Positions 1 to 64,000 of a DNA stretch of 64,000 nucleotides are shown piece by piece; the stretch's first letter is position 1; each line of letters begins with the position of its first letter. The stretch is from Niabella aurantiaca DSM 17617. GTDB taxonomy: Bacteria > Bacteroidota > Bacteroidia > Chitinophagales > Chitinophagaceae. The stretch is from contig NZ_KB893644.1 in NCBI RefSeq assembly GCF_000374125.1, positions 248,001 through 312,000 on the forward strand. The letters are read 5' to 3'. A program made the translations under genes and the position numbers. The notes under the pieces were generated by a model that had not been told where the DNA came from, ran no database searches, and saw only the letters and a list, made by a program, of their open reading frames with translations.

Positions 1-1
1 G

Positions 2-2161
2 GTGGTGAAGAGGATCACCACCGGTAATTTTGATGAGGATCTACAGCACATCGGGGGGTGCGACTGGGTGATAGAGGTGATCGTGGAGCGGCTGGATATT
101 AAACAGCAGTTATTTGAAAAAGTGGAGCAGTACCGGCGCCCCGGAACACTCATCACTTCCAATACATCGGGCATTCCGATCCACCTGATGACCCGTGACC
201 GGAGCGAGGACTTTAAAAAACATTTTTGCGGAACCCATTTCTTTAACCCTCCCCGTTATTTGCGGTTATTGGAGATCATTCCTGCGCGGGAAACCAGCGG
301 GGAGATGGTCGATTTCCTGATGGAATTCGGCGATCGCATTCTTGGAAAAACAACTGTGCTTTGTAAGGATACACCGGCCTTTATTGCTAACCGTGTGGGT
401 GTGTTCAGCATCATGGCTATATTTTCCCTGATGGACCAGCTGGGGCTGGGTATCGATGAAATTGAGGCGCTGACCGGCCCGGTGATCGGCCGGCCAAAGT
501 CGGCCACATTCCGCACTGCGGATGTTGTAGGCATCGACACCCTGGCAAAAGTGGCCGCCGGCGTTTTTGAGAACTGTCCGGACGATGAAGCGAAACAGTT
601 ATTTGTGGTCCCGGCCTGGCTGGAAAAAATGGTGGCCAATAAATGGCTGGGTGATAAAACAGGGCAGGGCTTTTTTAAAAAGATAAAAAATGAGAAAGGG
701 GCTTCAGAGATCCTGGTGCTGGATCTGAAAAGCTTTGAGTACGCCCCCCGCGTAAAACCAAAATTTGCCGGTCTGGAAGCGGCAAAGCTGTTAGAGGAGC
801 TGCCCGCAAAACTAAAGGTGCTGATGGCTGGCCAGGACAAGGCGGGCGAGTTTTACCGGAAGTTTCATTACCTCTTGTTCTCCTATGTAAGCCACCGGAT
901 ACCGGAGATCAGCGATGAGCTGTACCGCATAGATGATGCCATGAAGGCCGGCTTTGGATGGGAGATCGGCCCTTTCGAAAGCTGGGATGTGGTTGGGGTG
1001 GCTAAAACGGTGGCAGCGATGAAGAGCGCCGGCATTACCATAGCCGCCTGGGTGGAAGAAATGCTGGCAGCAGGCCATCAAACATTTTATACGGTTGAGA
1101 ACGGGAAGCGTAAGGCTTACGATCCGGTCAGCAGGAACTACAAGGTCCTGCCTGGAGCAGATGCTTTTATTATTTTAAGCAACTACTCCGATAAGATCGT
1201 GTGGAAGAACAATAGCTGCCGGCTCTGCGATATAGGAGACGAAGTGCTGGCCCTGCAATGGAATACCAAGATGGGAACCATTGGAGGCGATGTGCTTAGT
1301 GGTATTCAGACGGCGATTGAAAAGGCTGAAAAGGATTTTAAAGGGCTGGTGATCGCCAATGAAGGCGCCAATTTTTCTGCCGGGGCAAATGTGGGCATGA
1401 TCTTTATGCTGGCTGTGGAGCAGGAGTATGATGAGCTGGATATGGCCATACGTCTTTTTCAGAATACCACTATGCGTGCCCGGTACGCATCGATACCGGT
1501 CGTAGTAGCGCCGCACGGCCTTGCGCTGGGAGGCGGATGCGAGCTGAGCCTGCACGCCGATAAGGTATGTGCTGCTGCCGAAACCTATACAGGGTTGGTA
1601 GAACTGGGCGTGGGACTGATCCCCGGAGGCGGGGGCACCAAAGAGTTTGCTTTGCGCGCGGCCGATGAAGTGCAGCAGGGCGAGCCGGAAAACATTCCAC
1701 TGCAGAACCGGTTTTTAACCATTGCTACGGCAAAGGTGAGTACTTCGGCTGCAGAGGCATTTGAACTGGGTATTTACCGCAGGGGCCATGATGAAGTGAT
1801 CGCCAACCAGGACCGTCGCGTTGCAGAAGCAAAACGCAGTGTGCTTGAATTGTATGACAGCGGCTATGTGGCACCTGTGCCCAGGACAGATATAAAAGTG
1901 CAGGGACGCAGTGTACTGGGCTCCTTACTGGCAGGGATCAATGCCATGCAGAAGGGCAGCTATGCCACCGGGCATGATGCGCTGGTTGCAAAAAAACTGG
2001 CTTATGTCATGTGTGGCGGAGATCTGAGCGAGCCCGCGCTGGTATCGGAGCAATACCTGCTGGACCTGGAGCGGCAAAACTTTTTGTCCCTCTGCGGGGA
2101 ACGCAAAACACTGGAACGGCTGCAAAGCGTGATTAAAACCGGGAAGCCCGTGAGGAATTAA
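2..2161 (+). CDS. 3-hydroxyacyl-CoA dehydrogenase / enoyl-CoA hydratase, 5' partial
   Basis: Bifunctional beta-oxidation enzyme that hydrates enoyl-CoA and oxidises the resulting 3-hydroxyacyl-CoA with NAD. The visible 719 residues begin inside the NAD-binding Rossmann domain, because the GxGxxG segment lies upstream of the window. The remainder of that domain (motifs SNTSGIPI, GTHFFNPPRYL) is followed by the dehydrogenase C-terminal domain and then a crotonase domain from about residue 410, with the oxyanion-hole segments ANFSAGANVG and GLALGGGCELSLHAD. The order dehydrogenase-then-hydratase is the reverse of FadB/FadJ and matches FadN-like proteins. The upstream partner, often a thiolase, would lie outside the window. 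Confidence 0.93.
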   Translation: MVKRITTGNFDEDLQHIGGCDWVIEVIVERLDIKQQLFEKVEQYRRPGTLITSNTSGIPIHLMTRDRSEDFKKHFCGTHFFNPPRYLRLLEIIPARETSGEMVDFLMEFGDRILGKTTVLCKDTPAFIANRVGVFSIMAIFSLMDQLGLGIDEIEALTGPVIGRPKSATFRTADVVGIDTLAKVAAGVFENCPDDEAKQLFVVPAWLEKMVANKWLGDKTGQGFFKKIKNEKGASEILVLDLKSFEYAPRVKPKFAGLEAAKLLEELPAKLKVLMAGQDKAGEFYRKFHYLLFSYVSHRIPEISDELYRIDDAMKAGFGWEIGPFESWDVVGVAKTVAAMKSAGITIAAWVEEMLAAGHQTFYTVENGKRKAYDPVSRNYKVLPGADAFIILSNYSDKIVWKNNSCRLCDIGDEVLALQWNTKMGTIGGDVLSGIQTAIEKAEKDFKGLVIANEGANFSAGANVGMIFMLAVEQEYDELDMAIRLFQNTTMRARYASIPVVVAPHGLALGGGCELSLHADKVCAAAETYTGLVELGVGLIPGGGGTKEFALRAADEVQQGEPENIPLQNRFLTIATAKVSTSAAEAFELGIYRRGHDEVIANQDRRVAEAKRSVLELYDSGYVAPVPRTDIKVQGRSVLGSLLAGINAMQKGSYATGHDALVAKKLAYVMCGGDLSEPALVSEQYLLDLERQNFLSLCGERKTLERLQSVIKTGKPVRN

Positions 2162-2231
2162 ATCGTATTCCGGTTTTCGTTTATCAAATCCACGTCAAAC
2201 AGCAGTAATGCTGTTTTATATCATTTAACGT

Positions 2232-2780
2232 ATGTCCAACCTCAGGGTTCTTCCATTAAGGCAGAAAATACTGATTGCGCTGACCATAATTGTTGGGCTG
2301 TTCTTATTTATTTCATCGGTTGCCGGGTTGTTATCACAGGGTACATTAAATCAAATGATCTGGTTTTATGGGGTCGGAGTTCCCTTATGTCTGCTCGTTT
2401 TTGACACGGTAATTGACCTTAATGACGGCGCAATTTTTGGCATCTGGATGATCATTTCCATAATAATGTATATCGTCAGTTTGACAACCTATAGCAATGA
2501 TGCATTCGTTATGCACCGTACGGGCTTTGATACCGGTTCTCCGGTCAATAGCCTGATCGCCGGGTACTCGACGTCGTCGCTGAAAACGCTTTTGATTTTC
2601 CTCATCGTGTATTGGCTGTTCAATAAGCTGCTCAATAAAAAAGGCTTGTTTGTGATCAATACATTCCGGCAAACCGGGTGGTATCATGATACCGTTCAAA
2701 GAAGGATTACAGGATTTGATGTTTTGACAAACGTTGTTTTATGCGTTGCCATCATTGCAGCTGCTTTATTTGGGCATTAG
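2232..2780 (+). CDS. Integral membrane protein of unknown function
   Basis: A 182-residue protein that I do not recognise. A short basic N-terminus (PLRQK) is followed by about five hydrophobic segments at roughly residues 14-34, 38-60, 70-86, 113-130 and 160-178, with only short loops between them, so an inner-membrane location is likely. It sits alone, 70 bp after the beta-oxidation gene and 120 bp before the cyclase gene, which has its own promoter. No catalytic motif is visible. ATG start at 2232. Confidence 0.7.
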   Translation: MSNLRVLPLRQKILIALTIIVGLFLFISSVAGLLSQGTLNQMIWFYGVGVPLCLLVFDTVIDLNDGAIFGIWMIISIIMYIVSLTTYSNDAFVMHRTGFDTGSPVNSLIAGYSTSSLKTLLIFLIVYWLFNKLLNKKGLFVINTFRQTGWYHDTVQRRITGFDVLTNVVLCVAIIAAALFGH

Positions 2781-2864
2781 GCAAAAACATGATGCCGCAT
2801 TCTTCATTTTGTAAATAAATATGTATTGCCCTGTCCATAACGACCATTGCATAGCATTTCGTCT

Positions 2865-2872
2865 TAATTTTG
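2865..2872 (+). promoter_or_regulatory. Bacteroidota -7 promoter element for the cyclase gene
   Basis: TAATTTTG matches the TAnnTTTG -7 consensus exactly and lies 30 bp before the ATG pair at 2903/2906. It argues that translation starts at those ATGs and not at the in-frame TTG that forms part of this box. Confidence 0.55.
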
Positions 2873-2902
2873 TACCGGCTTGCTGAAGATGCAGCCATAA
2901 CG

Positions 2903-3967
2903 ATGATGCTATCCAAACGCGTGCTATACTTCCGGCTGAAAATGCTGCTGATCCTTTCAGTGATCTGGATCCTGTTCGGATTCCTTTTTTTGTTCAATAT
3001 CCTGGAAATAGAAAAGCAGCTGCTCAGTAACCGTTCCCTCATCATCTTCTGTCTTACGTTTGCCATTATCGGCCTGGTGATTTCCTCCGCCCTGATCTTT
3101 TACCTGAAAACGGCGTTCCGGCGATACCCGTTGTGGATTTCCTTTCTGCTGAAGCTGGCACTGGCTTTCGGATTATTTGTACTGGTGGCCTTTTGTATGC
3201 TGGCGGCTTATTTTGTATTCAGCTACCATGGCAGCCTGTCGCAGTTTACCACCCGCTTTTTTGAAGATGTTTTTTTTACCAGGGGATTTTTGATTCTGAT
3301 GGCCGACCTGGCATTGCTGACCCTTATTTCGCTTATTTTGTTGGAGGTGACGGATAAATACGGTCCCGGGGGGTTCTGGAGCATGATGCGGGGTGAGTAT
3401 CACCGGCCGCAGAAAGAAAGCCGCATCTTTATTTTTCTGGATATCAATAATGCTACCACCATTGCAGAGAAGATCGGGCACGAACAATACTTTTTATTGC
3501 TGAAAGATTTTTTTGCGGATATCACGAACCCGGTGCTGGCCAACGGCGGAGAGATCTATCAGTATGTGGGGGATGAAGTGGTGCTTTCCTGGAAGGCATC
3601 GCTGGAGAATAAGATCTACGCATTGCGGTTTATCCGCCAGGCATTCTATATTTTAAGACGAAGGGAAAGATATTATACCCGCCAGTATTCGGTGGCACCT
3701 ACTTTTAAGGCCGGTATTCACAGTGGGGAAGTCACATCGGGTTTTGTAGGCATTATTAAAAAGGACCTGGTGTACAGCGGCGATACGCTGAATACTGCTG
3801 CGCGCCTGCGGGGAAAATGCCATGAGCTGCAGCAATCCTTTATTTTATCAGGCGAATTTATGAATGATTTCCACCAGCCCTTTGCCTATAAAATTACCGG
3901 TATCGGGGAGATGGAATTAAAAGGCCGGATGGAGAAGGAGCGGCTTTTTTCGCTGGAATTCGAATGA
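2903..3967 (+). CDS. Membrane-bound class III adenylate/guanylate cyclase
   Basis: Makes a cyclic nucleotide (cAMP or cGMP) from ATP or GTP. Four hydrophobic segments fill the first ~150 residues, then a class III cyclase catalytic domain starts near FIFLDINNATTIAEKIG. The two metal-binding aspartates are visible (FLDIN and the GDE of YQYVGDEVVLSWK), as is the transition-state Asn/Arg signature in GDTLNTAARL, so the domain should be active. The start was placed at the ATG pair at 2903/2906 because a promoter box covers the upstream TTG. No HAMP or other sensor domain is recognisable; the membrane part is the likely sensor. The true substrate cannot be read from the sequence. Confidence 0.88.
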   Translation: MMLSKRVLYFRLKMLLILSVIWILFGFLFLFNILEIEKQLLSNRSLIIFCLTFAIIGLVISSALIFYLKTAFRRYPLWISFLLKLALAFGLFVLVAFCMLAAYFVFSYHGSLSQFTTRFFEDVFFTRGFLILMADLALLTLISLILLEVTDKYGPGGFWSMMRGEYHRPQKESRIFIFLDINNATTIAEKIGHEQYFLLLKDFFADITNPVLANGGEIYQYVGDEVVLSWKASLENKIYALRFIRQAFYILRRRERYYTRQYSVAPTFKAGIHSGEVTSGFVGIIKKDLVYSGDTLNTAARLRGKCHELQQSFILSGEFMNDFHQPFAYKITGIGEMELKGRMEKERLFSLEFE

Positions 3968-4001
3968 TGGATGACCGGGTCTCATATTTTAAAATGATCT
4001 G

Positions 4002-4751
4002 ATGAAAGTAATTGTAAAAGAGCTTCAACCGGATATTTTCTGGGTATATACACCGTCGTATTATAACTGCACCTATATCTTAAAAAAGGGAACGGATGTT
4101 GTTTTGATAGATGCCGGAATGCGATCGGATGCGTCTGACATCAAAGGCGCACTGGAGCGGATCGGGATTCCCGTAAAACGCATTACCGCCGTCATTTTAA
4201 CGCACTGGCATAATGATCATTCCGCAGGTACCGCGGTGCTAAAAGAGCTTTCGGGCTGTAAAACGTTTTGTCATATAGACGAAGCAGACTATTTTCAGAA
4301 AAAGCCGGGCTCCAGGCTGAGACGGCTTGCAGATTTTATACCGGAACGGGGGATCCTGGTTTTGTTCAAAGGTTTGATCGGTGATGTGGTGCCAAGGCGC
4401 GTAACGATCGATCACCTGGTATCCGATGGCGATGTGATATTGCAGGACCTGGAGGTCATAAAAACACCCGGACATACAAACGGGCATATCGCGATCTACG
4501 ATCGCAGCACAGCATTCCTTTTCGCCGGCGATGCGCTGGCGGTCATTCACCAAAGATTGCGTCTAATGGCGGGTCCTGTAACGCCCGATAAAGAAAACGC
4601 GCGGGCATCCATTATGAAACTCTTATCCGGCAGAATGATCAGCAGTATTTGCCCGGGACACCGGGAGCCACTGGTCACCAATGTTGAAGCGGAAATTGCA
4701 AGGTTTAGAAATGAGATCCTGCATTTAAAACGCTGGCCGCTTTTGGGATAA
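4002..4751 (+). CDS. MBL-fold metallo-hydrolase
   Basis: A 249-residue metallo-beta-lactamase-fold hydrolase. The HxHxDH zinc motif is present as HWHNDH near residue 68, followed by the later histidine in TPGHTNGHIAIYD, the bridging aspartate in FAGDALAV and a terminal histidine in CPGHREP. This pattern is the glyoxalase II-like branch, but the substrate cannot be assigned. There is no signal peptide, so it is probably cytoplasmic. It lies 34 bp after the cyclase gene and just before a PAP2 phosphatase, on the same strand. Confidence 0.85.
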   Translation: MKVIVKELQPDIFWVYTPSYYNCTYILKKGTDVVLIDAGMRSDASDIKGALERIGIPVKRITAVILTHWHNDHSAGTAVLKELSGCKTFCHIDEADYFQKKPGSRLRRLADFIPERGILVLFKGLIGDVVPRRVTIDHLVSDGDVILQDLEVIKTPGHTNGHIAIYDRSTAFLFAGDALAVIHQRLRLMAGPVTPDKENARASIMKLLSGRMISSICPGHREPLVTNVEAEIARFRNEILHLKRWPLLG

Positions 4752-4772
4752 AAGGCCCGGCCGGGGGTCTTG

Positions 4773-5735
4773 ATGGCGACCGGAAGGCCTTTATGGTCCT
4801 CCATAAGATCACAAACGGTATTCCCCTATTTTTGTAAGAAACAAGTTCACCTGTACCCTGTAAGATATATCTTGTGGCTTTTGATGGTGTTGCCCCATTT
4901 ATGCAGGGCACAAACACCATTGAACGTTTCCTGCCAGGATACCGCAGGCGGCATTGCTGCGGGTGCCGGGGGCGCGGACCTCTTTACCGGACCAGCGCTC
5001 ATAAAAGAGGAGGCAACGGAAGACAGTCTGATCCGGTACCGTCTGAACGGCGCTTTTTTTAAAAGCATATTTTCCGATGCGGAGTACGTGGTTACCAGGC
5101 CCGCTCGCTGGCAGGGGCGCGATGTCAGGAACCTGGGAATTGTGCTGGGAACAACGGGTGCGCTGCTGCTGGCAGATAAAGAGATCAAACAGGTCGCTCA
5201 ACGGAACCATAATCCGGTTGCGAACAGTGTGGCCAATATTGTTGAACCTTTTGGCAACCGCTATTCGCCCTATATTATGGCGGGGATGTATGTGGTGGGC
5301 GCCGCGGTTAAGGATCCTGAATTAAAAAGTACGGCCCTGCTTACCTTCAAGTCCTATGCCATTGCCACTTCCCTTTACCTGGTTTCCAAATCGGTCATCC
5401 GGCGGAACCGGCCGGCTTATACGGATCATCATCTGGATTTTCATACCCCTTTTTCAGGAGACCGGTATCATACTTCGTTTCCTTCGGGGCATACCCTAAC
5501 GGTGATGACACTGGCCACCGCTGTTTCGGAAGCCTATGGCAAAAAGCACCGCTGGGTACCCTGGGTGGCTTATAGCATAGCCGGGCTCACCGGCATTTCC
5601 AGGATCTACCACAACCGGCATTGGTCCAGCGATGTATGGATCGGCGCTTCACTTGGCTATTTCGTAACCCGCTCCGTATTTCAAAATAACCGGGTAAAGC
5701 GGAAACGGACGGGGCTTTCAGTCGTATGGCGGTAG
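4773..5735 (+). CDS. PAP2-family phosphatase
   Basis: Phosphatidic-acid-phosphatase type 2 enzyme, probably dephosphorylating a lipid phosphate or diphosphate at the outer face of the inner membrane or in the periplasm. All three motifs are intact: KSVIRRNRP (KX6RP), FPSGHT, and SRIYHNRHWSSD (SRX5HX3D). The start is uncertain. A hydrophobic signal-like stretch ends at the Ala-Gln in LCRAQ, and a -7-like box (TATTTTTG, 4827-4834) lies inside the region given here, so the real start may be downstream, at the TTG at 4872 or the ATG at 4884. The mature domain from about 4920 is not in doubt. Confidence 0.86.
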   Translation: MATGRPLWSSIRSQTVFPYFCKKQVHLYPVRYILWLLMVLPHLCRAQTPLNVSCQDTAGGIAAGAGGADLFTGPALIKEEATEDSLIRYRLNGAFFKSIFSDAEYVVTRPARWQGRDVRNLGIVLGTTGALLLADKEIKQVAQRNHNPVANSVANIVEPFGNRYSPYIMAGMYVVGAAVKDPELKSTALLTFKSYAIATSLYLVSKSVIRRNRPAYTDHHLDFHTPFSGDRYHTSFPSGHTLTVMTLATAVSEAYGKKHRWVPWVAYSIAGLTGISRIYHNRHWSSDVWIGASLGYFVTRSVFQNNRVKRKRTGLSVVWR

Positions 5736-6001
5736 CATATTGAGTGCCCGGCCGGGCAGGCCCATTCGGTATAGGGAACTAAAGATCCGCCCGTTGGCGG
5801 ATGAAATGATTAAAAAAGCAGCTTCCGAGTTAAGGAAAAGCCTCTGAGAGGGATGATCCCTGCGCAACCCGGTCAGGCGGTCCTTGGGGATTCATCTGAA
5901 TATGCCGTTTTTTAATAACGCCAGCCCTCCGGTTGTATCATTCAGATGCATTTGCCCCGGGATAAACGTTGCAACCGGGGCTACTCAAAATATCTTTTGT
6001 A
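5736..6001. other. Long intergenic region with two strong hairpins, upstream of maeB
   Basis: No gene is visible. Two perfect hairpins stand out: ATCCGCC/GGCGGAT at 5785-5802 (7-bp stem, 4-nt loop) and GCCCCGG/CCGGGGC at 5954-5981 (14-nt loop). Between them a GC-rich segment (about 5836-5895) can fold locally, including AGGG/CCCT around 5849. I compared it by eye with the TPP, SAM and cobalamin riboswitch cores and could not match any. The second hairpin, followed by a T-rich tract, could be a terminator for the PAP2 transcript. Confidence 0.35.
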
Positions 6002-6009
6002 TAATTTTG
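6002..6009 (+). promoter_or_regulatory. -7 promoter element for maeB
   Basis: TAATTTTG fits TAnnTTTG and lies 65 bp before the maeB ATG at 6075. It sits inside the in-frame extension to 5946, which is why that earlier start was rejected. Confidence 0.5.
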
Positions 6010-6074
6010 CACATTTGGCAGATTGGTTTACTTTTCGGGCGTCTAAAACCGGCTTATACCAAGAAAGAATTTAT

Positions 6075-8405
6075 ATGGCAAAGAATGATCTACGAAAAGA
6101 GCAGGCCTTGGCCTATCACGCAAAGGGAAGACCGGGAAAAATAGAAGTCATTCCAACCAAAAAGGCAAAAACACAGCGGGATCTGGCGCTGGCCTATTCA
6201 CCGGGGGTAGCCGAGCCCTGCCTGGAAATCGCAAAGAATATAGAGCATGTTTATAAATACACCGCAAAGGGGAACCTGGTGGCGGTTATCAGCAATGGTA
6301 CGGCGGTATTGGGATTGGGCGATATAGGACCGGAAGCCGGAAAACCGGTAATGGAAGGCAAAGGGGTCCTGTTCAAGATCTTTGCCGACATTGATGTATT
6401 TGATATTGAGGTCAATGAAAAGGATCCGGAAAAATTTGTTGAGATCGTAAAAGCGCTGGAACCAACATTTGGCGGCATCAACCTGGAAGATATAAAAGCC
6501 CCGGAATGTTTCTACATCGAAAAAGAATTGCGGAGGCAGATGAATATTCCGGTGATGCACGATGATCAGCATGGAACGGCCATCATCAGTGCAGCCGCGC
6601 TCATCAACGCACTGGAAATCCAAAAGAAAAAAATAGACCGGGTAAAGTTTGTGGTGAACGGTGCGGGCGCAGCGGCCATGGCTTGCGTATTGCTTTACCA
6701 GGAGCTGGGCGCAAAACCCGCCAATTTCCTGATGTTTGACCGTTTGGGGGTATTGAGCAGGTCCCGCGCGGATATTGATGAAATGAAGTACGCTTTTGCA
6801 AACGCCACCCGGGAGCTTTCGCTGGCCGAGGCGATGAAGGGGGCGGATGTTTTTATCGGGCTGAGTGCCGGAAATACCGTTACTGCGGAGATGGTGAAAA
6901 GCATGGCCCGCAATCCCATTGTATTTGCGATGGCCAACCCCGACCCGGAGATCTCCTGGGAAGCCGCCACCGGCGCCCGGAAGGACCTGATCATGGCAAC
7001 GGGGCGCAGTGATTATCCCAACCAGGTGAATAATGTGCTGGGCTTTCCCTATATCTTCAGGGGCGCGCTGGACGTAAGGGCCCGCGTCATCAATACGGAA
7101 ATGAAGCTGGCGGCGGTGAAAGCACTGGCTCAACTGGCCAAAATGCCCGTTCCGGAAATGGTGAACCTGGCCTATAACCAGGAAAAGATGGTTTTTGGCT
7201 CTGATTATATTATTCCCAAACCCCTGGATCCGCGCCTGCTGACGGCTGTAGCGCCTGCTGTAGCCCGCGCAGCTATGGATTCGGGTGTGGCACAGCGCCG
7301 GATCGAAGACTGGGAGCAGTACAGCCGGGAGCTGGACAAGCGGCTGGGAGTAGACAACCAGGTACTGCGGGCCATGGGCACAAAAGCCCGGTCGGCACCC
7401 AAACGGATCGTATTTGCAGAAGGTGAAAATCTCAAGATCCTAAAAGCAGCACAGATCGTTCTGGATGAAGGCATCGGGTTTCCGCAACTGATCGGCGATA
7501 AGAAAGAGATCGAGACCATCGCTGCCGAAAACAGCATCGACATTTCGGGTATGGTCATTTTTGATCCGCGCAGCGAGGAAATGATCGAAAAAAGACAAGA
7601 ATACGGGGCGCTCTTTTTTAAGAAAAGGGCAAGGAAAGGATACACCAAGGAAGAAGCCCACAAGCTTATGAAAGAGCGGAACCACTTCGGATGCATGATG
7701 GTGGAGCAGGGCGATGCGGATTGCATGCTGGCGGGGCTTACCAAGAAGTATGATGAAGCCATCCGCCCCGCATTGCAGATCATCGGCACCGAGCCCGGTG
7801 TGAACCGAGTGGCGGGTATGTACCTGGTGATGACCAAGAAAGGACCGCTGTTCCTTGCAGATACGACGGTGAACTTCAACCCGACCGTGGAAGAGCTGGC
7901 CGAAATCGTGTTGCTGACGGCAAAGGAAGTGAAGGCCTTCAACCTTACCCCCCGGATCGCTATGCTCAGCTATTCCAATTTCGGCAGCAGCAAATCGCCC
8001 GAAGCCACGCTGGTGTCGCGGGCAAGAGCGCTGGTAAAGGAAAAAATGCCGGACCTGATCGTAGACGGGGAGCTGCAGGCCAATATCGCATTGAACAACG
8101 GGCTGCTGCAGGAGATCTATCCGTTCAGCGATTTGGTAGGACAACAGGTAAACACACTGATCTTCCCTAACTTAGCATCGGGAAACATTGCTTATAATAT
8201 CCTGCTGGAGATCGGCTCCACGGACGCGGTAGGACCCATTGTGATGGGGTTGAAGAAACCGGTGCACCTGTTGCAATTGGGCAGCACCGTAAGCAATATT
8301 GTAAACATGGCAATGATCGCGGTTATTGATGCCCAGTCGAAAACGAGGCCAACAGTTGAAAATGACCGGAAAACGAAAAGGTTGTTAAAAAGAAAAACTG
8401 ATTGA
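6075..8405 (+). CDS. maeB: NADP-dependent malic enzyme with phosphotransacetylase-like domain
   Basis: Oxidative decarboxylation of malate to pyruvate, giving NADPH. The 776-residue protein has the malic enzyme N-terminal domain (YSPGVAEPC), the NAD(P)-binding domain ([11 protein letters not shown], then [11 protein letters not shown]) and, from about residue 440, a phosphotransacetylase-like domain ([16 protein letters not shown] ... [14 protein letters not shown]). The MaeB-type fusion is known to be regulatory in Escherichia coli, where it senses acetyl-CoA. ATG 6075 was chosen because it follows a purine-rich stretch (AAGAAAG) and a promoter box, and gives [15 protein letters not shown], the usual family N-terminus. 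Length agrees with the family (~760). Confidence 0.96.
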
Positions 8406-8426
8406 TCCATTTATAAAAACGATCCT

Positions 8427-9164
8427 TTGAGAATATTAAGAGAATTTGGACAGTTTATTAAAATGGCGGGTGGCATGTTCCACAAACCGGAAAACCCAAA
8501 GATGTACTGGAAACAGTTCATGCTCCAGTGCAATGATATCGGGATCGGGTCTTTGGGCATTATTTGCATCATCTCGGTTTTCATTGGTGCAGTATCCACC
8601 CTGCAAACCGCATACCAGCTGGTATCGCCGATCATTCCGAAGTCAACCATTGCCCAGATCGTAAGGGATACCGTGATCCTTGAGTTTGCGCCTACGCTGA
8701 GTTGCATTGTGCTTTGCGGTGTGGTAGGGAGCAAGATCGCCAGCGAGCTGGGAAATATGCGGGTAAGCGAGCAGATCGACGCGCTGGAAATAATGGGGAT
8801 CAATACAAAAGGATACCTCGTGCTGCCCAAGATCCTGGCGGGCCTGGTAACCATTCCGCTCCTGATCATGCTGGCCATGGTCCTGGGCATTTGGGGCGGG
8901 CGTCTTGCAGGTACGGCCGCAGGCATCATTGATCCCACCATTTTCGATACCGGGCTGGCCATGCAGTTCAAGGCCTATAATGTGTACTTCGCCCTGATCA
9001 AGTCTGTTGTTTTTTCCTTTATCATTACCGCCGTTCCTGCATTTTACGGGTACAATGTAAAAGGCGGAGCATTGGAGATCGGGCATAGCAGCACCCGGGC
9101 CGTAGTCGTTTCCTGTGTGCTGTTATTATTGGCCGACTATATCCTGTCCGCTTTACTTTTGTGA
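8427..9164 (+). CDS. mlaE: MlaE-family phospholipid ABC transporter permease, TTG start
   Basis: Inner-membrane permease of an Mla-type phospholipid transporter. Five hydrophobic segments and the family segments IGSLGII and KIASELGNMRVSEQIDALE are present. The TTG at 8427 is proposed as start because the residues it encodes (MRILREFGQFIKMAGG) continue the N-terminal helix expected in MlaE homologues, no ATG precedes it in frame, and maeB ends only 21 bp upstream; the first ATG (8463) would remove 12 residues of that helix. The ATPase gene follows after 18 bp. No MlaD gene lies alongside. Confidence 0.9.
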   Translation: MRILREFGQFIKMAGGMFHKPENPKMYWKQFMLQCNDIGIGSLGIICIISVFIGAVSTLQTAYQLVSPIIPKSTIAQIVRDTVILEFAPTLSCIVLCGVVGSKIASELGNMRVSEQIDALEIMGINTKGYLVLPKILAGLVTIPLLIMLAMVLGIWGGRLAGTAAGIIDPTIFDTGLAMQFKAYNVYFALIKSVVFSFIITAVPAFYGYNVKGGALEIGHSSTRAVVVSCVLLLLADYILSALLL

Positions 9165-9182
9165 AACAGTAACCTCAAACGC

Positions 9183-10076
9183 ATGATTGAAATAAAGAAC
9201 CTGAAGAAAAGTTTTGAAGATAAGGCGGTGCTGAAAGGGGTGGACGTTGTTTTTGATGACGGCAAATGTAACCTGATCATCGGCAGCAGCGGCAGTGGTA
9301 AGACCGTGCTGATGAAATGTATGGTAGGGCTGATAAAACCCACATCCGGAAATGTATTGTATGATGGCGAGGATTTTATCAACCTGAATGAAAAGGAGCA
9401 AAAAGCCATCCGTGAAAAATTGGGAATGCTGTTCCAGGGGGGAGCGTTGTTCGACAGCCAGACTGTGGAGCAGAATGTTATGTTTCCCCTGGATATGTTT
9501 ACCACTGATAAATATGCGAAAAAGAAAGAGCGGGTAAAGCAGGTGCTGGACCGCGTTCAGCTGAAGGAGGAGGCGTACCGGAAATTTCCGTCCGAGATCA
9601 GCGGGGGTATGCAAAAACGAGTAGCTCTCGCACGGGCCATTGTATTAAATCCCAAATACCTGTTTTGCGATGAGCCCAACTCCGGACTGGATCCTCAAAC
9701 CTCGCTGGTAATCGATAAACTGATACAGGAGATCACAAAGGAATACGATATTACCACCATCATCAATACCCATGATATGAACAGCGTAATGGAGATCGGT
9801 GATCACATTACGTATATGCACCAGGGCGAAAAGGAATGGGAGGGAAACAATAAAGAGATCATCCTGAGCGAAAATCAGAAATTGAACGATTTTATTTTTG
9901 CGTCGGAATTCCTGAAAGATGCCAAACGCATGCGTACCATACAGGAAACCGGTGAGATCCCGAAGGATATGCCCACGGGTGTAAAGGATGCGATCGAAGA
10001 AAAACTGAACCTGGACCTGGATGGCGACGGGCACATCGGACAGCCACCGGGGAACGATCCGCCCTCAAAAGAATAA
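9183..10076 (+). CDS. mlaF: Mla-type ABC transporter ATP-binding protein with acidic EF-hand-like tail
   Basis: ATPase partner of the MlaE permease upstream. Walker A (GSSGSGKT), Q-loop (GMLFQGGALFDSQ), ABC signature (SGGMQKR), Walker B (YLFCDEP) and the switch His in NTHDMNSV are all present. The core ends near residue 245. An extra C-terminal region of about 50 residues follows and finishes with DLDGDGHIG, which looks like an EF-hand or dockerin calcium loop, and a Pro/Asn-rich tail. I do not know this tail from MlaF proteins. Co-transcription with mlaE is likely from the 18-bp gap. Confidence 0.92.
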   Translation: MIEIKNLKKSFEDKAVLKGVDVVFDDGKCNLIIGSSGSGKTVLMKCMVGLIKPTSGNVLYDGEDFINLNEKEQKAIREKLGMLFQGGALFDSQTVEQNVMFPLDMFTTDKYAKKKERVKQVLDRVQLKEEAYRKFPSEISGGMQKRVALARAIVLNPKYLFCDEPNSGLDPQTSLVIDKLIQEITKEYDITTIINTHDMNSVMEIGDHITYMHQGEKEWEGNNKEIILSENQKLNDFIFASEFLKDAKRMRTIQETGEIPKDMPTGVKDAIEEKLNLDLDGDGHIGQPPGNDPPSKE

Positions 10077-10098
10077 CAGGGGGTAAAGGGCAAACCCT

Positions 10099-10106
10099 TA
10101 ATTTTG
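10099..10106 (+). promoter_or_regulatory. -7 promoter element for sucD
   Basis: TAATTTTG, an exact TAnnTTTG match, 34 bp before the sucD ATG. It gives sucD its own promoter, separate from the mla pair. I see no clear -33 TTTG. Confidence 0.5.
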
Positions 10107-10139
10107 CACTTGCTTTTTTAAATAATAATAATATAAGAT

Positions 10140-11015
10140 ATGGCAGTACTGGTTAATAAGGATTCAAAGATATTGGTTCAGGGCTTTACAGGTACAGAAG
10201 GCACCTTCCATGCCACGCAAATGATCGAATATGGTACCAATGTAGTAGGAGGCGTTACCCCGGGAAAAGGAGGTGCCACACACCTGGAGCGCCCTGTATT
10301 CAATACCGTTGCGGATTGTGTAAAACAGACCGGTGCCAACGTGAGCATCATTTTTGTTCCTCCTGCTTTTGCGGCAGACGCTATTATGGAGGCCGCAGAC
10401 GCCGGTATTGAGCTGGTGGTGTGCATTACAGAAGGCATTCCCGTACAGGATATGGTAGCCGTAAAAAATTTCCTGCAGGGCACAAATACCCGGTTAATTG
10501 GCCCCAACTGCCCGGGCGTCATCACTGCAGACGCATGCAAAGTAGGCATTATGCCCGGTTTTGTGTTTAAAAAAGGACGTGTAGGCATCGTTTCCAAATC
10601 CGGAACATTGACCTACGAGGCCGCGGATCAGGTGGCAAAGGCAGGACTGGGCATCAGTACTGCTATCGGCATCGGTGGAGACCCCATCATCGGGACCACC
10701 ACAAAAGAAGCCGTGGAACTGTTTATGCAGGATGATGAAACCGATGCCATTGTAATGATCGGGGAGATCGGCGGTGGTATGGAAGCGGAAGCGGCCCGGT
10801 GGATCAAAGAGCAGGGCAATAAAAAACCGGTTGTCGGATTCATCGCAGGTCAGACAGCTCCTCCCGGGCGCAGAATGGGACATGCCGGAGCGATCGTGGG
10901 CGGAGCGGATGATACGGCGGAAGCAAAAATGAAGATCATGAGCGAGTGTGGTATTTCAGTAGTAAGCAGTCCGGCGGACATTGGCAAAACAATGGCGGAA
11001 ATAATCGGAAAATAA
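10140..11015 (+). CDS. sucD: Succinyl-CoA ligase, alpha subunit
   Basis: Alpha subunit of the TCA-cycle enzyme that interconverts succinyl-CoA and succinate with substrate-level ATP or GTP formation. The CoA-binding fold ([20 protein letters not shown]) occupies the N-terminal half. The phosphohistidine is His248 in RRMGHAGAI. The 291-residue length is normal. The beta subunit gene (sucC) is not adjacent, so the two subunits are made from separate loci. A strong intrinsic terminator follows directly, so this is a single-gene transcript. Confidence 0.97.
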
Positions 11016-11033
11016 CAGAAATAAACTCTTTTT

Positions 11034-11063
11034 AAAAAAGCTCCGGGTCACCGGGGCTTTTTT
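11034..11063 (+). terminator. Intrinsic terminator of sucD
   Basis: A 13-bp stem (A6GCTCCGG pairing with CCGGGGCT6, one T-G pair) with a 4-nt loop, ending in the T run at 11058-11063. It begins 18 bp after the sucD stop. The A-run/T-run symmetry would let it work in both directions. Confidence 0.88.
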
Positions 11064-11247
11064 ATTTGGATAATTTGAAAAAAAATGTCATAAATTTGGC
11101 TGCCCCCTGATACCGGATAATTGCTTTGACCGCAGCTGAATAGTGAGGATATTCCTGTATTGTTGAGCAACAACCGTATGATTGCTATTTTATTTGAACA
11201 CCAAAATAAGAAAATGGTGTAAACAGATCAAATAATTCCACTTGTAT

Positions 11248-11634
11248 ATGTCTGAAGGCAGAGAGATATTTATTGTAGATGACGATCCGATTCATCGGCT
11301 CCTGATGGACAAATTGTTTGCCAAACAACCCAAAGCCTGTAGGCTGCATTTTTTTGAGAATGGTCAGAAAGCATTGGATGTGCTCAAAGATCCCGGTGCG
11401 CAGCAACGGCCGGAGCTGATATTACTGGATATAGAAATGCCGGTGATGAACGGCTGGCAGTTTATGGACGCATTCAGTACGTTGGACCCGGCATTGACCG
11501 GGATGATCACCATCTATATGGTGTCCTCTTCTTTTTCGGATGAGGACCAGGAACGCGTGAAGCAGTATCCGCTCATAAAGGGATACATCGTAAAGCCCAT
11601 CCGTATCGAAAAGATCATCGAGCTGCTTGAATGA
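11248..11634 (+). CDS. Single-domain response regulator (CheY-like receiver)
   Basis: A 128-residue receiver domain with no output domain. The acidic pocket (FIVDDDP), the phospho-acceptor Asp in LILLDIEMPVMNGW, the conserved Ser in MVSSSFS (Thr/Ser position) and the Lys in YIVKP are all present, so it should be phosphorylated. No histidine kinase is nearby. ATG 11248 is preferred over the TTG two codons upstream. A TAAATTTG box at 11091-11098 could be its promoter with a leader of about 145 nt. Confidence 0.9.
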   Translation: MSEGREIFIVDDDPIHRLLMDKLFAKQPKACRLHFFENGQKALDVLKDPGAQQRPELILLDIEMPVMNGWQFMDAFSTLDPALTGMITIYMVSSSFSDEDQERVKQYPLIKGYIVKPIRIEKIIELLE

Positions 11635-11785
11635 TTCCCTTTATCGTGTGCGTAAACGGTATTGCAGGAATGGACCGGCAATCGGATTGCCGCTGATCAT
11701 GTTTAACAGGAAACTCCTGTTATTATGCGATCTTGCCGTTGTTTTTGCAGAGATCAGTTATCTTTAGCTCATAGAACAAAGGATC

Positions 11786-14701
11786 ATGGATTTTAAGCAA
11801 TTGAAAGCGGTCTTGTCCGGAGAGCTGTTTTATGATGACAGCAGCCTGCATCAGGCACAGAAAATGATCTACGCAACGGACGCGTCGGTTTATCAGGAAC
11901 AGCCGCTGGCAGTAGCCCTGCCCAGGAACAAGGAAGACGTAAAAGCGTTGATCCGCTTTGCAAACCAAAACAACCTGTCACTGATCCCGCGTGCGGCGGG
12001 CACTTCACTGGCCGGCCAGGTGGTAGGCAACGGCATCGTGGTGGATATTTCGAAATACTTTAAGCGGATCATTGAGGTCAATGCGGAAGAAAGATGGGTG
12101 CGGCTGGAGCCGGGGATCATCCGGGATGACCTGAACGCCTTTTTAAAACCTTATGGCCTGCTGTTTGCCCCGGAAACCTCCACGGCCAGCAGGGCCATGA
12201 TCGGTGGAATGATCGGGAACAATTCCTGCGGATTGCATTCGATCGTGTGGGGCGATACACGTCAGCATTTGCTGGAGGCGACCGTTCTTTTGAGCAATGG
12301 CGAAGAGGTGGTGCTCCGGCATTGTACCGCTGCAGATAACAAAGAAAAGACGGCGGCGGATACGCTGGAAGGTCGAATTTACCGGGAGCTTTCGGCGTTG
12401 CTGGATGATCGGGCAAATGCATCGGTAATCCGGGAAAACTATCCCAAAAGATCCCTTAAGCGGCGCAATACCGGCTATGCACTGGATGTGCTGCAGGATC
12501 AGAGGGAAGCGGGGAACTATAATCTGTGCCACCTGATCGCCGGATCGGAAGGCACGCTGGCCTTTGTAACAGAAGCCCGGCTCAACCTGCTTCCATTGCC
12601 GCCGGCAAAGGACGCTCTTGTCTGCATTCATTGTGCTTCACTGGCAGAAGCGCTTCATGCCAACAACATCGTGCTCCGGCACGGCCCCATGGCCTCTGAA
12701 CTGGTGGATAAGTATATCATGGACTTTACCAAAGGACATCCGGTTTACCAACGGAACCGTTTTTTTATTGAAGGCGCGCCCGAAGCATTGCTGATGGTAG
12801 AATTTATGGAGGATGATGAGGATGCCCTGGATGAAAAGACAGCTGCGCTGATCGAAGACCTCAAAAAGAACGGCCTGGGGTATGCTTACCCGGTGGTCAA
12901 AGGCCCGCAAACAAAGTTGGTATGGGACATCCGGAAGGCCGGGCTGGGATTGATCCGCAACATGCCGGGAGATGAGCAGCCGGTTAATCTGATTGAAGAC
13001 TGTGCGGTTTCGCCGGAAGACCTGCCCGCTTATATTGAGGAACTGCAGCAGTTGCTCAGCAGTTATGGTCTTGCGGCATCCTACTATGCGCATGCCGGCG
13101 CCGGGGAGCTGCATGTTGAACCCATGATCAACCTGAAGACAGAAGCGGGAAAGGAGACCTTTCGCCGCCTGCTGGAAGATACGGTCAAGCTGGTAAAAAA
13201 ATACAATGGCTCTTTAAGCGGCGAACATGGAGACGGGAGGTTGCGGGGCGAATTTATCGCCAGCGCCATGGGTGAGGAAGTGTACCAGCTGTTACAACAG
13301 GTAAAGAATATTTTTGATCCCGGAAATATTTTTAACGCGCGCAAGATCGTCGATACTCCCAAAATGAACGAGCAGCTGCGCTATGATCCGGCAAAAAAGC
13401 AAAAGCCGGTAAACACGGTATTTGATTATACGCGGCAGGAAAATATCCTGCGGCTCACGGAAAAATGTTCCGGATCTGGCGATTGCCGGAAGTCGCACGT
13501 TACCGGCGGCACCATGTGCCCTTCCTATATGGCCACCTTACAGGAAAAAGATACCACAAGGGCCCGTGCAAATATCCTGCGCCAGTTTTTGACCGACCCG
13601 GGTAAACAGAATCCTTTTGACCATCCGGAGATCAAAGAGGTCATGGACCTTTGCCTGAGCTGTAAGGCCTGCAAATCAGAGTGTCCTTCCAGCGTGGATA
13701 TTGCCAAGCTGAAAGCGGAGTTCCTGCAGCATTACTATGACGCCAATGGAGTTCCTTTTCGTGCTAAGCTGATCGCGGGCTTTACAAAGTCGCAGCAGCT
13801 GGGCATAAAAATGCCCCTCCTGTATAATGCGGTAACGGGTAACCGGTTTATTTCCGGGATCATAAAAAAGATCGCCGGATTTGCGCCGGATCGTTCGTTG
13901 CCGGCAGTGGGGAGAACGACCCTGCGCTCCTGGTTTGAAAAGTATAGAAAAACAGCTTCGCAGCAGTACGGCCGGAATGTATATTTGTTTTGTGATGAGT
14001 TTACCAACTATAACGATGTGGAGATCGGTAAAACCACCATAAAACTGTTGAACGCCCTGGGCTATGGGGTGGAGATCCCGGAGCACCGGGAAAGCGGCCG
14101 TACATACCTTTCCAAGGGATTGGTGCGGAAGGCGCAGGAGATCATTGTATCCAATGTAAGGACACTCTCCCAAAAGGTGACGGCGGGTCAGCCGCTGATC
14201 GGCATTGAGCCCAGCGCCCTGCTTACCTTCCGGGATGAAGCGCTGGATCTTGTTCCGCCGGATCTCCGGGAGGCGGCCGGGTTGCTATCCGGCCGAAGTT
14301 TTCTGATCGAAGAGTTTCTGGCAAATGAATATGAAGCAGGATATATCGATGCCGCGCACTTTACAGATGCAAAACGGGTAGTGAAACTGCACGGTCACTG
14401 TTACCAGAAATCTTTTGGGATCATGCCTTCGGTGCAGAAAGTACTGGGCATCCCTTCAAATTACTATGTGGAACTCATTCCCTCGGGGTGCTGCGGTATG
14501 GCCGGATCTTTTGGCTATGAAAAGGAACACTATGCCGTTTCCATGAAAGTAGGAGAGCTGGTTTTGTTGCCGGCGGTCCGTTCTGCCGCTGCAGATACCA
14601 TTATTGCGGCATCGGGCACCAGCTGCCGCCACCAGATAAAAGATGGTGCAAAGCGTTACAGCCTGCACCCGGTGGAAGTATTGTGGGAGGCGCTGAAATG
14701 A
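11786..14701 (+). CDS. FAD- and [4Fe-4S]-containing D-2-hydroxyacid dehydrogenase (GlcD-GlcF-type fusion)
   Basis: A 971-residue oxidoreductase combining three parts: a PCMH-type FAD-binding domain (RAAGTSLAGQ, residues ~45-250), the FAD-oxidase C-terminal domain (AHAGAGELHVEP, SGEHGDGRLRGEF, to ~545), and an Fe-S/CCG half. The Fe-S half has CSGSGDC and CLSCKACKSECP cysteine groups and CCG-domain cysteines (HGHCYQKS, SGCCGMAGSFGYE, GTSC). Family members oxidise D-lactate, glycolate or D-2-hydroxyglutarate and pass electrons to the quinone pool. Which substrate applies here cannot be told from the sequence. The gene stands alone with ATG at 11786. Confidence 0.9.
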   Translation: MDFKQLKAVLSGELFYDDSSLHQAQKMIYATDASVYQEQPLAVALPRNKEDVKALIRFANQNNLSLIPRAAGTSLAGQVVGNGIVVDISKYFKRIIEVNAEERWVRLEPGIIRDDLNAFLKPYGLLFAPETSTASRAMIGGMIGNNSCGLHSIVWGDTRQHLLEATVLLSNGEEVVLRHCTAADNKEKTAADTLEGRIYRELSALLDDRANASVIRENYPKRSLKRRNTGYALDVLQDQREAGNYNLCHLIAGSEGTLAFVTEARLNLLPLPPAKDALVCIHCASLAEALHANNIVLRHGPMASELVDKYIMDFTKGHPVYQRNRFFIEGAPEALLMVEFMEDDEDALDEKTAALIEDLKKNGLGYAYPVVKGPQTKLVWDIRKAGLGLIRNMPGDEQPVNLIEDCAVSPEDLPAYIEELQQLLSSYGLAASYYAHAGAGELHVEPMINLKTEAGKETFRRLLEDTVKLVKKYNGSLSGEHGDGRLRGEFIASAMGEEVYQLLQQVKNIFDPGNIFNARKIVDTPKMNEQLRYDPAKKQKPVNTVFDYTRQENILRLTEKCSGSGDCRKSHVTGGTMCPSYMATLQEKDTTRARANILRQFLTDPGKQNPFDHPEIKEVMDLCLSCKACKSECPSSVDIAKLKAEFLQHYYDANGVPFRAKLIAGFTKSQQLGIKMPLLYNAVTGNRFISGIIKKIAGFAPDRSLPAVGRTTLRSWFEKYRKTASQQYGRNVYLFCDEFTNYNDVEIGKTTIKLLNALGYGVEIPEHRESGRTYLSKGLVRKAQEIIVSNVRTLSQKVTAGQPLIGIEPSALLTFRDEALDLVPPDLREAAGLLSGRSFLIEEFLANEYEAGYIDAAHFTDAKRVVKLHGHCYQKSFGIMPSVQKVLGIPSNYYVELIPSGCCGMAGSFGYEKEHYAVSMKVGELVLLPAVRSAAADTIIAASGTSCRHQIKDGAKRYSLHPVEVLWEALK

Positions 14702-14877
14702 CAGATTGTTTTAAGAGCGCAGGCCATCAATAATGCCCTGCTGTTGTCGGGTGGCAGGGCGACTCTTTGCCGTTCGTGCAGGTCTCCCCGGTCCCCATGT
14801 ACCCCGGGTTGGCCGCCTGTTATTGCTGCATCCCCCCGGCGCCACACCAACAAAGGAAAAATCCTATCTTGCTGCAG

Positions 14878-15666
14878 ATGATTACCGCTTTGGAATTTCC
14901 GGTTTACCTGCACTTTGGAACACACAGGATCCTGTTACATATGGTAACGGAGATCGCCAGCTTTTTTATTGCCTTCCGGTTCTTTTTATATTTAAAGAGG
15001 AAACAGGGCGACACCATTTCAGGGATGAACCGGTTGTACATCTTGCTCGGCGCTACCCTTGGCGCATTGCTGGGCTCCCGGCTCCTCGGCGGGCTGGAAG
15101 ATCCTATAGCGCTGCAACGGAGCGCCTCCCGGCTACACTATTTTTATCTCAACAAAACCGTTGTGGGCGGCTTCCTGGGCGGACTGGCCGGAGTGGAAGT
15201 GATCAAGAAGATCATCGGGGAACGGCAAAGCAGCGGTGACCTATATACCTATCCGATGATCTTAGGGCTGATCATTGGCCGTATCGGTTGCTTCAGCATG
15301 GGTGTGCATGAAGAGACCTATGGACTGCCTACTTCTCTTTTTACGGGGATGGACCTGGGCGACGGCTTGGAGCGGCACCCGGTAGCGCTGTATGAAATTG
15401 TTTTTCTCGGATGCCTGGCCCTTGGAATCCGGCACATCTCCCGGCGGTTTGCGCTGGGCAGCGGAGCCCTGTTTAAGTTGTTCATGATCGGGTATCTTCT
15501 GTTCCGGTTCCTGCTCGATTTTATCAAGCCCCATTATACCTGGGCGGTTGGATTGTCTTCTATTCAAATTGCTTGTTTACTGGGATTATTATATTATTTT
15601 AGATATATCATTCATCCTAAAAGATTATTGATCCATCATGCCGGTTCGCCCCTACACATACTATGA
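14878..15666 (+). CDS. Divergent Lgt-like (prolipoprotein diacylglyceryl transferase family) membrane protein
   Basis: A polytopic membrane protein of 262 residues with the Lgt-like pattern: VVGGFLGGLAG (where Lgt has a His-Gly-Gly), GRIGCFSMGVHEETYG (compare the Lgt signature GRIGNFxNxE) and RHPVALYE plus LFRFLLDF. The canonical Asn of the signature is Cys and the loop His is absent, so classical lipoprotein modification is doubtful; binding of phosphatidylglycerol or another phospholipid is still plausible. ATG 14878 gives an N-terminus ahead of the first helix; an in-frame extension to 14767 is rich in Pro and Cys and unlikely. The 3' end overlaps the radical SAM gene by 29 bp, so the two are almost certainly made together. 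Confidence 0.72.
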   Translation: MITALEFPVYLHFGTHRILLHMVTEIASFFIAFRFFLYLKRKQGDTISGMNRLYILLGATLGALLGSRLLGGLEDPIALQRSASRLHYFYLNKTVVGGFLGGLAGVEVIKKIIGERQSSGDLYTYPMILGLIIGRIGCFSMGVHEETYGLPTSLFTGMDLGDGLERHPVALYEIVFLGCLALGIRHISRRFALGSGALFKLFMIGYLLFRFLLDFIKPHYTWAVGLSSIQIACLLGLLYYFRYIIHPKRLLIHHAGSPLHIL

Positions 15667-17041
15667 TTTCACCGTCAGCCTTTGCAGCACCTGCCTGAAA
15701 AGAGTGGATGCCAAAATTGTTTTTGAAGATAGCAGGGTATACATGCTCAAGAATTGCGCGGAGCATGGATTCGAAAAAGTATTGATCGCAACAGATGTGA
15801 ACTATTACAAAAATATCCGTAATTACAATAAGCCTTCGGAAACGCCGCTGCAGTTCAACACCAAAACGCATTATGGTTGTCCTTATGATTGTGGCCTGTG
15901 TGAAGACCACGAGCAGCACAGTTGCCTGACGGTAGTAGAAATCACAGATCGTTGTAATCTTACCTGCCCGACCTGTTATGCCATGAGCAGCCCGCATTAT
16001 GGCCGGCACCGTACGGTTGAAGAAGTAGAGCGTATGCTGGACATTATTGTTGCCAATGAGGGGGAGCCGGATGTGGTACAGATCAGCGGTGGGGAGCCCA
16101 CGCTTCATCCCGGTTTTTTTGAGATCCTGGATATTGCTAAGACCAAACCGATTAAGCATTTAATGGTAAACACCAATGGCATCCGGATTGCGAAGGATAA
16201 GACATTTGCAGAAAAGCTGGCCACCTATATGCCCGATTTTGAGATCTACCTGCAGTTTGACTCGTTCAAACCGGAAGCGCTGGTTAACCTGCGGGGAAAG
16301 GACCTGCTGGAGGTGAGGATGAAAGCACTGGAGCATTTAAACGAACTCAACCTGTCTACCACCCTGGTGGTAACCCTGCAACAAGGCGTGAATGATGATG
16401 AGGTTGGCGCGATCATCGGCTATGCGCTGAAGCAGCCCTGCGTAAGGGGGGTGACCTTTCAGCCGGTTCAGGTAGCCGGCCGGACGGAAAACTTTGATCC
16501 GGCCGTGAACCGCATTACCATGACCGGGGTACGCCAGAAGATCCTGGATCAGACCAATGTTTTCAATGCGAACGACCTGATCCCCGTACCCTGCAATCCG
16601 GATGCTTTGGTGATGGGCTACGCGCTGAAGCTGAACAATCAGGTATTTCCCCTTACCCGGTATATTGACCCCGTGCAGCTTTTAGATAATACACGCAACA
16701 CCATCGTGTACGAGCAGGATGATGCATTAAAAGCGCAGATGATCGATATCTTCAGCACGGGGATCTCCGTTGATCGTGTTGAAGAGAACATGAAGCAGCT
16801 GCTGTGCTGCCTGCCACAGATACAGGCGCCGGGCCTTACGTATAACAACCTGTTCCGGATCATCATTATGCGGTTTATGGATGCGTATGACTTTGATGTG
16901 CGCGCCATCAAGAAAAGCTGTGTGCATATTGTACATAAGGATGGCCGTCTGATTCCGTTTGAGACCATGAATCTGTTTTACCGGGATGAGAAGGAAGCCT
17001 ATGTGCAGCAATTGCAGAAAAAGACTGAAACAACAATTTGA
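15638..17041 (+). CDS. Radical SAM protein of the MJ0619 / tetraether synthase (Tes)-like group
   Basis: A 467-residue radical SAM enzyme. The [4Fe-4S]-SAM motif is C106-x3-C110-x2-C113 (CNLTCPTC), with SGGEPTLHPG as the SAM-binding GGE motif. The N-terminus carries a rubredoxin/zinc-like site (C16, C19, C40, His43 of CAEHG) and a second cysteine group, C81, C85, C88, C96. The segments EIYLQFDSF, LRGKDLLEVR and GVTFQPVQVAGR are hallmarks I associate with MJ0619 (pterin methylation) and archaeal Tes (C-C bond formation between lipid chains). More cysteines near the C-terminus could hold another cluster. Overlap with the Lgt-like gene suggests a membrane-lipid substrate, but this is inference. 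Confidence 0.83.
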   Translation: MPVRPYTYYDFTVSLCSTCLKRVDAKIVFEDSRVYMLKNCAEHGFEKVLIATDVNYYKNIRNYNKPSETPLQFNTKTHYGCPYDCGLCEDHEQHSCLTVVEITDRCNLTCPTCYAMSSPHYGRHRTVEEVERMLDIIVANEGEPDVVQISGGEPTLHPGFFEILDIAKTKPIKHLMVNTNGIRIAKDKTFAEKLATYMPDFEIYLQFDSFKPEALVNLRGKDLLEVRMKALEHLNELNLSTTLVVTLQQGVNDDEVGAIIGYALKQPCVRGVTFQPVQVAGRTENFDPAVNRITMTGVRQKILDQTNVFNANDLIPVPCNPDALVMGYALKLNNQVFPLTRYIDPVQLLDNTRNTIVYEQDDALKAQMIDIFSTGISVDRVEENMKQLLCCLPQIQAPGLTYNNLFRIIIMRFMDAYDFDVRAIKKSCVHIVHKDGRLIPFETMNLFYRDEKEAYVQQLQKKTETTI

Positions 17042-17129
17042 TCCACAGAAGGGCGGAAAGCCCGTCGCGCCGGGCCGGTATATTGGCTGCGATCCGGGAA
17101 ATTAAACGGCTTCAATTAAAAAGAATGTC

Positions 17130-17318
17130 ATGGAAGAACTGGGGTTATTTTTGCTGATCGGCGGCCCGATTGTAGGGTTGATCATGATACTTGTAGGGAT
17201 CATCCGGCTTTTTGGAACGGGTGAGCGTGCTATTCGGGGACGCAAAACGGTCCTGATCGGGTTTATTGTTCTTGTTTCGTCGGCGCTCATCGGTTTTTCG
17301 ATCTGCAGCGGGCTTTAA
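17130..17318 (+). CDS. Small two-helix membrane protein A (62 aa) with SICS tail
   Basis: Unrecognised small protein. Two hydrophobic helices (about residues 5-26 and 40-58) are joined by a basic loop (GTGERAIRGRK), giving a hairpin with both ends probably outside. The last residues are LIGFSICSGL. The next gene encodes a protein of the same layout ending LIGCSICSLS, so the two look like tandem paralogues. It lies 88 bp after the radical SAM gene on the same strand. ATG at 17130. Confidence 0.68.
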   Translation: MEELGLFLLIGGPIVGLIMILVGIIRLFGTGERAIRGRKTVLIGFIVLVSSALIGFSICSGL

Positions 17319-17336
17319 ATACCGGCACCGTATATA

Positions 17337-17546
17337 ATGAACAACATGCGATGGATCAGCCAGGCAGGCCCTTCGCTCGTTATCTGCGGACTGGTTGTGG
17401 GCGTTTTATTATTGCTGACCGGAGGTCTGATTGAATTGCTGGCAAAAGGCAAATTAAAAAGAACCGGTCATAAGATCGGCTTATGGGGTGTGATTCTTAT
17501 GGCGATCTCTTTTTTGATCGGATGCTCCATTTGCTCCCTCAGCTAA
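17337..17546 (+). CDS. Small two-helix membrane protein B (69 aa) with SICS tail
   Basis: Paralogue-like companion of the preceding gene, 18 bp downstream. Two hydrophobic helices (about residues 12-35 and 48-66) flank a basic loop (AKGKLKRTGHK), and the end is LIGCSICSLS. The cysteine in the shared C-terminal SICS could be lipidated, bind metal or pair with the partner, but nothing in the sequence decides this. No known family recognised. Confidence 0.68.
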   Translation: MNNMRWISQAGPSLVICGLVVGVLLLLTGGLIELLAKGKLKRTGHKIGLWGVILMAISFLIGCSICSLS

Positions 17547-17666
17547 ACGGGCCGGCCGGAAAAAAAATACTGCTTGCAAAGCGGCGGCCCTTGGTCAGCA
17601 ACAGGAGGAGCGCTGGCCGGTTTCTCCGGATCAAGACCAGAATAAATCCTAATTTAGAATAAAATC

Positions 17667-17684
17667 CCGGTTGAAGGCAACCGG
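17667..17684 (+). promoter_or_regulatory. Leader hairpin just upstream of the first sulfatase
   Basis: CCGGTTG-AAGG-CAACCGG is a perfect 7-bp inverted repeat ending 16 bp before the sulfatase ATG at 17701. It could be an RNA hairpin limiting ribosome access or a protein site. It also shows that the in-frame TTG at 17671 lies inside the hairpin and is not a good start. Confidence 0.4.
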
Positions 17685-17700
17685 AACCGGATCAAATAGT

Positions 17701-19059
17701 ATGACAATAAAGAATTTCCTGTTATGTGCAGGGTGCAGTTTGCTTATGAGCGCGGCGTGGGGTCAATCAACGAAACAGCGCCCCAATGTGATCCTCATTT
17801 ACGCAGACGACCAGGGCTGGGCAGACCTCCATTCCTATGGATCAAAGGATCTGTATACGCCGGTCCTGGACAGCCTGGGTGCCAGTGGTGTACGGTTCAC
17901 GCAGTTCTACGCAGCCTCTCCCATCTGCTCTCCGTCAAGAGCGTCCATGCTGACCGGACGGTACCCGCAGCGGGCAGGATTGCCCGAAATGGCCTCCTCG
18001 CTGAAGGGGGTTGAAGGCATGCCGGGTACGCAATATACGCTGGGTGAACTGTTCCGCGATGCGGGTTACCAGACCGCCCATATTGGCAAATGGCATGTAG
18101 GCTATACCCCTGAAACCATGCCCAATGCACAGGGCTTTGATTATTCGTTCGGTTTTATGGGAGGCTGCATTGACAACTATTCTCATTTTTTTTACTGGAA
18201 CGGGCCAAACCGTCATGATCTGTGGCGCAACGGGAAAGAGATCCATGAGGATGGCGTTTACTTTCCGGACCTGATGGTTCGTGAAGCAGGAGCGTTTATG
18301 GAAAAGAACCGGAACAATCCCTTCTTTATCTATTTTGCCATCAACGTACCGCATTACCCCCTGCAGGGCGAAAAGAAATGGCTGGACTATTACAGGGAAA
18401 AAGGGTTGGCTTCACCCCGCGATCAATATGCAGCATTTGTTTCTACCATGGATGAAAAGATCGGGTTGCTGCTGAACCGGCTAAAGGCATTGGGGCTGGC
18501 AAACAATACCATTGTTATCTTTCAGCCGGACCAGGGGTTTTCTAAAGAAGAACGTGGTTTTGGCGGTGGCGGGTCTGCCGGCATGCTCCGCGGTTCCAAG
18601 TTCAGCCTCTTTGAAGGAGGCACCCGGGTTCCGGCGATCATTAGCTGGCCGGGGCAGATCCGGCCCAACCAGGTAAGGAACCAGCTGGCGGCTAATATAG
18701 ACTGGTTCCCTACGCTGTCGGAGTATTGTAAGATCCCCCTGCCTGACCGCCGGCTCGATGGAAAAAGCCTGGCCGGGATCATCCGGGACAACAGCACCCC
18801 TTCGCAGCACGGGGTCTTCTTCTGGAAACAGGGCGGCACAAAGGAAAACCCGCAATGGGCCGTTCGTCGCGGTAATTGGAAATTGCTGCACAATCCTGCA
18901 CAGGCAAAAAAACAGGAGCTCGATGAAGACGGGTTCTTTCTTGTCAATATTCAAACAGACCCGGCGGAGCAGACCAATCTTTCAAAACAGCACCCCGGGA
19001 TCGTAAAAGAGTTAAAGGCTCTTTATGCCCAATGGGTAGTTGAAGTGAAGCAGCAATAA
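17701..19059 (+). CDS. Secreted arylsulfatase-type sulfatase, Cys-type
   Basis: Hydrolyses a sulfate ester, probably on a polysaccharide. A signal peptide (KNFLLCAGCSLLMSAAWGQ) is followed by the sulfatase fold: metal-binding DD in YADDQGW, the formylglycine site C-S-P-S-R in PICSPSRASMLTGR, GKWHVG, and the later D/Q in PDQGF and Lys in LRGSKFSLFEGG. The modified residue is Cys, so an anaerobic- or FGE-type maturase elsewhere is needed. 452 residues from ATG 17701. The C-terminal part has the short sub-domain that ends such sulfatases. The second sulfatase follows after 13 bp, so the pair likely acts on one substrate. Confidence 0.93.
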   Translation: MTIKNFLLCAGCSLLMSAAWGQSTKQRPNVILIYADDQGWADLHSYGSKDLYTPVLDSLGASGVRFTQFYAASPICSPSRASMLTGRYPQRAGLPEMASSLKGVEGMPGTQYTLGELFRDAGYQTAHIGKWHVGYTPETMPNAQGFDYSFGFMGGCIDNYSHFFYWNGPNRHDLWRNGKEIHEDGVYFPDLMVREAGAFMEKNRNNPFFIYFAINVPHYPLQGEKKWLDYYREKGLASPRDQYAAFVSTMDEKIGLLLNRLKALGLANNTIVIFQPDQGFSKEERGFGGGGSAGMLRGSKFSLFEGGTRVPAIISWPGQIRPNQVRNQLAANIDWFPTLSEYCKIPLPDRRLDGKSLAGIIRDNSTPSQHGVFFWKQGGTKENPQWAVRRGNWKLLHNPAQAKKQELDEDGFFLVNIQTDPAEQTNLSKQHPGIVKELKALYAQWVVEVKQQ

Positions 19060-19072
19060 TAAAAAGTAAAAG

Positions 19073-20680
19073 ATGAAGCGGACAAAAATAACAGGATGGA
19101 TACTGGTAGTGTTGTTGCCATTGATCGCAACAGCCCAGCAGGGAACCGGTACAAAGCAACGCCCGAACATTGTGTACATTATGAGCGATGACCACGGCTA
19201 CCAGGCGGTAAGTGCCTACGGGTACGGCCTGAATCATACGCCCAACATCGACCGGCTGGCAAAGGAAGGAGTATTGTTTACCCGGGCAACCGTTACCAAT
19301 TCACTCTGTGCGCCCAGTCGCGCGGTACTGCTTACCGGTAAGCACAGCTTTATAAACGGAAAGATAGACAACGAGGCGCGGTTTAACTGGGACCAGGATA
19401 ATTTTGCCAAACAACTTCAAAAGCACGGCTATCAGACCGCGTTGATCGGTAAGATACATATGGACGGTTTACCTCAGGGGTTTGATTATTCTGCCGTATT
19501 GATTGACCAGGGCGAATATTATAACCCAAATTTTGTCATCAATGGGAACAAGCAGCGGCTGCAGGGCTATGTGACCGATCTTACAACAGACATGACCCTT
19601 GACTGGATCGCAAAGCGGGATACCACCAAACCCTTTTGTGTGCTTTTTCATCAGAAGGCGCCGCATCGCGAATGGCTGCCTGCCTTACGTCATATTGGTG
19701 CATATACCCGTATGCACATAAAAGAACCGCCCACGCTGTTTGATGATTATAGAGGACGCGGCACTGCAGCCCGTACAGCCGAGATGAACATCCTTAAGGA
19801 TATGAACTGGGCGGGCGACAGCAAGATACCACCGGCGATGATGGACGAGCTGGGCCTGAAGCAAACCCTCACCTGGGATAAGGCTGCTTATAACAACAAC
19901 CTGGGCCGCATGACCCCTGAGGAGCGCAAGGCCTGGGATGCAGTATATGACCCCATTATGGCAGACTTCAAAAAAAGATACCCAAAGATGTCTAAAACGG
20001 ACCTCATGCGCTGGCGCTATCAGCGGTACATGCAGGATTACCTCGGAACGGTGGCCGCAGTGGATGACGGTGTGGGACGGCTGATGGACTTTTTAAAAAC
20101 CAATGGGCTGGACAGGAATACGATCGTGATCTATACATCAGACCAGGGATTCTACATGGGTGAGCACGGCTGGTTTGATAAACGGTTTATGTACGAAGAG
20201 TCTCTGCGTACCCCGTTGCTGGTCCGGTACCCGGCGGAAATCCCCGGAGGGAAGCGTTCGGATGCGCTGGTACAGAACCTCGATTTTGCGCCTACGCTGC
20301 TGGACTATGCAGGAGTACCGGTTCCTGAGGCAATGCAGGGCCGCTCTTTCAGGAAGCTGCTGAATGGCATGGATACTTCCTGGCGGGATGCGATCTATTA
20401 TACTTACTATGAATACCCGTCCATCCATATGGTGAAACGGCATTACGGCGTTCGTACGGATCGCTATAAGCTGATCCACTTTTATTATGATGTGGACGAA
20501 TGGGAGCTCTATGATCTTAAAAAGGATCCGCATGAAATGAAAAATGTGTACGATGATCCGGCCTACGCCGGTGTGCAGAGCACGATGCACAAAAGACTGG
20601 AACAGCTGCGGAAACAATACGGGGATTCAGATGCGAATGATCAGCGGTTTTTAAAGACGGTACGGAACAAAGGAAAGTGA
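19073..20680 (+). CDS. Secreted sulfatase, second of the pair
   Basis: A 535-residue sulfatase with signal peptide (ITGWILVVLLPLIATAQ). Active-site residues: MSDDHGY (metal), SLCAPSRAVLLTGK (C-A-P-S-R formylglycine site), GKIHMD, YTSDQGFYMGEHGWFDKR. The C-terminal sub-domain (YYTYYEYPSIHMVKRHYGVR ... ELYDLKKDPHEMKNVYDD) is that of choline-sulfatase/iduronate-2-sulfatase-like enzymes. The 13-bp gap to the upstream sulfatase indicates one transcript. No glycoside hydrolase or SusC/D pair is adjacent, so the target glycan is unknown. Confidence 0.94.
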   Translation: MKRTKITGWILVVLLPLIATAQQGTGTKQRPNIVYIMSDDHGYQAVSAYGYGLNHTPNIDRLAKEGVLFTRATVTNSLCAPSRAVLLTGKHSFINGKIDNEARFNWDQDNFAKQLQKHGYQTALIGKIHMDGLPQGFDYSAVLIDQGEYYNPNFVINGNKQRLQGYVTDLTTDMTLDWIAKRDTTKPFCVLFHQKAPHREWLPALRHIGAYTRMHIKEPPTLFDDYRGRGTAARTAEMNILKDMNWAGDSKIPPAMMDELGLKQTLTWDKAAYNNNLGRMTPEERKAWDAVYDPIMADFKKRYPKMSKTDLMRWRYQRYMQDYLGTVAAVDDGVGRLMDFLKTNGLDRNTIVIYTSDQGFYMGEHGWFDKRFMYEESLRTPLLVRYPAEIPGGKRSDALVQNLDFAPTLLDYAGVPVPEAMQGRSFRKLLNGMDTSWRDAIYYTYYEYPSIHMVKRHYGVRTDRYKLIHFYYDVDEWELYDLKKDPHEMKNVYDDPAYAGVQSTMHKRLEQLRKQYGDSDANDQRFLKTVRNKGK

Positions 20681-20684
20681 TCTG

Positions 20685-20712
20685 GTATTTGGCTCTTCGT
20701 ATTTGGAATTTC
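20685..20712 (+). repeat. Degenerate heptamer array (4 x 7 bp)
   Basis: Reads as GTATTTG, GCTCTTC, GTATTTG, GAATTTC: four consecutive 7-bp words beginning with G. It fills most of the 39 bp between the convergent sulfatase and rnz genes. Similar arrays with other words occur elsewhere in the window. Confidence 0.5.
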
Positions 20713-20719
20713 CCGTCAG

Positions 20720-21625
20720 CTAAGGCATCCGGTAGCAAACGCCTTCCAGCGCCAGGTCTGTATTGGGAAATACTTCCCGGGTTTCCTGCTCAAAGGCATC
20801 CAGCGCATCATAGCGGCTGCTGAAATGTCCTACCAGTAATTTTTTTACACCGGCTTTCCGCGCGATGAGAGCGGCCTCCCTGGATGTGGAGTGGAATCTT
20901 GCCCGGGCCTGCTCAGCGAAGCTTTGCAGGTAAGTAGCTTCATGATAGATCATGTCGGCGTTCCGGATCACGGGGATGAATGATTCGTCGTATTTGGTAT
21001 CGGCACAAAATGCATAGGTCTTTCCCCTGGGCGCTTCCTGGGTCAGTAGTTCGTTTTTGATCAACTGGCCATCAGGCCCTTCATAATCTTTCCCCTGCTG
21101 AAGGCTTTCGAACCAGCTGTAATCGATATCGTATGCTTTCACGGCTTCAGGATCGATGCGCCGGGGTTTCTTTTTTTCTTTAAACACGAAGCCAAAACAT
21201 TCAATACGGTGATCCGTTTTAAAACAGCTGATCGCGATATCATCCACTGTCATTAAATAGCCCGGCTGCCCGATGGCATGAAAGTGCAGGGGATAGGGCA
21301 TGCGGGTATCTGCCAGCCGGAATTGCAGCTCCAGCACCTCCTGCAGGGCCGATGGGGCAATCACATGCAGCTCCTGCCGGCGTCCCAGTAAGGCAAAAGA
21401 GTTCAACAGTCCAACAAGGCCAAAATAATGATCACCATGCAGGTGTGAAATAAAAATATGCGAGATCCGGCTGCGCCGTATCTTATACCGGATCAGCTGT
21501 ATCTGGGTGCCCTCGCCGCAATCGATCAGGAATTTACGGTTAGCCATCGTAAGTACCTGGCTGGTAGGGTGCCGGTCAAAAGCAGGAACGGCCGAATTAT
21601 TGCCCAGTATGGTGACCCCTAACAT
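20720..21625 (-). CDS. rnz: Ribonuclease Z
   Basis: Endonuclease that trims tRNA 3' ends. The 301-residue protein has the MBL zinc motif HLHGDH (near residue 63), the preceding NSAVPAFDRHPTSQVL N-terminus typical of RNase Z, FCADTKYDES and the HSTSREAA histidine. Length is standard. It follows the STAS gene by 29 bp on the minus strand, so both come from the promoter at 22110. Confidence 0.95.
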   Translation of the reverse strand: MLGVTILGNNSAVPAFDRHPTSQVLTMANRKFLIDCGEGTQIQLIRYKIRRSRISHIFISHLHGDHYFGLVGLLNSFALLGRRQELHVIAPSALQEVLELQFRLADTRMPYPLHFHAIGQPGYLMTVDDIAISCFKTDHRIECFGFVFKEKKKPRRIDPEAVKAYDIDYSWFESLQQGKDYEGPDGQLIKNELLTQEAPRGKTYAFCADTKYDESFIPVIRNADMIYHEATYLQSFAEQARARFHSTSREAALIARKAGVKKLLVGHFSSRYDALDAFEQETREVFPNTDLALEGVCYRMP

Positions 21626-21654
21626 TCCGTTAAACTTTTTTTAAACTTATTTGT

Positions 21655-22059
21655 TCATGTAATATCCGTGTCTGGAAATTCGATGTCTTCTGTGTCCAGC
21701 AATTCCCGTTCTATTTCTTCCATTTGCACAATATCCCAGGCTTCGCTTTCTGTGGGAGTAATATTCAACAGGTCATCCAGTTCATTTTCTGCCAAAAATG
21801 CGTTTACCGTTTTTTGTACATGGCAGGTGACAAAGGAGGCGTTGTTTTCATAAAAGATTTGTTGTATTTGCAGGAGTTTCGCCGCTGCAGCGGCATCCAT
21901 CTCCTCAACCTCCTGCAAGTCCAGGATCACATTCTTCACGTCCTTTTGTAAAAAAGGGAGCAACGCCGCATCCATTTTATCTGTCATTGTAGCAGAAAGA
22001 ACAGGCGCATTTGGCGTGATGACGTGAAATTTCTCTTTGGTATCTATTTTGACTTGCAT
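21655..22059 (-). CDS. STAS-domain protein lacking the phosphorylatable serine
   Basis: A 134-residue protein with a STAS fold (anti-sigma factor antagonist-like). In SpoIIAA/RsbV proteins the site reads roughly D-S-S-G; here it is EEMDAAAAAKLLQ, so the phosphorylated serine is replaced by alanine. A glutamate/aspartate-rich C-terminal tail (EEIERELLDTEDIEFPDTD) follows the domain. It sits first in a two-gene unit with rnz. Binding to a partner independent of phosphorylation is the likely mode (inference). Confidence 0.82.
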   Translation of the reverse strand: MQVKIDTKEKFHVITPNAPVLSATMTDKMDAALLPFLQKDVKNVILDLQEVEEMDAAAAAKLLQIQQIFYENNASFVTCHVQKTVNAFLAENELDDLLNITPTESEAWDIVQMEEIERELLDTEDIEFPDTDIT

Positions 22060-22109
22060 ATAGAGTGAATTTGGAATAAATATGCTTAAATTACAAGTAA
22101 ATTTAGTAC

Positions 22110-22121
22110 CAAATATATTTG
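22110..22121. promoter_or_regulatory. Shared palindromic divergent promoter for STAS-rnz and clpC
   Basis: The 12-bp palindrome CAAATATATTTG contains an exact TAnnTTTG box on each strand: TATATTTG at 22114-22121 for clpC and at 22117-22110 (minus) for the STAS gene. The start codons are 31 bp and 50 bp away. The two boxes overlap by 4 bp, so both promoters cannot be occupied at once. Confidence 0.6.
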
Positions 22122-22152
22122 TTAATATTGTAAATAAACATTTTATCTAAAT

Positions 22153-24681
22153 ATGGATAATAATTTTTCATCCCAGGTAAAAGAGATCATTTCCTATAGC
22201 AGGGAAGAAGCCTTGCGCCTGGGAAATGACTTCATCGGCACAGAGCACCTGCTGCTGGGCCTGATCCGGGAGGGGGATAATACCGCTATCCGGATCCTGA
22301 AAAGCTTTAACGTGGATATTTTTGAACTGCGGAAGGAAATAGAACTGGCAATAAAAGATAAAACAGGAAAAAATATTGCAAACATTAACAGTCTTCCGTT
22401 AACAAAACAAGCAGAAAAAGTGATCCGGGTAACCGTGCTGGAAGCCAAGGCGCTGAAGAGCAACCTGGTGGAAACGGAGCACCTGATGCTTTCTATTTTA
22501 AAGAACAAGGAAAACATTGCAACACAAATCTTAAATCAGTTTGATGTGGACTATGATCTGTTTCGCCAGGAATTGGGCATCGTAAAATCGGGAGAACCCC
22601 GTGCTGAATTCAGTGAGGAAGGAGAAGATGAGTTTGAAGAAGAAAAAAAATACTCCCAGTCAAGAGCCGGCAGCTCCAAAGCAGCTACCAAAAGTAAAAC
22701 GCCGGTGCTCGATAATTTTGGACGGGATGTTACCAAGCTTGCGGAAAGCGGGAACCTGGACCCGATCGTTGGACGTGAAAAAGAAATTGAGCGCGTTTCC
22801 CAGATCCTGAGCCGCCGTAAAAAGAACAACCCCATTCTTATTGGAGAGCCCGGTGTGGGTAAGACCGCCATCGTAGAAGGGTTGGCATTGCGTATCGTAC
22901 AGCGTAAGGTGAGCCGTGTACTGTTCGACAAGCGGGTCATCTCCCTGGATCTTGCCTCGCTGGTAGCGGGAACCAAATACCGTGGCCAGTTTGAAGAGCG
23001 CATGAAGGCCATTATGAATGAGCTGGAAAAGAACCGGGATGTCATCCTGTTCATTGATGAAATGCATACCATTGTAGGTGCCGGCGGAGCCAGCGGCTCG
23101 CTGGATGCCAGCAACATCTTTAAGCCCGCACTGGCCCGTGGTGAGCTTCAGTGCATTGGTGCCTCTACATTGGATGAGTACCGGATGTATATTGAAAAAG
23201 ATGGTGCGCTGGACCGGCGTTTTCAAAAAGTAATGGTAGATCCTCCCAGTGTAGAGGAAACCATCCAGATACTTAACAATATCAAATCGAAATACGAGGA
23301 CTTCCACAGCGTTACCTATAGCGACGAGGCGATTGATGCCTGCGTGAAGCTGAGCGACCGCTATATTACCGATCGCCTGCTGCCGGATAAAGCCATCGAC
23401 GTAATGGACGAGGTGGGCGCCCGGGTGCATTTAAAGAACATCAACGTGCCGCCGAACATCGTAGAACTGGAGAAGAAGATCGAGGATGTAAAGGAAGAAA
23501 AAAATAAAGTGGTAAAGAGCCAGAAGTTCGAAGAAGCCGCATCCCTGCGGGATACCGAGAAGAAGCTGGCAGAGGACCTCGAACGCGCGAAGGCAGCATG
23601 GGAGGAGGAAAGTAAGCACAAGCGCTACCCGATCGATGAAGAGGCTATTGCCGAAGTGATCAATATCATGACCGGCATACCGGTCCGGAAAATGGTGGAA
23701 GCAGAAACGGAGAAGCTGCGCAAGATGTCGGAGGATGTGAGGGGTATGGTGATCGGGCAGGATGAAGCGATCTCAAAAGTGGTAAAAGCCATCCAGCGGA
23801 ACCGCGTGGGATTGAAAGATCCAAAGAAGCCCATCGGAACCTTTATCTTTCTTGGACCCACCGGGGTAGGTAAAACAGAACTGGCCCGTTCCCTGGCGCG
23901 GTACCTGTTCGATTCAGAAGATTCGCTGATCCGGATCGATATGAGCGAATACATGGAAAAATTTACCGTAAGCCGTCTGATCGGTGCACCTCCGGGATAT
24001 GTGGGCTATGAAGAAGGTGGACAGTTAACCGAAAAAGTACGCCGCAAGCCTTACAGTGTGATCCTGCTGGACGAAATTGAGAAGGCGCACCCGGACATTT
24101 ACAATATCCTGTTGCAGGTGCTGGATGATGGGGTACTGACCGATGGGCTGGGCCGCAAGGTAGACTTTAAGAATACGATCATCATAATGACCTCTAATAT
24201 CGGTGCACGCCAGCTGAAGGACTTTGGTGCGGGTGTTGGTTTTGCTACTTCTGCGCGGATGGAAAATGAAGATGAGGAAAACAAAGCCGTGATTGAAAAA
24301 GCGCTGAAGCGGACCTTCTCTCCGGAGTTCCTGAACCGGATCGATGATGTGATCATCTTCAACAGCCTGACCAAAGAAAATATCTTCAGCATTATCGATA
24401 TTTCTATGAAGGGGGTATTGAAACGGGTACAGAACCTGGGCTATGGACTGGAGCTGAGTGAGGAAGCGAAGACCTTCCTGGCCGACAAGGGATATGATCA
24501 GCAGTTTGGAGCCCGGCCGCTGCACCGGGCCATCCAGAAATACCTGGAAGATCCGCTGGCAGAAGAGATCCTGAATATGCATGTGAAACCAGGCGATGTG
24601 CTGCTGGTAGACTTTGATAAAGAGAAAGAGAAGTTGTTCTTTACTGTGAAGGATCCCAAGGAGAACCCCCAGGAAGCATAA
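22153..24681 (+). CDS. clpC: ClpC-type AAA+ protease ATPase subunit
   Basis: Hexameric unfoldase that feeds proteins to ClpP. Domains in order: two Clp N-repeats (to ~150), an acidic linker, AAA-1 (GEPGVGKT Walker A, FIDEMHT Walker B), a middle region with a UVR-like motif ([17 protein letters not shown]), AAA-2 ([19 protein letters not shown]) and the ClpB D2-small C-terminal domain. The 842-residue length is typical. No ctsR, mcsA or mcsB is adjacent, unlike in Bacillota. A terminator follows. Confidence 0.96.
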
Positions 24682-24712
24682 AAAGAATTTTACTACTTAA
24701 TGATTAATAAAA

Positions 24713-24734
24713 ACACCCTGCAGATGCGGGGTGT
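24713..24734 (+). terminator. Likely intrinsic terminator of clpC
   Basis: ACACCC at 24713-24718 pairs with GGGTGT at 24729-24734 around a 10-nt loop, followed by CTTTATT. It begins 31 bp after the clpC stop. The T run is short, so efficiency is uncertain. Confidence 0.6.
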
Positions 24735-25154
24735 CTTTATTGATGGCGATGGTGCTGGCAGAAGCTACCGGTCTTCGGTAAAATTTATAATGAACCGGTA
24801 TCGAAATGACCGCTATCGCGCAGCCATAAGGTTAAAAACAGGTCTGGCACTATAAAATGTAGCAGGAATAAGCCTTTGGGCCAAAAAGACCTGATCTTTT
24901 GATAGCGGACAAGGCGCAGCACGTCGCAAATCATTGTAGCAAGAACTCCCGGTGACCTGCTCTTAGCCGCAGCCCGGAGGGAATCTTTTTGGAGAATGCG
25001 TATATTACCGGCGCGACGCGGATCACGGGCGGACCCGGATTATAAGTTGGTAGTAGCTATGTGAGGGCACCGCCCCTGGTGTAGGCCATGGTTTTTGGAG
25101 ACAAAAATCATTTAAGATGATACACATTGTAATAAAAAGAATGCCGCACTGTTA
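24735..25154. other. Gene-free region of about 420 bp
   Basis: I see no convincing gene. A 49-codon minus-strand frame at 24785-24934, rich in Leu/Phe, is open but has no recognisable family or start signal. A small hairpin (TACCG/CGGTA) lies at 24766-24780. The middle (about 24900-25080) is more GC-rich than usual intergenic DNA here and may be decayed coding sequence or a non-coding RNA. Confidence 0.3.
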
Positions 25155-25928
25155 TTACTCATGCGGTCCATCCAGTCTGCGGATCTGATCACGATAACCG
25201 GGCGGTAATAACAGGTTTTTCAGGAGTCGGTCTATCTTCATCAACCGGCTTACTTTATATACGGGAACAATGAGGGTTAAAAATGAAAAACCGGTAAAGT
25301 GCAGCAATTCTTTTACCCTGTCAGGGACCACCAATTTCTGGCCCTCTACCAATATCCTGAAACGCAGCGCTCCGAGTTGTTTTTTGTATTGCGCAAACAA
25401 ATCGGTGGTATAATTGCTCTTTTGCAGGTCATTTAGTAAATGCCGGTTTCTGATGGGGAGCCATTCGGTATAGGTGGGAGGCAGTGCCTGCAATCTCATT
25501 CCTGTTCCTACTCTGAAAAAGACATTGTATACCTCTTCTTTTTCTTCAGGAGTAAGTTTTTTTTCCAACAGTTCATAGGAAGAAATCGAATAATAGATCA
25601 GCATGAATAAAACATCACGGTAGGCCCAGTCTGGTATGGGATAGCCCCTGCTTTGCTCCACTGCCTGGTGTATTTTCTGCATGCGGTTGATGGCTTCCTT
25701 CGCCTGGTTAAATGGTGCAAAAACAATCGTTCTGGCATATTGTACTGTGGAAAACAATCGGCCTATCGGGTCGGCAGGTAATTTGCCGGTAAAGTAAAGC
25801 CAGTCTACTGCCTTATTGAGCGCAAACTCAGCTGCGGCACCTGCAAAAATAAAAAGCACGGTGTCGCTTTTTCCCCAGATTTTCCGTACAATGGATTGTT
25901 TTTCTACAAAAAATTGCATAGCACGCAT
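25155..25928 (-). CDS. Oxygenase MpaB-family protein (DUF2236)
   Basis: A 257-residue protein of the DUF2236/MpaB-type family, whose characterised relatives (latex-clearing protein, MpaB) are haem-dependent oxygenases. The family pattern is visible: IRKIWG-like N-terminus, ADPIGRLFSTVQYARTIVFA (with the conserved Arg before the His/Phe-rich helix) and WAYRDVLFMLIYYS. The protein is all-helical with little polar loop sequence. Alternative ATG at 25919. It stands alone; the substrate is unknown. Confidence 0.75.
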   Translation of the reverse strand: MRAMQFFVEKQSIVRKIWGKSDTVLFIFAGAAAEFALNKAVDWLYFTGKLPADPIGRLFSTVQYARTIVFAPFNQAKEAINRMQKIHQAVEQSRGYPIPDWAYRDVLFMLIYYSISSYELLEKKLTPEEKEEVYNVFFRVGTGMRLQALPPTYTEWLPIRNRHLLNDLQKSNYTTDLFAQYKKQLGALRFRILVEGQKLVVPDRVKELLHFTGFSFLTLIVPVYKVSRLMKIDRLLKNLLLPPGYRDQIRRLDGPHE

Positions 25929-26006
25929 TACCGTATGCTAAGTTACACTTCCTTCTGCACGCTGCGCTGTTTTGAAGCTCAAATTAAACGGGGGAAGGGC
26001 ATTTGT

Positions 26007-26324
26007 TTATGAGACGGTATGGATCTCCGGATATTCCTTCTTTAGCCTGGCATCCAGCACGAAAGTGCCAAAAGGCAACAGCGAAGCAATAAAGGCAACA
26101 GTGGCTTTCCCGAAGCTCCATTTTAGTCCTACCCATACTTTTAACAGATAAATGCAGAAAAGCACAAAAAGCACTCCATGCGCCCAACCCACATATTTTA
26201 CACCTTCGGGGATATCAGCAGCGTATTTCAGCGGCATGGCCACCAGCAGTAAAACAAGATAAGAGATCCCTTCTAAAAAGGCGATCCGCATAAATACCCG
26301 TAGGTCCTTAAGAGAACGGTTCAT
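26007..26324 (-). CDS. DUF3817 small integral membrane protein
   Basis: A 105-residue protein with three hydrophobic helices and the DUF3817 features: FRIAFLEGISYLVLL-like first helix, LKY before the loop, and the GWAHGVLFVLF His-containing second helix. Function of the family is unknown. It is transcribed towards the MpaB-like gene, 78 bp apart, and away from the chorismate-mutase-like gene. Confidence 0.85.
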   Translation of the reverse strand: MNRSLKDLRVFMRIAFLEGISYLVLLLVAMPLKYAADIPEGVKYVGWAHGVLFVLFCIYLLKVWVGLKWSFGKATVAFIASLLPFGTFVLDARLKKEYPEIHTVS

Positions 26325-26427
26325 CTGTGGTCGTGGTTTTCCAAGGAGAACAGCGGTACTATTAAAAAGTTTAACAGGTCGCCAATAAATTATGGAGTAT
26401 CTTTATTTTTACCGTAAAAACAGGAAG

Positions 26428-26724
26428 ATGACCCCTGAACACTGCAGGAATATTGATGAAATAAGAGCCGGTATCGACACGATCGATGAAGAAATAGTCC
26501 GCCTGATCAGCCAGCGGGCGCGCTTTGTAAAAGCCGCTGCAAGGTTTAAAAGATCGGAAACCGCTGTTAAGGACGAAAAGCGGGTGGCGGCGGTGATCGG
26601 GTCGAAAAGGAAACTGGCTGTTGCCTACGATGTTGCTCCCGGGCTCATTGAAGCCGTTTATCGTACAATGATCGGGCATTTTATTAATGAGGAGCTGGAG
26701 CACTGGAAGACACTTGATAGCTGA
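26428..26724 (+). CDS. PchB-like chorismate mutase (AroQ class)
   Basis: A 98-residue all-helical protein matching PchB/AroQ mutases: TPEHCRNIDEIRAGID, then IDEEIVRLISQRARFVKAAARFK and RVAAVIGSKRKLA, with the family Arg/Lys active-site residues in place. PchB has both isochorismate pyruvate lyase and weak chorismate mutase activity. ATG 26428 is preferred over the ATG at 26392 because the earlier residues (YLYFYRKNRK) are encoded by an A/T-rich promoter-like stretch and the family starts at the TPE segment. No siderophore genes are nearby, so a role in aromatic amino acid synthesis is as likely as salicylate. Confidence 0.82.
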   Translation: MTPEHCRNIDEIRAGIDTIDEEIVRLISQRARFVKAAARFKRSETAVKDEKRVAAVIGSKRKLAVAYDVAPGLIEAVYRTMIGHFINEELEHWKTLDS

Positions 26725-26738
26725 ATGCCATTTTTTCG

Positions 26739-27251
26739 ATGACAAAAAGTTTGGAAATACATTACCGGAAAGGAGCGGCCGGGGATCTGCAGCAGCTGCG
26801 GGAGCTGGGTATGGCAGGGTGGCGAAGATTTGAGAAAGCGATGACGGCGGAAAGCTGGCAACGGCTTTCCGGATCGATCGGTAACGAGCAAACCTACCGG
26901 GAGCTGCTTTTCATAAGCGAGTGCCTGGTTTACGAAACCGCTGAAGGGCGGATCGTGGGGATGATCTTCCTGGTGCCGCATGGAAACCCGACGGAACTTT
27001 ATCTTCCCGAATGGTCTTATATCCGCTTTTTAACCGTAGCTCCTGATTTTAGTGGCAGGGGCATTGGCAGAAGACTTACGGAAGATTGTATAGCGCTGGC
27101 AAGACATAACGGAGAAACGGTCATCGCACTGCATACATCGGAAATGATGGGCGATGCCCGCCAACTGTATGAGCACCTGGGATTCAACATCGTCCGGGAA
27201 ATAGGGCAGCGTTTCGGAAAGCGCTATTGGTTGTATAAACTGGAACTATAA
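26739..27251 (+). CDS. GNAT-family N-acetyltransferase
   Basis: A 170-residue GNAT acetyltransferase. The acetyl-CoA-binding motif A is IRFLTVAPDFSGRGIGRRLTEDCI, interrupted here only to name it: the key residues are the R/Q-x-x-G-x-G/A set in SGRGIGRRL. The C-terminal motif B (ARQLYEHLGFNIVREIG) is typical. It begins 14 bp after the PchB-like gene, so they may share a transcript. The acceptor substrate is unknown. Confidence 0.88.
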   Translation: MTKSLEIHYRKGAAGDLQQLRELGMAGWRRFEKAMTAESWQRLSGSIGNEQTYRELLFISECLVYETAEGRIVGMIFLVPHGNPTELYLPEWSYIRFLTVAPDFSGRGIGRRLTEDCIALARHNGETVIALHTSEMMGDARQLYEHLGFNIVREIGQRFGKRYWLYKLEL

Positions 27252-27445
27252 TGTAACAATACGGTAAATTTTCCGTTATCATATCTGAAGCGATAAACGT
27301 GGCAAAGCGGAGAATGCGGGTGTGATCATACACTCCATGCAACGATCTGCCGCCCGGCCTCGTTTTAAAGGAGTATCTTTGGGTGAAGCAATGGTTGCGG
27401 AATGGACCCATTGCTTCAGGTCCCTGAACCAACAAATGAAACAGC

Positions 27446-27820
27446 ATGAAAGAGGATATTTTTATAAACCGGATCGTTCCCAATATTTATTCGGATGACC
27501 TGGAACAAAGCAAGGCTTTTTATCGCGGGTTCCTGAATATGGATATGATTATGGACCGGGGCTGGGTATTGACTTTTGCTTCCCGGACCAACCCGACAGC
27601 ACAGATCAACGTGCTGGAAAATCAGAAGAAGGAGGTATTGCACAATGAGCGTATTTTTCTGTCCATCGAGGTGTCGGATGTAAATGGGATGCATAAAAAA
27701 GCAAAAGAGCTGAAGCTGGATGTGGTATATCCGATCACCAATGAACCCTGGGGTGTACGGCGTTTCTTTGTAAAAGACCCCAATGGGGCTACGATCAATT
27801 TATTGTCGCATAACAGCTGA
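27446..27820 (+). CDS. Glyoxalase/VOC-fold protein
   Basis: A 124-residue vicinal-oxygen-chelate protein: IVPNIYSDDLEQSKAFYRG opening, and a closing WGVRRFFVKDPNGATINLL strand with the conserved Asp-Pro-Xaa-Gly. Such small single-module members are often fosfomycin/bleomycin-resistance-like or unknown-function dimers. OsmC follows 10 bp downstream, suggesting a detoxification pair. Confidence 0.88.
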   Translation: MKEDIFINRIVPNIYSDDLEQSKAFYRGFLNMDMIMDRGWVLTFASRTNPTAQINVLENQKKEVLHNERIFLSIEVSDVNGMHKKAKELKLDVVYPITNEPWGVRRFFVKDPNGATINLLSHNS

Positions 27821-27830
27821 TCGTTTCGGA

Positions 27831-28304
27831 ATGAGCGCACAAAAACATCAATACCACATCAAAACCACCTGGACCGGCAATCAGGGTGAAGGTACGGCGT
27901 CTTATCAGGCGTATAGCCGGAACTATACGATACAGGCCAGGGACAAACCGGATTTATACGGGTCTTCCGACCCTGCTTTCCGCGGAGATCGACAACGGTA
28001 TAACCCCGAGGAGCTGCTGGTCGCCGCTCTTTCTTCCTGTCATATGCTCTGGTACCTGCATCTTTGTGCAGAAGCCGGTATCGTGGTAACGGACTATACC
28101 GATGCGGCAAGAGGGCAGATGAAAATGGAGGAGGATGGTGGTGGTTGTTTTGAGCTGGTGGTGCTCTGCCCGGTAGTTACCATTACAGATGCATCCCGGC
28201 AAACGGTGGCGCTGGAGCTGCACCAGCGGGCACACGGTCTTTGCTTTATCGCCCGGTCGGTGCATTTTCCGGTATTATATGAGCCACAGGTGATCATACA
28301 ATAA
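27831..28304 (+). CDS. OsmC-family peroxidase-like protein
   Basis: A 157-residue OsmC/Ohr-like thiol peroxidase. The peroxidatic Cys is in LSSCHMLWYL and the resolving Cys in AHGLCFIARS, as in the OsmC subgroup. ATG 27831 gives MSAQKHQYHIKTTW, the expected N-terminal strand; an in-frame ATG at 27783 lies inside the VOC gene. The family reduces organic hydroperoxides. Confidence 0.9.
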   Translation: MSAQKHQYHIKTTWTGNQGEGTASYQAYSRNYTIQARDKPDLYGSSDPAFRGDRQRYNPEELLVAALSSCHMLWYLHLCAEAGIVVTDYTDAARGQMKMEEDGGGCFELVVLCPVVTITDASRQTVALELHQRAHGLCFIARSVHFPVLYEPQVIIQ

Positions 28305-28357
28305 GCTGCACAATTGCTTAAACGGTTACCTGTTCTTTATTTTTTAAACGATCGCAT

Positions 28358-28402
28358 ATGATGAAAGGAATCATTTTTGGACTGTTTCTTGTTGACTATT
28401 AA
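28358..28402 (+). pseudogene. Possible N-terminal remnant of a haem NO-binding (HNOB) protein
   Basis: A 14-codon frame reading MMKGIIFGLFLVDY then stop. The start resembles the opening strand/helix of bacterial HNOB domains (MKGIIF followed by a Phe-Leu helix). Only about ten residues support this, so the assignment is weak. Its value is that it ends at the same point as the minus-strand remnant that follows, suggesting a deletion junction. Confidence 0.22.
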
Positions 28403-28658
28403 AGGGCTGGTATTCGTTTTCGTTCACCCCGGTAAGCATTCCGGGCGTTCGTAATGTACACCTGGATGATGACAAGATCTGGCTCGTCATCGAGATTCAG
28501 GGTTTCTACATGCTGGTCCTGCAGGTCTATTTCATCGTCCGGAGAGAGGTAGGAGGCCAGTGTGGCGAGCCCCAGGGGTGGGAACAGGGCATATTTATAG
28601 GACGCCGGAACGGACTTTCGGCTTCTGCCAGCGCCGGCAGGATCATTTTTACATGCAT
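28399..28658 (-). pseudogene. Truncated, frameshifted B12-binding radical SAM gene (N-terminal remnant)
   Basis: On the minus strand from ATG 28658 the reading is KMILPALAEAESPFRRPI, then after a one-base shift near 28600 it continues in a second frame as KYALFPPLGLATLASYLSPD, DEIDLQDQHVETLNLDDEPD and LVIIQVYITNARNAYR before losing similarity and stopping at 28399. This is the N-terminal cobalamin-binding domain of B12-binding-domain radical SAM proteins, which normally continue for about 400 more residues. The shift lies at a short A run (ATAAAT), consistent with loss of one A. The radical SAM part is absent, so the gene is dead. Confidence 0.78.
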
Positions 28659-28664
28659 CGGGAA

Positions 28665-28745
28665 TTATTTTTTTAACACCAGTACGGTCAGGATCACGAT
28701 GGTGGTCAGCAGGGTGATCAGGATGAGCAGATCGTATTTTTTCAT
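28665..28745 (-). CDS. 26-residue single-helix membrane peptide
   Basis: A short frame starting ATG 28745, only 2 bp after the stop of the DUF4173-like gene. It begins MKKYDLLILITLL, continues with a Thr/Ile/Val/Leu helix and ends VLKK: a textbook single membrane helix with positive ends. Position immediately behind the stop suggests translational coupling. It could be a small accessory subunit of the large membrane protein. No homologue is recalled. Confidence 0.45.
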   Translation of the reverse strand: MKKYDLLILITLLTTIVILTVLVLKK

Positions 28746-28747
28746 GA

Positions 28748-30121
28748 CTATAAGTTTAGAAATTGATAGTATAGGCGTCTGGATAGCAACGGCCGTTTTT
28801 TTTCTGTTTCGATCTGTTGCAGGAACGGAGCTTTTTTATCAGGTGTTTCCTGGTTGATCTTTGTATCATATAGTAACCGACGATTATAGGGCAGACTAAG
28901 CGCATATTCCGTATCAAAAGTTGTTTGGTACTCCAGGTTATACCGGGTAACGATCCAGCTCCAATTGATCACCACTCCTGTAACCAGTGTTGCATAGCCA
29001 ACCCAGATCATGCGGGCGATCAGGTAAGTATTGGTCCGCTTGTTTTTAATTTTCAGGGTGGTCAAAAGAAGCCCGGCGGCGCTCAGTAAAAGAAAGAGGT
29101 ACACACCTAAGCGTTTGAACGTAAGGCCGTATGCGGTAACATACTGGTTGTTCTTCAGCACCACGACAAACACCAGCGCAGCATTCAGCAGGATCCAGGT
29201 AAACGCGCTTTTCTTTAACAGCTCCGCTTTTGCGGTAAAGTTCAGCGCGCCCCGGAAAAAAAGCATGATCACAAAAATGGCCATGACGATGGAAAAGATG
29301 AGCACGTATACCCGTTCATGCAACTCGCTGCTCAGACTGCTGTCCGTATTTTTACTGCCGAATTGCTCAATGCAATAGGTAACAATAAAAAACAGTACGA
29401 TGGTGTTCAGTATGATCAGCGAAATTTCGGCGCTTCTGCGATAGAAATCTGTGTCGGTGCTTTGCTGCTCCTGCAGGCGCCGGCGGTATTCCTCTGAAAA
29501 GTGATCGTTTAGTTTATTGTTGATCATTGACAACTGTGAAGGAGACCAGTAATGTACAAAACAGAACAGGAGAAAGAACCCCAGGGCCGATAAGAATCCG
29601 ATCTGCAAAAAGTCGGCATCCCAGTTAATATGAAAAAAGGATCCGAACAGCTCGCTGCCGGAACTGTAAATAATAAGGAAGCCGGCGGCCAGCCCACCGG
29701 GAATCAGGACATAATAGATGGCCTTTTTATAAAAATTTGCCGTGAGCAGGTTGTTTACCGGCAGCCAGTTGGTTAGGATGGGCGCCCGGAAGATGAAGCT
29801 GGCAAAATTCAGGAAGCCCGCAAAGGGCGTCAGCAGTATGCTCAATGATGGTTGATGGGCCTTGCATACAACAAGAACCAGCGTTGCAAAAACGGCCAGG
29901 AACGAAACCGGGTCGCCATACCAGGCGAAGGCGCCCGCGGCAGCGCCCAATGCTGCTGTCAGCCACCAGAATGTTGCGGTATGGTGCTCCTTTGGAGTGG
30001 TCAGGAATACCGAAAGCCATAAAAGGAGGGCGAAGAGACTGAAATTAAGCCCCATTTCCTGGCCATAGAACAATGCCACAAAGGCGGCAACACCGGTAAG
30101 CAGCACAAGATTTTTTTTCAT
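28748..30121 (-). CDS. Polytopic membrane protein, DUF4173/DUF4153-like
   Basis: A 457-residue protein with about twelve hydrophobic helices and a soluble C-terminal tail (NLEYQTTFDTEYALSLPYNR). The helix pattern and the central LLTPFAGFLNFASFIFRAP region fit the DUF4173 family, of unknown function. Its promoter contains an operator (30141-30158) matching the one before the winged-helix operon upstream, so it is probably part of the same regulon. Confidence 0.72.
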   Translation of the reverse strand: MKKNLVLLTGVAAFVALFYGQEMGLNFSLFALLLWLSVFLTTPKEHHTATFWWLTAALGAAAGAFAWYGDPVSFLAVFATLVLVVCKAHQPSLSILLTPFAGFLNFASFIFRAPILTNWLPVNNLLTANFYKKAIYYVLIPGGLAAGFLIIYSSGSELFGSFFHINWDADFLQIGFLSALGFFLLFCFVHYWSPSQLSMINNKLNDHFSEEYRRRLQEQQSTDTDFYRRSAEISLIILNTIVLFFIVTYCIEQFGSKNTDSSLSSELHERVYVLIFSIVMAIFVIMLFFRGALNFTAKAELLKKSAFTWILLNAALVFVVVLKNNQYVTAYGLTFKRLGVYLFLLLSAAGLLLTTLKIKNKRTNTYLIARMIWVGYATLVTGVVINWSWIVTRYNLEYQTTFDTEYALSLPYNRRLLYDTKINQETPDKKAPFLQQIETEKKRPLLSRRLYYQFLNL

Positions 30122-30140
30122 TTTGTTTATTTTAAAAGTG

Positions 30141-30158
30141 CTTTGAATTTCAAAGTTA
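30141..30158 (-). promoter_or_regulatory. Operator A overlapping the promoter of the DUF4173-like gene
   Basis: CTTTGAA-T-TTCAAAG (30141-30155) is a perfect 7-bp inverted repeat. Its right arm extended on the minus strand reads TAACTTTG (30158-30151), an exact -7 box, so a protein bound here would block the promoter. A 32-bp region around it matches 26 positions of operator B at 31103. Confidence 0.6.
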
Positions 30159-30170
30159 ATAGCAAAAAAA

Positions 30171-30458
30171 TTATTTTAGCAACCGTTCCAGTGCGTTGAT
30201 ATGCTGTACGAAAGCTTCTTTTCCGGGTTTGGTTATTTTATAGGAGGTTTTTGTTTTTTTACCTACAAATTCCTTTTTTACCTCGATGTATTTTTTATTT
30301 TCCAGTGCGGCAATATGGCTGGCCAGATTGCCGTCTGTAACTCCAAGGTGTTCTTTCATCTCCAGGAAGTCTACCCAGCCATTCACCACCAGCACCGACA
30401 TAATGCCCAGCCGGACCCGGCTTTCAAAATCTTTATTTAACTTTTCAATAATGCTCAT
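30171..30458 (-). CDS. Winged-helix transcriptional regulator (HTH_34 type)
   Basis: A 95-residue DNA-binding protein: SRVRLGIMSVLVVNGWVDF, recognition region LGVTDGNLASHIAALENK and wing KKTKTSYKITKPGKEAF. This is the small MarR/PadR-related HTH_34 family, which in many Bacteroidota is paired with membrane proteins. It is downstream of the 203-residue membrane protein with a 23-bp gap. The two matching inverted repeats at 30141 and 31103 are its most likely binding sites (inference). Confidence 0.9.
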   Translation of the reverse strand: MSIIEKLNKDFESRVRLGIMSVLVVNGWVDFLEMKEHLGVTDGNLASHIAALENKKYIEVKKEFVGKKTKTSYKITKPGKEAFVQHINALERLLK

Positions 30459-30481
30459 GTCCTTTCTCCGGAAAAACGGTT

Positions 30482-31093
30482 CTATTTATACTTTTTATAC
30501 ATCAGCAGTCCGTATAAGATATGCAGCATGCCGAATCCCAGCGCCCAGAAAACCAGCCCATAGCCGGGAATAAAGGAAGCGATGACTCCGAGGAACACTT
30601 CGCAATAGCCCAGGTACTGGATATCGGAAAAAGTATATTTAGCAGCATTGATCAACGCCAGCCCGTAAAAAAGCAGGGTTGCCGGGGCAACGAGCCCGAA
30701 CAGCCCGTGATAAAACAGCGCCAGGCAGAACAGCCCGCCCGCGATCAGCGGAACCAGCAGGTGACCCAGCAGCAGCCGGGTGGTGCTGTTCCATATTTTT
30801 AACCCATTCTTTTTACTTTTCTGAATGGTGAAAAAGATGCCGGCTCCCACGGCGCAAACCAGGATCGCAATGGCCAGCCAGAAGAGCTTCCACTCGAGTT
30901 CATAATTGTATATGTATCTTTCACCGGAAAAATAGTCGATACCGTGTTGCTGAAACAGCCCGTATGCAATGGCTGCGCCCAATAAGGCAATAACACCGGC
31001 GGCCACCCCCGATAACCCGTTAAGGGAAATAAACCGCGAAGAGCGCTCCATCATCTGGCGGATATGCTGCAGGTCATCTTTTGGATCGTTCAT
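30482..31093 (-). CDS. Membrane protein co-transcribed with the winged-helix regulator
   Basis: A 203-residue protein: a soluble N-terminus (NDPKDDLQHIRQMMERSSRF) followed by five or six hydrophobic helices. The opening with MERSSRFISLNGLSGV is a conserved pattern I associate with membrane proteins partnered with HTH_34 regulators in Bacteroidota. The gene is first in the operon, with operator B 10 bp before its ATG. Function unknown; a ligand or stress sensor is plausible. Confidence 0.72.
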   Translation of the reverse strand: MNDPKDDLQHIRQMMERSSRFISLNGLSGVAAGVIALLGAAIAYGLFQQHGIDYFSGERYIYNYELEWKLFWLAIAILVCAVGAGIFFTIQKSKKNGLKIWNSTTRLLLGHLLVPLIAGGLFCLALFYHGLFGLVAPATLLFYGLALINAAKYTFSDIQYLGYCEVFLGVIASFIPGYGLVFWALGFGMLHILYGLLMYKKYK

Positions 31094-31102
31094 TTTTAAA
31101 GC

Positions 31103-31119
31103 ACTTTGAATTACAAAGT
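31103..31119 (-). promoter_or_regulatory. Operator B upstream of the membrane protein-regulator operon
   Basis: ACTTTG-AATTA-CAAAGT, a 6-bp inverted repeat 10 bp upstream of the 31093 start codon. The right arm read on the minus strand gives TTACTTTG, a 7-of-8 match to the -7 box. Matches operator A closely, indicating autoregulation. Confidence 0.58.
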
Positions 31120-31220
31120 AATTATATCGGTTTTAAACAGCCAAATTTATTTTTGGTTTAAGCTCCGGGTTTCATGCTTTATATTTCAGTTAGCTCTGTC
31201 TTATGCCTGATGTCCCTTCT

Positions 31221-31985
31221 TCATTGACTATTGACGCTGGTTAAAACCGTTTTATACCTGGCGAAGCCGGTCGCTGGTCGTTTCAGCCCCTTAAAGTCAT
31301 CGGCGTTCACTGATGCTTTAGGCTTTATTTCGATGCCATAGAGTTGTTTTTTCCGGTCTTCCAGCCAAGATCTACTTCTGCGCTGCTGTGCATGCTGAAG
31401 TGACAGGCTTGTAATGAAAGGGTATTCCAGCTTAACGGCTTCAGTATTTCGAGGATGACAAAATTTTCAAAAAACAGACAGGCCGTAGTTCTGTTGCGGA
31501 GCAGGCTTTCTGCACTTTCTCCCATCAGTGGCGGAGCAGCTCCGTCTCGTTCAGCAGTACCTTTGGTGATTTTACAAACCGCCCCTCAGCATTAGGCGTC
31601 CAGGCAGAGAGCTTTACCAGCGGGAATACGTGTTCTAATAAAGCCATATAGCGTTGAAAAGTGGTGTTTTGATGCCGCCAGCCGTGCGATATCCGAAAAA
31701 TTGATCGCGCTGCCGGCCCTTGTGGCGATCAGGTGCAAAATATTCGGTAATTGTCCCTTAATATTGGAAAGGTCGCGTATATTCTTTTCCAAAACGCCGG
31801 TCAGGTAAGACTCAAACCACCGGTCGCGCCGGGCTTCAATAGTTCGCAGGACGGCCTCGGGGTAGCCCCCGGTTTTAATAGCCTGTACCATATCTTCCCA
31901 CTTTGTTTCGCGGTTCTGGTAACGGCCACCGGGCTGTACCAGGGTTTGTAGAAAACTGGGCTTGCTTTCCAGCGATTGATCAGGA
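31221..31985 (-). pseudogene. Degraded AAA ATPase / DUF4143 gene
   Basis: Pieces of one protein appear in order on the minus strand but in different frames: SKPSFLQTLVQPGGRYQNRE and KTGGYPEAVLRTIEARRDRW to NFSDIARL (to ~31680); then HQNTTFQRYMALLEHVFPLV and FVKSPKVLLNETELLRH; then ENFVILEILKPLSWN; then LEDRKKQLYGIEIK and SVNADDFKGLKR. These are the DUF4143 domain of ATPases with an AAA_14 module, but at least three frameshifts, stops and a missing ATP-binding N-terminus show that it is not functional. Confidence 0.8.
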
Positions 31986-32225
31986 TAACAGGTGTGTCTG
32001 TTAATGCTTCCGTTACCGCTTCTGTAATATACCGCAAGGTACCATTACATGGGTGGATTTTGACTATTTAGTTTCATTACAACCCTGGGCTTAGCGCAAC
32101 GGTTTACGAATCAACCAGGAATATCGGCGAACTCCTATCGTTGAGCCTGGCGCAAACATCAGAACCTTATGCCGGGTCTCCTCATTTTCCGCAGGGCTGG
32201 TCCTGCCCGTCTGCTCCTTTTCGGT

Positions 32226-32233
32226 TATTTTTG
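32226..32233 (+). promoter_or_regulatory. -7 element of surE, giving a nearly leaderless mRNA
   Basis: TATTTTTG, exact TAnnTTTG match. Only 6 bases separate it from the ATG at 32240, so transcription would start at or within a few bases of the start codon. glyS shows the same spacing. Confidence 0.5.
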
Positions 32234-32239
32234 CAGTCT

Positions 32240-33040
32240 ATGGCAACAAAAAAACGAGCAGGGAAAAAAGAGGAGCCCATTATCCTCGTAACCAATGACG
32301 ATGGGGTTTCTTCCGCCGGTATCCGCAACCTGGTGGAAGCTGTAAGAGGATTGGGTAAAATTGTGGTAGTGGCACCGGACAAGCCTCAGTCGGGCATGGG
32401 ACATGCCATTACTATCGGTCATCCGCTGCGTTTGTATGAAGTGGAGCTTTTTGAAGGGATCAGGGCCTTTTCCTGCTCCGGAACACCTGTAGACTGTGTG
32501 AAGCTGGCGGTAGACAAAATTTTACACCGCAAACCAGATATCTGCATCAGCGGCATCAATCACGGGGCCAACCATAGCATCAATGTGATCTATTCCGGAA
32601 CCATGTCTGCTGCTATGGAAGCGGCTATCGAAAGCATCCCGGCAGTAGGGTTCTCTTTGCTCGATTATGGGGCTGAACCGGATTTTGAAGCCTCGCGCCA
32701 TTATGCGCGGCTGATCGTGGAAAAGATGTTGCGCAAAAAGCAACCCCGGCATTTTCTACTCAATGTGAATATTCCCAAAGCCCCGCTGGAACAGCTCAGA
32801 GGGTATAAGATCTGTAAACAGGCATATGCCAAATATCAGGAAAAATTTATAGAACGGAAAGATCCGCACGGGCGGAAATATTACTGGCTGACCGGTGAGT
32901 TTGTCAATTTCGACAAATCGAAGGATACCGATGTATGGGCCCTGGCCAATGATTATGTGAGTGTGGTGCCGGTAGAGTTTGATCTTACCGATTATGCCCT
33001 GAAACAACGACTTGAAAAAGACTGGGGGGAATCAAAATGA
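32240..33040 (+). CDS. surE: 5'/3'-nucleotidase SurE
   Basis: Nucleoside monophosphate phosphatase. Active-site motif ILVTNDDGV, then VVVAPDKPQSGMGHAITI and SGINHGANHSINVIYSGTMSAAME are all standard SurE segments. ATG 32240 was chosen because the promoter box ends 6 bp earlier; the in-frame TTG at 32141 would add a Pro/Ser-rich segment absent from SurE. 266 residues. Its stop overlaps the lpxB start (ATGA, 33037-33040), so the two are coupled. Confidence 0.94.
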   Translation: MATKKRAGKKEEPIILVTNDDGVSSAGIRNLVEAVRGLGKIVVVAPDKPQSGMGHAITIGHPLRLYEVELFEGIRAFSCSGTPVDCVKLAVDKILHRKPDICISGINHGANHSINVIYSGTMSAAMEAAIESIPAVGFSLLDYGAEPDFEASRHYARLIVEKMLRKKQPRHFLLNVNIPKAPLEQLRGYKICKQAYAKYQEKFIERKDPHGRKYYWLTGEFVNFDKSKDTDVWALANDYVSVVPVEFDLTDYALKQRLEKDWGESK

Positions 33041-34191
33041 GGCACCGGGATCCCAGATATTATGTGATTGCAGGGGAAGCCTCGGGCGATCTGCATGGCG
33101 GCAACCTGGTGGCGGCGCTCAAACAAGAGCAACCCGGCGCGCAGATTCGCGGCTGGGGAGGGGATAAGATGCAGGCTGCTGGGATGGAGCTGGTAAAGCA
33201 TTACCGCGATCTTGCGTTTATGGGGTTTGCGGAGGTGGTCATGAACCTGAAGACCATCTTAAACAATCTTCGTTCCTGCAAAGAGGATATCCTCGCTTTT
33301 AAACCGGATGTATTGATATTAGTGGATTATCCGGGCTTTAACCTGCGCATTGCAAAATGGGCCAGGGAGCAGGGGATCAAAGTGGTATATTACATCTCGC
33401 CGCAGGTATGGGCATGGAAGGAAGGGCGGGTAAAGATGATGAAGCGCTGTATCGATAAGATGCTGGTGATTCTGCCCTTTGAACAAGCGTATTACCGGGA
33501 TCGATGGAATTGGACGGTTGACTATGTGGGTCATCCGTTGATTGAAGAGATCGACCGGAAAAAGAAAGCCGGCTCCGACCTGGTGATCCGGGACGCAGCG
33601 GGGCAGCCCGTTGAAAAGCCCGTCATAGCCCTGCTGCCCGGCAGCCGCAAACAGGAGATCGAGAAGAAGCTGCCGGTAATGCTGGCAGTAAGCCGGGAAT
33701 TTCCCGGTTTTCAGTTTGTAGTGGCGCAGGCACCTGCTGTTGACAGTAGCTTCTATCTTCAATTTACCCGGCAATATCCCAATGTAAGCATTGTGAATAA
33801 CCGCACGTACGATGTACTGCTGCAGGCAACGGCAGCGTTGGTAACCTCCGGTACGGCAACGCTGGAGACCGCCCTCTTTGGCATACCCGAAGTGGTTTGT
33901 TACAAAGGCTCTGAGGTCAGCTACCAGATCGCCAAACGCGTGATCAGTATCAAATACATCTCACTGGTGAACCTGATCATGGACAAACCGGTGGTAAAAG
34001 AATTGATCCAGGGAGCGATGACCGCTGCCAATATTATTACTGAGCTAAAGTCCCTGTTGTTTGATGACCAGCGAAAAGCAGTATTGAAAAAGGATTATGA
34101 TGTGCTGCACCGGATCCTTGCTGCGGAAGGGGATGCTTCCCGAAAGGCGGCGGCCATTATCACGGAGTTCAGCGCATCAGTAGCCGGATAA
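33037..34191 (+). CDS. lpxB: Lipid-A-disaccharide synthase
   Basis: Condenses UDP-2,3-diacylglucosamine with lipid X to form the lipid A disaccharide. 384 residues with IAGEASGDLHGGNLV at the N-terminus, LVDYPGFNLRIAKWA, YYISPQVWAWKEGR and LLPGSRKQEI, then SGTATLETALFG. All are LpxB hallmarks. It begins inside the surE stop. A minus-strand gene overlaps its last 23 bp. Confidence 0.96.
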   Translation: MRHRDPRYYVIAGEASGDLHGGNLVAALKQEQPGAQIRGWGGDKMQAAGMELVKHYRDLAFMGFAEVVMNLKTILNNLRSCKEDILAFKPDVLILVDYPGFNLRIAKWAREQGIKVVYYISPQVWAWKEGRVKMMKRCIDKMLVILPFEQAYYRDRWNWTVDYVGHPLIEEIDRKKKAGSDLVIRDAAGQPVEKPVIALLPGSRKQEIEKKLPVMLAVSREFPGFQFVVAQAPAVDSSFYLQFTRQYPNVSIVNNRTYDVLLQATAALVTSGTATLETALFGIPEVVCYKGSEVSYQIAKRVISIKYISLVNLIMDKPVVKELIQGAMTAANIITELKSLLFDDQRKAVLKKDYDVLHRILAAEGDASRKAAAIITEFSASVAG

Positions 34192-34333
34192 CAATAATGA
34201 TGATCGCGATCAGGAATAATAAAATACTCAGCCGGTTAATACCGTGCATATAGCCTACCCACTTGCTTTTTGGCGTATTCGGATCTTTTTTCTTTAAGAA
34301 TAAATATTGTGCTATTTGGTCCCAGATGCCCAT
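34169..34333 (-). CDS. 54-residue membrane protein (DUF6728-like), convergent with lpxB
   Basis: Encoded antisense, ATG 34333 to TGA 34169, overlapping the 3' end of lpxB by 23 bp. The protein opens MGIWDQIAQYLFLKKKDPNT, has a basic middle (PKSKWVGYMHGINRLS) and ends in one hydrophobic helix (LLFLIAIIIIVIRLLMR). This layout, with RDPN-like and HGINR-like segments, matches a small Bacteroidota family that I recall as DUF6728. Function unknown. It was too short for ordinary ORF cut-offs. Confidence 0.72.
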   Translation of the reverse strand: MGIWDQIAQYLFLKKKDPNTPKSKWVGYMHGINRLSILLFLIAIIIIVIRLLMR

Positions 34334-34367
34334 TTTACGAACGGTTTAAAACGCAAAGGTACAATTA

Positions 34368-34488
34368 TCAGCGATCAGTCGTCAGCGATCAGCATCGTTG
34401 AATCTGAAAGTATGAAAATGTGAAAATTGAGCACCAGGCATGCACAAGGCACAAGGATCCAACCCTGAACTTTAAACGCAAAACAAGA
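34368..34488 (+). repeat. Consecutive 7-bp and 8-bp word arrays upstream of glyS
   Basis: The DNA parses into short-period blocks. TCAGCGA, TCAGTCG, TCAGCGA, TCAGCAT (34368-34395); AATCTGAA, AGTATGAA, AATGTGAA, AATTGAGC (34401-34432, 8-bp); ACCAGGC, ATGCACA, AGGCACA, AGGATCC (34433-34460); AACCCTG, AACTTTA, AACGCAA, AACAAGA (34461-34488). Words differ between blocks but the period is kept. It is not a CRISPR array or a simple microsatellite. Confidence 0.6.
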
Positions 34489-34530
34489 GGCGTGCTAACG
34501 CCTGGTAGCTGAAAACCGGCAGTAATTCCC

Positions 34531-34562
34531 CCGTTAACTGATCAACCTGTCAACTTTTCAAC
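34531..34562 (+). repeat. Octamer array (4 x 8 bp) abutting the glyS promoter
   Basis: CCGTTAAC, TGATCAAC, CTGTCAAC, TTTTCAAC: four consecutive 8-bp words ending in T-(T/C)-AAC. It stops one base before the -7 box of glyS, so it occupies the place where the -33 element and upstream activator sites would be. Confidence 0.6.
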
Positions 34563-34563
34563 C

Positions 34564-34571
34564 TAAATTTG
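34564..34571 (+). promoter_or_regulatory. -7 element of glyS, giving a nearly leaderless mRNA
   Basis: TAAATTTG, exact match; 6 bases before ATG 34578, the same distance as in surE. Both start codons are followed by GCAAC. Confidence 0.52.
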
Positions 34572-34577
34572 CGGCCT

Positions 34578-36047
34578 ATGGCAACGGATAGCAATAAATT
34601 TCAGGCGATTATAGCGCATTGTAAAGAATACGGGTTTATTTTCCCCAGCAGCGAGATCTACGACGGATTGCAGGCTGTTTATGATTATGGTCAGTGGGGA
34701 GCGGAATTGAAAAAAAATATCAAGGATTACTGGTGGAAGTCCATGACGCAGCTGCAGGATAATATTGTAGGTATCGACGCTGCGATCTTTATGCATCCTA
34801 CGACCTGGAAGGCCAGCGGGCACGTGGACGGGTTCAATGACCCGATGATTGACAACAAGGACAGCAAAAAACGCTACCGGGTCGATCACCTGATCGAATC
34901 GCATACCGATCAGTTAAAAGCAGATGGTAAGGATGCCGAAGCCGCGGCCATCATCAGCGAAATGGAAAAAGCAGATGCTGCCGGCGACCTGGCGGCGCTC
35001 AAAAGGATCATCGACGACAACAAGATCAAATGTCCCATCAGCGGTACGGCAAACTGGACGGATATCCGCCAGTTTAACCTGATGTTCTCTACGGAATTCG
35101 GATCTACTGTTTCTTCGGAAGATGAGAACAATAAAGTATATCTGCGCCCGGAAACGGCCCAGGGGATCTTTGTAAACTTTTTGAATGTGCAAAAGACCGG
35201 ACGGATGAAAATTCCCTTTGGTATTGCGCAGATCGGTAAGGCATTCCGGAATGAGATCGTAGCACGTCAGTTCATCTTCCGTATGCGGGAGTTTGAGCAG
35301 ATGGAAATGCAGTTCTTTATTAAACCCGGTACGCAAAAGGAATGGTACGAGTACTGGAAGCAGGCGCGCTTAAAATGGCACCTGGAGCTGGGTGTTCCGC
35401 AAACGGAATACCGCTTTCATGACCACGTAAAACTGGCGCACTACGCGGATGCGGCCTGCGATATCGAATATAATTTCCCGATGGGTTTTAAGGAGCTGGA
35501 GGGGATCCACAGCCGTACGGATTTTGACCTGCGGAACCACCAGGAGTACAGCAAAAAGAAAATGCAGTATTTCGATAATGATATTGATCCCGAAACCGGA
35601 AAGCCGACCGGGAACTATATCCCTTATGTGATCGAAACTTCCATCGGTCTGGACCGGATGTTCCTTTCCATGATCTGCGCAGCATATACAGAAGAAGACC
35701 TGAGCACGGCAGAAAAACAGGACAGCCGCGTGGTGTTGAAATTACCGGCTAAATTAGCACCGATCAAATTGGCGGTATTCCCGCTCACAAAAAAGGACGG
35801 GTTGCCGGAGATTGCGCAGAACATCATGGAGACGCACCGGGCGGACTTCAAATGTTTTTACGAGGAAAAAGACACCATCGGTAAACGCTACCGCCGCATG
35901 GATGCGCTGGGAGTGCCTTTCTGTATAACGGTGGATCACCAGACAAAAGAAGATCAGACGGTTACGATCCGCCACCGGGATAGCATGGAACAGGAGCGGA
36001 TCCACATCGATCAGATCGCATCGATTGTTGACAAAGCAATAAAATAA
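34578..36047 (+). CDS. glyS: Glycyl-tRNA synthetase (dimeric class II type)
   Basis: Charges tRNA-Gly. 489 residues of the alpha2 (GRS1) type: YGFIFPSSEIYDGL start, WKASGHVDGFNDPM, class II motif 2 FRNEIVARQFIFRMREFEQME and motif 3 (SIGLDRMF), followed by an HGTP anticodon-binding domain. The start codon was fixed by the promoter at 34564. Followed by a perfect terminator hairpin. Confidence 0.96.
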   Translation: MATDSNKFQAIIAHCKEYGFIFPSSEIYDGLQAVYDYGQWGAELKKNIKDYWWKSMTQLQDNIVGIDAAIFMHPTTWKASGHVDGFNDPMIDNKDSKKRYRVDHLIESHTDQLKADGKDAEAAAIISEMEKADAAGDLAALKRIIDDNKIKCPISGTANWTDIRQFNLMFSTEFGSTVSSEDENNKVYLRPETAQGIFVNFLNVQKTGRMKIPFGIAQIGKAFRNEIVARQFIFRMREFEQMEMQFFIKPGTQKEWYEYWKQARLKWHLELGVPQTEYRFHDHVKLAHYADAACDIEYNFPMGFKELEGIHSRTDFDLRNHQEYSKKKMQYFDNDIDPETGKPTGNYIPYVIETSIGLDRMFLSMICAAYTEEDLSTAEKQDSRVVLKLPAKLAPIKLAVFPLTKKDGLPEIAQNIMETHRADFKCFYEEKDTIGKRYRRMDALGVPFCITVDHQTKEDQTVTIRHRDSMEQERIHIDQIASIVDKAIK

Positions 36048-36061
36048 CAAAAAAGGTTATA

Positions 36062-36097
36062 TAAGAAAATGCGGAGTGTACACTCCGCATTTTCTTA
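36062..36097. terminator. Perfect 36-nt palindromic terminator after glyS
   Basis: An uninterrupted inverted repeat, 18 bp per arm with no unpaired centre (ATGCGGAGTG/CACTCCGCAT core flanked by A-rich and T-rich ends). It starts 15 bp after the glyS stop. The T-rich arm TTTTCTTA gives the release tract; symmetry would allow action on either strand. Confidence 0.82.
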
Positions 36098-36297
36098 ATG
36101 CACAGGAACTGTAGTGCTGTAATGGTCCGCATTGGGTGGCTAAAAGTTGCTTTTGGCCGGCAGGGCGGTGAGACGGCAAGTCTTAAACGATTGGCGGGCG
36201 ATGTCTTTCCGGCTAATCTTTAACTCGCGGCCGGAGACTTTTTCCTTGTATAACTTAACGTTCCGGTGCTCTTGTGGCATCAATCAAATTAACTTCT

Positions 36298-37059
36298 ATG
36301 GCCTTTTACGATCTTTTAAAAGCAGACCGGGAACAGCTGGTTGCAAAAATAAACGCACAACTGGAAAAAGCCGTTGTTGCCGGCGTACATAAAGCCTGCC
36401 TGTCTTATTTTGATGACCCCGATACCTATATCCGCAAAGCGGCCTACCAGGCCCTGGGGCGCCTCTATATTACAAAGCCGGAATTGCAGACAGCCGTTTT
36501 GAAAATACTGGGACAACTGGCAACGCATAAAAGTTTTTATGTGCGGCAAACGGTGGTCAATGCTGCGGGAGAGATCGGGAGAAAAGATTTCAAGATCGTA
36601 CAGCCGTTTTTCGACAAAGGGTTGTTTGACGAACACCATTCCGTGAGAAACGCGGTGATCGGTTCTGTAAAAAAAATGGGAGAAGTGAACCCCGTGCCCG
36701 TGCTTCAATGGGCAAGGCATTATCTGCATCACGAGGATAAAGAGATCCGTCGGGAGATCTGTCATGGCATTGAGCTGCGCGGCCGCAAGTTTCCGCAGGA
36801 TATCTTACCATTATTAAAAGAGCTGGAGTTTGACAAAACGGCACGGGTCCGCAATACCCTGGTGCATGTGCTGGGGCAGATCGCTTATAAGAAAGGGTGC
36901 CTGCCCGCTGTACTGGCTGATCTGAAAACCTGGAAGCATACGGAATTAGTGGCCGCTGCCTTGGAAGAGATCATTGATGTACATGAGCGGTATAAAAATT
37001 TTGCTCACCTGACGCAGGAAGATGCAAGGATGATGGTCGCGGAATATTTTGACCTGTAA
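36298..37059 (+). CDS. HEAT-repeat protein
   Basis: A 253-residue all-helical protein with HEAT repeats (DPDTYIRKAAYQALGRL, KSFYVRQTVVNAAGEIG, EHHSVRNAVIGSVKKMG, EDKEIRREICHGIE, KTARVRNTLVHVLGQIA): five repeats with the Asp/Val/Arg pattern. It resembles small HEAT scaffolds such as AlkD-type or lyase proteins, but the catalytic residues of AlkD are not evident. ATG 36298 is preferred to a TTG at 36274. Stands alone. Confidence 0.82.
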   Translation: MAFYDLLKADREQLVAKINAQLEKAVVAGVHKACLSYFDDPDTYIRKAAYQALGRLYITKPELQTAVLKILGQLATHKSFYVRQTVVNAAGEIGRKDFKIVQPFFDKGLFDEHHSVRNAVIGSVKKMGEVNPVPVLQWARHYLHHEDKEIRREICHGIELRGRKFPQDILPLLKELEFDKTARVRNTLVHVLGQIAYKKGCLPAVLADLKTWKHTELVAAALEEIIDVHERYKNFAHLTQEDARMMVAEYFDL

Positions 37060-37076
37060 GTTTGCGGTCCTGGTTT

Positions 37077-37850
37077 CTATGTAAACCGGCTTGTCGTTGC
37101 TGTTATCCGGGTCTGGTCCGCAAGCCGCCGGGCCGGTGTACGGTTCAGGGTCACCACTTCGCCAATAATAATGACCGCCGGATTGCCCAGTCCGCCATGC
37201 TGCGCGCGAAAGGCGATATCTTTTACTTTTCCGACAACCATTTTTGCATCGGGCCGGGTACCGTGCTGGATGATGGCCGCGGCGGTTTCACCCTTTCCCG
37301 CTTCGGTAAAGATATCCACGATGGCTTCCAGTTTGCTCATGGCCATTAAGATCACTACAGTGGCGGAGCTCCGGGCCGCCAGGTGGATGTCTTTTGACAG
37401 CTCACCGGACCGGGTAGTGCCGGTGACCACCCAAAAGCTTTCGTTTACACCCCGGCAGGTAAGGGGTATCATTGCTGATGCCGGCACTGCCAGGGCACTG
37501 GAAATGCCGGGCACCATTTCCACCTGCATTCCCGCCGCAACGGCGGCTTCCATTTCCTCCTGGGCCCGGCCAAAAACAAACGGATCGCCGCCTTTTAACC
37601 GCACAATGGTCCGGTACCGGCTGCCATAGGCAATAATAAGATCGTTGATCTCCTGCTGGCTCAATGCATGACAGCCAAAACGCTTACCCACAAACTGAGT
37701 TATAGCGGCAGGCTGTATATGTTGCAGGATAGCCTTGTTAGCCAGTGCATCATAGAGCACCACATCGGCCTGCTGAAGGGCTTTTACCGCTTTAATGGTA
37801 AGGAGCTCCGGGTCTCCCGGACCGGCGCCAATCAAAATCAATTTAGACAT
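37077..37850 (-). CDS. cobA: Uroporphyrinogen-III C-methyltransferase (SUMT)
   Basis: Methylates uroporphyrinogen III to precorrin-2, the branch point to sirohaem and cobalamin. Motifs LIGAGPGDPELLTIKAV, YDALA, RLKGGDPFVFGRAQEE and VPGISSALAVPA are diagnostic. 257 residues, no CysG dehydrogenase/ferrochelatase part. It is divergent from nirB, whose product requires sirohaem, so the placement is functional. Confidence 0.95.
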   Translation of the reverse strand: MSKLILIGAGPGDPELLTIKAVKALQQADVVLYDALANKAILQHIQPAAITQFVGKRFGCHALSQQEINDLIIAYGSRYRTIVRLKGGDPFVFGRAQEEMEAAVAAGMQVEMVPGISSALAVPASAMIPLTCRGVNESFWVVTGTTRSGELSKDIHLAARSSATVVILMAMSKLEAIVDIFTEAGKGETAAAIIQHGTRPDAKMVVGKVKDIAFRAQHGGLGNPAVIIIGEVVTLNRTPARRLADQTRITATTSRFT

Positions 37851-37890
37851 ATATTTATATTATAAATAATAATATATAATTTTTTTAGAC

Positions 37891-37898
37891 CAAAAATA
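37891..37898 (-). promoter_or_regulatory. -7 element of cobA
   Basis: On the minus strand TATTTTTG, 40 bp before the cobA ATG, followed immediately by GTC. It forms a mirror pair with the box at 37941 (TACATTTG followed by GTC), so TTTGGTC occurs on both strands 50 bp apart in very A/T-rich DNA. Confidence 0.5.
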
Positions 37899-37940
37899 CA
37901 TTTTTATAGCATTATTTAATTTTTTATTTGATTTATTTTG

Positions 37941-37948
37941 TACATTTG
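37941..37948 (+). promoter_or_regulatory. Candidate -7 element for nirB
   Basis: TACATTTG, exact TAnnTTTG, followed by GTC. It would give a leader of about 90 nt, which is A/T-rich and has another near-match (TTTATTTTG) at about 38007-38015. Confidence 0.42.
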
Positions 37949-38046
37949 GTCATAGTTTATAAAAGAATACATTGAAATATACAATATATATGTATTTATA
38001 ATATATTTATTTTGCCTGCCAGACGTATTTTAAAAAATAAAACAAT

Positions 38047-40536
38047 ATGAAAGTTGTAGTTATTGGTAACGGTATGGTTGGGCAAAAATTCTGTGAAAAA
38101 TTAATAGGGCGCAATCTTCCCAACCTGGAACTGACTGTTTTTGGCGAGGAGCCCCTGGCCGCCTACGACCGGGTGCACCTGAGCGCTTATTTTGCCGGCA
38201 AAACGGTACAGGATCTGAGTATGAAACCCATGAGCTGGTATGCGGATAACCAGATAGCCCTCCATCTGGGCGACATGGTGCAGGAAATTGACCGGAAAAA
38301 CAAAACGGTGTCTTCTTTTGAAGGCAGGACGGTTGGCTACGATGTGTTGGTGCTGGCAACCGGCTCTGCTGCTTTTGTACCGCCCATTTCGGGTGTGGAT
38401 AAGCACGGCGTTTTTGTGTACCGTACCATTGAGGACCTGAACCTGATCTGGCGGCATGCAAAAACAGCAAAGTCTGCCGTTGTCATCGGCGGTGGCCTGT
38501 TGGGGCTGGAGGCAGCCAAAGCGATGCTGGACCTGGGCATTGCCGATACGCATGTAGTCGAATTTGCCCCGCGTTTGATGCCCCGGCAGATCGATGAAGG
38601 AGGCTCCTTTGTTCTTACCCAAAAGTTAAACGAGCTGGGGGTGGCCGTACATACCGGCAAAAACACGGCGGTGATACTGGGCAATGAAACCATGCAGGGG
38701 CTGATGTTTACAGACGGCAGTATATTAAATGCAGATATGCTGGTCATTTCCGCGGGCATTCAGCCACGCGATGAGCTTGCCCGACATTTTGGGCTTGCCA
38801 GCGGTCCGAGAGGCGGTATTGTGGTGAATGAAAAAATGAAGACCAATGATGATCATATTTATGCCATTGGCGAATGTGCGTTGTTTGAAGGCGCTGTCTA
38901 TGGCCTGGTAGCACCGGGCTATGAAATGGCCGAAACAGCGGTGGCTACCATTTGCGGGGAAGAAAAGCGCTTCAGTAAGTTTGATATGAGCACTAAGCTG
39001 AAGCTGATCGGTATTGATGTGGCCAGTTTCGGTGATCCTTTTATTGAAGGTACTGAAGCAAAATCCATCGTTTACCACGATAATCACAATGCCGTTTACA
39101 AACGCCTCAACATATCCAATGATGGAAAAGCGCTTTTGGGTGGAATATTGGTGGGGGATGCGGAGGATTATAACAAATTACAGCAGATCTGCAGTAACCG
39201 GCTGAACATACCGGCTGTACCGATGGACCTAATCATAAAGCCGGGAGACAGGGCCGGTGGATCCGACAACTTTGAGCTTCCGGATGATGCGCTGGTCTGC
39301 AGCTGTGAAGGAGTAAAAAAAATAACGATCGCTGAAGCGGTTGCGGAGGGCGGCTGTGAATCATTTGAGGCAGTAAAAAAGTGTACCGGTGCCGGTTCCG
39401 GCTGTGGCGGATGCGTGCCCATGGTAAAGGATATCGTGAACGCCACACTGAAGAAGCAGGGCAAAACGGTGCGCAATGTTCTTTGCGAGCATTTTAATTA
39501 TAGCCGCCAGGAGCTCTATGATCTCGCCAGGATCCGGGACCTGCACAGTTTTGACGAGGTGCTGGACACCCTGGGCAACGGCGATGGTTGTGAAGTGTGC
39601 CGGCCGGCGGTCAGCTCTATCCTGGCCAGTCTCTGGAACGGTCTTATTATTCAGAATGAAAGTGCCACTTCACAGGATACCAACGACCGTTTTTTGGCCA
39701 ATATTCAGAAAGGCGGCACCTATTCGGTAGTGCCGCGCATCCCCGGCGGGGAAATAACACCGGATAAGCTCATTGTTATCGGCCAGGTTGCAAAGAAGTT
39801 CAAGCTGTACACCAAAATTACCGGGGGGCAGCGCATTGATCTTTTCGGGGCGCACCTGAATGATCTGCCATTGATCTGGGAAGCGCTGATTGCCGCAGGC
39901 TTTGAAAGCGGTCATGCTTATGGGAAGGCCCTGCGTACTGTAAAAAGCTGCGTAGGATCTACCTGGTGCCGTTTTGGCCTGCATGATAGTGTAAGTTTTG
40001 CCATACGCGTGGAAAACCGGTATAAGGGCTTAAGGGCACCGCACAAAATAAAGTCGGCCGTTTCCGGCTGTATCCGCGAATGTGCCGAGGCGCAATCCAA
40101 AGACTTTGGGATCATTGCTACCGAAAAGGGGTGGAACCTTTATGTATGCGGCAACGGCGGCTCCAAGCCACAGCATGCGTTGTTGCTGGCCGCGGATATT
40201 GACTCCGAAACCTGCATCCGGTACATCGACCGGTTCCTGATGTTTTACATCAAAACAGCCGATCCGCTGACCCGCACCGCCACCTGGCTGAATAAAATGG
40301 AAGGCGGCATCGACTACCTGAGAAGTGTGGTCGTGCACGACCGCCTGGGCATTGCTGCTGAGCTGGAAGCGCAAATGCAAACACTCGTAGATCACTATGA
40401 GTGCGAATGGAAAAAGGCAGTGGAAACCCCCGAGCTGCGGAAGCGCTTTACGCATTTTATCAATGCCCCGGAAACCAGGGACCCCACAATAGTATTTGAA
40501 ACCCTGCGCGGGCAGAAGAAAGCCGCAGAATGGTAA
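38047..40536 (+). CDS. nirB: Nitrite reductase (NADH), large subunit
   Basis: Assimilatory sirohaem nitrite reductase. 829 residues: N-terminal FAD/NAD(P) oxidoreductase (VIGNGMVGQKFCEKL; VVIGGGLLGLEAAKAM), a NirD-like/BFD [2Fe-2S]-binding middle with CSCEGVKKI and CTGAGSGCGGC, a second BFD-type pair (CEVCRPA), then the sulfite/nitrite reductase domain with CVGSTWC and CIRECAEAQ coordinating the Fe-S cluster and sirohaem. Reduces nitrite to ammonium with NADH. First gene of a block with nirD, a barrel protein and nirC. Confidence 0.95.
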   Translation: MKVVVIGNGMVGQKFCEKLIGRNLPNLELTVFGEEPLAAYDRVHLSAYFAGKTVQDLSMKPMSWYADNQIALHLGDMVQEIDRKNKTVSSFEGRTVGYDVLVLATGSAAFVPPISGVDKHGVFVYRTIEDLNLIWRHAKTAKSAVVIGGGLLGLEAAKAMLDLGIADTHVVEFAPRLMPRQIDEGGSFVLTQKLNELGVAVHTGKNTAVILGNETMQGLMFTDGSILNADMLVISAGIQPRDELARHFGLASGPRGGIVVNEKMKTNDDHIYAIGECALFEGAVYGLVAPGYEMAETAVATICGEEKRFSKFDMSTKLKLIGIDVASFGDPFIEGTEAKSIVYHDNHNAVYKRLNISNDGKALLGGILVGDAEDYNKLQQICSNRLNIPAVPMDLIIKPGDRAGGSDNFELPDDALVCSCEGVKKITIAEAVAEGGCESFEAVKKCTGAGSGCGGCVPMVKDIVNATLKKQGKTVRNVLCEHFNYSRQELYDLARIRDLHSFDEVLDTLGNGDGCEVCRPAVSSILASLWNGLIIQNESATSQDTNDRFLANIQKGGTYSVVPRIPGGEITPDKLIVIGQVAKKFKLYTKITGGQRIDLFGAHLNDLPLIWEALIAAGFESGHAYGKALRTVKSCVGSTWCRFGLHDSVSFAIRVENRYKGLRAPHKIKSAVSGCIRECAEAQSKDFGIIATEKGWNLYVCGNGGSKPQHALLLAADIDSETCIRYIDRFLMFYIKTADPLTRTATWLNKMEGGIDYLRSVVVHDRLGIAAELEAQMQTLVDHYECEWKKAVETPELRKRFTHFINAPETRDPTIVFETLRGQKKAAEW

Positions 40537-40558
40537 CCTCTTTTCAAACCCTTTTTTT

Positions 40559-40942
40559 ATGAATACAAACAACTGGATCTATGCCTGTAAGGCTACAGAC
40601 ATGCCACACAACGGAGGTGTGTGCGTGCAGTATGGAACGGAGCAGATCGCTCTTTATTATTTTACCCATCGCGATGAATGGTATGCCACTCAAAACCGGT
40701 GCCCGCACCGCCAGCAGATGGCGCTGAGCCGCGGTATGCTGGGCTCGCAGCAGGGCGAACCCAAAGTGGCATGTCCGTTTCACAAAAAAACATTTTCGCT
40801 TAAAAACGGCGAATGCCTCAATGATGACGCCTGCGCTGCCATCAAAATATATCCCGTAAAAGTACACGAGGGAAATATTTTCATTAATGTAGAAACCATC
40901 CTTACTCCTCATTCATCAACCCAATTAGTATATGAACCGTAA
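40559..40942 (+). CDS. nirD: Nitrite reductase, small subunit (Rieske type)
   Basis: A 127-residue protein with Rieske motifs CPHRQQ (C-x-H) and CPFHKK (C-x-x-H) separated by about 30 residues, as in NirD. It pairs with NirB. ATG 40559 lies 22 bp after the nirB stop. The next gene overlaps its 3' end by 11 bp. Confidence 0.92.
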   Translation: MNTNNWIYACKATDMPHNGGVCVQYGTEQIALYYFTHRDEWYATQNRCPHRQQMALSRGMLGSQQGEPKVACPFHKKTFSLKNGECLNDDACAAIKIYPVKVHEGNIFINVETILTPHSSTQLVYEP

Positions 40943-41339
40943 CAGACAAAAACTACTGACACTGGCGGCCATGCTGCTGCTGACAAAAGCCTCCATGGCG
41001 CAAACAACAACTCCCAAAACAAGCGCCTCCCTGTGGGATGGGATGGTTGTAGCCGGTTATGCGGATAAGGGTGCCTTCATCAACTTTGGCGGACCTGCGG
41101 TCAAATGGACCCACAAACCCTTTTGCGTCAGCCTGGGCATGCTTCCTTCATTGCGCGTTAAGGAAGACAAAGCCCCTGCCAATGCTTCGAAAAATGCAGC
41201 GGTAACCCCCTCCCTGGGCTTCGGCCTTAGTGCTTCATACAAGCACCTGGCTATACAGGTACCCGTGTATTATAATGCTAAAACGGCCGCTGCGGATGGG
41301 AAATGGAATACGGGCATCGGTTTGGGCTATAAATTTTAA
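40932..41339 (+). CDS. Secreted small beta-rich protein in the nitrite operon
   Basis: A 135-residue protein with signal peptide (LLTLAAMLLLTKASMAQ). The mature part alternates strand-like segments (GMVVAGYADKGAFINFGGP, AVKWTHKPFCVSLGMLPSL, GLSASYKHLAIQVPVYYNA, WNTGIGLGYKF) and ends in Phe, as outer-membrane barrel or periplasmic porin-like proteins do. It overlaps nirD by 11 bp, so it is translated with the nitrite reductase. Role unknown; an outer-membrane nitrite/nitrate channel is a reasonable guess. Confidence 0.68.
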   Translation: MNRNRQKLLTLAAMLLLTKASMAQTTTPKTSASLWDGMVVAGYADKGAFINFGGPAVKWTHKPFCVSLGMLPSLRVKEDKAPANASKNAAVTPSLGFGLSASYKHLAIQVPVYYNAKTAAADGKWNTGIGLGYKF

Positions 41340-41389
41340 ACAGGCAGATTGATCAATAACACACTTATTCATCGACGAAAACTTAAATT

Positions 41390-42250
41390 ATGGATTACAA
41401 AAAACCCACAGAAGTAGTTGCCCTCATGATCCAGTCCGGAACCGACAAAGGCCGGTTAAACACCACTGATCTTTTTGTACGGGGTACCTTATCCGGCATG
41501 CTGCTGGGTATTGGTACCACGCTTGCCGTTACCGCCGGTATACAAACGGGCATTCCCTTGGCAGGCGCCCTGCTGTTTCCCATTTGTTTTGTGGTTGTTG
41601 TATTGATGGGACTGGAGCTGGTAACGGGGAGCTTTGCTTTGCTGCCGGCGGCTTACTTTCATAAAACACTGCCGATGCCGGTCATGTTGCGCAACCTGGC
41701 CATTGTTTATGGCGCCAATTTATTCGGGGCCCTGGTCTATGCGCTCCTGTTCTGGGCATCGGTGACCAGCTTTGGGCAAACCCATGCATCGCCGCTGATT
41801 CCCGCGCTTGTTAAAATTGCAACAGCAAAGACCGTTGGCTATGGCCAGCTGGGAGCGGCCGGTATTGCTACGGCATTTACCAAAGGTATTTTATGTAATT
41901 GGATGGTGACTATGGGCGTGGTGCTGGCATTGACCACATCCTCCGCCATCGGCAAGATCCTGGCGGCATGGATCCCGGTGTTTATGTTCTTTGCCCAGGG
42001 TTTTGAACATGCGGTGGTCAATATGTTTGTGATACCTGAAGGGATGTTGCTGGGCGCTCCTGTGGGCGTAAGCGATTGGTGGTTCTATAACCAGATCCCG
42101 GTAACATTGGGGAATATTGCCGGCGCCTTATTGTTTACAGCTGCGGCCCTGTATATTACCTATGGCAGAAGAAAACGGCAGGAACCACCGATGGCGCAGG
42201 AAGAACCTAAGCTGGCAGAAGCAATATTCCGGGAACCGCATGTGGCTTAA
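41390..42250 (+). CDS. nirC: Formate/nitrite transporter family protein
   Basis: Inner-membrane pentameric nitrite/formate channel. 286 residues with about six helices; family segments FVRGTLSGMLLGIGTTLA, VVLMGLELVTGSFALLP, GILCNWMVTMGVVLA, AWIPVFMFFAQGFEHAVVNM are visible. The position after nirB/nirD makes nitrite the likely substrate. 50 bp after the barrel gene. The last 25 residues form a polar tail. Confidence 0.92.
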   Translation: MDYKKPTEVVALMIQSGTDKGRLNTTDLFVRGTLSGMLLGIGTTLAVTAGIQTGIPLAGALLFPICFVVVVLMGLELVTGSFALLPAAYFHKTLPMPVMLRNLAIVYGANLFGALVYALLFWASVTSFGQTHASPLIPALVKIATAKTVGYGQLGAAGIATAFTKGILCNWMVTMGVVLALTTSSAIGKILAAWIPVFMFFAQGFEHAVVNMFVIPEGMLLGAPVGVSDWWFYNQIPVTLGNIAGALLFTAAALYITYGRRKRQEPPMAQEEPKLAEAIFREPHVA

Positions 42251-42497
42251 CAGGCCTGAGACCTTGTTGTACGGGGCAGGAGCCATTACCGGGACCTGCA
42301 ATGCAGGGGCGCTGCCGGCCTAACGGCGACCCCGCTACATTCCAAAAAATGGCTGCGCCATCAATGTTAAGTGTGCAGGTCTGATGCGTCACCGGCTATG
42401 GCTTCATGGCTTAGAGCACGGGGATATTCCGGGTGCAGCCACGACGGTTGCCCTGATAAAAAGCATACATCATTTGTGCGGTCTGCAGCTATCGTTA

Positions 42498-43016
42498 TCA
42501 GAGCTTTTGGTTGGCTGTATTTCCCGTAAATTGTTCATATGCGTTTATAAATCCTTCCACATCGTCCGGGCTCAGCACCAGTTTTTTGTTTTTGTCGGTA
42601 GCAATCAGTACGGCACGGTCGCGCCGGGTGCGGTACCAGGTCATGGTGCCGAAATGCCTGTTGCCAAAAGTGCCGTACCAGCCAAAAAGGCCACCGCTTC
42701 CCCATATCCGCCAGGACCAGCGCAGCAGTTTAGGGTCGATGATGGCCGCGGAAGCAATGGATGAAAGCGGAAATCGCTTATCGCCAAAAGGCCGGCAGAT
42801 GGTCAGTGCTTCGTGATCGATCCGGTATTTCTTTATAGAGAACCCGTAAGGCATGATCAATGATAAAAAGCTTACAGCGGCCATAAATAATAAGGGAAGC
42901 CAGGTGCCGGCTGCCTTCAGGCCGATCCACATAGAGGCCAGTACGGCCAGTATCAGCACTATGACAAGCGCCGTGATGGTCTTTGTGGTTTTGTCGTATG
43001 ATACACTTAAGTCCAT
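42498..43016 (-). CDS. PH-domain membrane protein (bPH type)
   Basis: A 172-residue protein with two N-terminal helices (residues ~15-32 and 38-55) then a bacterial PH-like domain (YRIDHEALTICRPFGDKRFPL ... VLSPDDVEGFINAY). Such bPH proteins sit in the inner membrane; function is mostly unknown. It is 24 bp downstream of the alpha/beta hydrolase gene on the same strand and probably belongs to its operon. Confidence 0.78.
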   Translation of the reverse strand: MDLSVSYDKTTKTITALVIVLILAVLASMWIGLKAAGTWLPLLFMAAVSFLSLIMPYGFSIKKYRIDHEALTICRPFGDKRFPLSSIASAAIIDPKLLRWSWRIWGSGGLFGWYGTFGNRHFGTMTWYRTRRDRAVLIATDKNKKLVLSPDDVEGFINAYEQFTGNTANQKL

Positions 43017-43040
43017 AGTGCCCGTTTTGTTTTCTGTGAT

Positions 43041-44981
43041 TTAATGTTTTGTTCCCGCGTTTTTCAATATCCAGCGGGTCATCAGTTCCAATACAGCCGG
43101 CGCCATGGTTTGTTCTATCTGGGCATATTCGGATGGCGCACCTGTTCCTGCTTCCTGAAACAAATGATTGAGCCCCGGCAGTTCCTTTACTTCAAAATTT
43201 TTATTGCCGGCTTTTTCTAAACCCGCTTTTATGCCAGCCAGGTTCTCTTTGGCAGCAACCTGCACGTCGAGGCTTCCGTTTAGGGCCAGCACCGGGATTT
43301 TAATGCAGGTGAGATAGTCGTTGGGGTTGTATCTTGTAAGAAACACAAACCATGGAGCGGAAGCCCTGCTTAATTGCTGACGGATAAAGTCATTTTTTTC
43401 CCGGGCGTTTTGCTGCATACTGTCCGGCAGGAAGATCCTGCTGTAAATTTTTTCCAGCTCCGTTCCCAGTTCGGGCTGCCGGTACTTTAATATGGCGTTG
43501 ACAACAACCTGTGTTTCTGCTGCCCGCTTTTCTGCCGTTGCGTCAGTGGCGCCCATTACCTTATTGAGCAGCCTGATCTGCTGTACGTTCAGCTCGGCGC
43601 CTGTTACGCCCAGGCCGGCCATTAGGATCATGAATTTTACGTTCGGGTTTTTTGTTGCCACAATCGGTGCTATGACCCCTCCTTCGCTATGACCTAAAAG
43701 CCCGGTGTTTTTGAACCCTCTTTGCACAAGGTATTCAACTGCACTATGAATGTCGGTTGCAAAATCGGCTGACGTCGGATCTGCTTTTCCTTTTTCAGAT
43801 CCGCCTACGCCCCGGTCGTCCAGCCTCAGGCTTCCAATGCCATGGTTTGCAAAATAGTCTGCAATGACCAGGAATGGCTTATGTCCAAACAGTTCCTCAT
43901 CCCGGTTCTGTGCACCGCTGCCGGTGATCATTACCACCACCGGAAAGTCTTGTCCGGCCGTTGGGGTGGTCAGTGTTCCGGCCAGCCGGTTTCCCTGCGT
44001 TGTGTTTTTAAAACCGACGGCTTCCGTATGATAGGAAAAAGGCGGCTGGGGCTCTTGCGGGCGGTGATAAAATGGCTTGTTCCCATTTTTATTTTTTCTC
44101 AAAACCAGGGGTAATGCATATCCTGCCTGCGTAAAAGTGCCGGCAATGCTGTCGCCTTGCAGGGCGCCAGCGTATTGTATTTTCAGCGCATGAAGCTCAA
44201 ACCGCAACAGGTTGCTGTCAAAGGCTGTCCGGTCAACGGGGATTTCCTTTACGCCCTGGGCCGGGCTGTCCATAACTGCCTTCAGGCTATCGCCGGACTG
44301 TTCAATATGGATCACCAGTGGAATTGTCCTTCCTGCTGAAATATCCAGATTGCCCTGCCAGCTGCCGGCAATCGATTGACCAAAAAGTAGGGAGGTGGAA
44401 AGGCAGGGATATAAAAACGAGCGGTAAATGATCTCGGAAACAATGAGCGCTGCCGCGAACAGAAAATAATAGACCGGTTTTTTTATATGTGCGGCCGTTT
44501 TGAAACCATTGACAAGTAGTATAAGGGCATATATAAAAAGGGCCAGCATCAGTGTAGCCACGGTCAGCATGATCAGGAGATCCGATGCGCTTGGGATATG
44601 CAGCGTATTGTTGGTGTATGCCTGGCGTATATTTTCAAAAGCATTTTTGATAAAGGGGATCCGGATCAGCGGAATGCCCAATGTCAAAGGAATGCGATGG
44701 ATGAGGGTGGCGTTCAGGATGTCAATTACCCGGGTTTTGGGATTGGCGATCCTGCCGGGAATGAATAGCAGGATACTGACCAGCAGCGTATAAGTGATGG
44801 CCTCCGCGATGGCCTGCCGGAACGACAGGTTGGGGTCCGGGCCGATATGATAGATCCCGTCATTGGTTTGCTGAAGCCACCAGAAAAGCACTACAGACAG
44901 CAGGAGGGTAAGGATTCCGGTCAATGCCAGTTCCTTTTCCGAATATCGTTCAAAAGGATTCAGGATGGTTTTCCAGTTCAT
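43041..44981 (-). CDS. Membrane-anchored alpha/beta hydrolase
   Basis: A 646-residue fusion: about four N-terminal helices (to ~195), a beta-rich domain (GSWQGNLDISAG, residues ~205-300) and an alpha/beta hydrolase with a complete triad, Ser432 in GHSEGG, Asp572 in NGSLDVQV and His606 in LNHLFQ. The beta-rich plus hydrolase halves occur as secreted esterase/peptidase-like proteins in Bacteroidota; the added membrane part is unusual. It overlaps the DUF2089 gene by 4 bp (ATGA). The hydrolase likely faces the periplasm. Confidence 0.82.
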   Translation of the reverse strand: MNWKTILNPFERYSEKELALTGILTLLLSVVLFWWLQQTNDGIYHIGPDPNLSFRQAIAEAITYTLLVSILLFIPGRIANPKTRVIDILNATLIHRIPLTLGIPLIRIPFIKNAFENIRQAYTNNTLHIPSASDLLIMLTVATLMLALFIYALILLVNGFKTAAHIKKPVYYFLFAAALIVSEIIYRSFLYPCLSTSLLFGQSIAGSWQGNLDISAGRTIPLVIHIEQSGDSLKAVMDSPAQGVKEIPVDRTAFDSNLLRFELHALKIQYAGALQGDSIAGTFTQAGYALPLVLRKNKNGNKPFYHRPQEPQPPFSYHTEAVGFKNTTQGNRLAGTLTTPTAGQDFPVVVMITGSGAQNRDEELFGHKPFLVIADYFANHGIGSLRLDDRGVGGSEKGKADPTSADFATDIHSAVEYLVQRGFKNTGLLGHSEGGVIAPIVATKNPNVKFMILMAGLGVTGAELNVQQIRLLNKVMGATDATAEKRAAETQVVVNAILKYRQPELGTELEKIYSRIFLPDSMQQNAREKNDFIRQQLSRASAPWFVFLTRYNPNDYLTCIKIPVLALNGSLDVQVAAKENLAGIKAGLEKAGNKNFEVKELPGLNHLFQEAGTGAPSEYAQIEQTMAPAVLELMTRWILKNAGTKH

Positions 44982-45253
44982 GGCCGTTCATTTTTCAGTT
45001 TTCTGATCTTTTCAATCATATCATCCATTTTATTGCGCATGGTAGGATAGCTGATGCCTGCCTGTGCCGACATTTCCTTAATGCTGCCACTGGCCAGAAA
45101 GAAATCCATGATAAAGTCCTGTTCTTCGCGGCTCAGTTTGAGATAAAGCGGCAATTCATAGTTGCCGCTTACCTGCGTGAGGCAGGTTTCGCACCGGAGC
45201 TGGCTTACGTTCAGGGGGTGCGCACAGCTGGGGCAATAAACTGGGAGTTTCAT
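44978..45253 (-). CDS. DUF2089 zinc-ribbon/HTH protein
   Basis: A 91-residue protein with a zinc ribbon (CPSC ... CETC) at residues ~7-29 followed by a helix-turn-helix (SIKEMSAQAGISYPTMRNKM). DUF2089 proteins are thought to be DNA-binding regulators. It is the first gene of an operon with the membrane hydrolase and, probably, the bPH protein. A 17-bp direct repeat lies just upstream and may be its own binding site. Confidence 0.82.
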   Translation of the reverse strand: MKLPVYCPSCAHPLNVSQLRCETCLTQVSGNYELPLYLKLSREEQDFIMDFFLASGSIKEMSAQAGISYPTMRNKMDDMIEKIRKLKNERP

Positions 45254-45270
45254 TTTGTAAATGTAATGCT

Positions 45271-45308
45271 TAGTTTAATAAAATTAAGTAGTAGTTTAAT
45301 AAAATTAA
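45271..45308 (-). promoter_or_regulatory. Tandem 17-bp direct repeat upstream of the DUF2089 gene
   Basis: TAGTTTAATAAAATTAA occurs identically at 45271-45287 and 45292-45308, a 21-bp period equal to two helical turns, so bound proteins would face the same side of the DNA. It is 18 bp before the DUF2089 start codon, in the position of the promoter (a -7-like TACATTTA lies between). Best explained as an autoregulatory operator. Confidence 0.6.
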
Positions 45309-45416
45309 AAAAAATTTACGATTAAAAACAAAAATGCTTATTTACTCCCGGCCACGTTTCCCGGGAAGCACGGCCGGGCGTTTGCCATATATTTTTGACA
45401 AACGCCGTTGCCCGTC

Positions 45417-46196
45417 TTATAAGGAGATCTCTAACCCGTCAAAAGCGAGGTTCCGGCCCTGTGGCAAGGTAGTTTCCACCTCCCGGTGAAAACCCATCTG
45501 ATGAGAGATATGGGTAAAATAGACCTGGGGGATTTCCAGCTCGTCGGCGAGCGCGACGGCTTCTTTGAGTGTAAAATGCGAGATATGCGGCTCATGGCGC
45601 AGGGCATTGAGTACCAGCACCTTTGAGCCCTGTATCTTTTCTTTGGATGCTTTATCGATCCGGTTGGCGTCTGTAATATAGGTAAAGCCGCCAAAGCGGA
45701 AGCCCAGCACGGGCATGCGCATATGCCAGACGGAGATCGGCTCCACCTGGAGTTCACCCACAGTAAAAGCAGTCCGCTCGTTGATGTACTGCAGGTTAAT
45801 GGAAGGGATCCCCGGCACCCGGAAGTCGCTGAACGCATAATCGAATTCCATTTTAACCCGGTTCAGGGTGGCTTCTGTGGCGTACAGTTCCATGGGTTTT
45901 TTCTGGAAGTAATTGTAGGCCCGCACTTCATCCAGCCCCGCGATATGGTCTTTATGCGAATGGGTCAGGAGCACAGCATCAAGTTTTTTTACAGATTTTC
46001 GCAGCATCTGGGTACGGAAATCGGGGCCGGTATCCACTACCAGGGTTGTGCCGGGCGACTGTATCAGGATGCTGGACCGCAGGCGCTGGTCCTTTGTATC
46101 GGCCGAACGGCATACCGCACAGTCACAGGCCACCATGGGTACGCCGGAGCTGGTTCCGGTACCGAGAAAGGTGATATGAATGGGAGGATAGGACAT
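45417..46196 (-). CDS. PhnP-like MBL-fold phosphodiesterase
   Basis: A 259-residue MBL-fold hydrolase with GTGTSSGVPMVACDCAVC at the N-terminus, the extra cysteine zinc site seen in PhnP, and HSHKDHIAGLDEV as the zinc motif, then FTHISHQMG. PhnP acts on cyclic ribose phosphates; related proteins have varied cyclic phosphodiester substrates. No phosphonate genes are near. Confidence 0.86.
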   Translation of the reverse strand: MSYPPIHITFLGTGTSSGVPMVACDCAVCRSADTKDQRLRSSILIQSPGTTLVVDTGPDFRTQMLRKSVKKLDAVLLTHSHKDHIAGLDEVRAYNYFQKKPMELYATEATLNRVKMEFDYAFSDFRVPGIPSINLQYINERTAFTVGELQVEPISVWHMRMPVLGFRFGGFTYITDANRIDKASKEKIQGSKVLVLNALRHEPHISHFTLKEAVALADELEIPQVYFTHISHQMGFHREVETTLPQGRNLAFDGLEISL

Positions 46197-46200
46197 GATG

Positions 46201-46235
46201 AATGCTGAATGTTTAACGCTGAGTGCGCAGCATCG
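46201..46235 (+). repeat. Degenerate heptamer array (5 x 7 bp)
   Basis: AATGCTG, AATGTTT, AACGCTG, AGTGCGC, AGCATCG. Words start with A and share a G in the middle. It lies 4 bp upstream of the start codon of the PhnP-like gene, in its leader. Confidence 0.5.
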
Positions 46236-46271
46236 TGCTTTATTGCTTGCGAATGGCTTTTATTAAGTTAA

Positions 46272-46589
46272 TTAATTTGCTTTTACTTCATCGGTGATCA
46301 ATCCCAGATGCTGATATTTTTCTCTACTGATATACTCCAGGTCGTGCGCGAACAGGCTCGCATACCTCAGTTGCTGTAGCGATCCGACCGGGTTATCCAA
46401 AAAATGTGCAAAGTCTTTGCCGGTATTTCTGCCACCATCTTCTACAAAATTCAGCGGAACGGAATATGCAGCCCGTTTCGTCTGCAACCTAAGGTTGTAT
46501 TGCTCTCCAGGCGGAAAACAAACCAGAATTTCCCGGTATACAAATAGTACAAGTTTGTGTGCCAGAGTCCAGACATCGTAATTTCTCAT
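46272..46589 (-). CDS. Four-helix-bundle protein (S23/23S rRNA intervening-sequence family)
   Basis: A 105-residue all-helical protein matching the family originally found within 23S rRNA genes: MRNYDVWTLAHKLVLFVYRE, RLQTKRAAYSVPLNFVE and DFAHFLDNPVGSLQQLRYA. Here it is not within an rRNA gene. ATG 46589 matches the usual start. Function unknown. It is transcribed in the same direction as its neighbours. Confidence 0.8.
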   Translation of the reverse strand: MRNYDVWTLAHKLVLFVYREILVCFPPGEQYNLRLQTKRAAYSVPLNFVEDGGRNTGKDFAHFLDNPVGSLQQLRYASLFAHDLEYISREKYQHLGLITDEVKAN

Positions 46590-46627
46590 AACTGCGTATT
46601 TTAAGCTTAACAATCCGGAAAATGGTC

Positions 46628-46683
46628 TTTAGCTCTCTGTATTCAGCGTTGAGCATCCGGCATTTTGCGTTAAGCGTTTAACT
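46628..46683 (+). repeat. Degenerate heptamer array (8 x 7 bp)
   Basis: TTTAGCT, CTCTGTA, TTCAGCG, TTGAGCA, TCCGGCA, TTTTGCG, TTAAGCG, TTTAACT: eight consecutive 7-bp words, most beginning T-T and ending near GC. It covers the gap between the four-helix-bundle gene and the following gene and overlaps that gene's stop codon. Confidence 0.55.
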
Positions 46684-46959
46684 CTCTTCGCCCGGTGCGG
46701 CGTTTTCAATGACTTCTGCGTACAGTTTCTTTGATTGATCATCCAGCTGTATGGGGTCAATGTCCAGCTGCGGGATGATCTCCAGCAGGGTATTGATGCG
46801 GCCTTCCGTTTGCAGGAATTTGTTGAGCACCACTACTTTTTTATCGTCCAGGATGCAATACCCGCTTTGAAACGTGCCCCGTTCATAGCGCAGGAGGTAG
46901 CCGTTCTGCTCGGGAATGGATTCCAGTTTGTCCAGTGTATTTTGTGTGTACTTGATCAT
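46678..46959 (-). CDS. Conserved hypothetical protein (93 aa)
   Basis: A 93-residue protein with no signal or membrane segment, mixed alpha/beta with an acidic second half (EIIPQLDIDPIQLDDQSKKL). The central GYCILDDKKVVVLNKFL strand pair looks like a small conserved Bacteroidota family, but I cannot name it. It is divergent from the HD hydrolase gene, 109 bp apart. Confidence 0.6.
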   Translation of the reverse strand: MIKYTQNTLDKLESIPEQNGYLLRYERGTFQSGYCILDDKKVVVLNKFLQTEGRINTLLEIIPQLDIDPIQLDDQSKKLYAEVIENAAPGEES

Positions 46960-46992
46960 ATCTGCTTGTCAATAAGGACAAAGATAACCTTT

Positions 46993-47020
46993 CTCAAATC
47001 CCAAATCTCAAATCTCAAAT
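46993..47020 (+). repeat. Heptamer array (4 x 7 bp)
   Basis: CTCAAAT, CCCAAAT, CTCAAAT, CTCAAAT, the most regular of the arrays. It lies in the 109-bp divergent gap between the 93-residue gene and the HD hydrolase, 25 bp upstream of a -7 box. Confidence 0.6.
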
Positions 47021-47044
47021 CTCGCTAAACGGGAAACCTTTTCC

Positions 47045-47052
47045 TAACTTTG
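47045..47052 (+). promoter_or_regulatory. -7 element of the HD-domain gene
   Basis: TAACTTTG, exact TAnnTTTG; 16 bp before ATG 47068. It rules out the in-frame TTG at 47050, which is part of the box. Confidence 0.5.
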
Positions 47053-47067
47053 ACGGCAACAAAAAAA

Positions 47068-48291
47068 ATGGCAAACGTTCGCAAAATTATCAACGACCCG
47101 GTTTATGGGTTTATTACGATTGATCACCCGCTGCTACTGGCCATCATCTCCCATCCTTATTACCAGCGCTTACGGAGCATTCACCAGATGGCATTTGCGC
47201 ACCTGGTATATCCCGGCGCCGTACATACCCGCCTGTTGCATTCACTGGGAGCCTATCACCTGATGTGCACAGCCCTGCAGGAATTGAAGGGAAAGGGAGT
47301 CGTCATTACCGAAGAGGAGGAGCTGGGCGCCAAGATCGCCATCCTGCTGCACGACATCGGGCATGGACCGTTCTCCCATGCGCTGGAGCATGAGCTCATC
47401 CCCGGGGTGCACCATGAAAAGCTTTCCCTGGCCATTATGCAGGAGCTGAACCAGCAGTTTAACAATCAATTAGAAACTGCTTTGGCTATTTTTACGGGTG
47501 TGCATCCCAAGAAATTCCTGCATCAGCTGGTTTCCGGCCAGCTGGATGTGGACCGGATGGATTACCTGAACCGGGATAGTTTTTTTACCGGGGTGGCGGA
47601 AGGGGTGATCGGTTATGACCGCATTCTGAAAATGCTGGCAGTGCACCAGGGCAACCTGGTAGTGGAGGAAAAAGCAATTTATTCGATCGAGAAGTTCCTG
47701 TTGAGCAGGCGGCTGATGTACTGGCAGGTATATCTGCATAAAACAGTGGTTGCTGCGGAAAAAATGCTGGTAATGATCATCCGGAGGGCCAAAGAATTGA
47801 TCGCGCAGGGAGTAAAGGTAGCCGCTGCCACTGAGGCGCTGGAGCATTTTTTGCATCACGGTGCTGCCAATGCGGAGGACCGCCACCGGTTGCTGCTCGA
47901 TTTTTGCAGTATGGATGATCAGGATATGGCCGCTACGATCAAGAACTGGTGCCGCCATCCGGACAAGGTGCTGTCGCATCTTTGCCAGGCATTGGCAGAG
48001 CGGAGGATTATGCGGATCCGCTTGCAGGCGGAGCCCTTCAGGGAAACCTTTTTGCTGGAGCGCCGGCAGGAGATGGCTGTTCAGATGGGCGTCAGTGAAG
48101 AGGACGCTGCCTATTTTGTTTTTTGGGGGGAGGCCAGCAACAGCCTGTACAACCCCAAGAACGAGGCCATTACCATTTTGTACAAGGACGGACGGTTAAA
48201 GGATATTTCGGAGGTGGACCATGCGCTGATCAATGTAAAAACGACCATCCCTGTCAAAAAATATTACATTTGTTCCTTTAGGATCCATTAA
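47068..48291 (+). CDS. HD-domain phosphohydrolase (dGTPase-like)
   Basis: A 407-residue HD hydrolase with LLHDIGHGPFSHALEH (metal-binding H...HD) and the downstream DVDRMDYLNRDSFFTG motif common to dNTP triphosphohydrolase-like proteins. It resembles the YdhJ-type group, not classical dGTPase. The substrate is probably a nucleotide. It precedes lpxD by 18 bp, a common order in Bacteroidota. Confidence 0.9.
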   Translation: MANVRKIINDPVYGFITIDHPLLLAIISHPYYQRLRSIHQMAFAHLVYPGAVHTRLLHSLGAYHLMCTALQELKGKGVVITEEEELGAKIAILLHDIGHGPFSHALEHELIPGVHHEKLSLAIMQELNQQFNNQLETALAIFTGVHPKKFLHQLVSGQLDVDRMDYLNRDSFFTGVAEGVIGYDRILKMLAVHQGNLVVEEKAIYSIEKFLLSRRLMYWQVYLHKTVVAAEKMLVMIIRRAKELIAQGVKVAAATEALEHFLHHGAANAEDRHRLLLDFCSMDDQDMAATIKNWCRHPDKVLSHLCQALAERRIMRIRLQAEPFRETFLLERRQEMAVQMGVSEEDAAYFVFWGEASNSLYNPKNEAITILYKDGRLKDISEVDHALINVKTTIPVKKYYICSFRIH

Positions 48292-48309
48292 AAATTATTT
48301 ATTTGCAAT

Positions 48310-49350
48310 ATGACATTTACTGCATCGCAGATTGCTGCAATGATCAATGGCCGTATCGAAGGTGATGCCGAAGCTGCCGTTGGAAATTTTGGAAAAATTG
48401 AAGAGGCACAGGAAGGACAGCTCAGCTTCCTGGCCAACCCCAAATACGAAGAGTACCTGTATGCAACCAAAGCCAGTATCATCATTATCAATGAAGCGCT
48501 GGAGTTAAAAAAACCGGTGACGGCCACCCTGATCCGCGTTAAAGACGCCTACTCCGCATTTGCCGCATTGCTGGGAAAATACCAGGAGATCATGCAGCAG
48601 CAGTTAAAAGGGATCCAGGAGCCTTCCTATATTTCGAAGACTGCCCGGTATGGTACCGACGTCTTTATCGGGGCGTTTGCATACCTTGGTGAAAATGTAA
48701 CGGTGGGCGATCATGCTAAGATCCATCCCAACGCCTATATCGGCAACAATGTTTCCATTGGAAATCATACCGTCATTCATGCCGGTGTAAAGATCCTGCA
48801 TAACTGCGTCGTTGGCAACCATGTTACCATACATGCGGGAACGGTGATCGGCAGCGACGGTTTCGGGTTTGCCCCCCAGGCCGACGGCACTTTTGCCAAA
48901 GTACCCCAGATCGGCAACGTGGTCATCGAGGATCATGTGGAGATCGGGGCTAATGCTGCCATCGACCGGGCTACGATCGGCTCTACCATCATCCGCTCCG
49001 GCGCCAAGCTGGACAACCTCATACAGATCGCGCACAATGTAGAGATCGGGAACAGCACCGTGGTGGCGGCGCAGGCGGGTATCAGCGGCAGCACCAAAGT
49101 GGGCAAAGGCGTTATGATCGGCGGCCAGGTGGGTATTGTGGGCCACCTGCATATCGGCGACGGAGCCAAGATCAACGCGCAAAGCGGGGTAAGCAAGAAT
49201 ATTGAGCCGGGCAAGGCGGTTACCGGCTCACCGGCCTATGATTACACATCGGCGCTCAGAAGCCAGGCGCTGAACCGCAGACTTCCGGACCTTGAGAAAA
49301 GAATGAAGGAACTGGAAGAAGAACTGAACCGCTTAAAGAGTGAAAGGTAA
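48310..49350 (+). CDS. lpxD: UDP-3-O-(3-hydroxyacyl)glucosamine N-acyltransferase
   Basis: Third step of lipid A synthesis. N-terminal LpxD domain (GQLSFLANPKYEEYLY) followed by left-handed beta-helix hexapeptide repeats from about residue 100 (IGNNVSIGNHTVIHAG; catalytic His region VVGNHVTIHAGTVIGSDGFGF) and a C-terminal helix. 346 residues, standard length. Confidence 0.96.
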   Translation: MTFTASQIAAMINGRIEGDAEAAVGNFGKIEEAQEGQLSFLANPKYEEYLYATKASIIIINEALELKKPVTATLIRVKDAYSAFAALLGKYQEIMQQQLKGIQEPSYISKTARYGTDVFIGAFAYLGENVTVGDHAKIHPNAYIGNNVSIGNHTVIHAGVKILHNCVVGNHVTIHAGTVIGSDGFGFAPQADGTFAKVPQIGNVVIEDHVEIGANAAIDRATIGSTIIRSGAKLDNLIQIAHNVEIGNSTVVAAQAGISGSTKVGKGVMIGGQVGIVGHLHIGDGAKINAQSGVSKNIEPGKAVTGSPAYDYTSALRSQALNRRLPDLEKRMKELEEELNRLKSER

Positions 49351-49416
49351 CCTATTGCCATAGAACTGTTTACAGGATTACTACCGTTCATTATTGCGGT
49401 CCATTAAATTTATAAA

Positions 49417-49424
49417 TATATTTG
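49417..49424 (+). promoter_or_regulatory. -7 element of lpxC/fabZ
   Basis: TATATTTG, exact match, 18 bp before ATG 49443. Indicates a promoter of its own although lpxD lies only 92 bp upstream. Confidence 0.48.
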
Positions 49425-49442
49425 CGCCCACAAAATACATAC

Positions 49443-50846
49443 ATGAATAGTCATTTCAACCCCGACAAACAACACACACTGAAACAATCTGTTGGCATTA
49501 GCGGAACCGGTCTGCACACAGGCGTGCTGGCGGATCTGACGCTAAAACCGGCAAATGCAGGTTTCGGTATCCAGTTTCAAAGGGTTGATCTGCCAAATAA
49601 ACCGGTGATCAAAGCGGATTGTGACCTGGTAACCGACACCAGCCGGGGCACCACACTGGAATCGAACGGGGCTAAGGTGAGCACTGTGGAGCATCTGCTG
49701 GCAGCGCTGGTGGGTATGGGGGTGGATAATGTGCTGATCGAGATCAACGGACCGGAAATACCCATCAAAGATGGCAGTGCCATGGCCTTTATCGACCTCA
49801 TCGAAGAAGTCGGGGTAGAGGAGCAGGACGCGGCCAAGTTATGGTACTCCATTGATGAAAATTTGTACCTCACCGATGAAGAAAAGCGCGTGGAGATGGT
49901 GATCATGCCCGCACGTGAATACCAGATCACTACCCTAATCGATTTTAATTCGCCCGTACTGGGCACCCAGCATGCCGAATTGAAGAGCATGCGGCACTTT
50001 AAGGAGAAGATCTCCCGCTCCCGTACCTTCTGTTTTTTACACGAGCTGGAAATGCTGCTGCAGCATAACCTGATCAAGGGCGGGGATGTGAACAATGCCA
50101 TTGTGGTGGTAGATAAGCCCATTGGGGAGGAAGAGCTGAGCCGGCTGAAAAAGATCTTCAATAAGGATGATATTGAAGTAAAGAGCGAAGGCTATCTGAA
50201 TAACCTGGAGCTGCGTTTTCCTAACGAGCCGGCACGGCATAAGCTGCTGGATATCGTAGGAGACCTGGCGCTGATCGGCTACCCGGTAAAAGGAAGGGTA
50301 ATCGCCAACCGGCCGGGGCACAGCTCCAACGTGGAATTTGCCCGCCTGATCAAAAAGCACATCAAAGCCAACAAACACCTGAAGGGCGTGCCGCATTATG
50401 ATCCGGCGGTTCCCCCGGTTTATGACCTGCAATACATCGAAAAGACCCTTCCGCATCGCTTTCCGTTCCTGCTGGTAGACAAGATCATCGAGCTGACGGA
50501 TGAGCGCATTGTGGGTGTAAAGAATGTAACGTTTAACGAATGGTTCTTCCAGGGGCATTTTCCCCAGAACCCGGTGATGCCCGGCGTGCTGCAGATCGAA
50601 GCGCTGGCCCAGTGCGGCGGCATCCTGGCCATCAACCTTGCCGGCGAAGGCCAGTACGACACTTATTTTCTGAAAATTGATAACTGCAAGTTCAAGCAAA
50701 TGGTGCGCCCCGGCGATACGATGATCCTGAAGATGGAGCTTACAGCACCCATCCGCCGTGGCATCTGCGAAATGCGCGGCACCGTATATGTAGGCGGCAA
50801 AGTAGCTACGGAAGCCGACCTCGTAGCGCAGATCGTGAAGCGGTAA
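49443..50846 (+). CDS. lpxC: Bifunctional LpxC deacetylase / FabZ dehydratase
   Basis: Fusion of UDP-3-O-acyl-GlcNAc deacetylase (committed step of lipid A synthesis) and 3-hydroxyacyl-ACP dehydratase. LpxC features: STVEHLLAALVGMGVDNVLIE (zinc His), and KSEGYLNNLELRFPNEPARHK with H-x3-D (HKLLDIVGD). The FabZ half starts near residue 325: LPHRFPFLLVDKI, FFQGHFPQNPVMPGVLQIEA with His/Glu catalytic pair. 467 residues. This fusion is usual in Bacteroidota. lpxA, which normally follows, is not here. Confidence 0.95.
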   Translation: MNSHFNPDKQHTLKQSVGISGTGLHTGVLADLTLKPANAGFGIQFQRVDLPNKPVIKADCDLVTDTSRGTTLESNGAKVSTVEHLLAALVGMGVDNVLIEINGPEIPIKDGSAMAFIDLIEEVGVEEQDAAKLWYSIDENLYLTDEEKRVEMVIMPAREYQITTLIDFNSPVLGTQHAELKSMRHFKEKISRSRTFCFLHELEMLLQHNLIKGGDVNNAIVVVDKPIGEEELSRLKKIFNKDDIEVKSEGYLNNLELRFPNEPARHKLLDIVGDLALIGYPVKGRVIANRPGHSSNVEFARLIKKHIKANKHLKGVPHYDPAVPPVYDLQYIEKTLPHRFPFLLVDKIIELTDERIVGVKNVTFNEWFFQGHFPQNPVMPGVLQIEALAQCGGILAINLAGEGQYDTYFLKIDNCKFKQMVRPGDTMILKMELTAPIRRGICEMRGTVYVGGKVATEADLVAQIVKR

Positions 50847-50856
50847 GGCCTGCGGC

Positions 50857-50892
50857 GTTTAAGGTTCCAGGTTTAAAAGTTTCAGGTTTGCT
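50857..50892 (+). repeat. Degenerate heptamer array after lpxC/fabZ
   Basis: GTTTAAG, GTTCCAG, GTTTAAAA (one 8-mer), GTTTCAG, GTTTGCT: five words starting GTT. It begins 11 bp after the lpxC/fabZ stop codon. Confidence 0.52.
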
Positions 50893-51029
50893 CTTGATGC
50901 GGGTTAGGGCCTGATAACTAATGGGTGTTGATCATTTACTCCTAAAACGATATCTCATCATCACCTCGAACCAGATGGAGCGCCCTTACGGCCTTATTAT
51001 AACAAGAAAAACCTTAGAACAAACTGCCA

Positions 51030-51603
51030 ATGAAAAAGAAAATTGCTATAACCTTGCTGCTGCTCGGCTTTTTGTCTGCAACACTTTATGCACAAGTTCC
51101 TGTTGGCCTGAAATATGATGTGAATGGTATCCCGTTAAACGGATACTTCGATCCGTTGATCTATAACCCGGAAGAAAAGATAACGGGCATCTATTATTCT
51201 GATGCTTATGAAAAAGGATACTATTATGCTTACAAAACAATATGATGGTGCTCTGAGTGAAAATGCACAGGGAATATTGCTTGTTTCAGTACTTATTGAC
51301 CACAATGGAGTTGTAAGATCCGGGAAAATTTTAAATTCTATTCACCCTGAAATCGATCGTCTTGCGAATGAATTTGTTAGCGAATATTTGTTTTCCGGAT
51401 ATAGGCTTATTACCAATATTAAAAACAAAAAACAGTCGGCCTTTTTTATTGAAACAATAATCTCCTTTGAATTCGGCATTAACCGTTTCTACAAAAAGCC
51501 TGTAAGGCACTATGACAACAATTTAAACTTCATGATGATGAATCATATGATGAATAATTTCAAAATACCGGTAGCGCAGCCCAGTTTCCCCCCGGGATTT
51601 TAA
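51030..51603 (+). pseudogene. Secreted TonB_C-like protein split by a one-base frameshift
   Basis: Frame one from ATG 51030 gives a signal peptide (KKIAITLLLLGFLSATLYAQ) and continues through EKITGIYYSDAYEKGYYYAY. It then stops at 51243. A second frame carries on with KQYDGALSENAQGILLVSVL, then IDHNGVVRSGKILNSIHPEI and DRLANEFVSEYLFSGY, to 51603. Removing one A from the AAAA run at about 51234-51237 joins both into one ~190-residue protein. The second part resembles TonB C-terminal domains. It is a recent pseudogene, a sequencing error or, less likely, a frameshifting site. Confidence 0.68.
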
Positions 51604-51764
51604 TGCGAATAAGTCTGCATGTTGTTGTGCCTTTGCACCGTAGCGAAAGGCCCTGTCGCAAATCGCCTTTTTTAATGTCGTTTTTATACAGCAGATCCGT
51701 TCAAATGCGATGCTATGTTTGCATTGTGATTGCAACAGATCTTAAACAATTAAAAACGATAAAA

Positions 51765-52175
51765 ATGAAAAAGACAAAAATCCTCTACTGGACATTCACC
51801 GGGCTGATCGTATTGCTGGATGGCGTAATGCCGGCGCTTACCTCTCATACCGAGCTGGCCAAACAGGGCATCAGCCACCTGGGTTATCCCGATTATTTCC
51901 GGATACTGCTGGCTATTTTTAAAGTATCCGGCGCCATTATACTGGCCCTGCCTTTTTTTAAAGGACGGATCAAAGAATGGGCATATGCCGGCTTTACCTT
52001 TAACTTTATCTGTGCGGCCGTTTCGCATGCCGCGGTAGACGGCTTTAACGGGCAAACCTTGTTCCCTTTGATCGTGCTGGTCCTACTGGGTGCCTCCTAC
52101 CACTACTATCATAAACTGCGTAAGGCATCGGTATCCCAAACAGCAAACGAAACCCTGCAGTACAGCCTCGGTTAA
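51765..52175 (+). CDS. DoxX-like family membrane protein
   Basis: A 136-residue protein with four hydrophobic helices and the DoxX_2 pattern: WTFTGLIVLLDGVMPALTS, HLGYPDYFRILLAIFKVSGA, IKEWAYAGFTFNFICAA, VLLGASYHYYHKLR. ATG 51765 follows an A-rich leader; the in-frame extension to 51603 reads through non-membrane sequence and is unlikely. 53 bp before the SRPBCC gene, possibly co-transcribed. Function unknown. Confidence 0.85.
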   Translation: MKKTKILYWTFTGLIVLLDGVMPALTSHTELAKQGISHLGYPDYFRILLAIFKVSGAIILALPFFKGRIKEWAYAGFTFNFICAAVSHAAVDGFNGQTLFPLIVLVLLGASYHYYHKLRKASVSQTANETLQYSLG

Positions 52176-52228
52176 ACAAACGCTTTTATCCTTTATTAAT
52201 AATTATCTTCATCACCATAAAAAAAAGA

Positions 52229-52648
52229 ATGATGGCGTCAACAAAAATTACAGTAGCAGCAACGATCAATGCCCCGGTGGAAAAAGTATGGGAATACTGG
52301 ACGGAACCGGAACACATCAAAAAATGGAACAGCGCATCGGACGACTGGCATACACCCAGCGCAGAAAATGACCTCCGGGTTGGCGGTAAATTTTCTTCAA
52401 GGATGGAAGCCCGGGACGGCAGTATGGGATTTGATTTCGGTGGTGTCTATGACGAAGTGGTCATCAACACCCAGATCGGCTATACTATGGGCGATGGCCG
52501 GCAGGTGCAGGTTCTTTTTGCTTCCGGCGAGGACGGCACGACCGTTACCGAGACCTTTGATGCCGAAACCCTGCACTCTGTGGAAATGCAGCAGGCCGGA
52601 TGGCAATCGATCCTTGATAACTTTAAACGTTATACGGAAGAACATTAA
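52229..52648 (+). CDS. SRPBCC/AHSA1-type protein
   Basis: A 139-residue START-like domain protein: ITVAATINAPVEKVWEYWTE, EHIKKWNSASDDWHTP, GWQSILDNFKRYTE. It belongs to the activator-of-Hsp90 ATPase-like (AHSA1) group of SRPBCC proteins, which bind hydrophobic ligands. Two ATGs (52229, 52232) are possible. A terminator follows 40 bp later. Confidence 0.9.
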   Translation: MMASTKITVAATINAPVEKVWEYWTEPEHIKKWNSASDDWHTPSAENDLRVGGKFSSRMEARDGSMGFDFGGVYDEVVINTQIGYTMGDGRQVQVLFASGEDGTTVTETFDAETLHSVEMQQAGWQSILDNFKRYTEEH

Positions 52649-52688
52649 CCCTCCGGGACAAAGGGCTTTCCGGAAGATAACGGCCGGG

Positions 52689-52731
52689 GGCTGCTCAAAA
52701 GTTGCGACAGGTATCGGCTTTTGAGGCAGCC
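52689..52731 (+). terminator. Terminator-like hairpin after the SRPBCC gene
   Basis: GGCTGCTCAAAAG (52689-52701) pairs with CTTTTGAGGCAGCC (52718-52731) with one bulge and a 16-nt loop; TCCGGTTTTTT follows. Confidence 0.65.
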
Positions 52732-53027
52732 TCCGGTTTTTTGTATGGGCAGCCTCCCCGGAAAAAGAAAAACGGCACGCCGGCAGGTGAATCGGAAGCC
52801 CCTGTTTTTTAAAGCAGGATGCTCCGGAGGATAAAAATAAAAACCAGGTTCCGCTGCTTTTTAGCAGCTGGCAGCCGGTTATCGGGCAGTCTCCCGCTTC
52901 CGCCCTCGGAACCCGATTTAGAAGTATATTTATAACCGGCTGAAATCCAATAATAACGCTGCTTTTCCAGCAAACCGGAGTTATACACATTGGGTGTAAA
53001 TAATGCGGAAAAACGCGTATTTTTTCG
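52732..53027. other. Gene-free region before gyrB
   Basis: About 300 bp with no convincing gene on either strand. It has small C/G-rich repeats (GGCAGCCTCC at 52725-52734 and again near 52748) and several short inverted repeats. The gyrB promoter is at its right end. Confidence 0.35.
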
Positions 53028-53035
53028 TAAATTTG
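53028..53035 (+). promoter_or_regulatory. -7 element of gyrB
   Basis: TAAATTTG, exact match, 42 bp before ATG 53078. Confidence 0.52.
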
Positions 53036-53062
53036 TAGACTATACAACGGAACATACATTAA

Positions 53063-55057
<1,995 letters not shown>

Positions 55058-55233
55058 TTGTTAAGCAACAGGAATGCGGCTTTTGGATGGCAGCGCTTGG
55101 GGCCGGCCAAAAAGCAGCAAAATACTGGAAGGGACGGCCCCTGCACCGCAGCGGCTTATACAGTGTGCTTAACACCTCATTCGACCGGGATCCTGTAGCA
55201 TGCTGCAAATTTTAATTTCCGGGCGCGGACGCG

Positions 55234-55637
55234 TCAATCGATCTGTTTTGCCTTTTCCTGAGCTGCATGGTTAAAAGAATCCAGGAGTCGTACGCCCTCT
55301 GAAATGTCATTCATTGCCGCGGCGTTTACCCGCATACGGGGAATGGTGTCGGACAATAGCTGCTGTGCGGTAAGGGTATCTGCCAATCTGGCTTCTTTTA
55401 ACCCGAAATCATTCCCGGAAAAAGAGAGGTTCCGTAACTGCTTTTCTATGTTCTTTAGATGGGTACTAGCGTTTTTATAATAGTTGGGATCATTCATTAA
55501 GGGGATGCCTTTTTTGCCTGTAATTTGATGACCGTCAGTGATGCCAGGTAGTTGATGGCTTCTTTATGCGGATCCCGGCAGGCTGTCGGGAGCAGCCATA
55601 CAAAAGAAAGGACCAATAAGAGATACCGGAAATGCAT
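55234..55637 (-). pseudogene. Small lipoprotein gene split by a one-base frameshift in a poly-A run
   Basis: A first frame (ATG 55637, stop 55497) gives a lipoprotein-type signal (HFRYLLLVLSFVWLLPTAC) and KEAINYLASLTVIKLQAK. A second frame, starting at an ATG overlapping that stop (TAATG), gives NDPNYYKNASTHLKNIEKQL to the end at 55234. Adding one A to the A6 run (T6 at 55510-55515 on the plus strand) makes one 134-residue protein. The second part contains SFSGNDFGLKEARL, similar to QFDGDDFGMKAALL in the lipoprotein at 59573, so they may be distant relatives. If really two genes, they are translationally coupled. Confidence 0.6.
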
Positions 55638-55684
55638 CAGGCGAAAATAAAAAGTTCTTGTGAATACCTGTTTTAGCGCACCGG

Positions 55685-58297
55685 TTAGAAATCAAATGAA
55701 GTCAGCAAACACAACATGCGGGGGCGAAGCAGGTAGGAGGTGCTGCTGACCTGGTTGTCGTTTATACCGAGCGTTCTAAAATGGTTGACGTTCGCTATAT
55801 TGCTGCAGCTTAAACGGAGCAGTAATTTTCTTTTATCAAATTTGTATTGAGCATAAGCATCCATAAAGAGGTTGGATGTGACCGGGTTCCCTTTTTGCAC
55901 TGAGTAGTAATACTGGTTGCTGAAATGCATGCTCCATCCATTTGCCGGATATACCGTAATACCGGACTGCTGCTTCCATTGCCGCAGCTTTTGCATCCGG
56001 AATCCTGCCTGTGCAGATGTGGTACTGTATTGGGTGTAACCGGACGACAGATCCAATTTTAACCATTTTAACACGGTAGGCGCAACAGAGATGCCCACCG
56101 ATTTTGTGCGGGAGAAAACGGAAAACAATTGCTCATTCTGCAGTTGTTGTGCGCCGGCCATACGCAACGATCCGTCGAGGACAATGGTGGTGTTTAAGGC
56201 AAAAATATATTTACCTGCCCGCGCAGATACGCTTCCTGACCGATACTGGTTGATGATGGGCAGGGCCTGTACAACCGTCCGGTCATTTTTAATGGTAGTG
56301 CTGTACATGAAAAAGCTCTTTGTGGCGGCATACTGCAGATCAACAGCCGCAAAGAGCATCCTGATGATCTTTTTGTAGCCAAAACCGGCATGGAGGGTAT
56401 GGCTGCGGCTCATCAGAAAAGGCGTCTCGTAGGAAGCAAAATTCCGATAGCCCGAAATAATGGCTCCTCCATAAACCTGTTCGATGCCCGCTGTTTTGTA
56501 GTCAAGATGGTAGTCGAGGGCCAGGGTATGCTCTTTCCCCACCCGGTACTCCCAGCTGAGGGCAGGCTCGGAAGTGAGACGTGCTCCTGCGTCCTTATTA
56601 TCAGCTACGGAATCATTGGAGTAATGATAGTGTTGCCATTTGAGCGGTGCATTCAGGATCAGCAAACTCCTGTTTCCGCTGTAAGTGAGTTGCGCCCCGG
56701 AGAACAATTCGCTTTTCTTCCAGTTGAGCGCATTTCCAAATCCGGCCGGAACACTCGACAAGCTGTCGCTTTGCAAAAGGGCAACACGGGACTGCAATTG
56801 TTGGCGCTGCCAGTTAAAACCGGTATTCAGCCCCAGGGTCCAGTTTGCAAAAACCCTGCTGTAGCTGAAGGTTGTCTGGTCTTGAAAGCGCTTTAGTCCC
56901 AGGTGCTGGATGGTTTGCAGGTAGGGGATGCTGTCGTTGATGACCTGCGGCAAGACGCCCGGATCGTATGCCGACTGTTTTGGGTCGCTGGAATAGCTGA
57001 AGGTGTTTCCATAATGCAGCAGGTGTTTTTTACCGATCAGCAGATACCCGCCGGCCGTATTGCTGATGCTGGTGCTGGTATGTTTGCCGTGCTGTTTGAT
57101 CCGGTTGCCGGTGATGGTTGCCGTGGCTTGGAGATCGCGGTTATGGTCAAATGTACTTGCTGTTTTAAAATAGGTCTTCGGGCTGTTGATCGCAAACGTC
57201 AAGCCGAGGTGCAAAGCATTTGTTGCAAGCTGGTTCTGGTTGTCTTCGCTGTATGCCACACGATCCCCGTTGGGTAAGTAATACAGCGTGCGGAATTCAT
57301 TGCCGGTCCGCTGCCGGTCCTTTATATAAAACCCGTTTAATGTGATGCCGGTAGCGGGATTCAGCTTATAAAGATCATTGATGTTGAACATGCGGCTGTT
57401 GTTAAAGAGTGCCCTGCCGGCTTCTATTCCGCGGGGTTCCTGTAAACCGGCAATGCCTGATTCACGGGTGTAGCTTGTTCCCATATCATTCAGCTTGATC
57501 TCATTAATGGCCTTGAATTTTTTCCGGAACGCCATGCTTTTGCCCTCAACGGCATAGGCTTTTGGCAGGCCTCCGGTTAGCTCCGCGTTGTGGATCATTT
57601 TCAATTTACTTTTAGGTTTCAATAGCACATTGACCCCTGCCCGGTTCGAGGGTACGATGCCGTTCAGCATTTTAACATCCTGGTTGTGTTCGATGATCTG
57701 CACCTTATCGATATCTGCCGCATTGATATTATCCGTTGCGATCGTATAACGCCCGCCCAACAGATCATCACCTTCAATATAAAACTTGTTGATCTCCTTT
57801 CCTTTGTATTTGATCACGCCGGCATCGTCTACTTCCACGCCCGGCAGTTTTTTAATGATATCACCCAGGTGCCGGTCCGATCTTTCGGTAAAATGAGCGG
57901 CATCATAGCTAAGGGTATCCCCTTTTTGCACAATGGGGCGCCTGTTGTTCGTTACTGTAACATTGGGAAGCAAGTGCGGTTCGGAAGGCCGCATGAAGAA
58001 ATGAATCAGCCTCTTGTGCTCCACTATGGGCTGCTGCTGTTTTAAAAAACCGGCCAGGCTTACTTTTACTGCAAGTGCTGCCCCTGTTGGGGGAACGGCA
58101 AAGAAATAGCGCCCTGCGGTATCGGTTGTGGTAAAGAGCAGCCCTGCCTGGTCCGCCAGGCGTACCAGAATTACGGTGGCGCCCGGCAATGCATTCCCTG
58201 CAGTGTCTTTTACCGTTCCGGACAACTGAATATTGGTTTGCTGTCCGGCGGCGGCAAATGCAAATGACCACAACAATAAAACAAACGTCTTTCTCAT
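55685..58297 (-). CDS. Outer-membrane TonB-receptor-like beta-barrel
   Basis: An 870-residue outer-membrane protein: signal peptide (KTFVLLLWSFAFAAAGQ), a carboxypeptidase-regulatory-like beta-sandwich (LSGTVKDTAGNALPGATVIL), a plug-like domain (LGDIIKKLPGVEVDDAGVIK, KFYIEGDDLL) and a long barrel ending in SFDF. It is the type that accompanies GLPGLI proteins in Bacteroidota. The GLPGLI gene is 18 bp upstream, in the same operon. The substrate is unknown. Confidence 0.88.
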   Translation of the reverse strand: MRKTFVLLLWSFAFAAAGQQTNIQLSGTVKDTAGNALPGATVILVRLADQAGLLFTTTDTAGRYFFAVPPTGAALAVKVSLAGFLKQQQPIVEHKRLIHFFMRPSEPHLLPNVTVTNNRRPIVQKGDTLSYDAAHFTERSDRHLGDIIKKLPGVEVDDAGVIKYKGKEINKFYIEGDDLLGGRYTIATDNINAADIDKVQIIEHNQDVKMLNGIVPSNRAGVNVLLKPKSKLKMIHNAELTGGLPKAYAVEGKSMAFRKKFKAINEIKLNDMGTSYTRESGIAGLQEPRGIEAGRALFNNSRMFNINDLYKLNPATGITLNGFYIKDRQRTGNEFRTLYYLPNGDRVAYSEDNQNQLATNALHLGLTFAINSPKTYFKTASTFDHNRDLQATATITGNRIKQHGKHTSTSISNTAGGYLLIGKKHLLHYGNTFSYSSDPKQSAYDPGVLPQVINDSIPYLQTIQHLGLKRFQDQTTFSYSRVFANWTLGLNTGFNWQRQQLQSRVALLQSDSLSSVPAGFGNALNWKKSELFSGAQLTYSGNRSLLILNAPLKWQHYHYSNDSVADNKDAGARLTSEPALSWEYRVGKEHTLALDYHLDYKTAGIEQVYGGAIISGYRNFASYETPFLMSRSHTLHAGFGYKKIIRMLFAAVDLQYAATKSFFMYSTTIKNDRTVVQALPIINQYRSGSVSARAGKYIFALNTTIVLDGSLRMAGAQQLQNEQLFSVFSRTKSVGISVAPTVLKWLKLDLSSGYTQYSTTSAQAGFRMQKLRQWKQQSGITVYPANGWSMHFSNQYYYSVQKGNPVTSNLFMDAYAQYKFDKRKLLLRLSCSNIANVNHFRTLGINDNQVSSTSYLLRPRMLCLLTSFDF

Positions 58298-58315
58298 AAA
58301 AGCGAACCGGCAGGA

Positions 58316-59254
58316 TCATTCCGTTATGAGATCGATCGGATTATTGGCTTTGATATTTTTGGGCGCGGATGTGCTTTTCCGGACGTCGATGCTTTTAATT
58401 TTGGAGGCATCAAAGTCGCCCATGATCCCTGCAGTTCTCCCTACCGTAGATCTTTTTCCCCGGTTGGCATCAATAAATGCCTGCGGGTTGCGTTTGAATG
58501 CTTCTTCAGCCCGGGCAAAGGCCGGGTACGTAGTCGTTTCTGCGTTGGCAGGTAAGCCCACCGGTTCCAGGACGCTGTGCTGCTCCTCAACCCGGTTCAG
58601 ACGATAAATAACTTCCATCCGGTCATCGTAAGCCTCCAGGATCAGACCCGGTAGCCCGTTCAGTCTTCTCGGCCCAAAGCGATGTGGCAGATCGGTGCAA
58701 AACCAGGCAGTGTACCATCTGCCGTAGCTGTGCCCCGTTGCCTTCTGACATAAAAAGCCACGGATGGTCTTTGTAGAATCGGTAATATTCCAGTCGATCG
58801 GGGGTTGCAGCGCCTGAATAATAAAGGAAACCCCGGCCAGTACTTTTATTTCGCAGACCATCGGTTTGGGGCTGCTTTCAATATAAAACCAGTCTGCCGA
58901 ACTCGGTGCTCCTGCAAGGGTAATGGCTACATGGTTGGGATCCGGCGCGTTTTTAAAAGCTGCTGCAACCTGGTTTCTCATCAGCGTATCGTTTTGTTTT
59001 TTTGTATAGCTGGTAAAAGAGCTGCTGTTTTTAGTATAATCGAGTTCGAAGATCTCTTCATAGTAATAGTCGCGATGTGCGGTATCTTTCATATAGCTGA
59101 AGTTGTACAACACCCTTCCGATAACGGGTTGGGCGTTCTTCAGGGGAGATGCAACGGCCGTGGTACGGAGGGTTACCTGAGAGAAAGCGGTTGTTTGTGC
59201 CAGGATGAAAAACATCAGGCCTGGGTACTGCAGTAAATAGTTGCGCCGGGTCAT
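58316..59254 (-). CDS. GLPGLI-family protein
   Basis: A 312-residue secreted protein with signal peptide and the family-defining GLPGLILEAYD motif at about residue 203, plus the upstream AWFCTDLPHRFGPRRLNGLP. GLPGLI proteins are Bacteroidota-specific, with unknown function. Directly upstream of the TonB-receptor-like barrel. A 15-bp inverted repeat sits 25 bp before the start codon. Confidence 0.9.
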   Translation of the reverse strand: MTRRNYLLQYPGLMFFILAQTTAFSQVTLRTTAVASPLKNAQPVIGRVLYNFSYMKDTAHRDYYYEEIFELDYTKNSSSFTSYTKKQNDTLMRNQVAAAFKNAPDPNHVAITLAGAPSSADWFYIESSPKPMVCEIKVLAGVSFIIQALQPPIDWNITDSTKTIRGFLCQKATGHSYGRWYTAWFCTDLPHRFGPRRLNGLPGLILEAYDDRMEVIYRLNRVEEQHSVLEPVGLPANAETTTYPAFARAEEAFKRNPQAFIDANRGKRSTVGRTAGIMGDFDASKIKSIDVRKSTSAPKNIKANNPIDLITE

Positions 59255-59278
59255 AGTATTATTAATTTATCGCAATGA

Positions 59279-59293
59279 TACGAAATTTTCGTA
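59279..59293 (-). promoter_or_regulatory. Inverted repeat upstream of the GLPGLI gene
   Basis: TACGAAA-T-TTTCGTA, perfect 7-bp arms, 25 bp upstream of the GLPGLI ATG. A probable operator; no regulator gene lies nearby. Confidence 0.45.
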
Positions 59294-59572
59294 GATATTG
59301 ATCAGTACGTCCGGATTCTTTTTCGTGCATGCTTTATATTGCCGTATGCCGGCAGGCAGGGGGCAGGGGAAAAGTTACCCGGAAATGAAGCGGCTTTTCC
59401 TGGCGTGCCGGACAAACACATTTGATGGGATAAGCGGCATGGCCGCAGTGCAGATTGTTAAAAACGGGCCTTAACTCATTTAAGAAGTGGCAATGTCCTG
59501 CAAAAGGTAAGTATCATAAGCCGTGCCGGTGGCATTGCATCACCAGCTGTATTGCCCCGCTGGCGGTATTCT
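59294..59572. other. Gene-free region between two envelope operons
   Basis: About 280 bp between the GLPGLI promoter and the end of the lipoprotein gene. I see no gene, no clear terminator and no repeat here. Confidence 0.4.
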
Positions 59573-60061
59573 TTATGGCCGCTGCAGTGTGATGTTGTAT
59601 TTCTTCGCAAACTGCTTTTGCGCACGTACAAATTTTTTATCAACCATCGCTCCCTGTTGCTGTATAGTATGCACAATTTGCTGTACCTGCTGCCGGGCAT
59701 CGGCGGGTGCAGGCCTGGCAAATCGCAGCCCGAGAAGTTTTTTAAAATCTTCTGCCAATACCTTTCTGAAGAAGTCGAACCCTTCCAGCAGTGCGGCCTT
59801 CATTCCAAAGTCGTCTCCGTCAAATTGCAGTACTGCTGCTTTTTTCTGTTCGTCGCCAATATACGTGGAAAGGTCTGCCAGCAGTTTGTACGCTTCGGCG
59901 CTATCCGCTGCTTGCAAAAGCTGGTTGAATTTGGGCGTTTCTGCTGCAACTTCCTGCTGGATCTTTACCAGGTTGTTATTGTAAACAACTGCCTGCTTCT
60001 GGTTATTACCACAGGAGGCCAGCACAAGGCTGCCCATCAGGATGAACAATATTTTCCTCAT
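59573..60061 (-). CDS. Lipoprotein of unknown function
   Basis: A 162-residue protein with a lipoprotein signal (KILFILMGSLVLASC; lipobox LASC). The mature part is mostly helical: NNNLVKIQQEVAAETPKF, then LQFDGDDFGMKAALLEGF and ADARQQVQQIVHTIQQQG. Start placed at ATG 60061 (MRKILF) because the signal begins there; an ATG five codons earlier is possible. Encoded 41 bp after the TPR gene, likely in one transcript. Confidence 0.78.
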   Translation of the reverse strand: MRKILFILMGSLVLASCGNNQKQAVVYNNNLVKIQQEVAAETPKFNQLLQAADSAEAYKLLADLSTYIGDEQKKAAVLQFDGDDFGMKAALLEGFDFFRKVLAEDFKKLLGLRFARPAPADARQQVQQIVHTIQQQGAMVDKKFVRAQKQFAKKYNITLQRP

Positions 60062-60102
60062 TGTGTCAAGTTTCAATAAAGATAACGGCTTTTGGGGGCC
60101 GG

Positions 60103-61257
60103 TCAGTTTTTTTGAAGGTTTAAAAAAGCCTTGATATATTGAGTGATATCTTCTTCGTTACTGGTTTTAGGTACCGGCCGGGCGCGCAGGAATCTTTTGT
60201 AATAGCCCGCAGCCCGTGCCCTGTTTTTCAGATGGCTGTCAAATACAGTTCCTGCCTGGAACAGGTCGATGGGGTCTTTAAAAATGTAGTAGGAGGTATC
60301 GTACAGGGCAACGGCCCGGGTATAATTGTTAGTAGCAAGCGCATTGCCGGCTTTCGCCCGCAGGTAGGTGGCCGCCATCTCCTGGATATTAAAAGCGATG
60401 CATTCGGTGAGCAACGAGTCGCTGACCACATAGTTTTTTTTCATGGAATGGGCCAGGGCGGCGCCATAGGCAGCGGACTCGCCGCCGATTCCCTGCAGCT
60501 CCAGCCAGCTGAAAATGCGCAGCACACTGTCCGGCTGTTTTAAGTTCAGGTAGCTGTACAGGAGATTGATGTAAACTCCCGGGCGGTCTACCGGTAACGG
60601 ATCCTGCGCACGCAGCCGCTCTCCCCAGGCAATGGCTTCCTGGTAGCGCCCGGTACTGAAACAAAGATTGACCTTTTTCCCCATGACCGGCAGATAGCTG
60701 GTGTCCGATTGTAAAAAACGGTCAACAATCGCCTCCGCCTCCTTTTTCTGTTTGGCATTGTCCAGGTAGGTGGCGTAGTCATAGACCACCTGACCGGCCT
60801 GCGGCCTTAATGCATAACTTTTCCGGATATAGGCGATCGCAGAATCGGGTTGTCTCAGCCTTGACCATACCGTGGCTGCGGCATGCCAGTATTTATAGCG
60901 GTCCGGAAGCAAACGGATGAGGTTTTTGTAGTAAAACAGCGCATTTTGCTCGTCCCCCTTCATATTCGAAAGCCGGGCCAGGTACAGCTGGGGCGCCGGC
61001 AATTGCGGGTTCTTTTGGTAAAGTTTGGTAAATGCAGACAGGGCTTCTGTAAACTGGTCGTTCATATAATGCACGTAGCCCAGGTCAAACAGGTATTGCT
61101 CCTGTTCAGGGGCCGGAACGGTGGTTAAATAGTGCAATGCCTGTTCATAATCCTGATTTTTACAAAATGTTAGCACTTGCAGCGGGTCGTAACCCTCCTG
61201 TGCGCCGGCACCTATTGCGTGGAGGCTTAGCAGGGTGATAATGAGTTTTTTAAACAT
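60103..61257 (-). CDS. Secreted TPR-repeat protein
   Basis: A 384-residue protein with a signal peptide (KLIITLLSLHAIGAGAQ) and at least seven TPR-like helix pairs (e.g. YLFDLGYVHYMNDQFTEALS, LYLARLSNMKGDEQNALFYY, PDSAIAYIRKSYALRPQAGQ). Periplasmic adaptor or scaffold, possibly with the lipoprotein encoded next. A 9-bp inverted repeat overlaps its promoter. Confidence 0.88.
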   Translation of the reverse strand: MFKKLIITLLSLHAIGAGAQEGYDPLQVLTFCKNQDYEQALHYLTTVPAPEQEQYLFDLGYVHYMNDQFTEALSAFTKLYQKNPQLPAPQLYLARLSNMKGDEQNALFYYKNLIRLLPDRYKYWHAAATVWSRLRQPDSAIAYIRKSYALRPQAGQVVYDYATYLDNAKQKKEAEAIVDRFLQSDTSYLPVMGKKVNLCFSTGRYQEAIAWGERLRAQDPLPVDRPGVYINLLYSYLNLKQPDSVLRIFSWLELQGIGGESAAYGAALAHSMKKNYVVSDSLLTECIAFNIQEMAATYLRAKAGNALATNNYTRAVALYDTSYYIFKDPIDLFQAGTVFDSHLKNRARAAGYYKRFLRARPVPKTSNEEDITQYIKAFLNLQKN

Positions 61258-61291
61258 AATTCTGGTTTAAGATAACGGATATTTTTGTAAA

Positions 61292-61313
61292 TATAACTAA
61301 TTTGTTAGTTATA
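61292..61313 (-). promoter_or_regulatory. Long inverted repeat at the TPR-gene promoter
   Basis: TATAACTAA-TTTG-TTAGTTATA, perfect 9-bp arms around a 4-bp spacer, 35 bp upstream of the TPR start codon. On the minus strand a TATATTTA (-7-like) box touches its left arm, so it looks like a repressor operator. BlaI/MecI-type sites have a similar size, but no such regulator is in the window. Confidence 0.58.
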
Positions 61314-61396
61314 AAAGTTTATTGCGGTAACATATTTAGGAGCTGGTTTAGATAAAAACCCTTAATTTCAAGTTTTCAAATCAAAAATTATTCATT

Positions 61397-61600
61397 ATGG
61401 CAGATGCAACTCTTACCGCTTACAATGTGAAAACAAAAGAAAAGAATGTACCGATCCAGGATGCTGTAATTTCCCGTACAGTAAAGGGCGGCTATATTGC
61501 AAAAGGACACGACGGAAAAGGAAACAAGCTCACTTCTCTTTTGGGAGAAGAAAAAGCTTTGGCTGCTATTAAGGCCGGTTTGGCAAAACAAGACTGGTAG
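61397..61600 (+). CDS. Small conserved protein (67 aa)
   Basis: A soluble 67-residue protein beginning MADATLTAYNVKTKEKNVPI and ending LGEEKALAAIKAGLAKQDW. The strand-rich middle (VISRTVKGGYIAKGHDGKG) is followed by a helix. I associate it with a small Bacteroidota family of unknown function. It has its own strong terminator, indicating a single-gene transcript, perhaps abundant. Confidence 0.7.
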   Translation: MADATLTAYNVKTKEKNVPIQDAVISRTVKGGYIAKGHDGKGNKLTSLLGEEKALAAIKAGLAKQDW

Positions 61601-61627
61601 TTTTTTTAATTTATTTCTGCATACGAG

Positions 61628-61650
61628 CCCCACATATTGTGGGGTTTTTT
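61628..61650 (+). terminator. Intrinsic terminator of the 67-residue gene
   Basis: CCCCACA/TGTGGGG stem with a 3-nt loop and six T residues, 27 bp after the stop. Confidence 0.85.
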
Positions 61651-62102
61651 GTTGGGCGGCGGTGCCGGGCACACCATTATTTCCAGGTATACCGGGGGGA
61701 AAAGCACCGGAATAAGGACTTCGGGGGCTTTCCGGTAACGATTGCGTAAAAATTGTACGCCGGAATGGCGCATACAAGGAAAAAAAGTGATAAAATTGTA
61801 ATCGATTGCATTTCGTGAAATTGCTTGTGTTGCTCAATGCTGCGGTGATTCGGTGATTATTAGGGAAGCGCGCCGGGTGCATCGCAAAAGAAGTTCCGCA
61901 ATTCGAAGGCCCGTAAGGGGAACTTTCCGCTCCGTCTGACGGAGTACCGCCGCTCTGATTTTGCAGAGCCGCACGGGGCTGTGCGCCGGAAGGCTAAGGG
62001 TTCTAACAGCGCTGTTGCCGGAAAGGATACCTCAAAAAAGTGCAGTCGACCATAAGAAGGTGTAAACCAGCATAACTGGATCTAAATTCAAATTACTGCC
62101 GT
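61651..62102. other. Long leader region upstream of the SusC gene
   Basis: About 450 bp with no gene visible. It holds a LacI-like palindrome at 61797 and G/C-rich hairpin-capable DNA at about 61900-61990. The SusC start follows immediately, so it is probably a regulatory leader. Confidence 0.4.
61797..61810 (+). promoter_or_regulatory. LacI-like palindromic operator upstream of susC
   Basis: TGTAATCGATTGCA is a 14-bp palindrome with one mismatched pair (centre CG, TGYAATCGATTRCA). LacI-family repressors bind centre-CG palindromes of this size. About 290 bp before the SusC start codon. Confidence 0.45.
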
Positions 62103-64000
62103 ATGAACAGAGTATTATTATTGTTATTGAGTATGGTGTTTGGTGCCCATCTGCATGCACAAACAAAAAAAATATCGGGTACCGTGCTTGACGATGCGGA
62201 CGTTCCGCTTGCAGGGGTAACCGTTACGCTGCTCCAGAGCAGGGTGGCCACCCAAACCGACGGGAATGGCCGCTTTACCATTCAGGTGTCCGGTACCGGC
62301 GACCCGAAGCTTGTTTTTTCCTATACCGGCTACCTCAGCCAGACCATTGCCGCAGAAAACGGCATGAACGTGAAAATGGCCAGGGATGTTGTCTCCGAAC
62401 AGGATGTGGTGGTGGTGGTGGATTACGGGTATGGCACCATAAAAAAATCGGATATGACCGGGTCGGTGGCCACGCTCTCGGGAAAAGACCTGGCAAAGAT
62501 CCCTATGGCCAATGCTGCTTCGGCCATGACGGGGCGTTTGCCGGGTGTGCGGGTGCTTACCGCGGACGGTGCGCCGGATGCAGAAGTGAGCATTCGTGTA
62601 CGCGGGGGGGGATCGATTACGCAGGATAATGCCCCGCTCTTTGTTGTAGACGGATTTATTGTAAGCAGCATAAGGGATATACCGCCGACAGATATTGAAT
62701 CTATTAATGTTTTAAAAGATGCTTCTGCAACGGCTATTTACGGGGCACGGGCCGCAAATGGCGTAATTGTTGTAACAACCAAACGTCCCAAAGCCGGTAA
62801 AGTGTCTGTCTCTTACAACGGCTATTACCAGTTAAAGAAGCTTCCCGGGGATAGAAAATTAGAGGTATTGGACCCTTATGAATTCGTATTGGCGAATTAT
62901 GAGTACTACCGGCTGCAATCCGACGCGGCTACCAGGGGGTTTGAACGTTTTTTTGGGGCGTATGACGACCTGGAGCTTTACAAAAGCAAACCTTATAAAG
63001 ACTGGCAGCAGATCTTATTTGGAGCGCCGCGCCCCTCATGGTACCATAATCTTACCTTAACCGGCGGTACGGATATGACAAAATTGTTCCTGAGCCTTAC
63101 CAATAATGATGACGCCGGTTTACTGATCAATAATGCGTTTAAACGCAATGCGCTTAATTTTAAGCTGGATCAGAAAATAACGGAGAAACTTTCGGTGGGA
63201 CTTGGTGCCCGCATTACCAAAAGCGTGGTGGATGGAGCGGGCACCGCCGGCGCGCAATTATCCATAAAAGATGCCGTACAGACCCGGCCTACCAACGGTT
63301 TGGCCGATGAAATGGTGATCGACCCCGGAGCCATCGACCCCAATGATGATTATGCCCAGTTTATACAAAGCCTGGTAAGCCCCGATGAACTGGTAAAGCA
63401 GGACTGGCGGAAACGTACCACGCAAACCTATATTTTGAACCCAACGCTTGAATATAAGATCCTTTCCAACCTGACTTTTAAATCCAATTATAGCTACTCG
63501 AAAACCTTTGAAGAAAATCTTCGTTTTTACGGGCCGCTTACCGGAGAGTCGTTCAACAATGGCGGCAATATGCCGCTGGGCGAAAAGACCAATGAAGAGA
63601 ACTATTCTTATCGCTGGACGAATATCCTGAATTATAAGCTGAGAAATCTTAAGAATCAAAGCCTCGATGTACTTTTGGGTCAGGAGATACAGTCCGGCGG
63701 TGGAAAGAGCTCATTCATTCGTTCAGAAGATTTCCGGCTTTCCATAACACCCGAAGAGCTTTTTGCCAATATGGCTTTTGGCCGTACGGATCGCCTGGCA
63801 ACAGAAGAAGGCACCGCTGCCAATTTGCTTTCAGGCTTTGGGCGGATTGATTACCAGCTGCAGAATAAATACATGGCCACGTTTACTTTTCGTGGCGATG
63901 CGTCCAGCAGGTTTTCCAAAGAGAACCGGCTGGCCTTTTTCCCGGCCGCTGCTGTGGGCTGGAAATTGTCCAATGAAAAATTCCTTTCCGGTGTATCGTG
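62103..64000 (+). CDS. SusC/RagA-family TonB-linked outer membrane receptor, 3' partial
   Basis: Energy-dependent outer-membrane importer, usually of glycans. Signal peptide (NRVLLLLLSMVFGAHLHAQ), a carboxypeptidase D-like beta-sandwich (KISGTVLDDADVPLAGVTVT), the SusC linker DVVVVVDYGYGTIKKSD and the plug (LSGKDLAKIPMANAASAMTG, RLPGVRVLTADGAPDAEVSI, VLKDASATAIYGARAANGVI), then barrel strands. The frame is open from ATG 62103 to the window end (632 codons visible of about 1000). A SusD gene should follow outside the window. Confidence 0.92.
   Translation, partial: MNRVLLLLLSMVFGAHLHAQTKKISGTVLDDADVPLAGVTVTLLQSRVATQTDGNGRFTIQVSGTGDPKLVFSYTGYLSQTIAAENGMNVKMARDVVSEQDVVVVVDYGYGTIKKSDMTGSVATLSGKDLAKIPMANAASAMTGRLPGVRVLTADGAPDAEVSIRVRGGGSITQDNAPLFVVDGFIVSSIRDIPPTDIESINVLKDASATAIYGARAANGVIVVTTKRPKAGKVSVSYNGYYQLKKLPGDRKLEVLDPYEFVLANYEYYRLQSDAATRGFERFFGAYDDLELYKSKPYKDWQQILFGAPRPSWYHNLTLTGGTDMTKLFLSLTNNDDAGLLINNAFKRNALNFKLDQKITEKLSVGLGARITKSVVDGAGTAGAQLSIKDAVQTRPTNGLADEMVIDPGAIDPNDDYAQFIQSLVSPDELVKQDWRKRTTQTYILNPTLEYKILSNLTFKSNYSYSKTFEENLRFYGPLTGESFNNGGNMPLGEKTNEENYSYRWTNILNYKLRNLKNQSLDVLLGQEIQSGGGKSSFIRSEDFRLSITPEELFANMAFGRTDRLATEEGTAANLLSGFGRIDYQLQNKYMATFTFRGDASSRFSKENRLAFFPAAAVGWKLSNEKFLSGVS

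Follow-up and report, generated by a model that had tools for sequence, protein, structure and literature searches.

A three-part cassette is encoded on one strand in Niabella aurantiaca DSM 17617: an Lgt-like integral membrane protein, a radical SAM protein related to Tes/GDGT-MAS, the radical enzyme that joins lipid tails in archaea, and small membrane proteins with a cysteine near the C terminus. The cassette is larger and wider than the original prediction had noted, and the adjacency of its genes is not due to chance. No published description of it was found in the open-licence literature. The gene set, which occurs in many soil and marine bacteria, suggests a new way to attach or alter lipids. 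Our tentative reading of the sequences, to which we give somewhat less than an even chance, is that the Lgt-like protein lipidates the C-terminal cysteine of the small proteins and the radical SAM enzyme alters the tail of that lipid.

Results

The genes lie in a window of 64,000 nucleotides (contig NZ_KB893644.1, positions 248,001 to 312,000), the whole stretch of DNA analysed, and their positions are given in Table 1. The ORFs bear out the 29 bp overlap claimed for the Lgt-like and radical SAM genes; the start of the former is taken as the ATG at 14878, and a longer TTG frame is also listed. Both small proteins foreseen downstream are present on the same strand. Their description as two-helix proteins is less secure, the helix number coming from hydropathy judged by eye and some relatives looking three-helix. 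No Rfam family matched at its gathering score between 14000 and 18500.

Table 1. Features of the cassette (positions within the window)
Feature	Position	Strand	Basis
Lgt-like integral membrane protein, 262 aa	14878..15666	+	Paralogue of the genome's canonical Lgt (G000:C21:152777-153619); PF01790, AF2 model
Tes/TrsS-type radical SAM protein, 467 aa	15638..17041	+	Family models, alignment, AF2 model
Small membrane protein 1, 62 aa, Cys59, end ...LIGFSICSGL	17130..17318	+	ORF, Cys conservation
Codon of conserved Cys59, small protein 1	17304..17306	+	Cys conservation
Small membrane protein 2, 69 aa, Cys66, end ...LIGCSICSLS	17337..17546	+	ORF, Cys conservation
Codon of conserved Cys66, small protein 2	17532..17534	+	Cys conservation

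The radical SAM protein matches PF04055 and PF23545 (Pfam) and has the motif layout originally described: a rubredoxin-like site (C16xxC19...C40xxH43G44), an N-terminal cluster site (C81xxxC85xxC88, with H91 assigned by alignment and an extra C96) and the radical SAM cluster C106/C110/C113 (CX3CX2C, here C106NLTCPTC113), followed by altered C-terminal cysteines (C319/C390/C391/C428). The kinship with Tes/MJ0619 that had been proposed holds in sequence and in structure. The closest PDB sequence match is 7tol (E 9.9e-67), and a Foldseek search with the AF2 model placed 7tom and 7tol at the top (TM 0.73-0.74), the overall fold being closest to GDGT-MAS by a wide margin. The next PDB match after GDGT-MAS is the RiPP maturase SkfB. 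Identity with Tes was rejected, since the protein reaches 285.5 of the 450 bits of the NF045702 cut-off and does not keep the C-terminal cysteine pattern: in the Tes alignment I410, S427, E442 and I431 replace chain C458, C475, the FC cysteine and Tyr459, with M411 and C428 retained. The top NCBIfam score is that of TrsS (NF045646; 324.8 bits, a single alignment over residues 12-455). This assignment was likewise rejected, the cut-off being 490 bits and none of 117 family genomes reaching it. The gene of the window contains no in-frame UGA. A role in defence was also discarded, as the PADLOC matches are limited to viperin, at 45-49 bits and across the radical SAM core, and the NCBIfam viperin score is 42.1 of 180 bits.

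The Lgt-like protein scores 59.4 bits against PF01790 (gathering cut-off 24.9) and 28.2 of the 118.9 bits set for the lgt equivalog TIGR00544. With its AF2 model (pLDDT 93.5), E. coli Lgt (5azb) is the sole PDB match at E<0.001 (E 1.1e-7, TM 0.52). R135 and R210 correspond in the alignment to R143 and R239 of E. coli Lgt, reported by Mao et al. (PMC4728403) to form the catalytic centre. All 92 rows of the alignment have counterparts of R143, R239 and Y235. The relationship to Lgt that had been proposed is thus upheld by fold and catalytic arginines alike. H103 of the HGGL motif, which the same source proposes to help form the lipobox-peptide site, is replaced in 91 of the 92 rows (Leu 64, Phe 20, Val 4, Ile 3), which fits an acceptor other than a lipobox peptide. 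The position of R246 is Lys in 90 rows and Arg in 2. Both replacements, of H103 and of R246, affect positions required in E. coli Lgt, and we count them against lipid attachment to the cysteine; E. coli Lgt variants at Y235, R239, E243 and R246, including R246K, are described there as failing to complement, Y235T being a partial exception. As a separate observation, the genome's own canonical Lgt reads FYGGL, by eye, at the H103 motif.

Conservation of the neighbourhood, on which the original prediction had staked itself, was found at nearly all loci inspected: a same-strand Lgt-like gene lies near the radical SAM gene at 77 of 80 named loci, these being the best 80 of at least 578 relatives and therefore the nearest, not a random sample. 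Among these 77 loci the two genes overlap at 59, lie within 150 bp at 9 and are farther apart at 9, spacings that were taken from longest-frame starts and may overstate overlaps in relatives. Overlap is thus no peculiarity of the Niabella genome. Across 395 genomes of the phylum, the Lgt-like protein is present in 31/31 genomes with the radical SAM protein (16/16 genera) and in 1/364 others, with cut-offs of 390 and 130 bits chosen after the scores were seen. We considered local synteny as the cause of the adjacency and rejected it because, among neighbouring ORFs of at least 90 aa, the Lgt-like protein occurs at 91/98 loci, whereas no other cluster exceeds 22/98. Four genomes without an Lgt-like gene near the radical SAM locus encode one elsewhere (342-421 bits). 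Distances among the radical SAM and Lgt-like proteins correlate (r 0.88, 76 loci), although common descent alone predicts such a correlation too.

Of the 31 genomes with the radical SAM protein, 30 have a small membrane ORF with a cysteine tail, 19 through the family model (E<=1e-5) and 11 through inspection of cluster ORFs; there are 1-4 copies per locus. In a set not selected for cysteine, 125/131 ORFs carry one close to the C-terminal end, at what is predicted to be the outward end of the final helix; 8 ORFs of the Cys-survey set lack a late cysteine, and each of their loci has another copy carrying it. In an alignment of relatives chosen for a late cysteine (A8) this residue is invariant, at a mean column identity of 21%. 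In small protein 1 it is Cys59, three residues from the C terminus. The stretch preceding the last helix has, by charge count only, a positive net charge in 97, zero in 31 and a negative one in 5 of 133 proteins. The small proteins match no known family, in that any one Pfam or NCBIfam family hits at most 4 of the 63 members at E 0.01. In the own genome, small proteins 1 and 2 are the sole matches to the family model at E<=0.01, both being rows of it. The small-protein model applied to the loci drew on ORFs from many of them, and its matches there arise partly by construction; only 2 of its matches fell outside.

The near-invariant cysteine favours attachment of a lipid to the small protein, judging from the sequences, and it could also be a structural residue or a metal ligand. 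Lipoboxes follow the pattern [LVI][ASTVI][GAS]C. The motif surrounding the cysteine here, G-[FL]-[SG]-x-C, is not a lipobox, and a strict one occurs in the last 35 residues of 1/139 small proteins, which we count against lipidation. The residue at -1 is mostly Thr, Ile or Val, where cleavage by signal peptidase II needs Gly or Ala, so this enzyme should not cut there. Several further cases count against a lipid on the cysteine: a genome with the Lgt-like protein and no radical SAM protein (G031), a small-protein match (E 3.5e-8) in a 136-aa frame of a genome outside both the radical SAM and Lgt-like sets (G128), two loci with no small gene seen near the radical SAM gene (L095, L177) and one whose single small gene lies 4.6 kb from it (L101). 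Where the radical SAM and Lgt-like genes are separated, the small genes accompany the former (L039 and L044 versus L180 and L181), an arrangement that also counts against the reading and would better fit small proteins that are substrates of the radical SAM enzyme.

The cassette is not restricted to Bacteroidota in its diverged forms, which exist in deep branches of that phylum and in Actinomycetota as well, all three parts recurring in L170, Nonomuraea (L191) and Mycobacterium branderi (L192). At three deep-branch loci (L167-L169) the radical SAM and Lgt-like genes flank a gene for an ICMT/PEMT-type methyltransferase; the L167 methyltransferase scores 92.8 of the 160 bits set for isopcys_mtase. 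TrsS-like proteins from two haloarchaeal plasmids and one Mycolicibacterium plasmid (335-353 bits, under the TrsS cut-off) have a methyltransferase gene following theirs, with no Lgt-like match in the stretches read. In the tree a split separates the Lgt-associated rows, without exception, from these plasmid rows and Tes (support 88/88, not starred, with long-branch warnings). Of two further relatives, L175 exceeds the Tes cut-off (493.8 bits) and L176 falls just under it (441.9 bits).

Discussion

In the reading that we tentatively prefer, the active site of the Lgt-like protein would face the periplasm, a topology predicted from the charge count only, and would move a glycerolipid moiety, taken from phosphatidylglycerol or a related lipid, onto the conserved cysteine where the last helix reaches the outer face. 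The radical SAM enzyme would work at the cytoplasmic face and alter the hydrocarbon tail of that lipid, either ahead of its transfer or following it, with C-C coupling, alkylation or sulfur insertion as candidate chemistries. This would leave a small membrane protein anchored by a lipid of unusual, perhaps tail-coupled, form. GDGT-MAS, a relative of the radical SAM protein, acts on lipid tails (PMC9433317). A bolder version, which we consider doubtful, is that Bacteroidota and Actinomycetota share an undescribed lipoprotein route, a bacterial parallel to C-terminal lipidation, in which the lipid on the near-C-terminal cysteine of membrane-embedded proteins is then cross-linked or rebuilt at its tail by a Tes-type radical SAM enzyme and the protein is held by a tail-coupled, possibly membrane-spanning, lipid.

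The kinship with Tes in sequence and fold could also mean that the radical SAM enzyme couples or alkylates the tails of ordinary membrane lipids, with the Lgt-like protein handing over or exchanging a lipid derived from phosphatidylglycerol and the small proteins, with a structural cysteine, serving as subunits or membrane adaptors. The making of membrane-spanning lipids has been proposed for bacterial homologues of Tes (PMC8941075 and PMC11868695), and the description of Lgt cited above includes two phosphatidylglycerol-binding sites (PMC4728403). We regard this as rather unlikely: the protein misses the Tes cut-off and has not retained the C-terminal Tes cysteines, and an adaptor role explains poorly both the one near-invariant cysteine in so variable a background and the 1-4 copies per locus. 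Those same two features, a single conserved residue and multiple small genes, would suit maturation of the small proteins as RiPP-like precursors by the radical SAM enzyme, with the Lgt-like protein adding a lipid or being a mere membrane partner, as would the placing of the small genes next to the radical SAM gene even when the Lgt-like gene is elsewhere and the match to SkfB. The small proteins are, however, nearly all membrane helix with no leader region seen, the cysteine is predicted, by charge count, to lie on the opposite side from a cytoplasmic radical SAM enzyme, and the fold is nearest to GDGT-MAS; this explanation appears distinctly unlikely.

It is likewise improbable, in our view, that the enzyme is a TrsS-like protein with an unrelated substrate, for example in sulfur or methyl transfer, and that the Lgt-like protein does something other than diacylglyceryl transfer. 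TrsS is the best family-model match, and methyltransferase genes accompany both the plasmid TrsS-like genes and the radical SAM and Lgt-like genes of L167-L169. Against this stand the shortfall from the TrsS cut-off, the split that separates Lgt-associated rows from plasmid TrsS-like rows and Tes (with the caveats on its support given above) and the retention of the catalytic arginines of Lgt.

The GDGT-MAS paper (PMC9433317) notes homologues in bacteria that are not known to form biphytanyl chains, and does not assign a reaction to them. The cassette gives a large group of these homologues fixed partners, namely an Lgt paralogue with the catalytic arginines retained and candidate substrates that share one conserved cysteine. 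The question thereby becomes testable by protein mass spectrometry, for example in Flavobacterium, Mucilaginibacter or Chitinophaga. If lipidation of the small proteins is right, the Lgt family would have a second type of acceptor. The cassette is also a caution against taking bacterial Tes homologues in environmental surveys as proof of tetraether lipids.

Among known systems, Tes/GDGT-MAS (MJ0619; NF045702, 7tol/7tom) shares with the radical SAM protein the domain order, the rubredoxin-like and N-terminal cluster sites, the CX3CX2C motif and the overall fold. M411 is the equivalent of Met439, and R219 and Q275 match Arg210 and Gln268, two of the four 5'-dAH contacts. The radical SAM protein differs at the remaining two contacts (Tyr114 and Gln278) and in having Ile431 for Tyr459, only one of the CC...FC cysteines and its own C319, C390, C391 and C96; it has, moreover, the Lgt-like partner in 31/31 genomes, with none in the stretch read for the Tes rows L175 and L176. 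Mss, the bacterial membrane-spanning lipid synthase, resembles the proposed enzyme, by its published description, in coupling fatty-acid tails (PMC11868695). Iso-diabolic acid in Bacteroidota was considered as a hint to the lipid and dropped, the available text of PMC10025309 holding nothing that bears on it.

Lgt (PF01790, TIGR00544, 5azb) has in common with the Lgt-like protein the fold, about seven long helices, the GRxGx signature, the HP..YE motif and equivalents of R143, R239, Y235, E202, G154 and P197. The Lgt-like protein is, in contrast, an extra paralogue beside the canonical Lgt, below the equivalog cut-off, with H103 and R246 replaced and with proposed acceptors that have no lipobox. 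The last helix of these acceptors may be likened to the signal peptide of a lipoprotein relocated to the C-terminal end, with a positively charged loop followed by a hydrophobic helix, [FL][SGA]xC and a tail of a few residues. TrsS (NF045646) is the top family-model match, yet the protein stays under its cut-off and its gene has no in-frame UGA. Eukaryotic CaaX lipidation, which involves ICMT, attaches a lipid to a cysteine close to the C-terminal end. The cassette differs in its Lgt-type rather than prenyl transferase, its membrane-embedded acceptor and the absence of a CaaX motif, and resembles that system in the ICMT/PEMT-type methyltransferase of the L167-L169 cluster and, if our preferred reading is right, in a lipid on a near-C-terminal cysteine.

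Conservation of the Lgt-like and radical SAM gene pair

The original prediction had placed four reading frames on the same strand, an Lgt-like gene, a radical SAM gene and two small membrane protein genes. All four placings were confirmed, on the + strand, including the overlap of the two enzyme genes. The genome holding the window comprises 5.93 Mb in 25 contigs. Two neighbouring sulfatase-like genes follow the cassette.

Coordinates of the features discussed (window positions unless a locus, L, or a genome and contig, G and C, is named)
Feature	Coordinates	Remark
Lgt-like frame	ends 15666	overlaps radical SAM frame by 29 bp
Radical SAM frame	starts 15638	
Small membrane protein frame 1	17130-17318	
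Small membrane protein frame 2	17337-17546	
Two sulfatase-like genes	17671-19059, 19073-20680	same strand as cassette; identified by eye
Five-gene cluster form	L167:4986-8585, L168:6053-9617, L169:3435-6941	methyltransferase and DUF4395 genes between radical SAM and Lgt-like genes
Methyltransferase-domain gene	L189:6436-7143, L190:6485-7108, L187:7569-8357	directly 3' of TrsS-like radical SAM gene; haloarchaeal and Mycolicibacterium plasmids
Lgt-like gene of genome G031	G031:C10:163724-164440 (L179:6653-7498)	209 bits
Small-protein family match of genome G128	G128:C6:132654-132899 (L197:4643-5053)	E 3.5e-8; 136-aa frame ending ATCGGLMIFE
97-aa protein (YLQALWYDAKGNWDKAH...)	L035:9752-10045	similar in L036, L044

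A family-profile scan of named genomes gave at least 578 relatives of the radical SAM protein; among the best 80 the nearest are from Niabella (91-92% identity), which makes Chitinophagaceae the likely family of the host. One same-genus genome (G022) had no radical SAM match. Strong orthologues (E <1e-90) occur in 18/117 same-family genomes, the source genome included, and in 15 of the 17 relatives' loci the Lgt-like gene overlaps the radical SAM gene or ends ≤300 bp upstream of it. The best 80 loci come from Chitinophagaceae, Sphingobacteriaceae, Flavobacteriaceae, Weeksellaceae, Saprospiraceae and Cytophagales records, and 77 carry the Lgt-like gene on the same stretch and strand; the longest frames overlap in 59, lie within 150 bp in 9 and are farther apart in 9 (up to 3.7 kb). 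Of the other three loci, L062 is truncated by a contig end, and L087 and L095 come from genomes that encode the Lgt-like protein at a different place; the same holds for G063 and G055 in the family sample.

Across 395 genomes of the phylum, 34 had a radical SAM match at E <1e-40, 31 of them above 390 bits, and all 31 hold an Lgt-like protein above 130 bits. G179, G208 and G408 (radical SAM 174-214 bits) were kept separate from this count; the G179 protein passes the Tes cut-off. Also excluded were nine Lgt matches of lower score (48-66 bits), eight of them in further genomes and one a second copy in G266. Most are probably canonical Lgt, and that of G208 adjoins its diverged radical SAM gene. 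Only G031 had an Lgt-like protein above 130 bits without a radical SAM protein. Its gene, with neither a radical SAM nor a small gene nearby, is perhaps the remnant of a lost cassette.

Small membrane proteins with a late cysteine

All hydrophobic ORFs of 44-115 aa whose start lies no more than 700 bp 3' of the radical SAM gene were collected, whether or not they encode a cysteine. This gave 133 ORFs from 89/98 loci; of the rest, three had <350 bp of room and six had no such ORF. A single alignment column is Cys in 125/131 proteins and, start Met aside, the next most conserved residue is a Gly four positions upstream (101/132), the consensus being L-L-I-G-[FL]-[SG]-[TIV]-C-[SG], with a median distance of 7 residues to the end. 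Each of the eight ORFs without a late Cys shares its locus with a copy that has one. No Pfam or NCBIfam family fitted these proteins.

A model built from the last part of these ORFs matched near the radical SAM gene in 92/110 loci, with only two matches elsewhere in those loci. Among the 18 loci that it did not match, inspection found a Cys-tailed small ORF between the two enzyme genes (L041, L115, L186) or, within the cluster, a membrane ORF that is diverged but also Cys-tailed (L167, L168, L169, L170, L171, L172, L174). Contig ends cut L089, L110 and L184, L101 has one such ORF 4.6 kb away, none was seen in the L095 and L177 loci, and none was convincing in those of two Tes rows (L175, L176). 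The family model (E <1e-5) matched 20/395 whole genomes, 19 of which also have the radical SAM protein and one of which, G128, does not; at E <0.01 its two matches in the source genome are the window's small genes, themselves rows of that model. Twelve of the 31 radical SAM genomes lacked a family-model match, and 11 of these (7 + 4, inspected) have a Cys-tailed small ORF in the cluster. Such an ORF is thus present in 30/31, G147 being the only genome in which none was seen. In G322 the small genes and a cut radical SAM gene are on different contigs.

G128 lies outside the genomes with either enzyme and shares its genus with G147, which has both. His is the last residue in 29/141 family members (often NFH, NMH, GGH; in Chitinophagaceae, for example L052, L053, L055, L067) and may, in these members, be a second feature following Cys. 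L118 and L124 encode, 3' of the radical SAM gene, larger multi-helix proteins (108-111 aa) ending in a GLGxC motif (GLGVCASFV, GLGFCMSLI), so the range of acceptors may extend beyond the small family. In L035, L036 and L044 a similar 97-aa protein follows the small gene (by eye).

Deep branches, Actinomycetota and plasmids

In G233, G476 and G266, deep in the phylum sample, the order is radical SAM, ICMT/PEMT-type methyltransferase, DUF4395, Lgt-like and small Cys-tailed membrane protein; the extra genes were scanned in L167 and L169 and seen by eye in L168. Nonomuraea (L191) has a 368-aa frame ending ...SILSAGICTGINPSLYG, then an Lgt-like frame overlapping the radical SAM frame. On a Mycobacterium branderi plasmid, a gene annotated as 'prolipoprotein diacylglyceryl transferase family protein' is followed by genes for two small proteins, whose C-terminal ends read ...LSGGLCTGLNPADYAG and ...ITVGVCTGLNPAMYTGA, and then by a radical SAM gene. 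On two haloarchaeal plasmids and one Mycolicibacterium plasmid, a methyltransferase gene comes after the gene of a TrsS-like protein, which at 335-353 bits falls short of the TrsS cut-off, and no Lgt-like match lies within the stretches around them; this looks like a separate two-gene system. In the radical SAM tree (52 rows, root for drawing only) the Lgt-associated rows split from the Tes, haloarchaeal and Mycolicibacterium rows with support of 88/88, which is not starred and carries long-branch warnings.

Residues of the two enzymes

The Lgt-like protein scores above the Pfam PF01790 cut-off and below that of the lgt equivalog; the genome also encodes a canonical Lgt at another place. E. 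coli Lgt (5azb) is the sole PDB match with E <0.001 for its AF2 model (pLDDT 93.5), at TM 0.52. Aligned with E. coli Lgt, 92/92 Lgt-like rows keep the equivalents of R143, R239, Y235, E202, G154 and P197, and all have Cys in place of N146, as does the genome's canonical Lgt. The E243 equivalent is Asp in 46 rows and Glu in 46, that of R246 is Lys in 90, and 91 rows have Leu, Phe, Val or Ile in place of H103. R135, C138, H167, P168, Y172, E173, Y206 and R210 are invariant in a wider alignment (44 rows, deep and Actinomycetota members included). According to Mao et al. (PMC4728403), R143 and R239 belong to the catalytic centre of E. coli Lgt, and the HGGL motif is proposed to contribute to peptide binding; in their complementation tests E202Q was functional, whereas variants of H103 and the R246A/E/H/K/Q changes failed. 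Retention of the catalytic arginines but loss of H103 and R246 suggests changed acceptor choice, or changed activity itself.

The radical SAM protein matches GDGT-MAS (Tes; 7tol) at E 9.9e-67. Its model has a pLDDT of 73.6 and is of low confidence in several regions, residues 64-94 and 107-120 among them; it aligns with 7tom/7tol at TM 0.73-0.74, against 0.36-0.42 for the next matches. When positions are converted with an offset of 20, deduced from the first cysteines, and ligands are taken from PMC9433317, both proteins have the rubredoxin-like site, the N-terminal cluster cysteines and the radical SAM cysteines. Met439, near the C-terminal cluster, is kept as M411, whereas Tyr459 is replaced by Ile431, only C428 remains of the CC...FC cysteines of Tes rows, and 2/4 of the 5'-dAH contacts are matched. 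C319, C390 and C391 are particular to this family and invariant in a 41-row set.

Candidate mechanism and alternatives

The most likely reading, which we hold tentatively, is that the Lgt-like enzyme would attach a lipid to the C-terminal Cys of the small membrane proteins and the radical SAM enzyme would act on the lipid tail. Net charge before the last helix is positive in 97/133 small proteins, zero in 31 and negative in 5, suggesting that the Cys should face the periplasm, where Lgt acts, and would be inaccessible to a radical SAM enzyme in the cytoplasm. This predicted topology counts against a RiPP-like maturation, which we consider improbable. Where the two enzyme genes are apart, however, the small genes remain beside the radical SAM gene, which counts against the lipidation reading, as do the changed Lgt positions H103 and R246.

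Free-lipid coupling is somewhat unlikely. The structural match to GDGT-MAS is set here against a Tes model score of 285.5 bits (cut-off 450) and the altered C-terminal cysteines, which are a better reason than Tyr459 for doubting Tes chemistry as such. Tyr459 alone is not decisive because the Y459F/L variants, like M439A, remained active (PMC9433317). A TrsS-like reaction of unrelated kind is the least probable reading; the protein scores 324.8 bits with the TrsS model, below the cut-off of 490.

Comparison with known systems

Our search of open-licence papers found no printed description of the Lgt-like and radical SAM pair. Both enzymes belong to known superfamilies, yet neither passes any equivalog cut-off tested. 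We propose that the cassette joins Lgt-type lipidation to Tes-type radical SAM chemistry.
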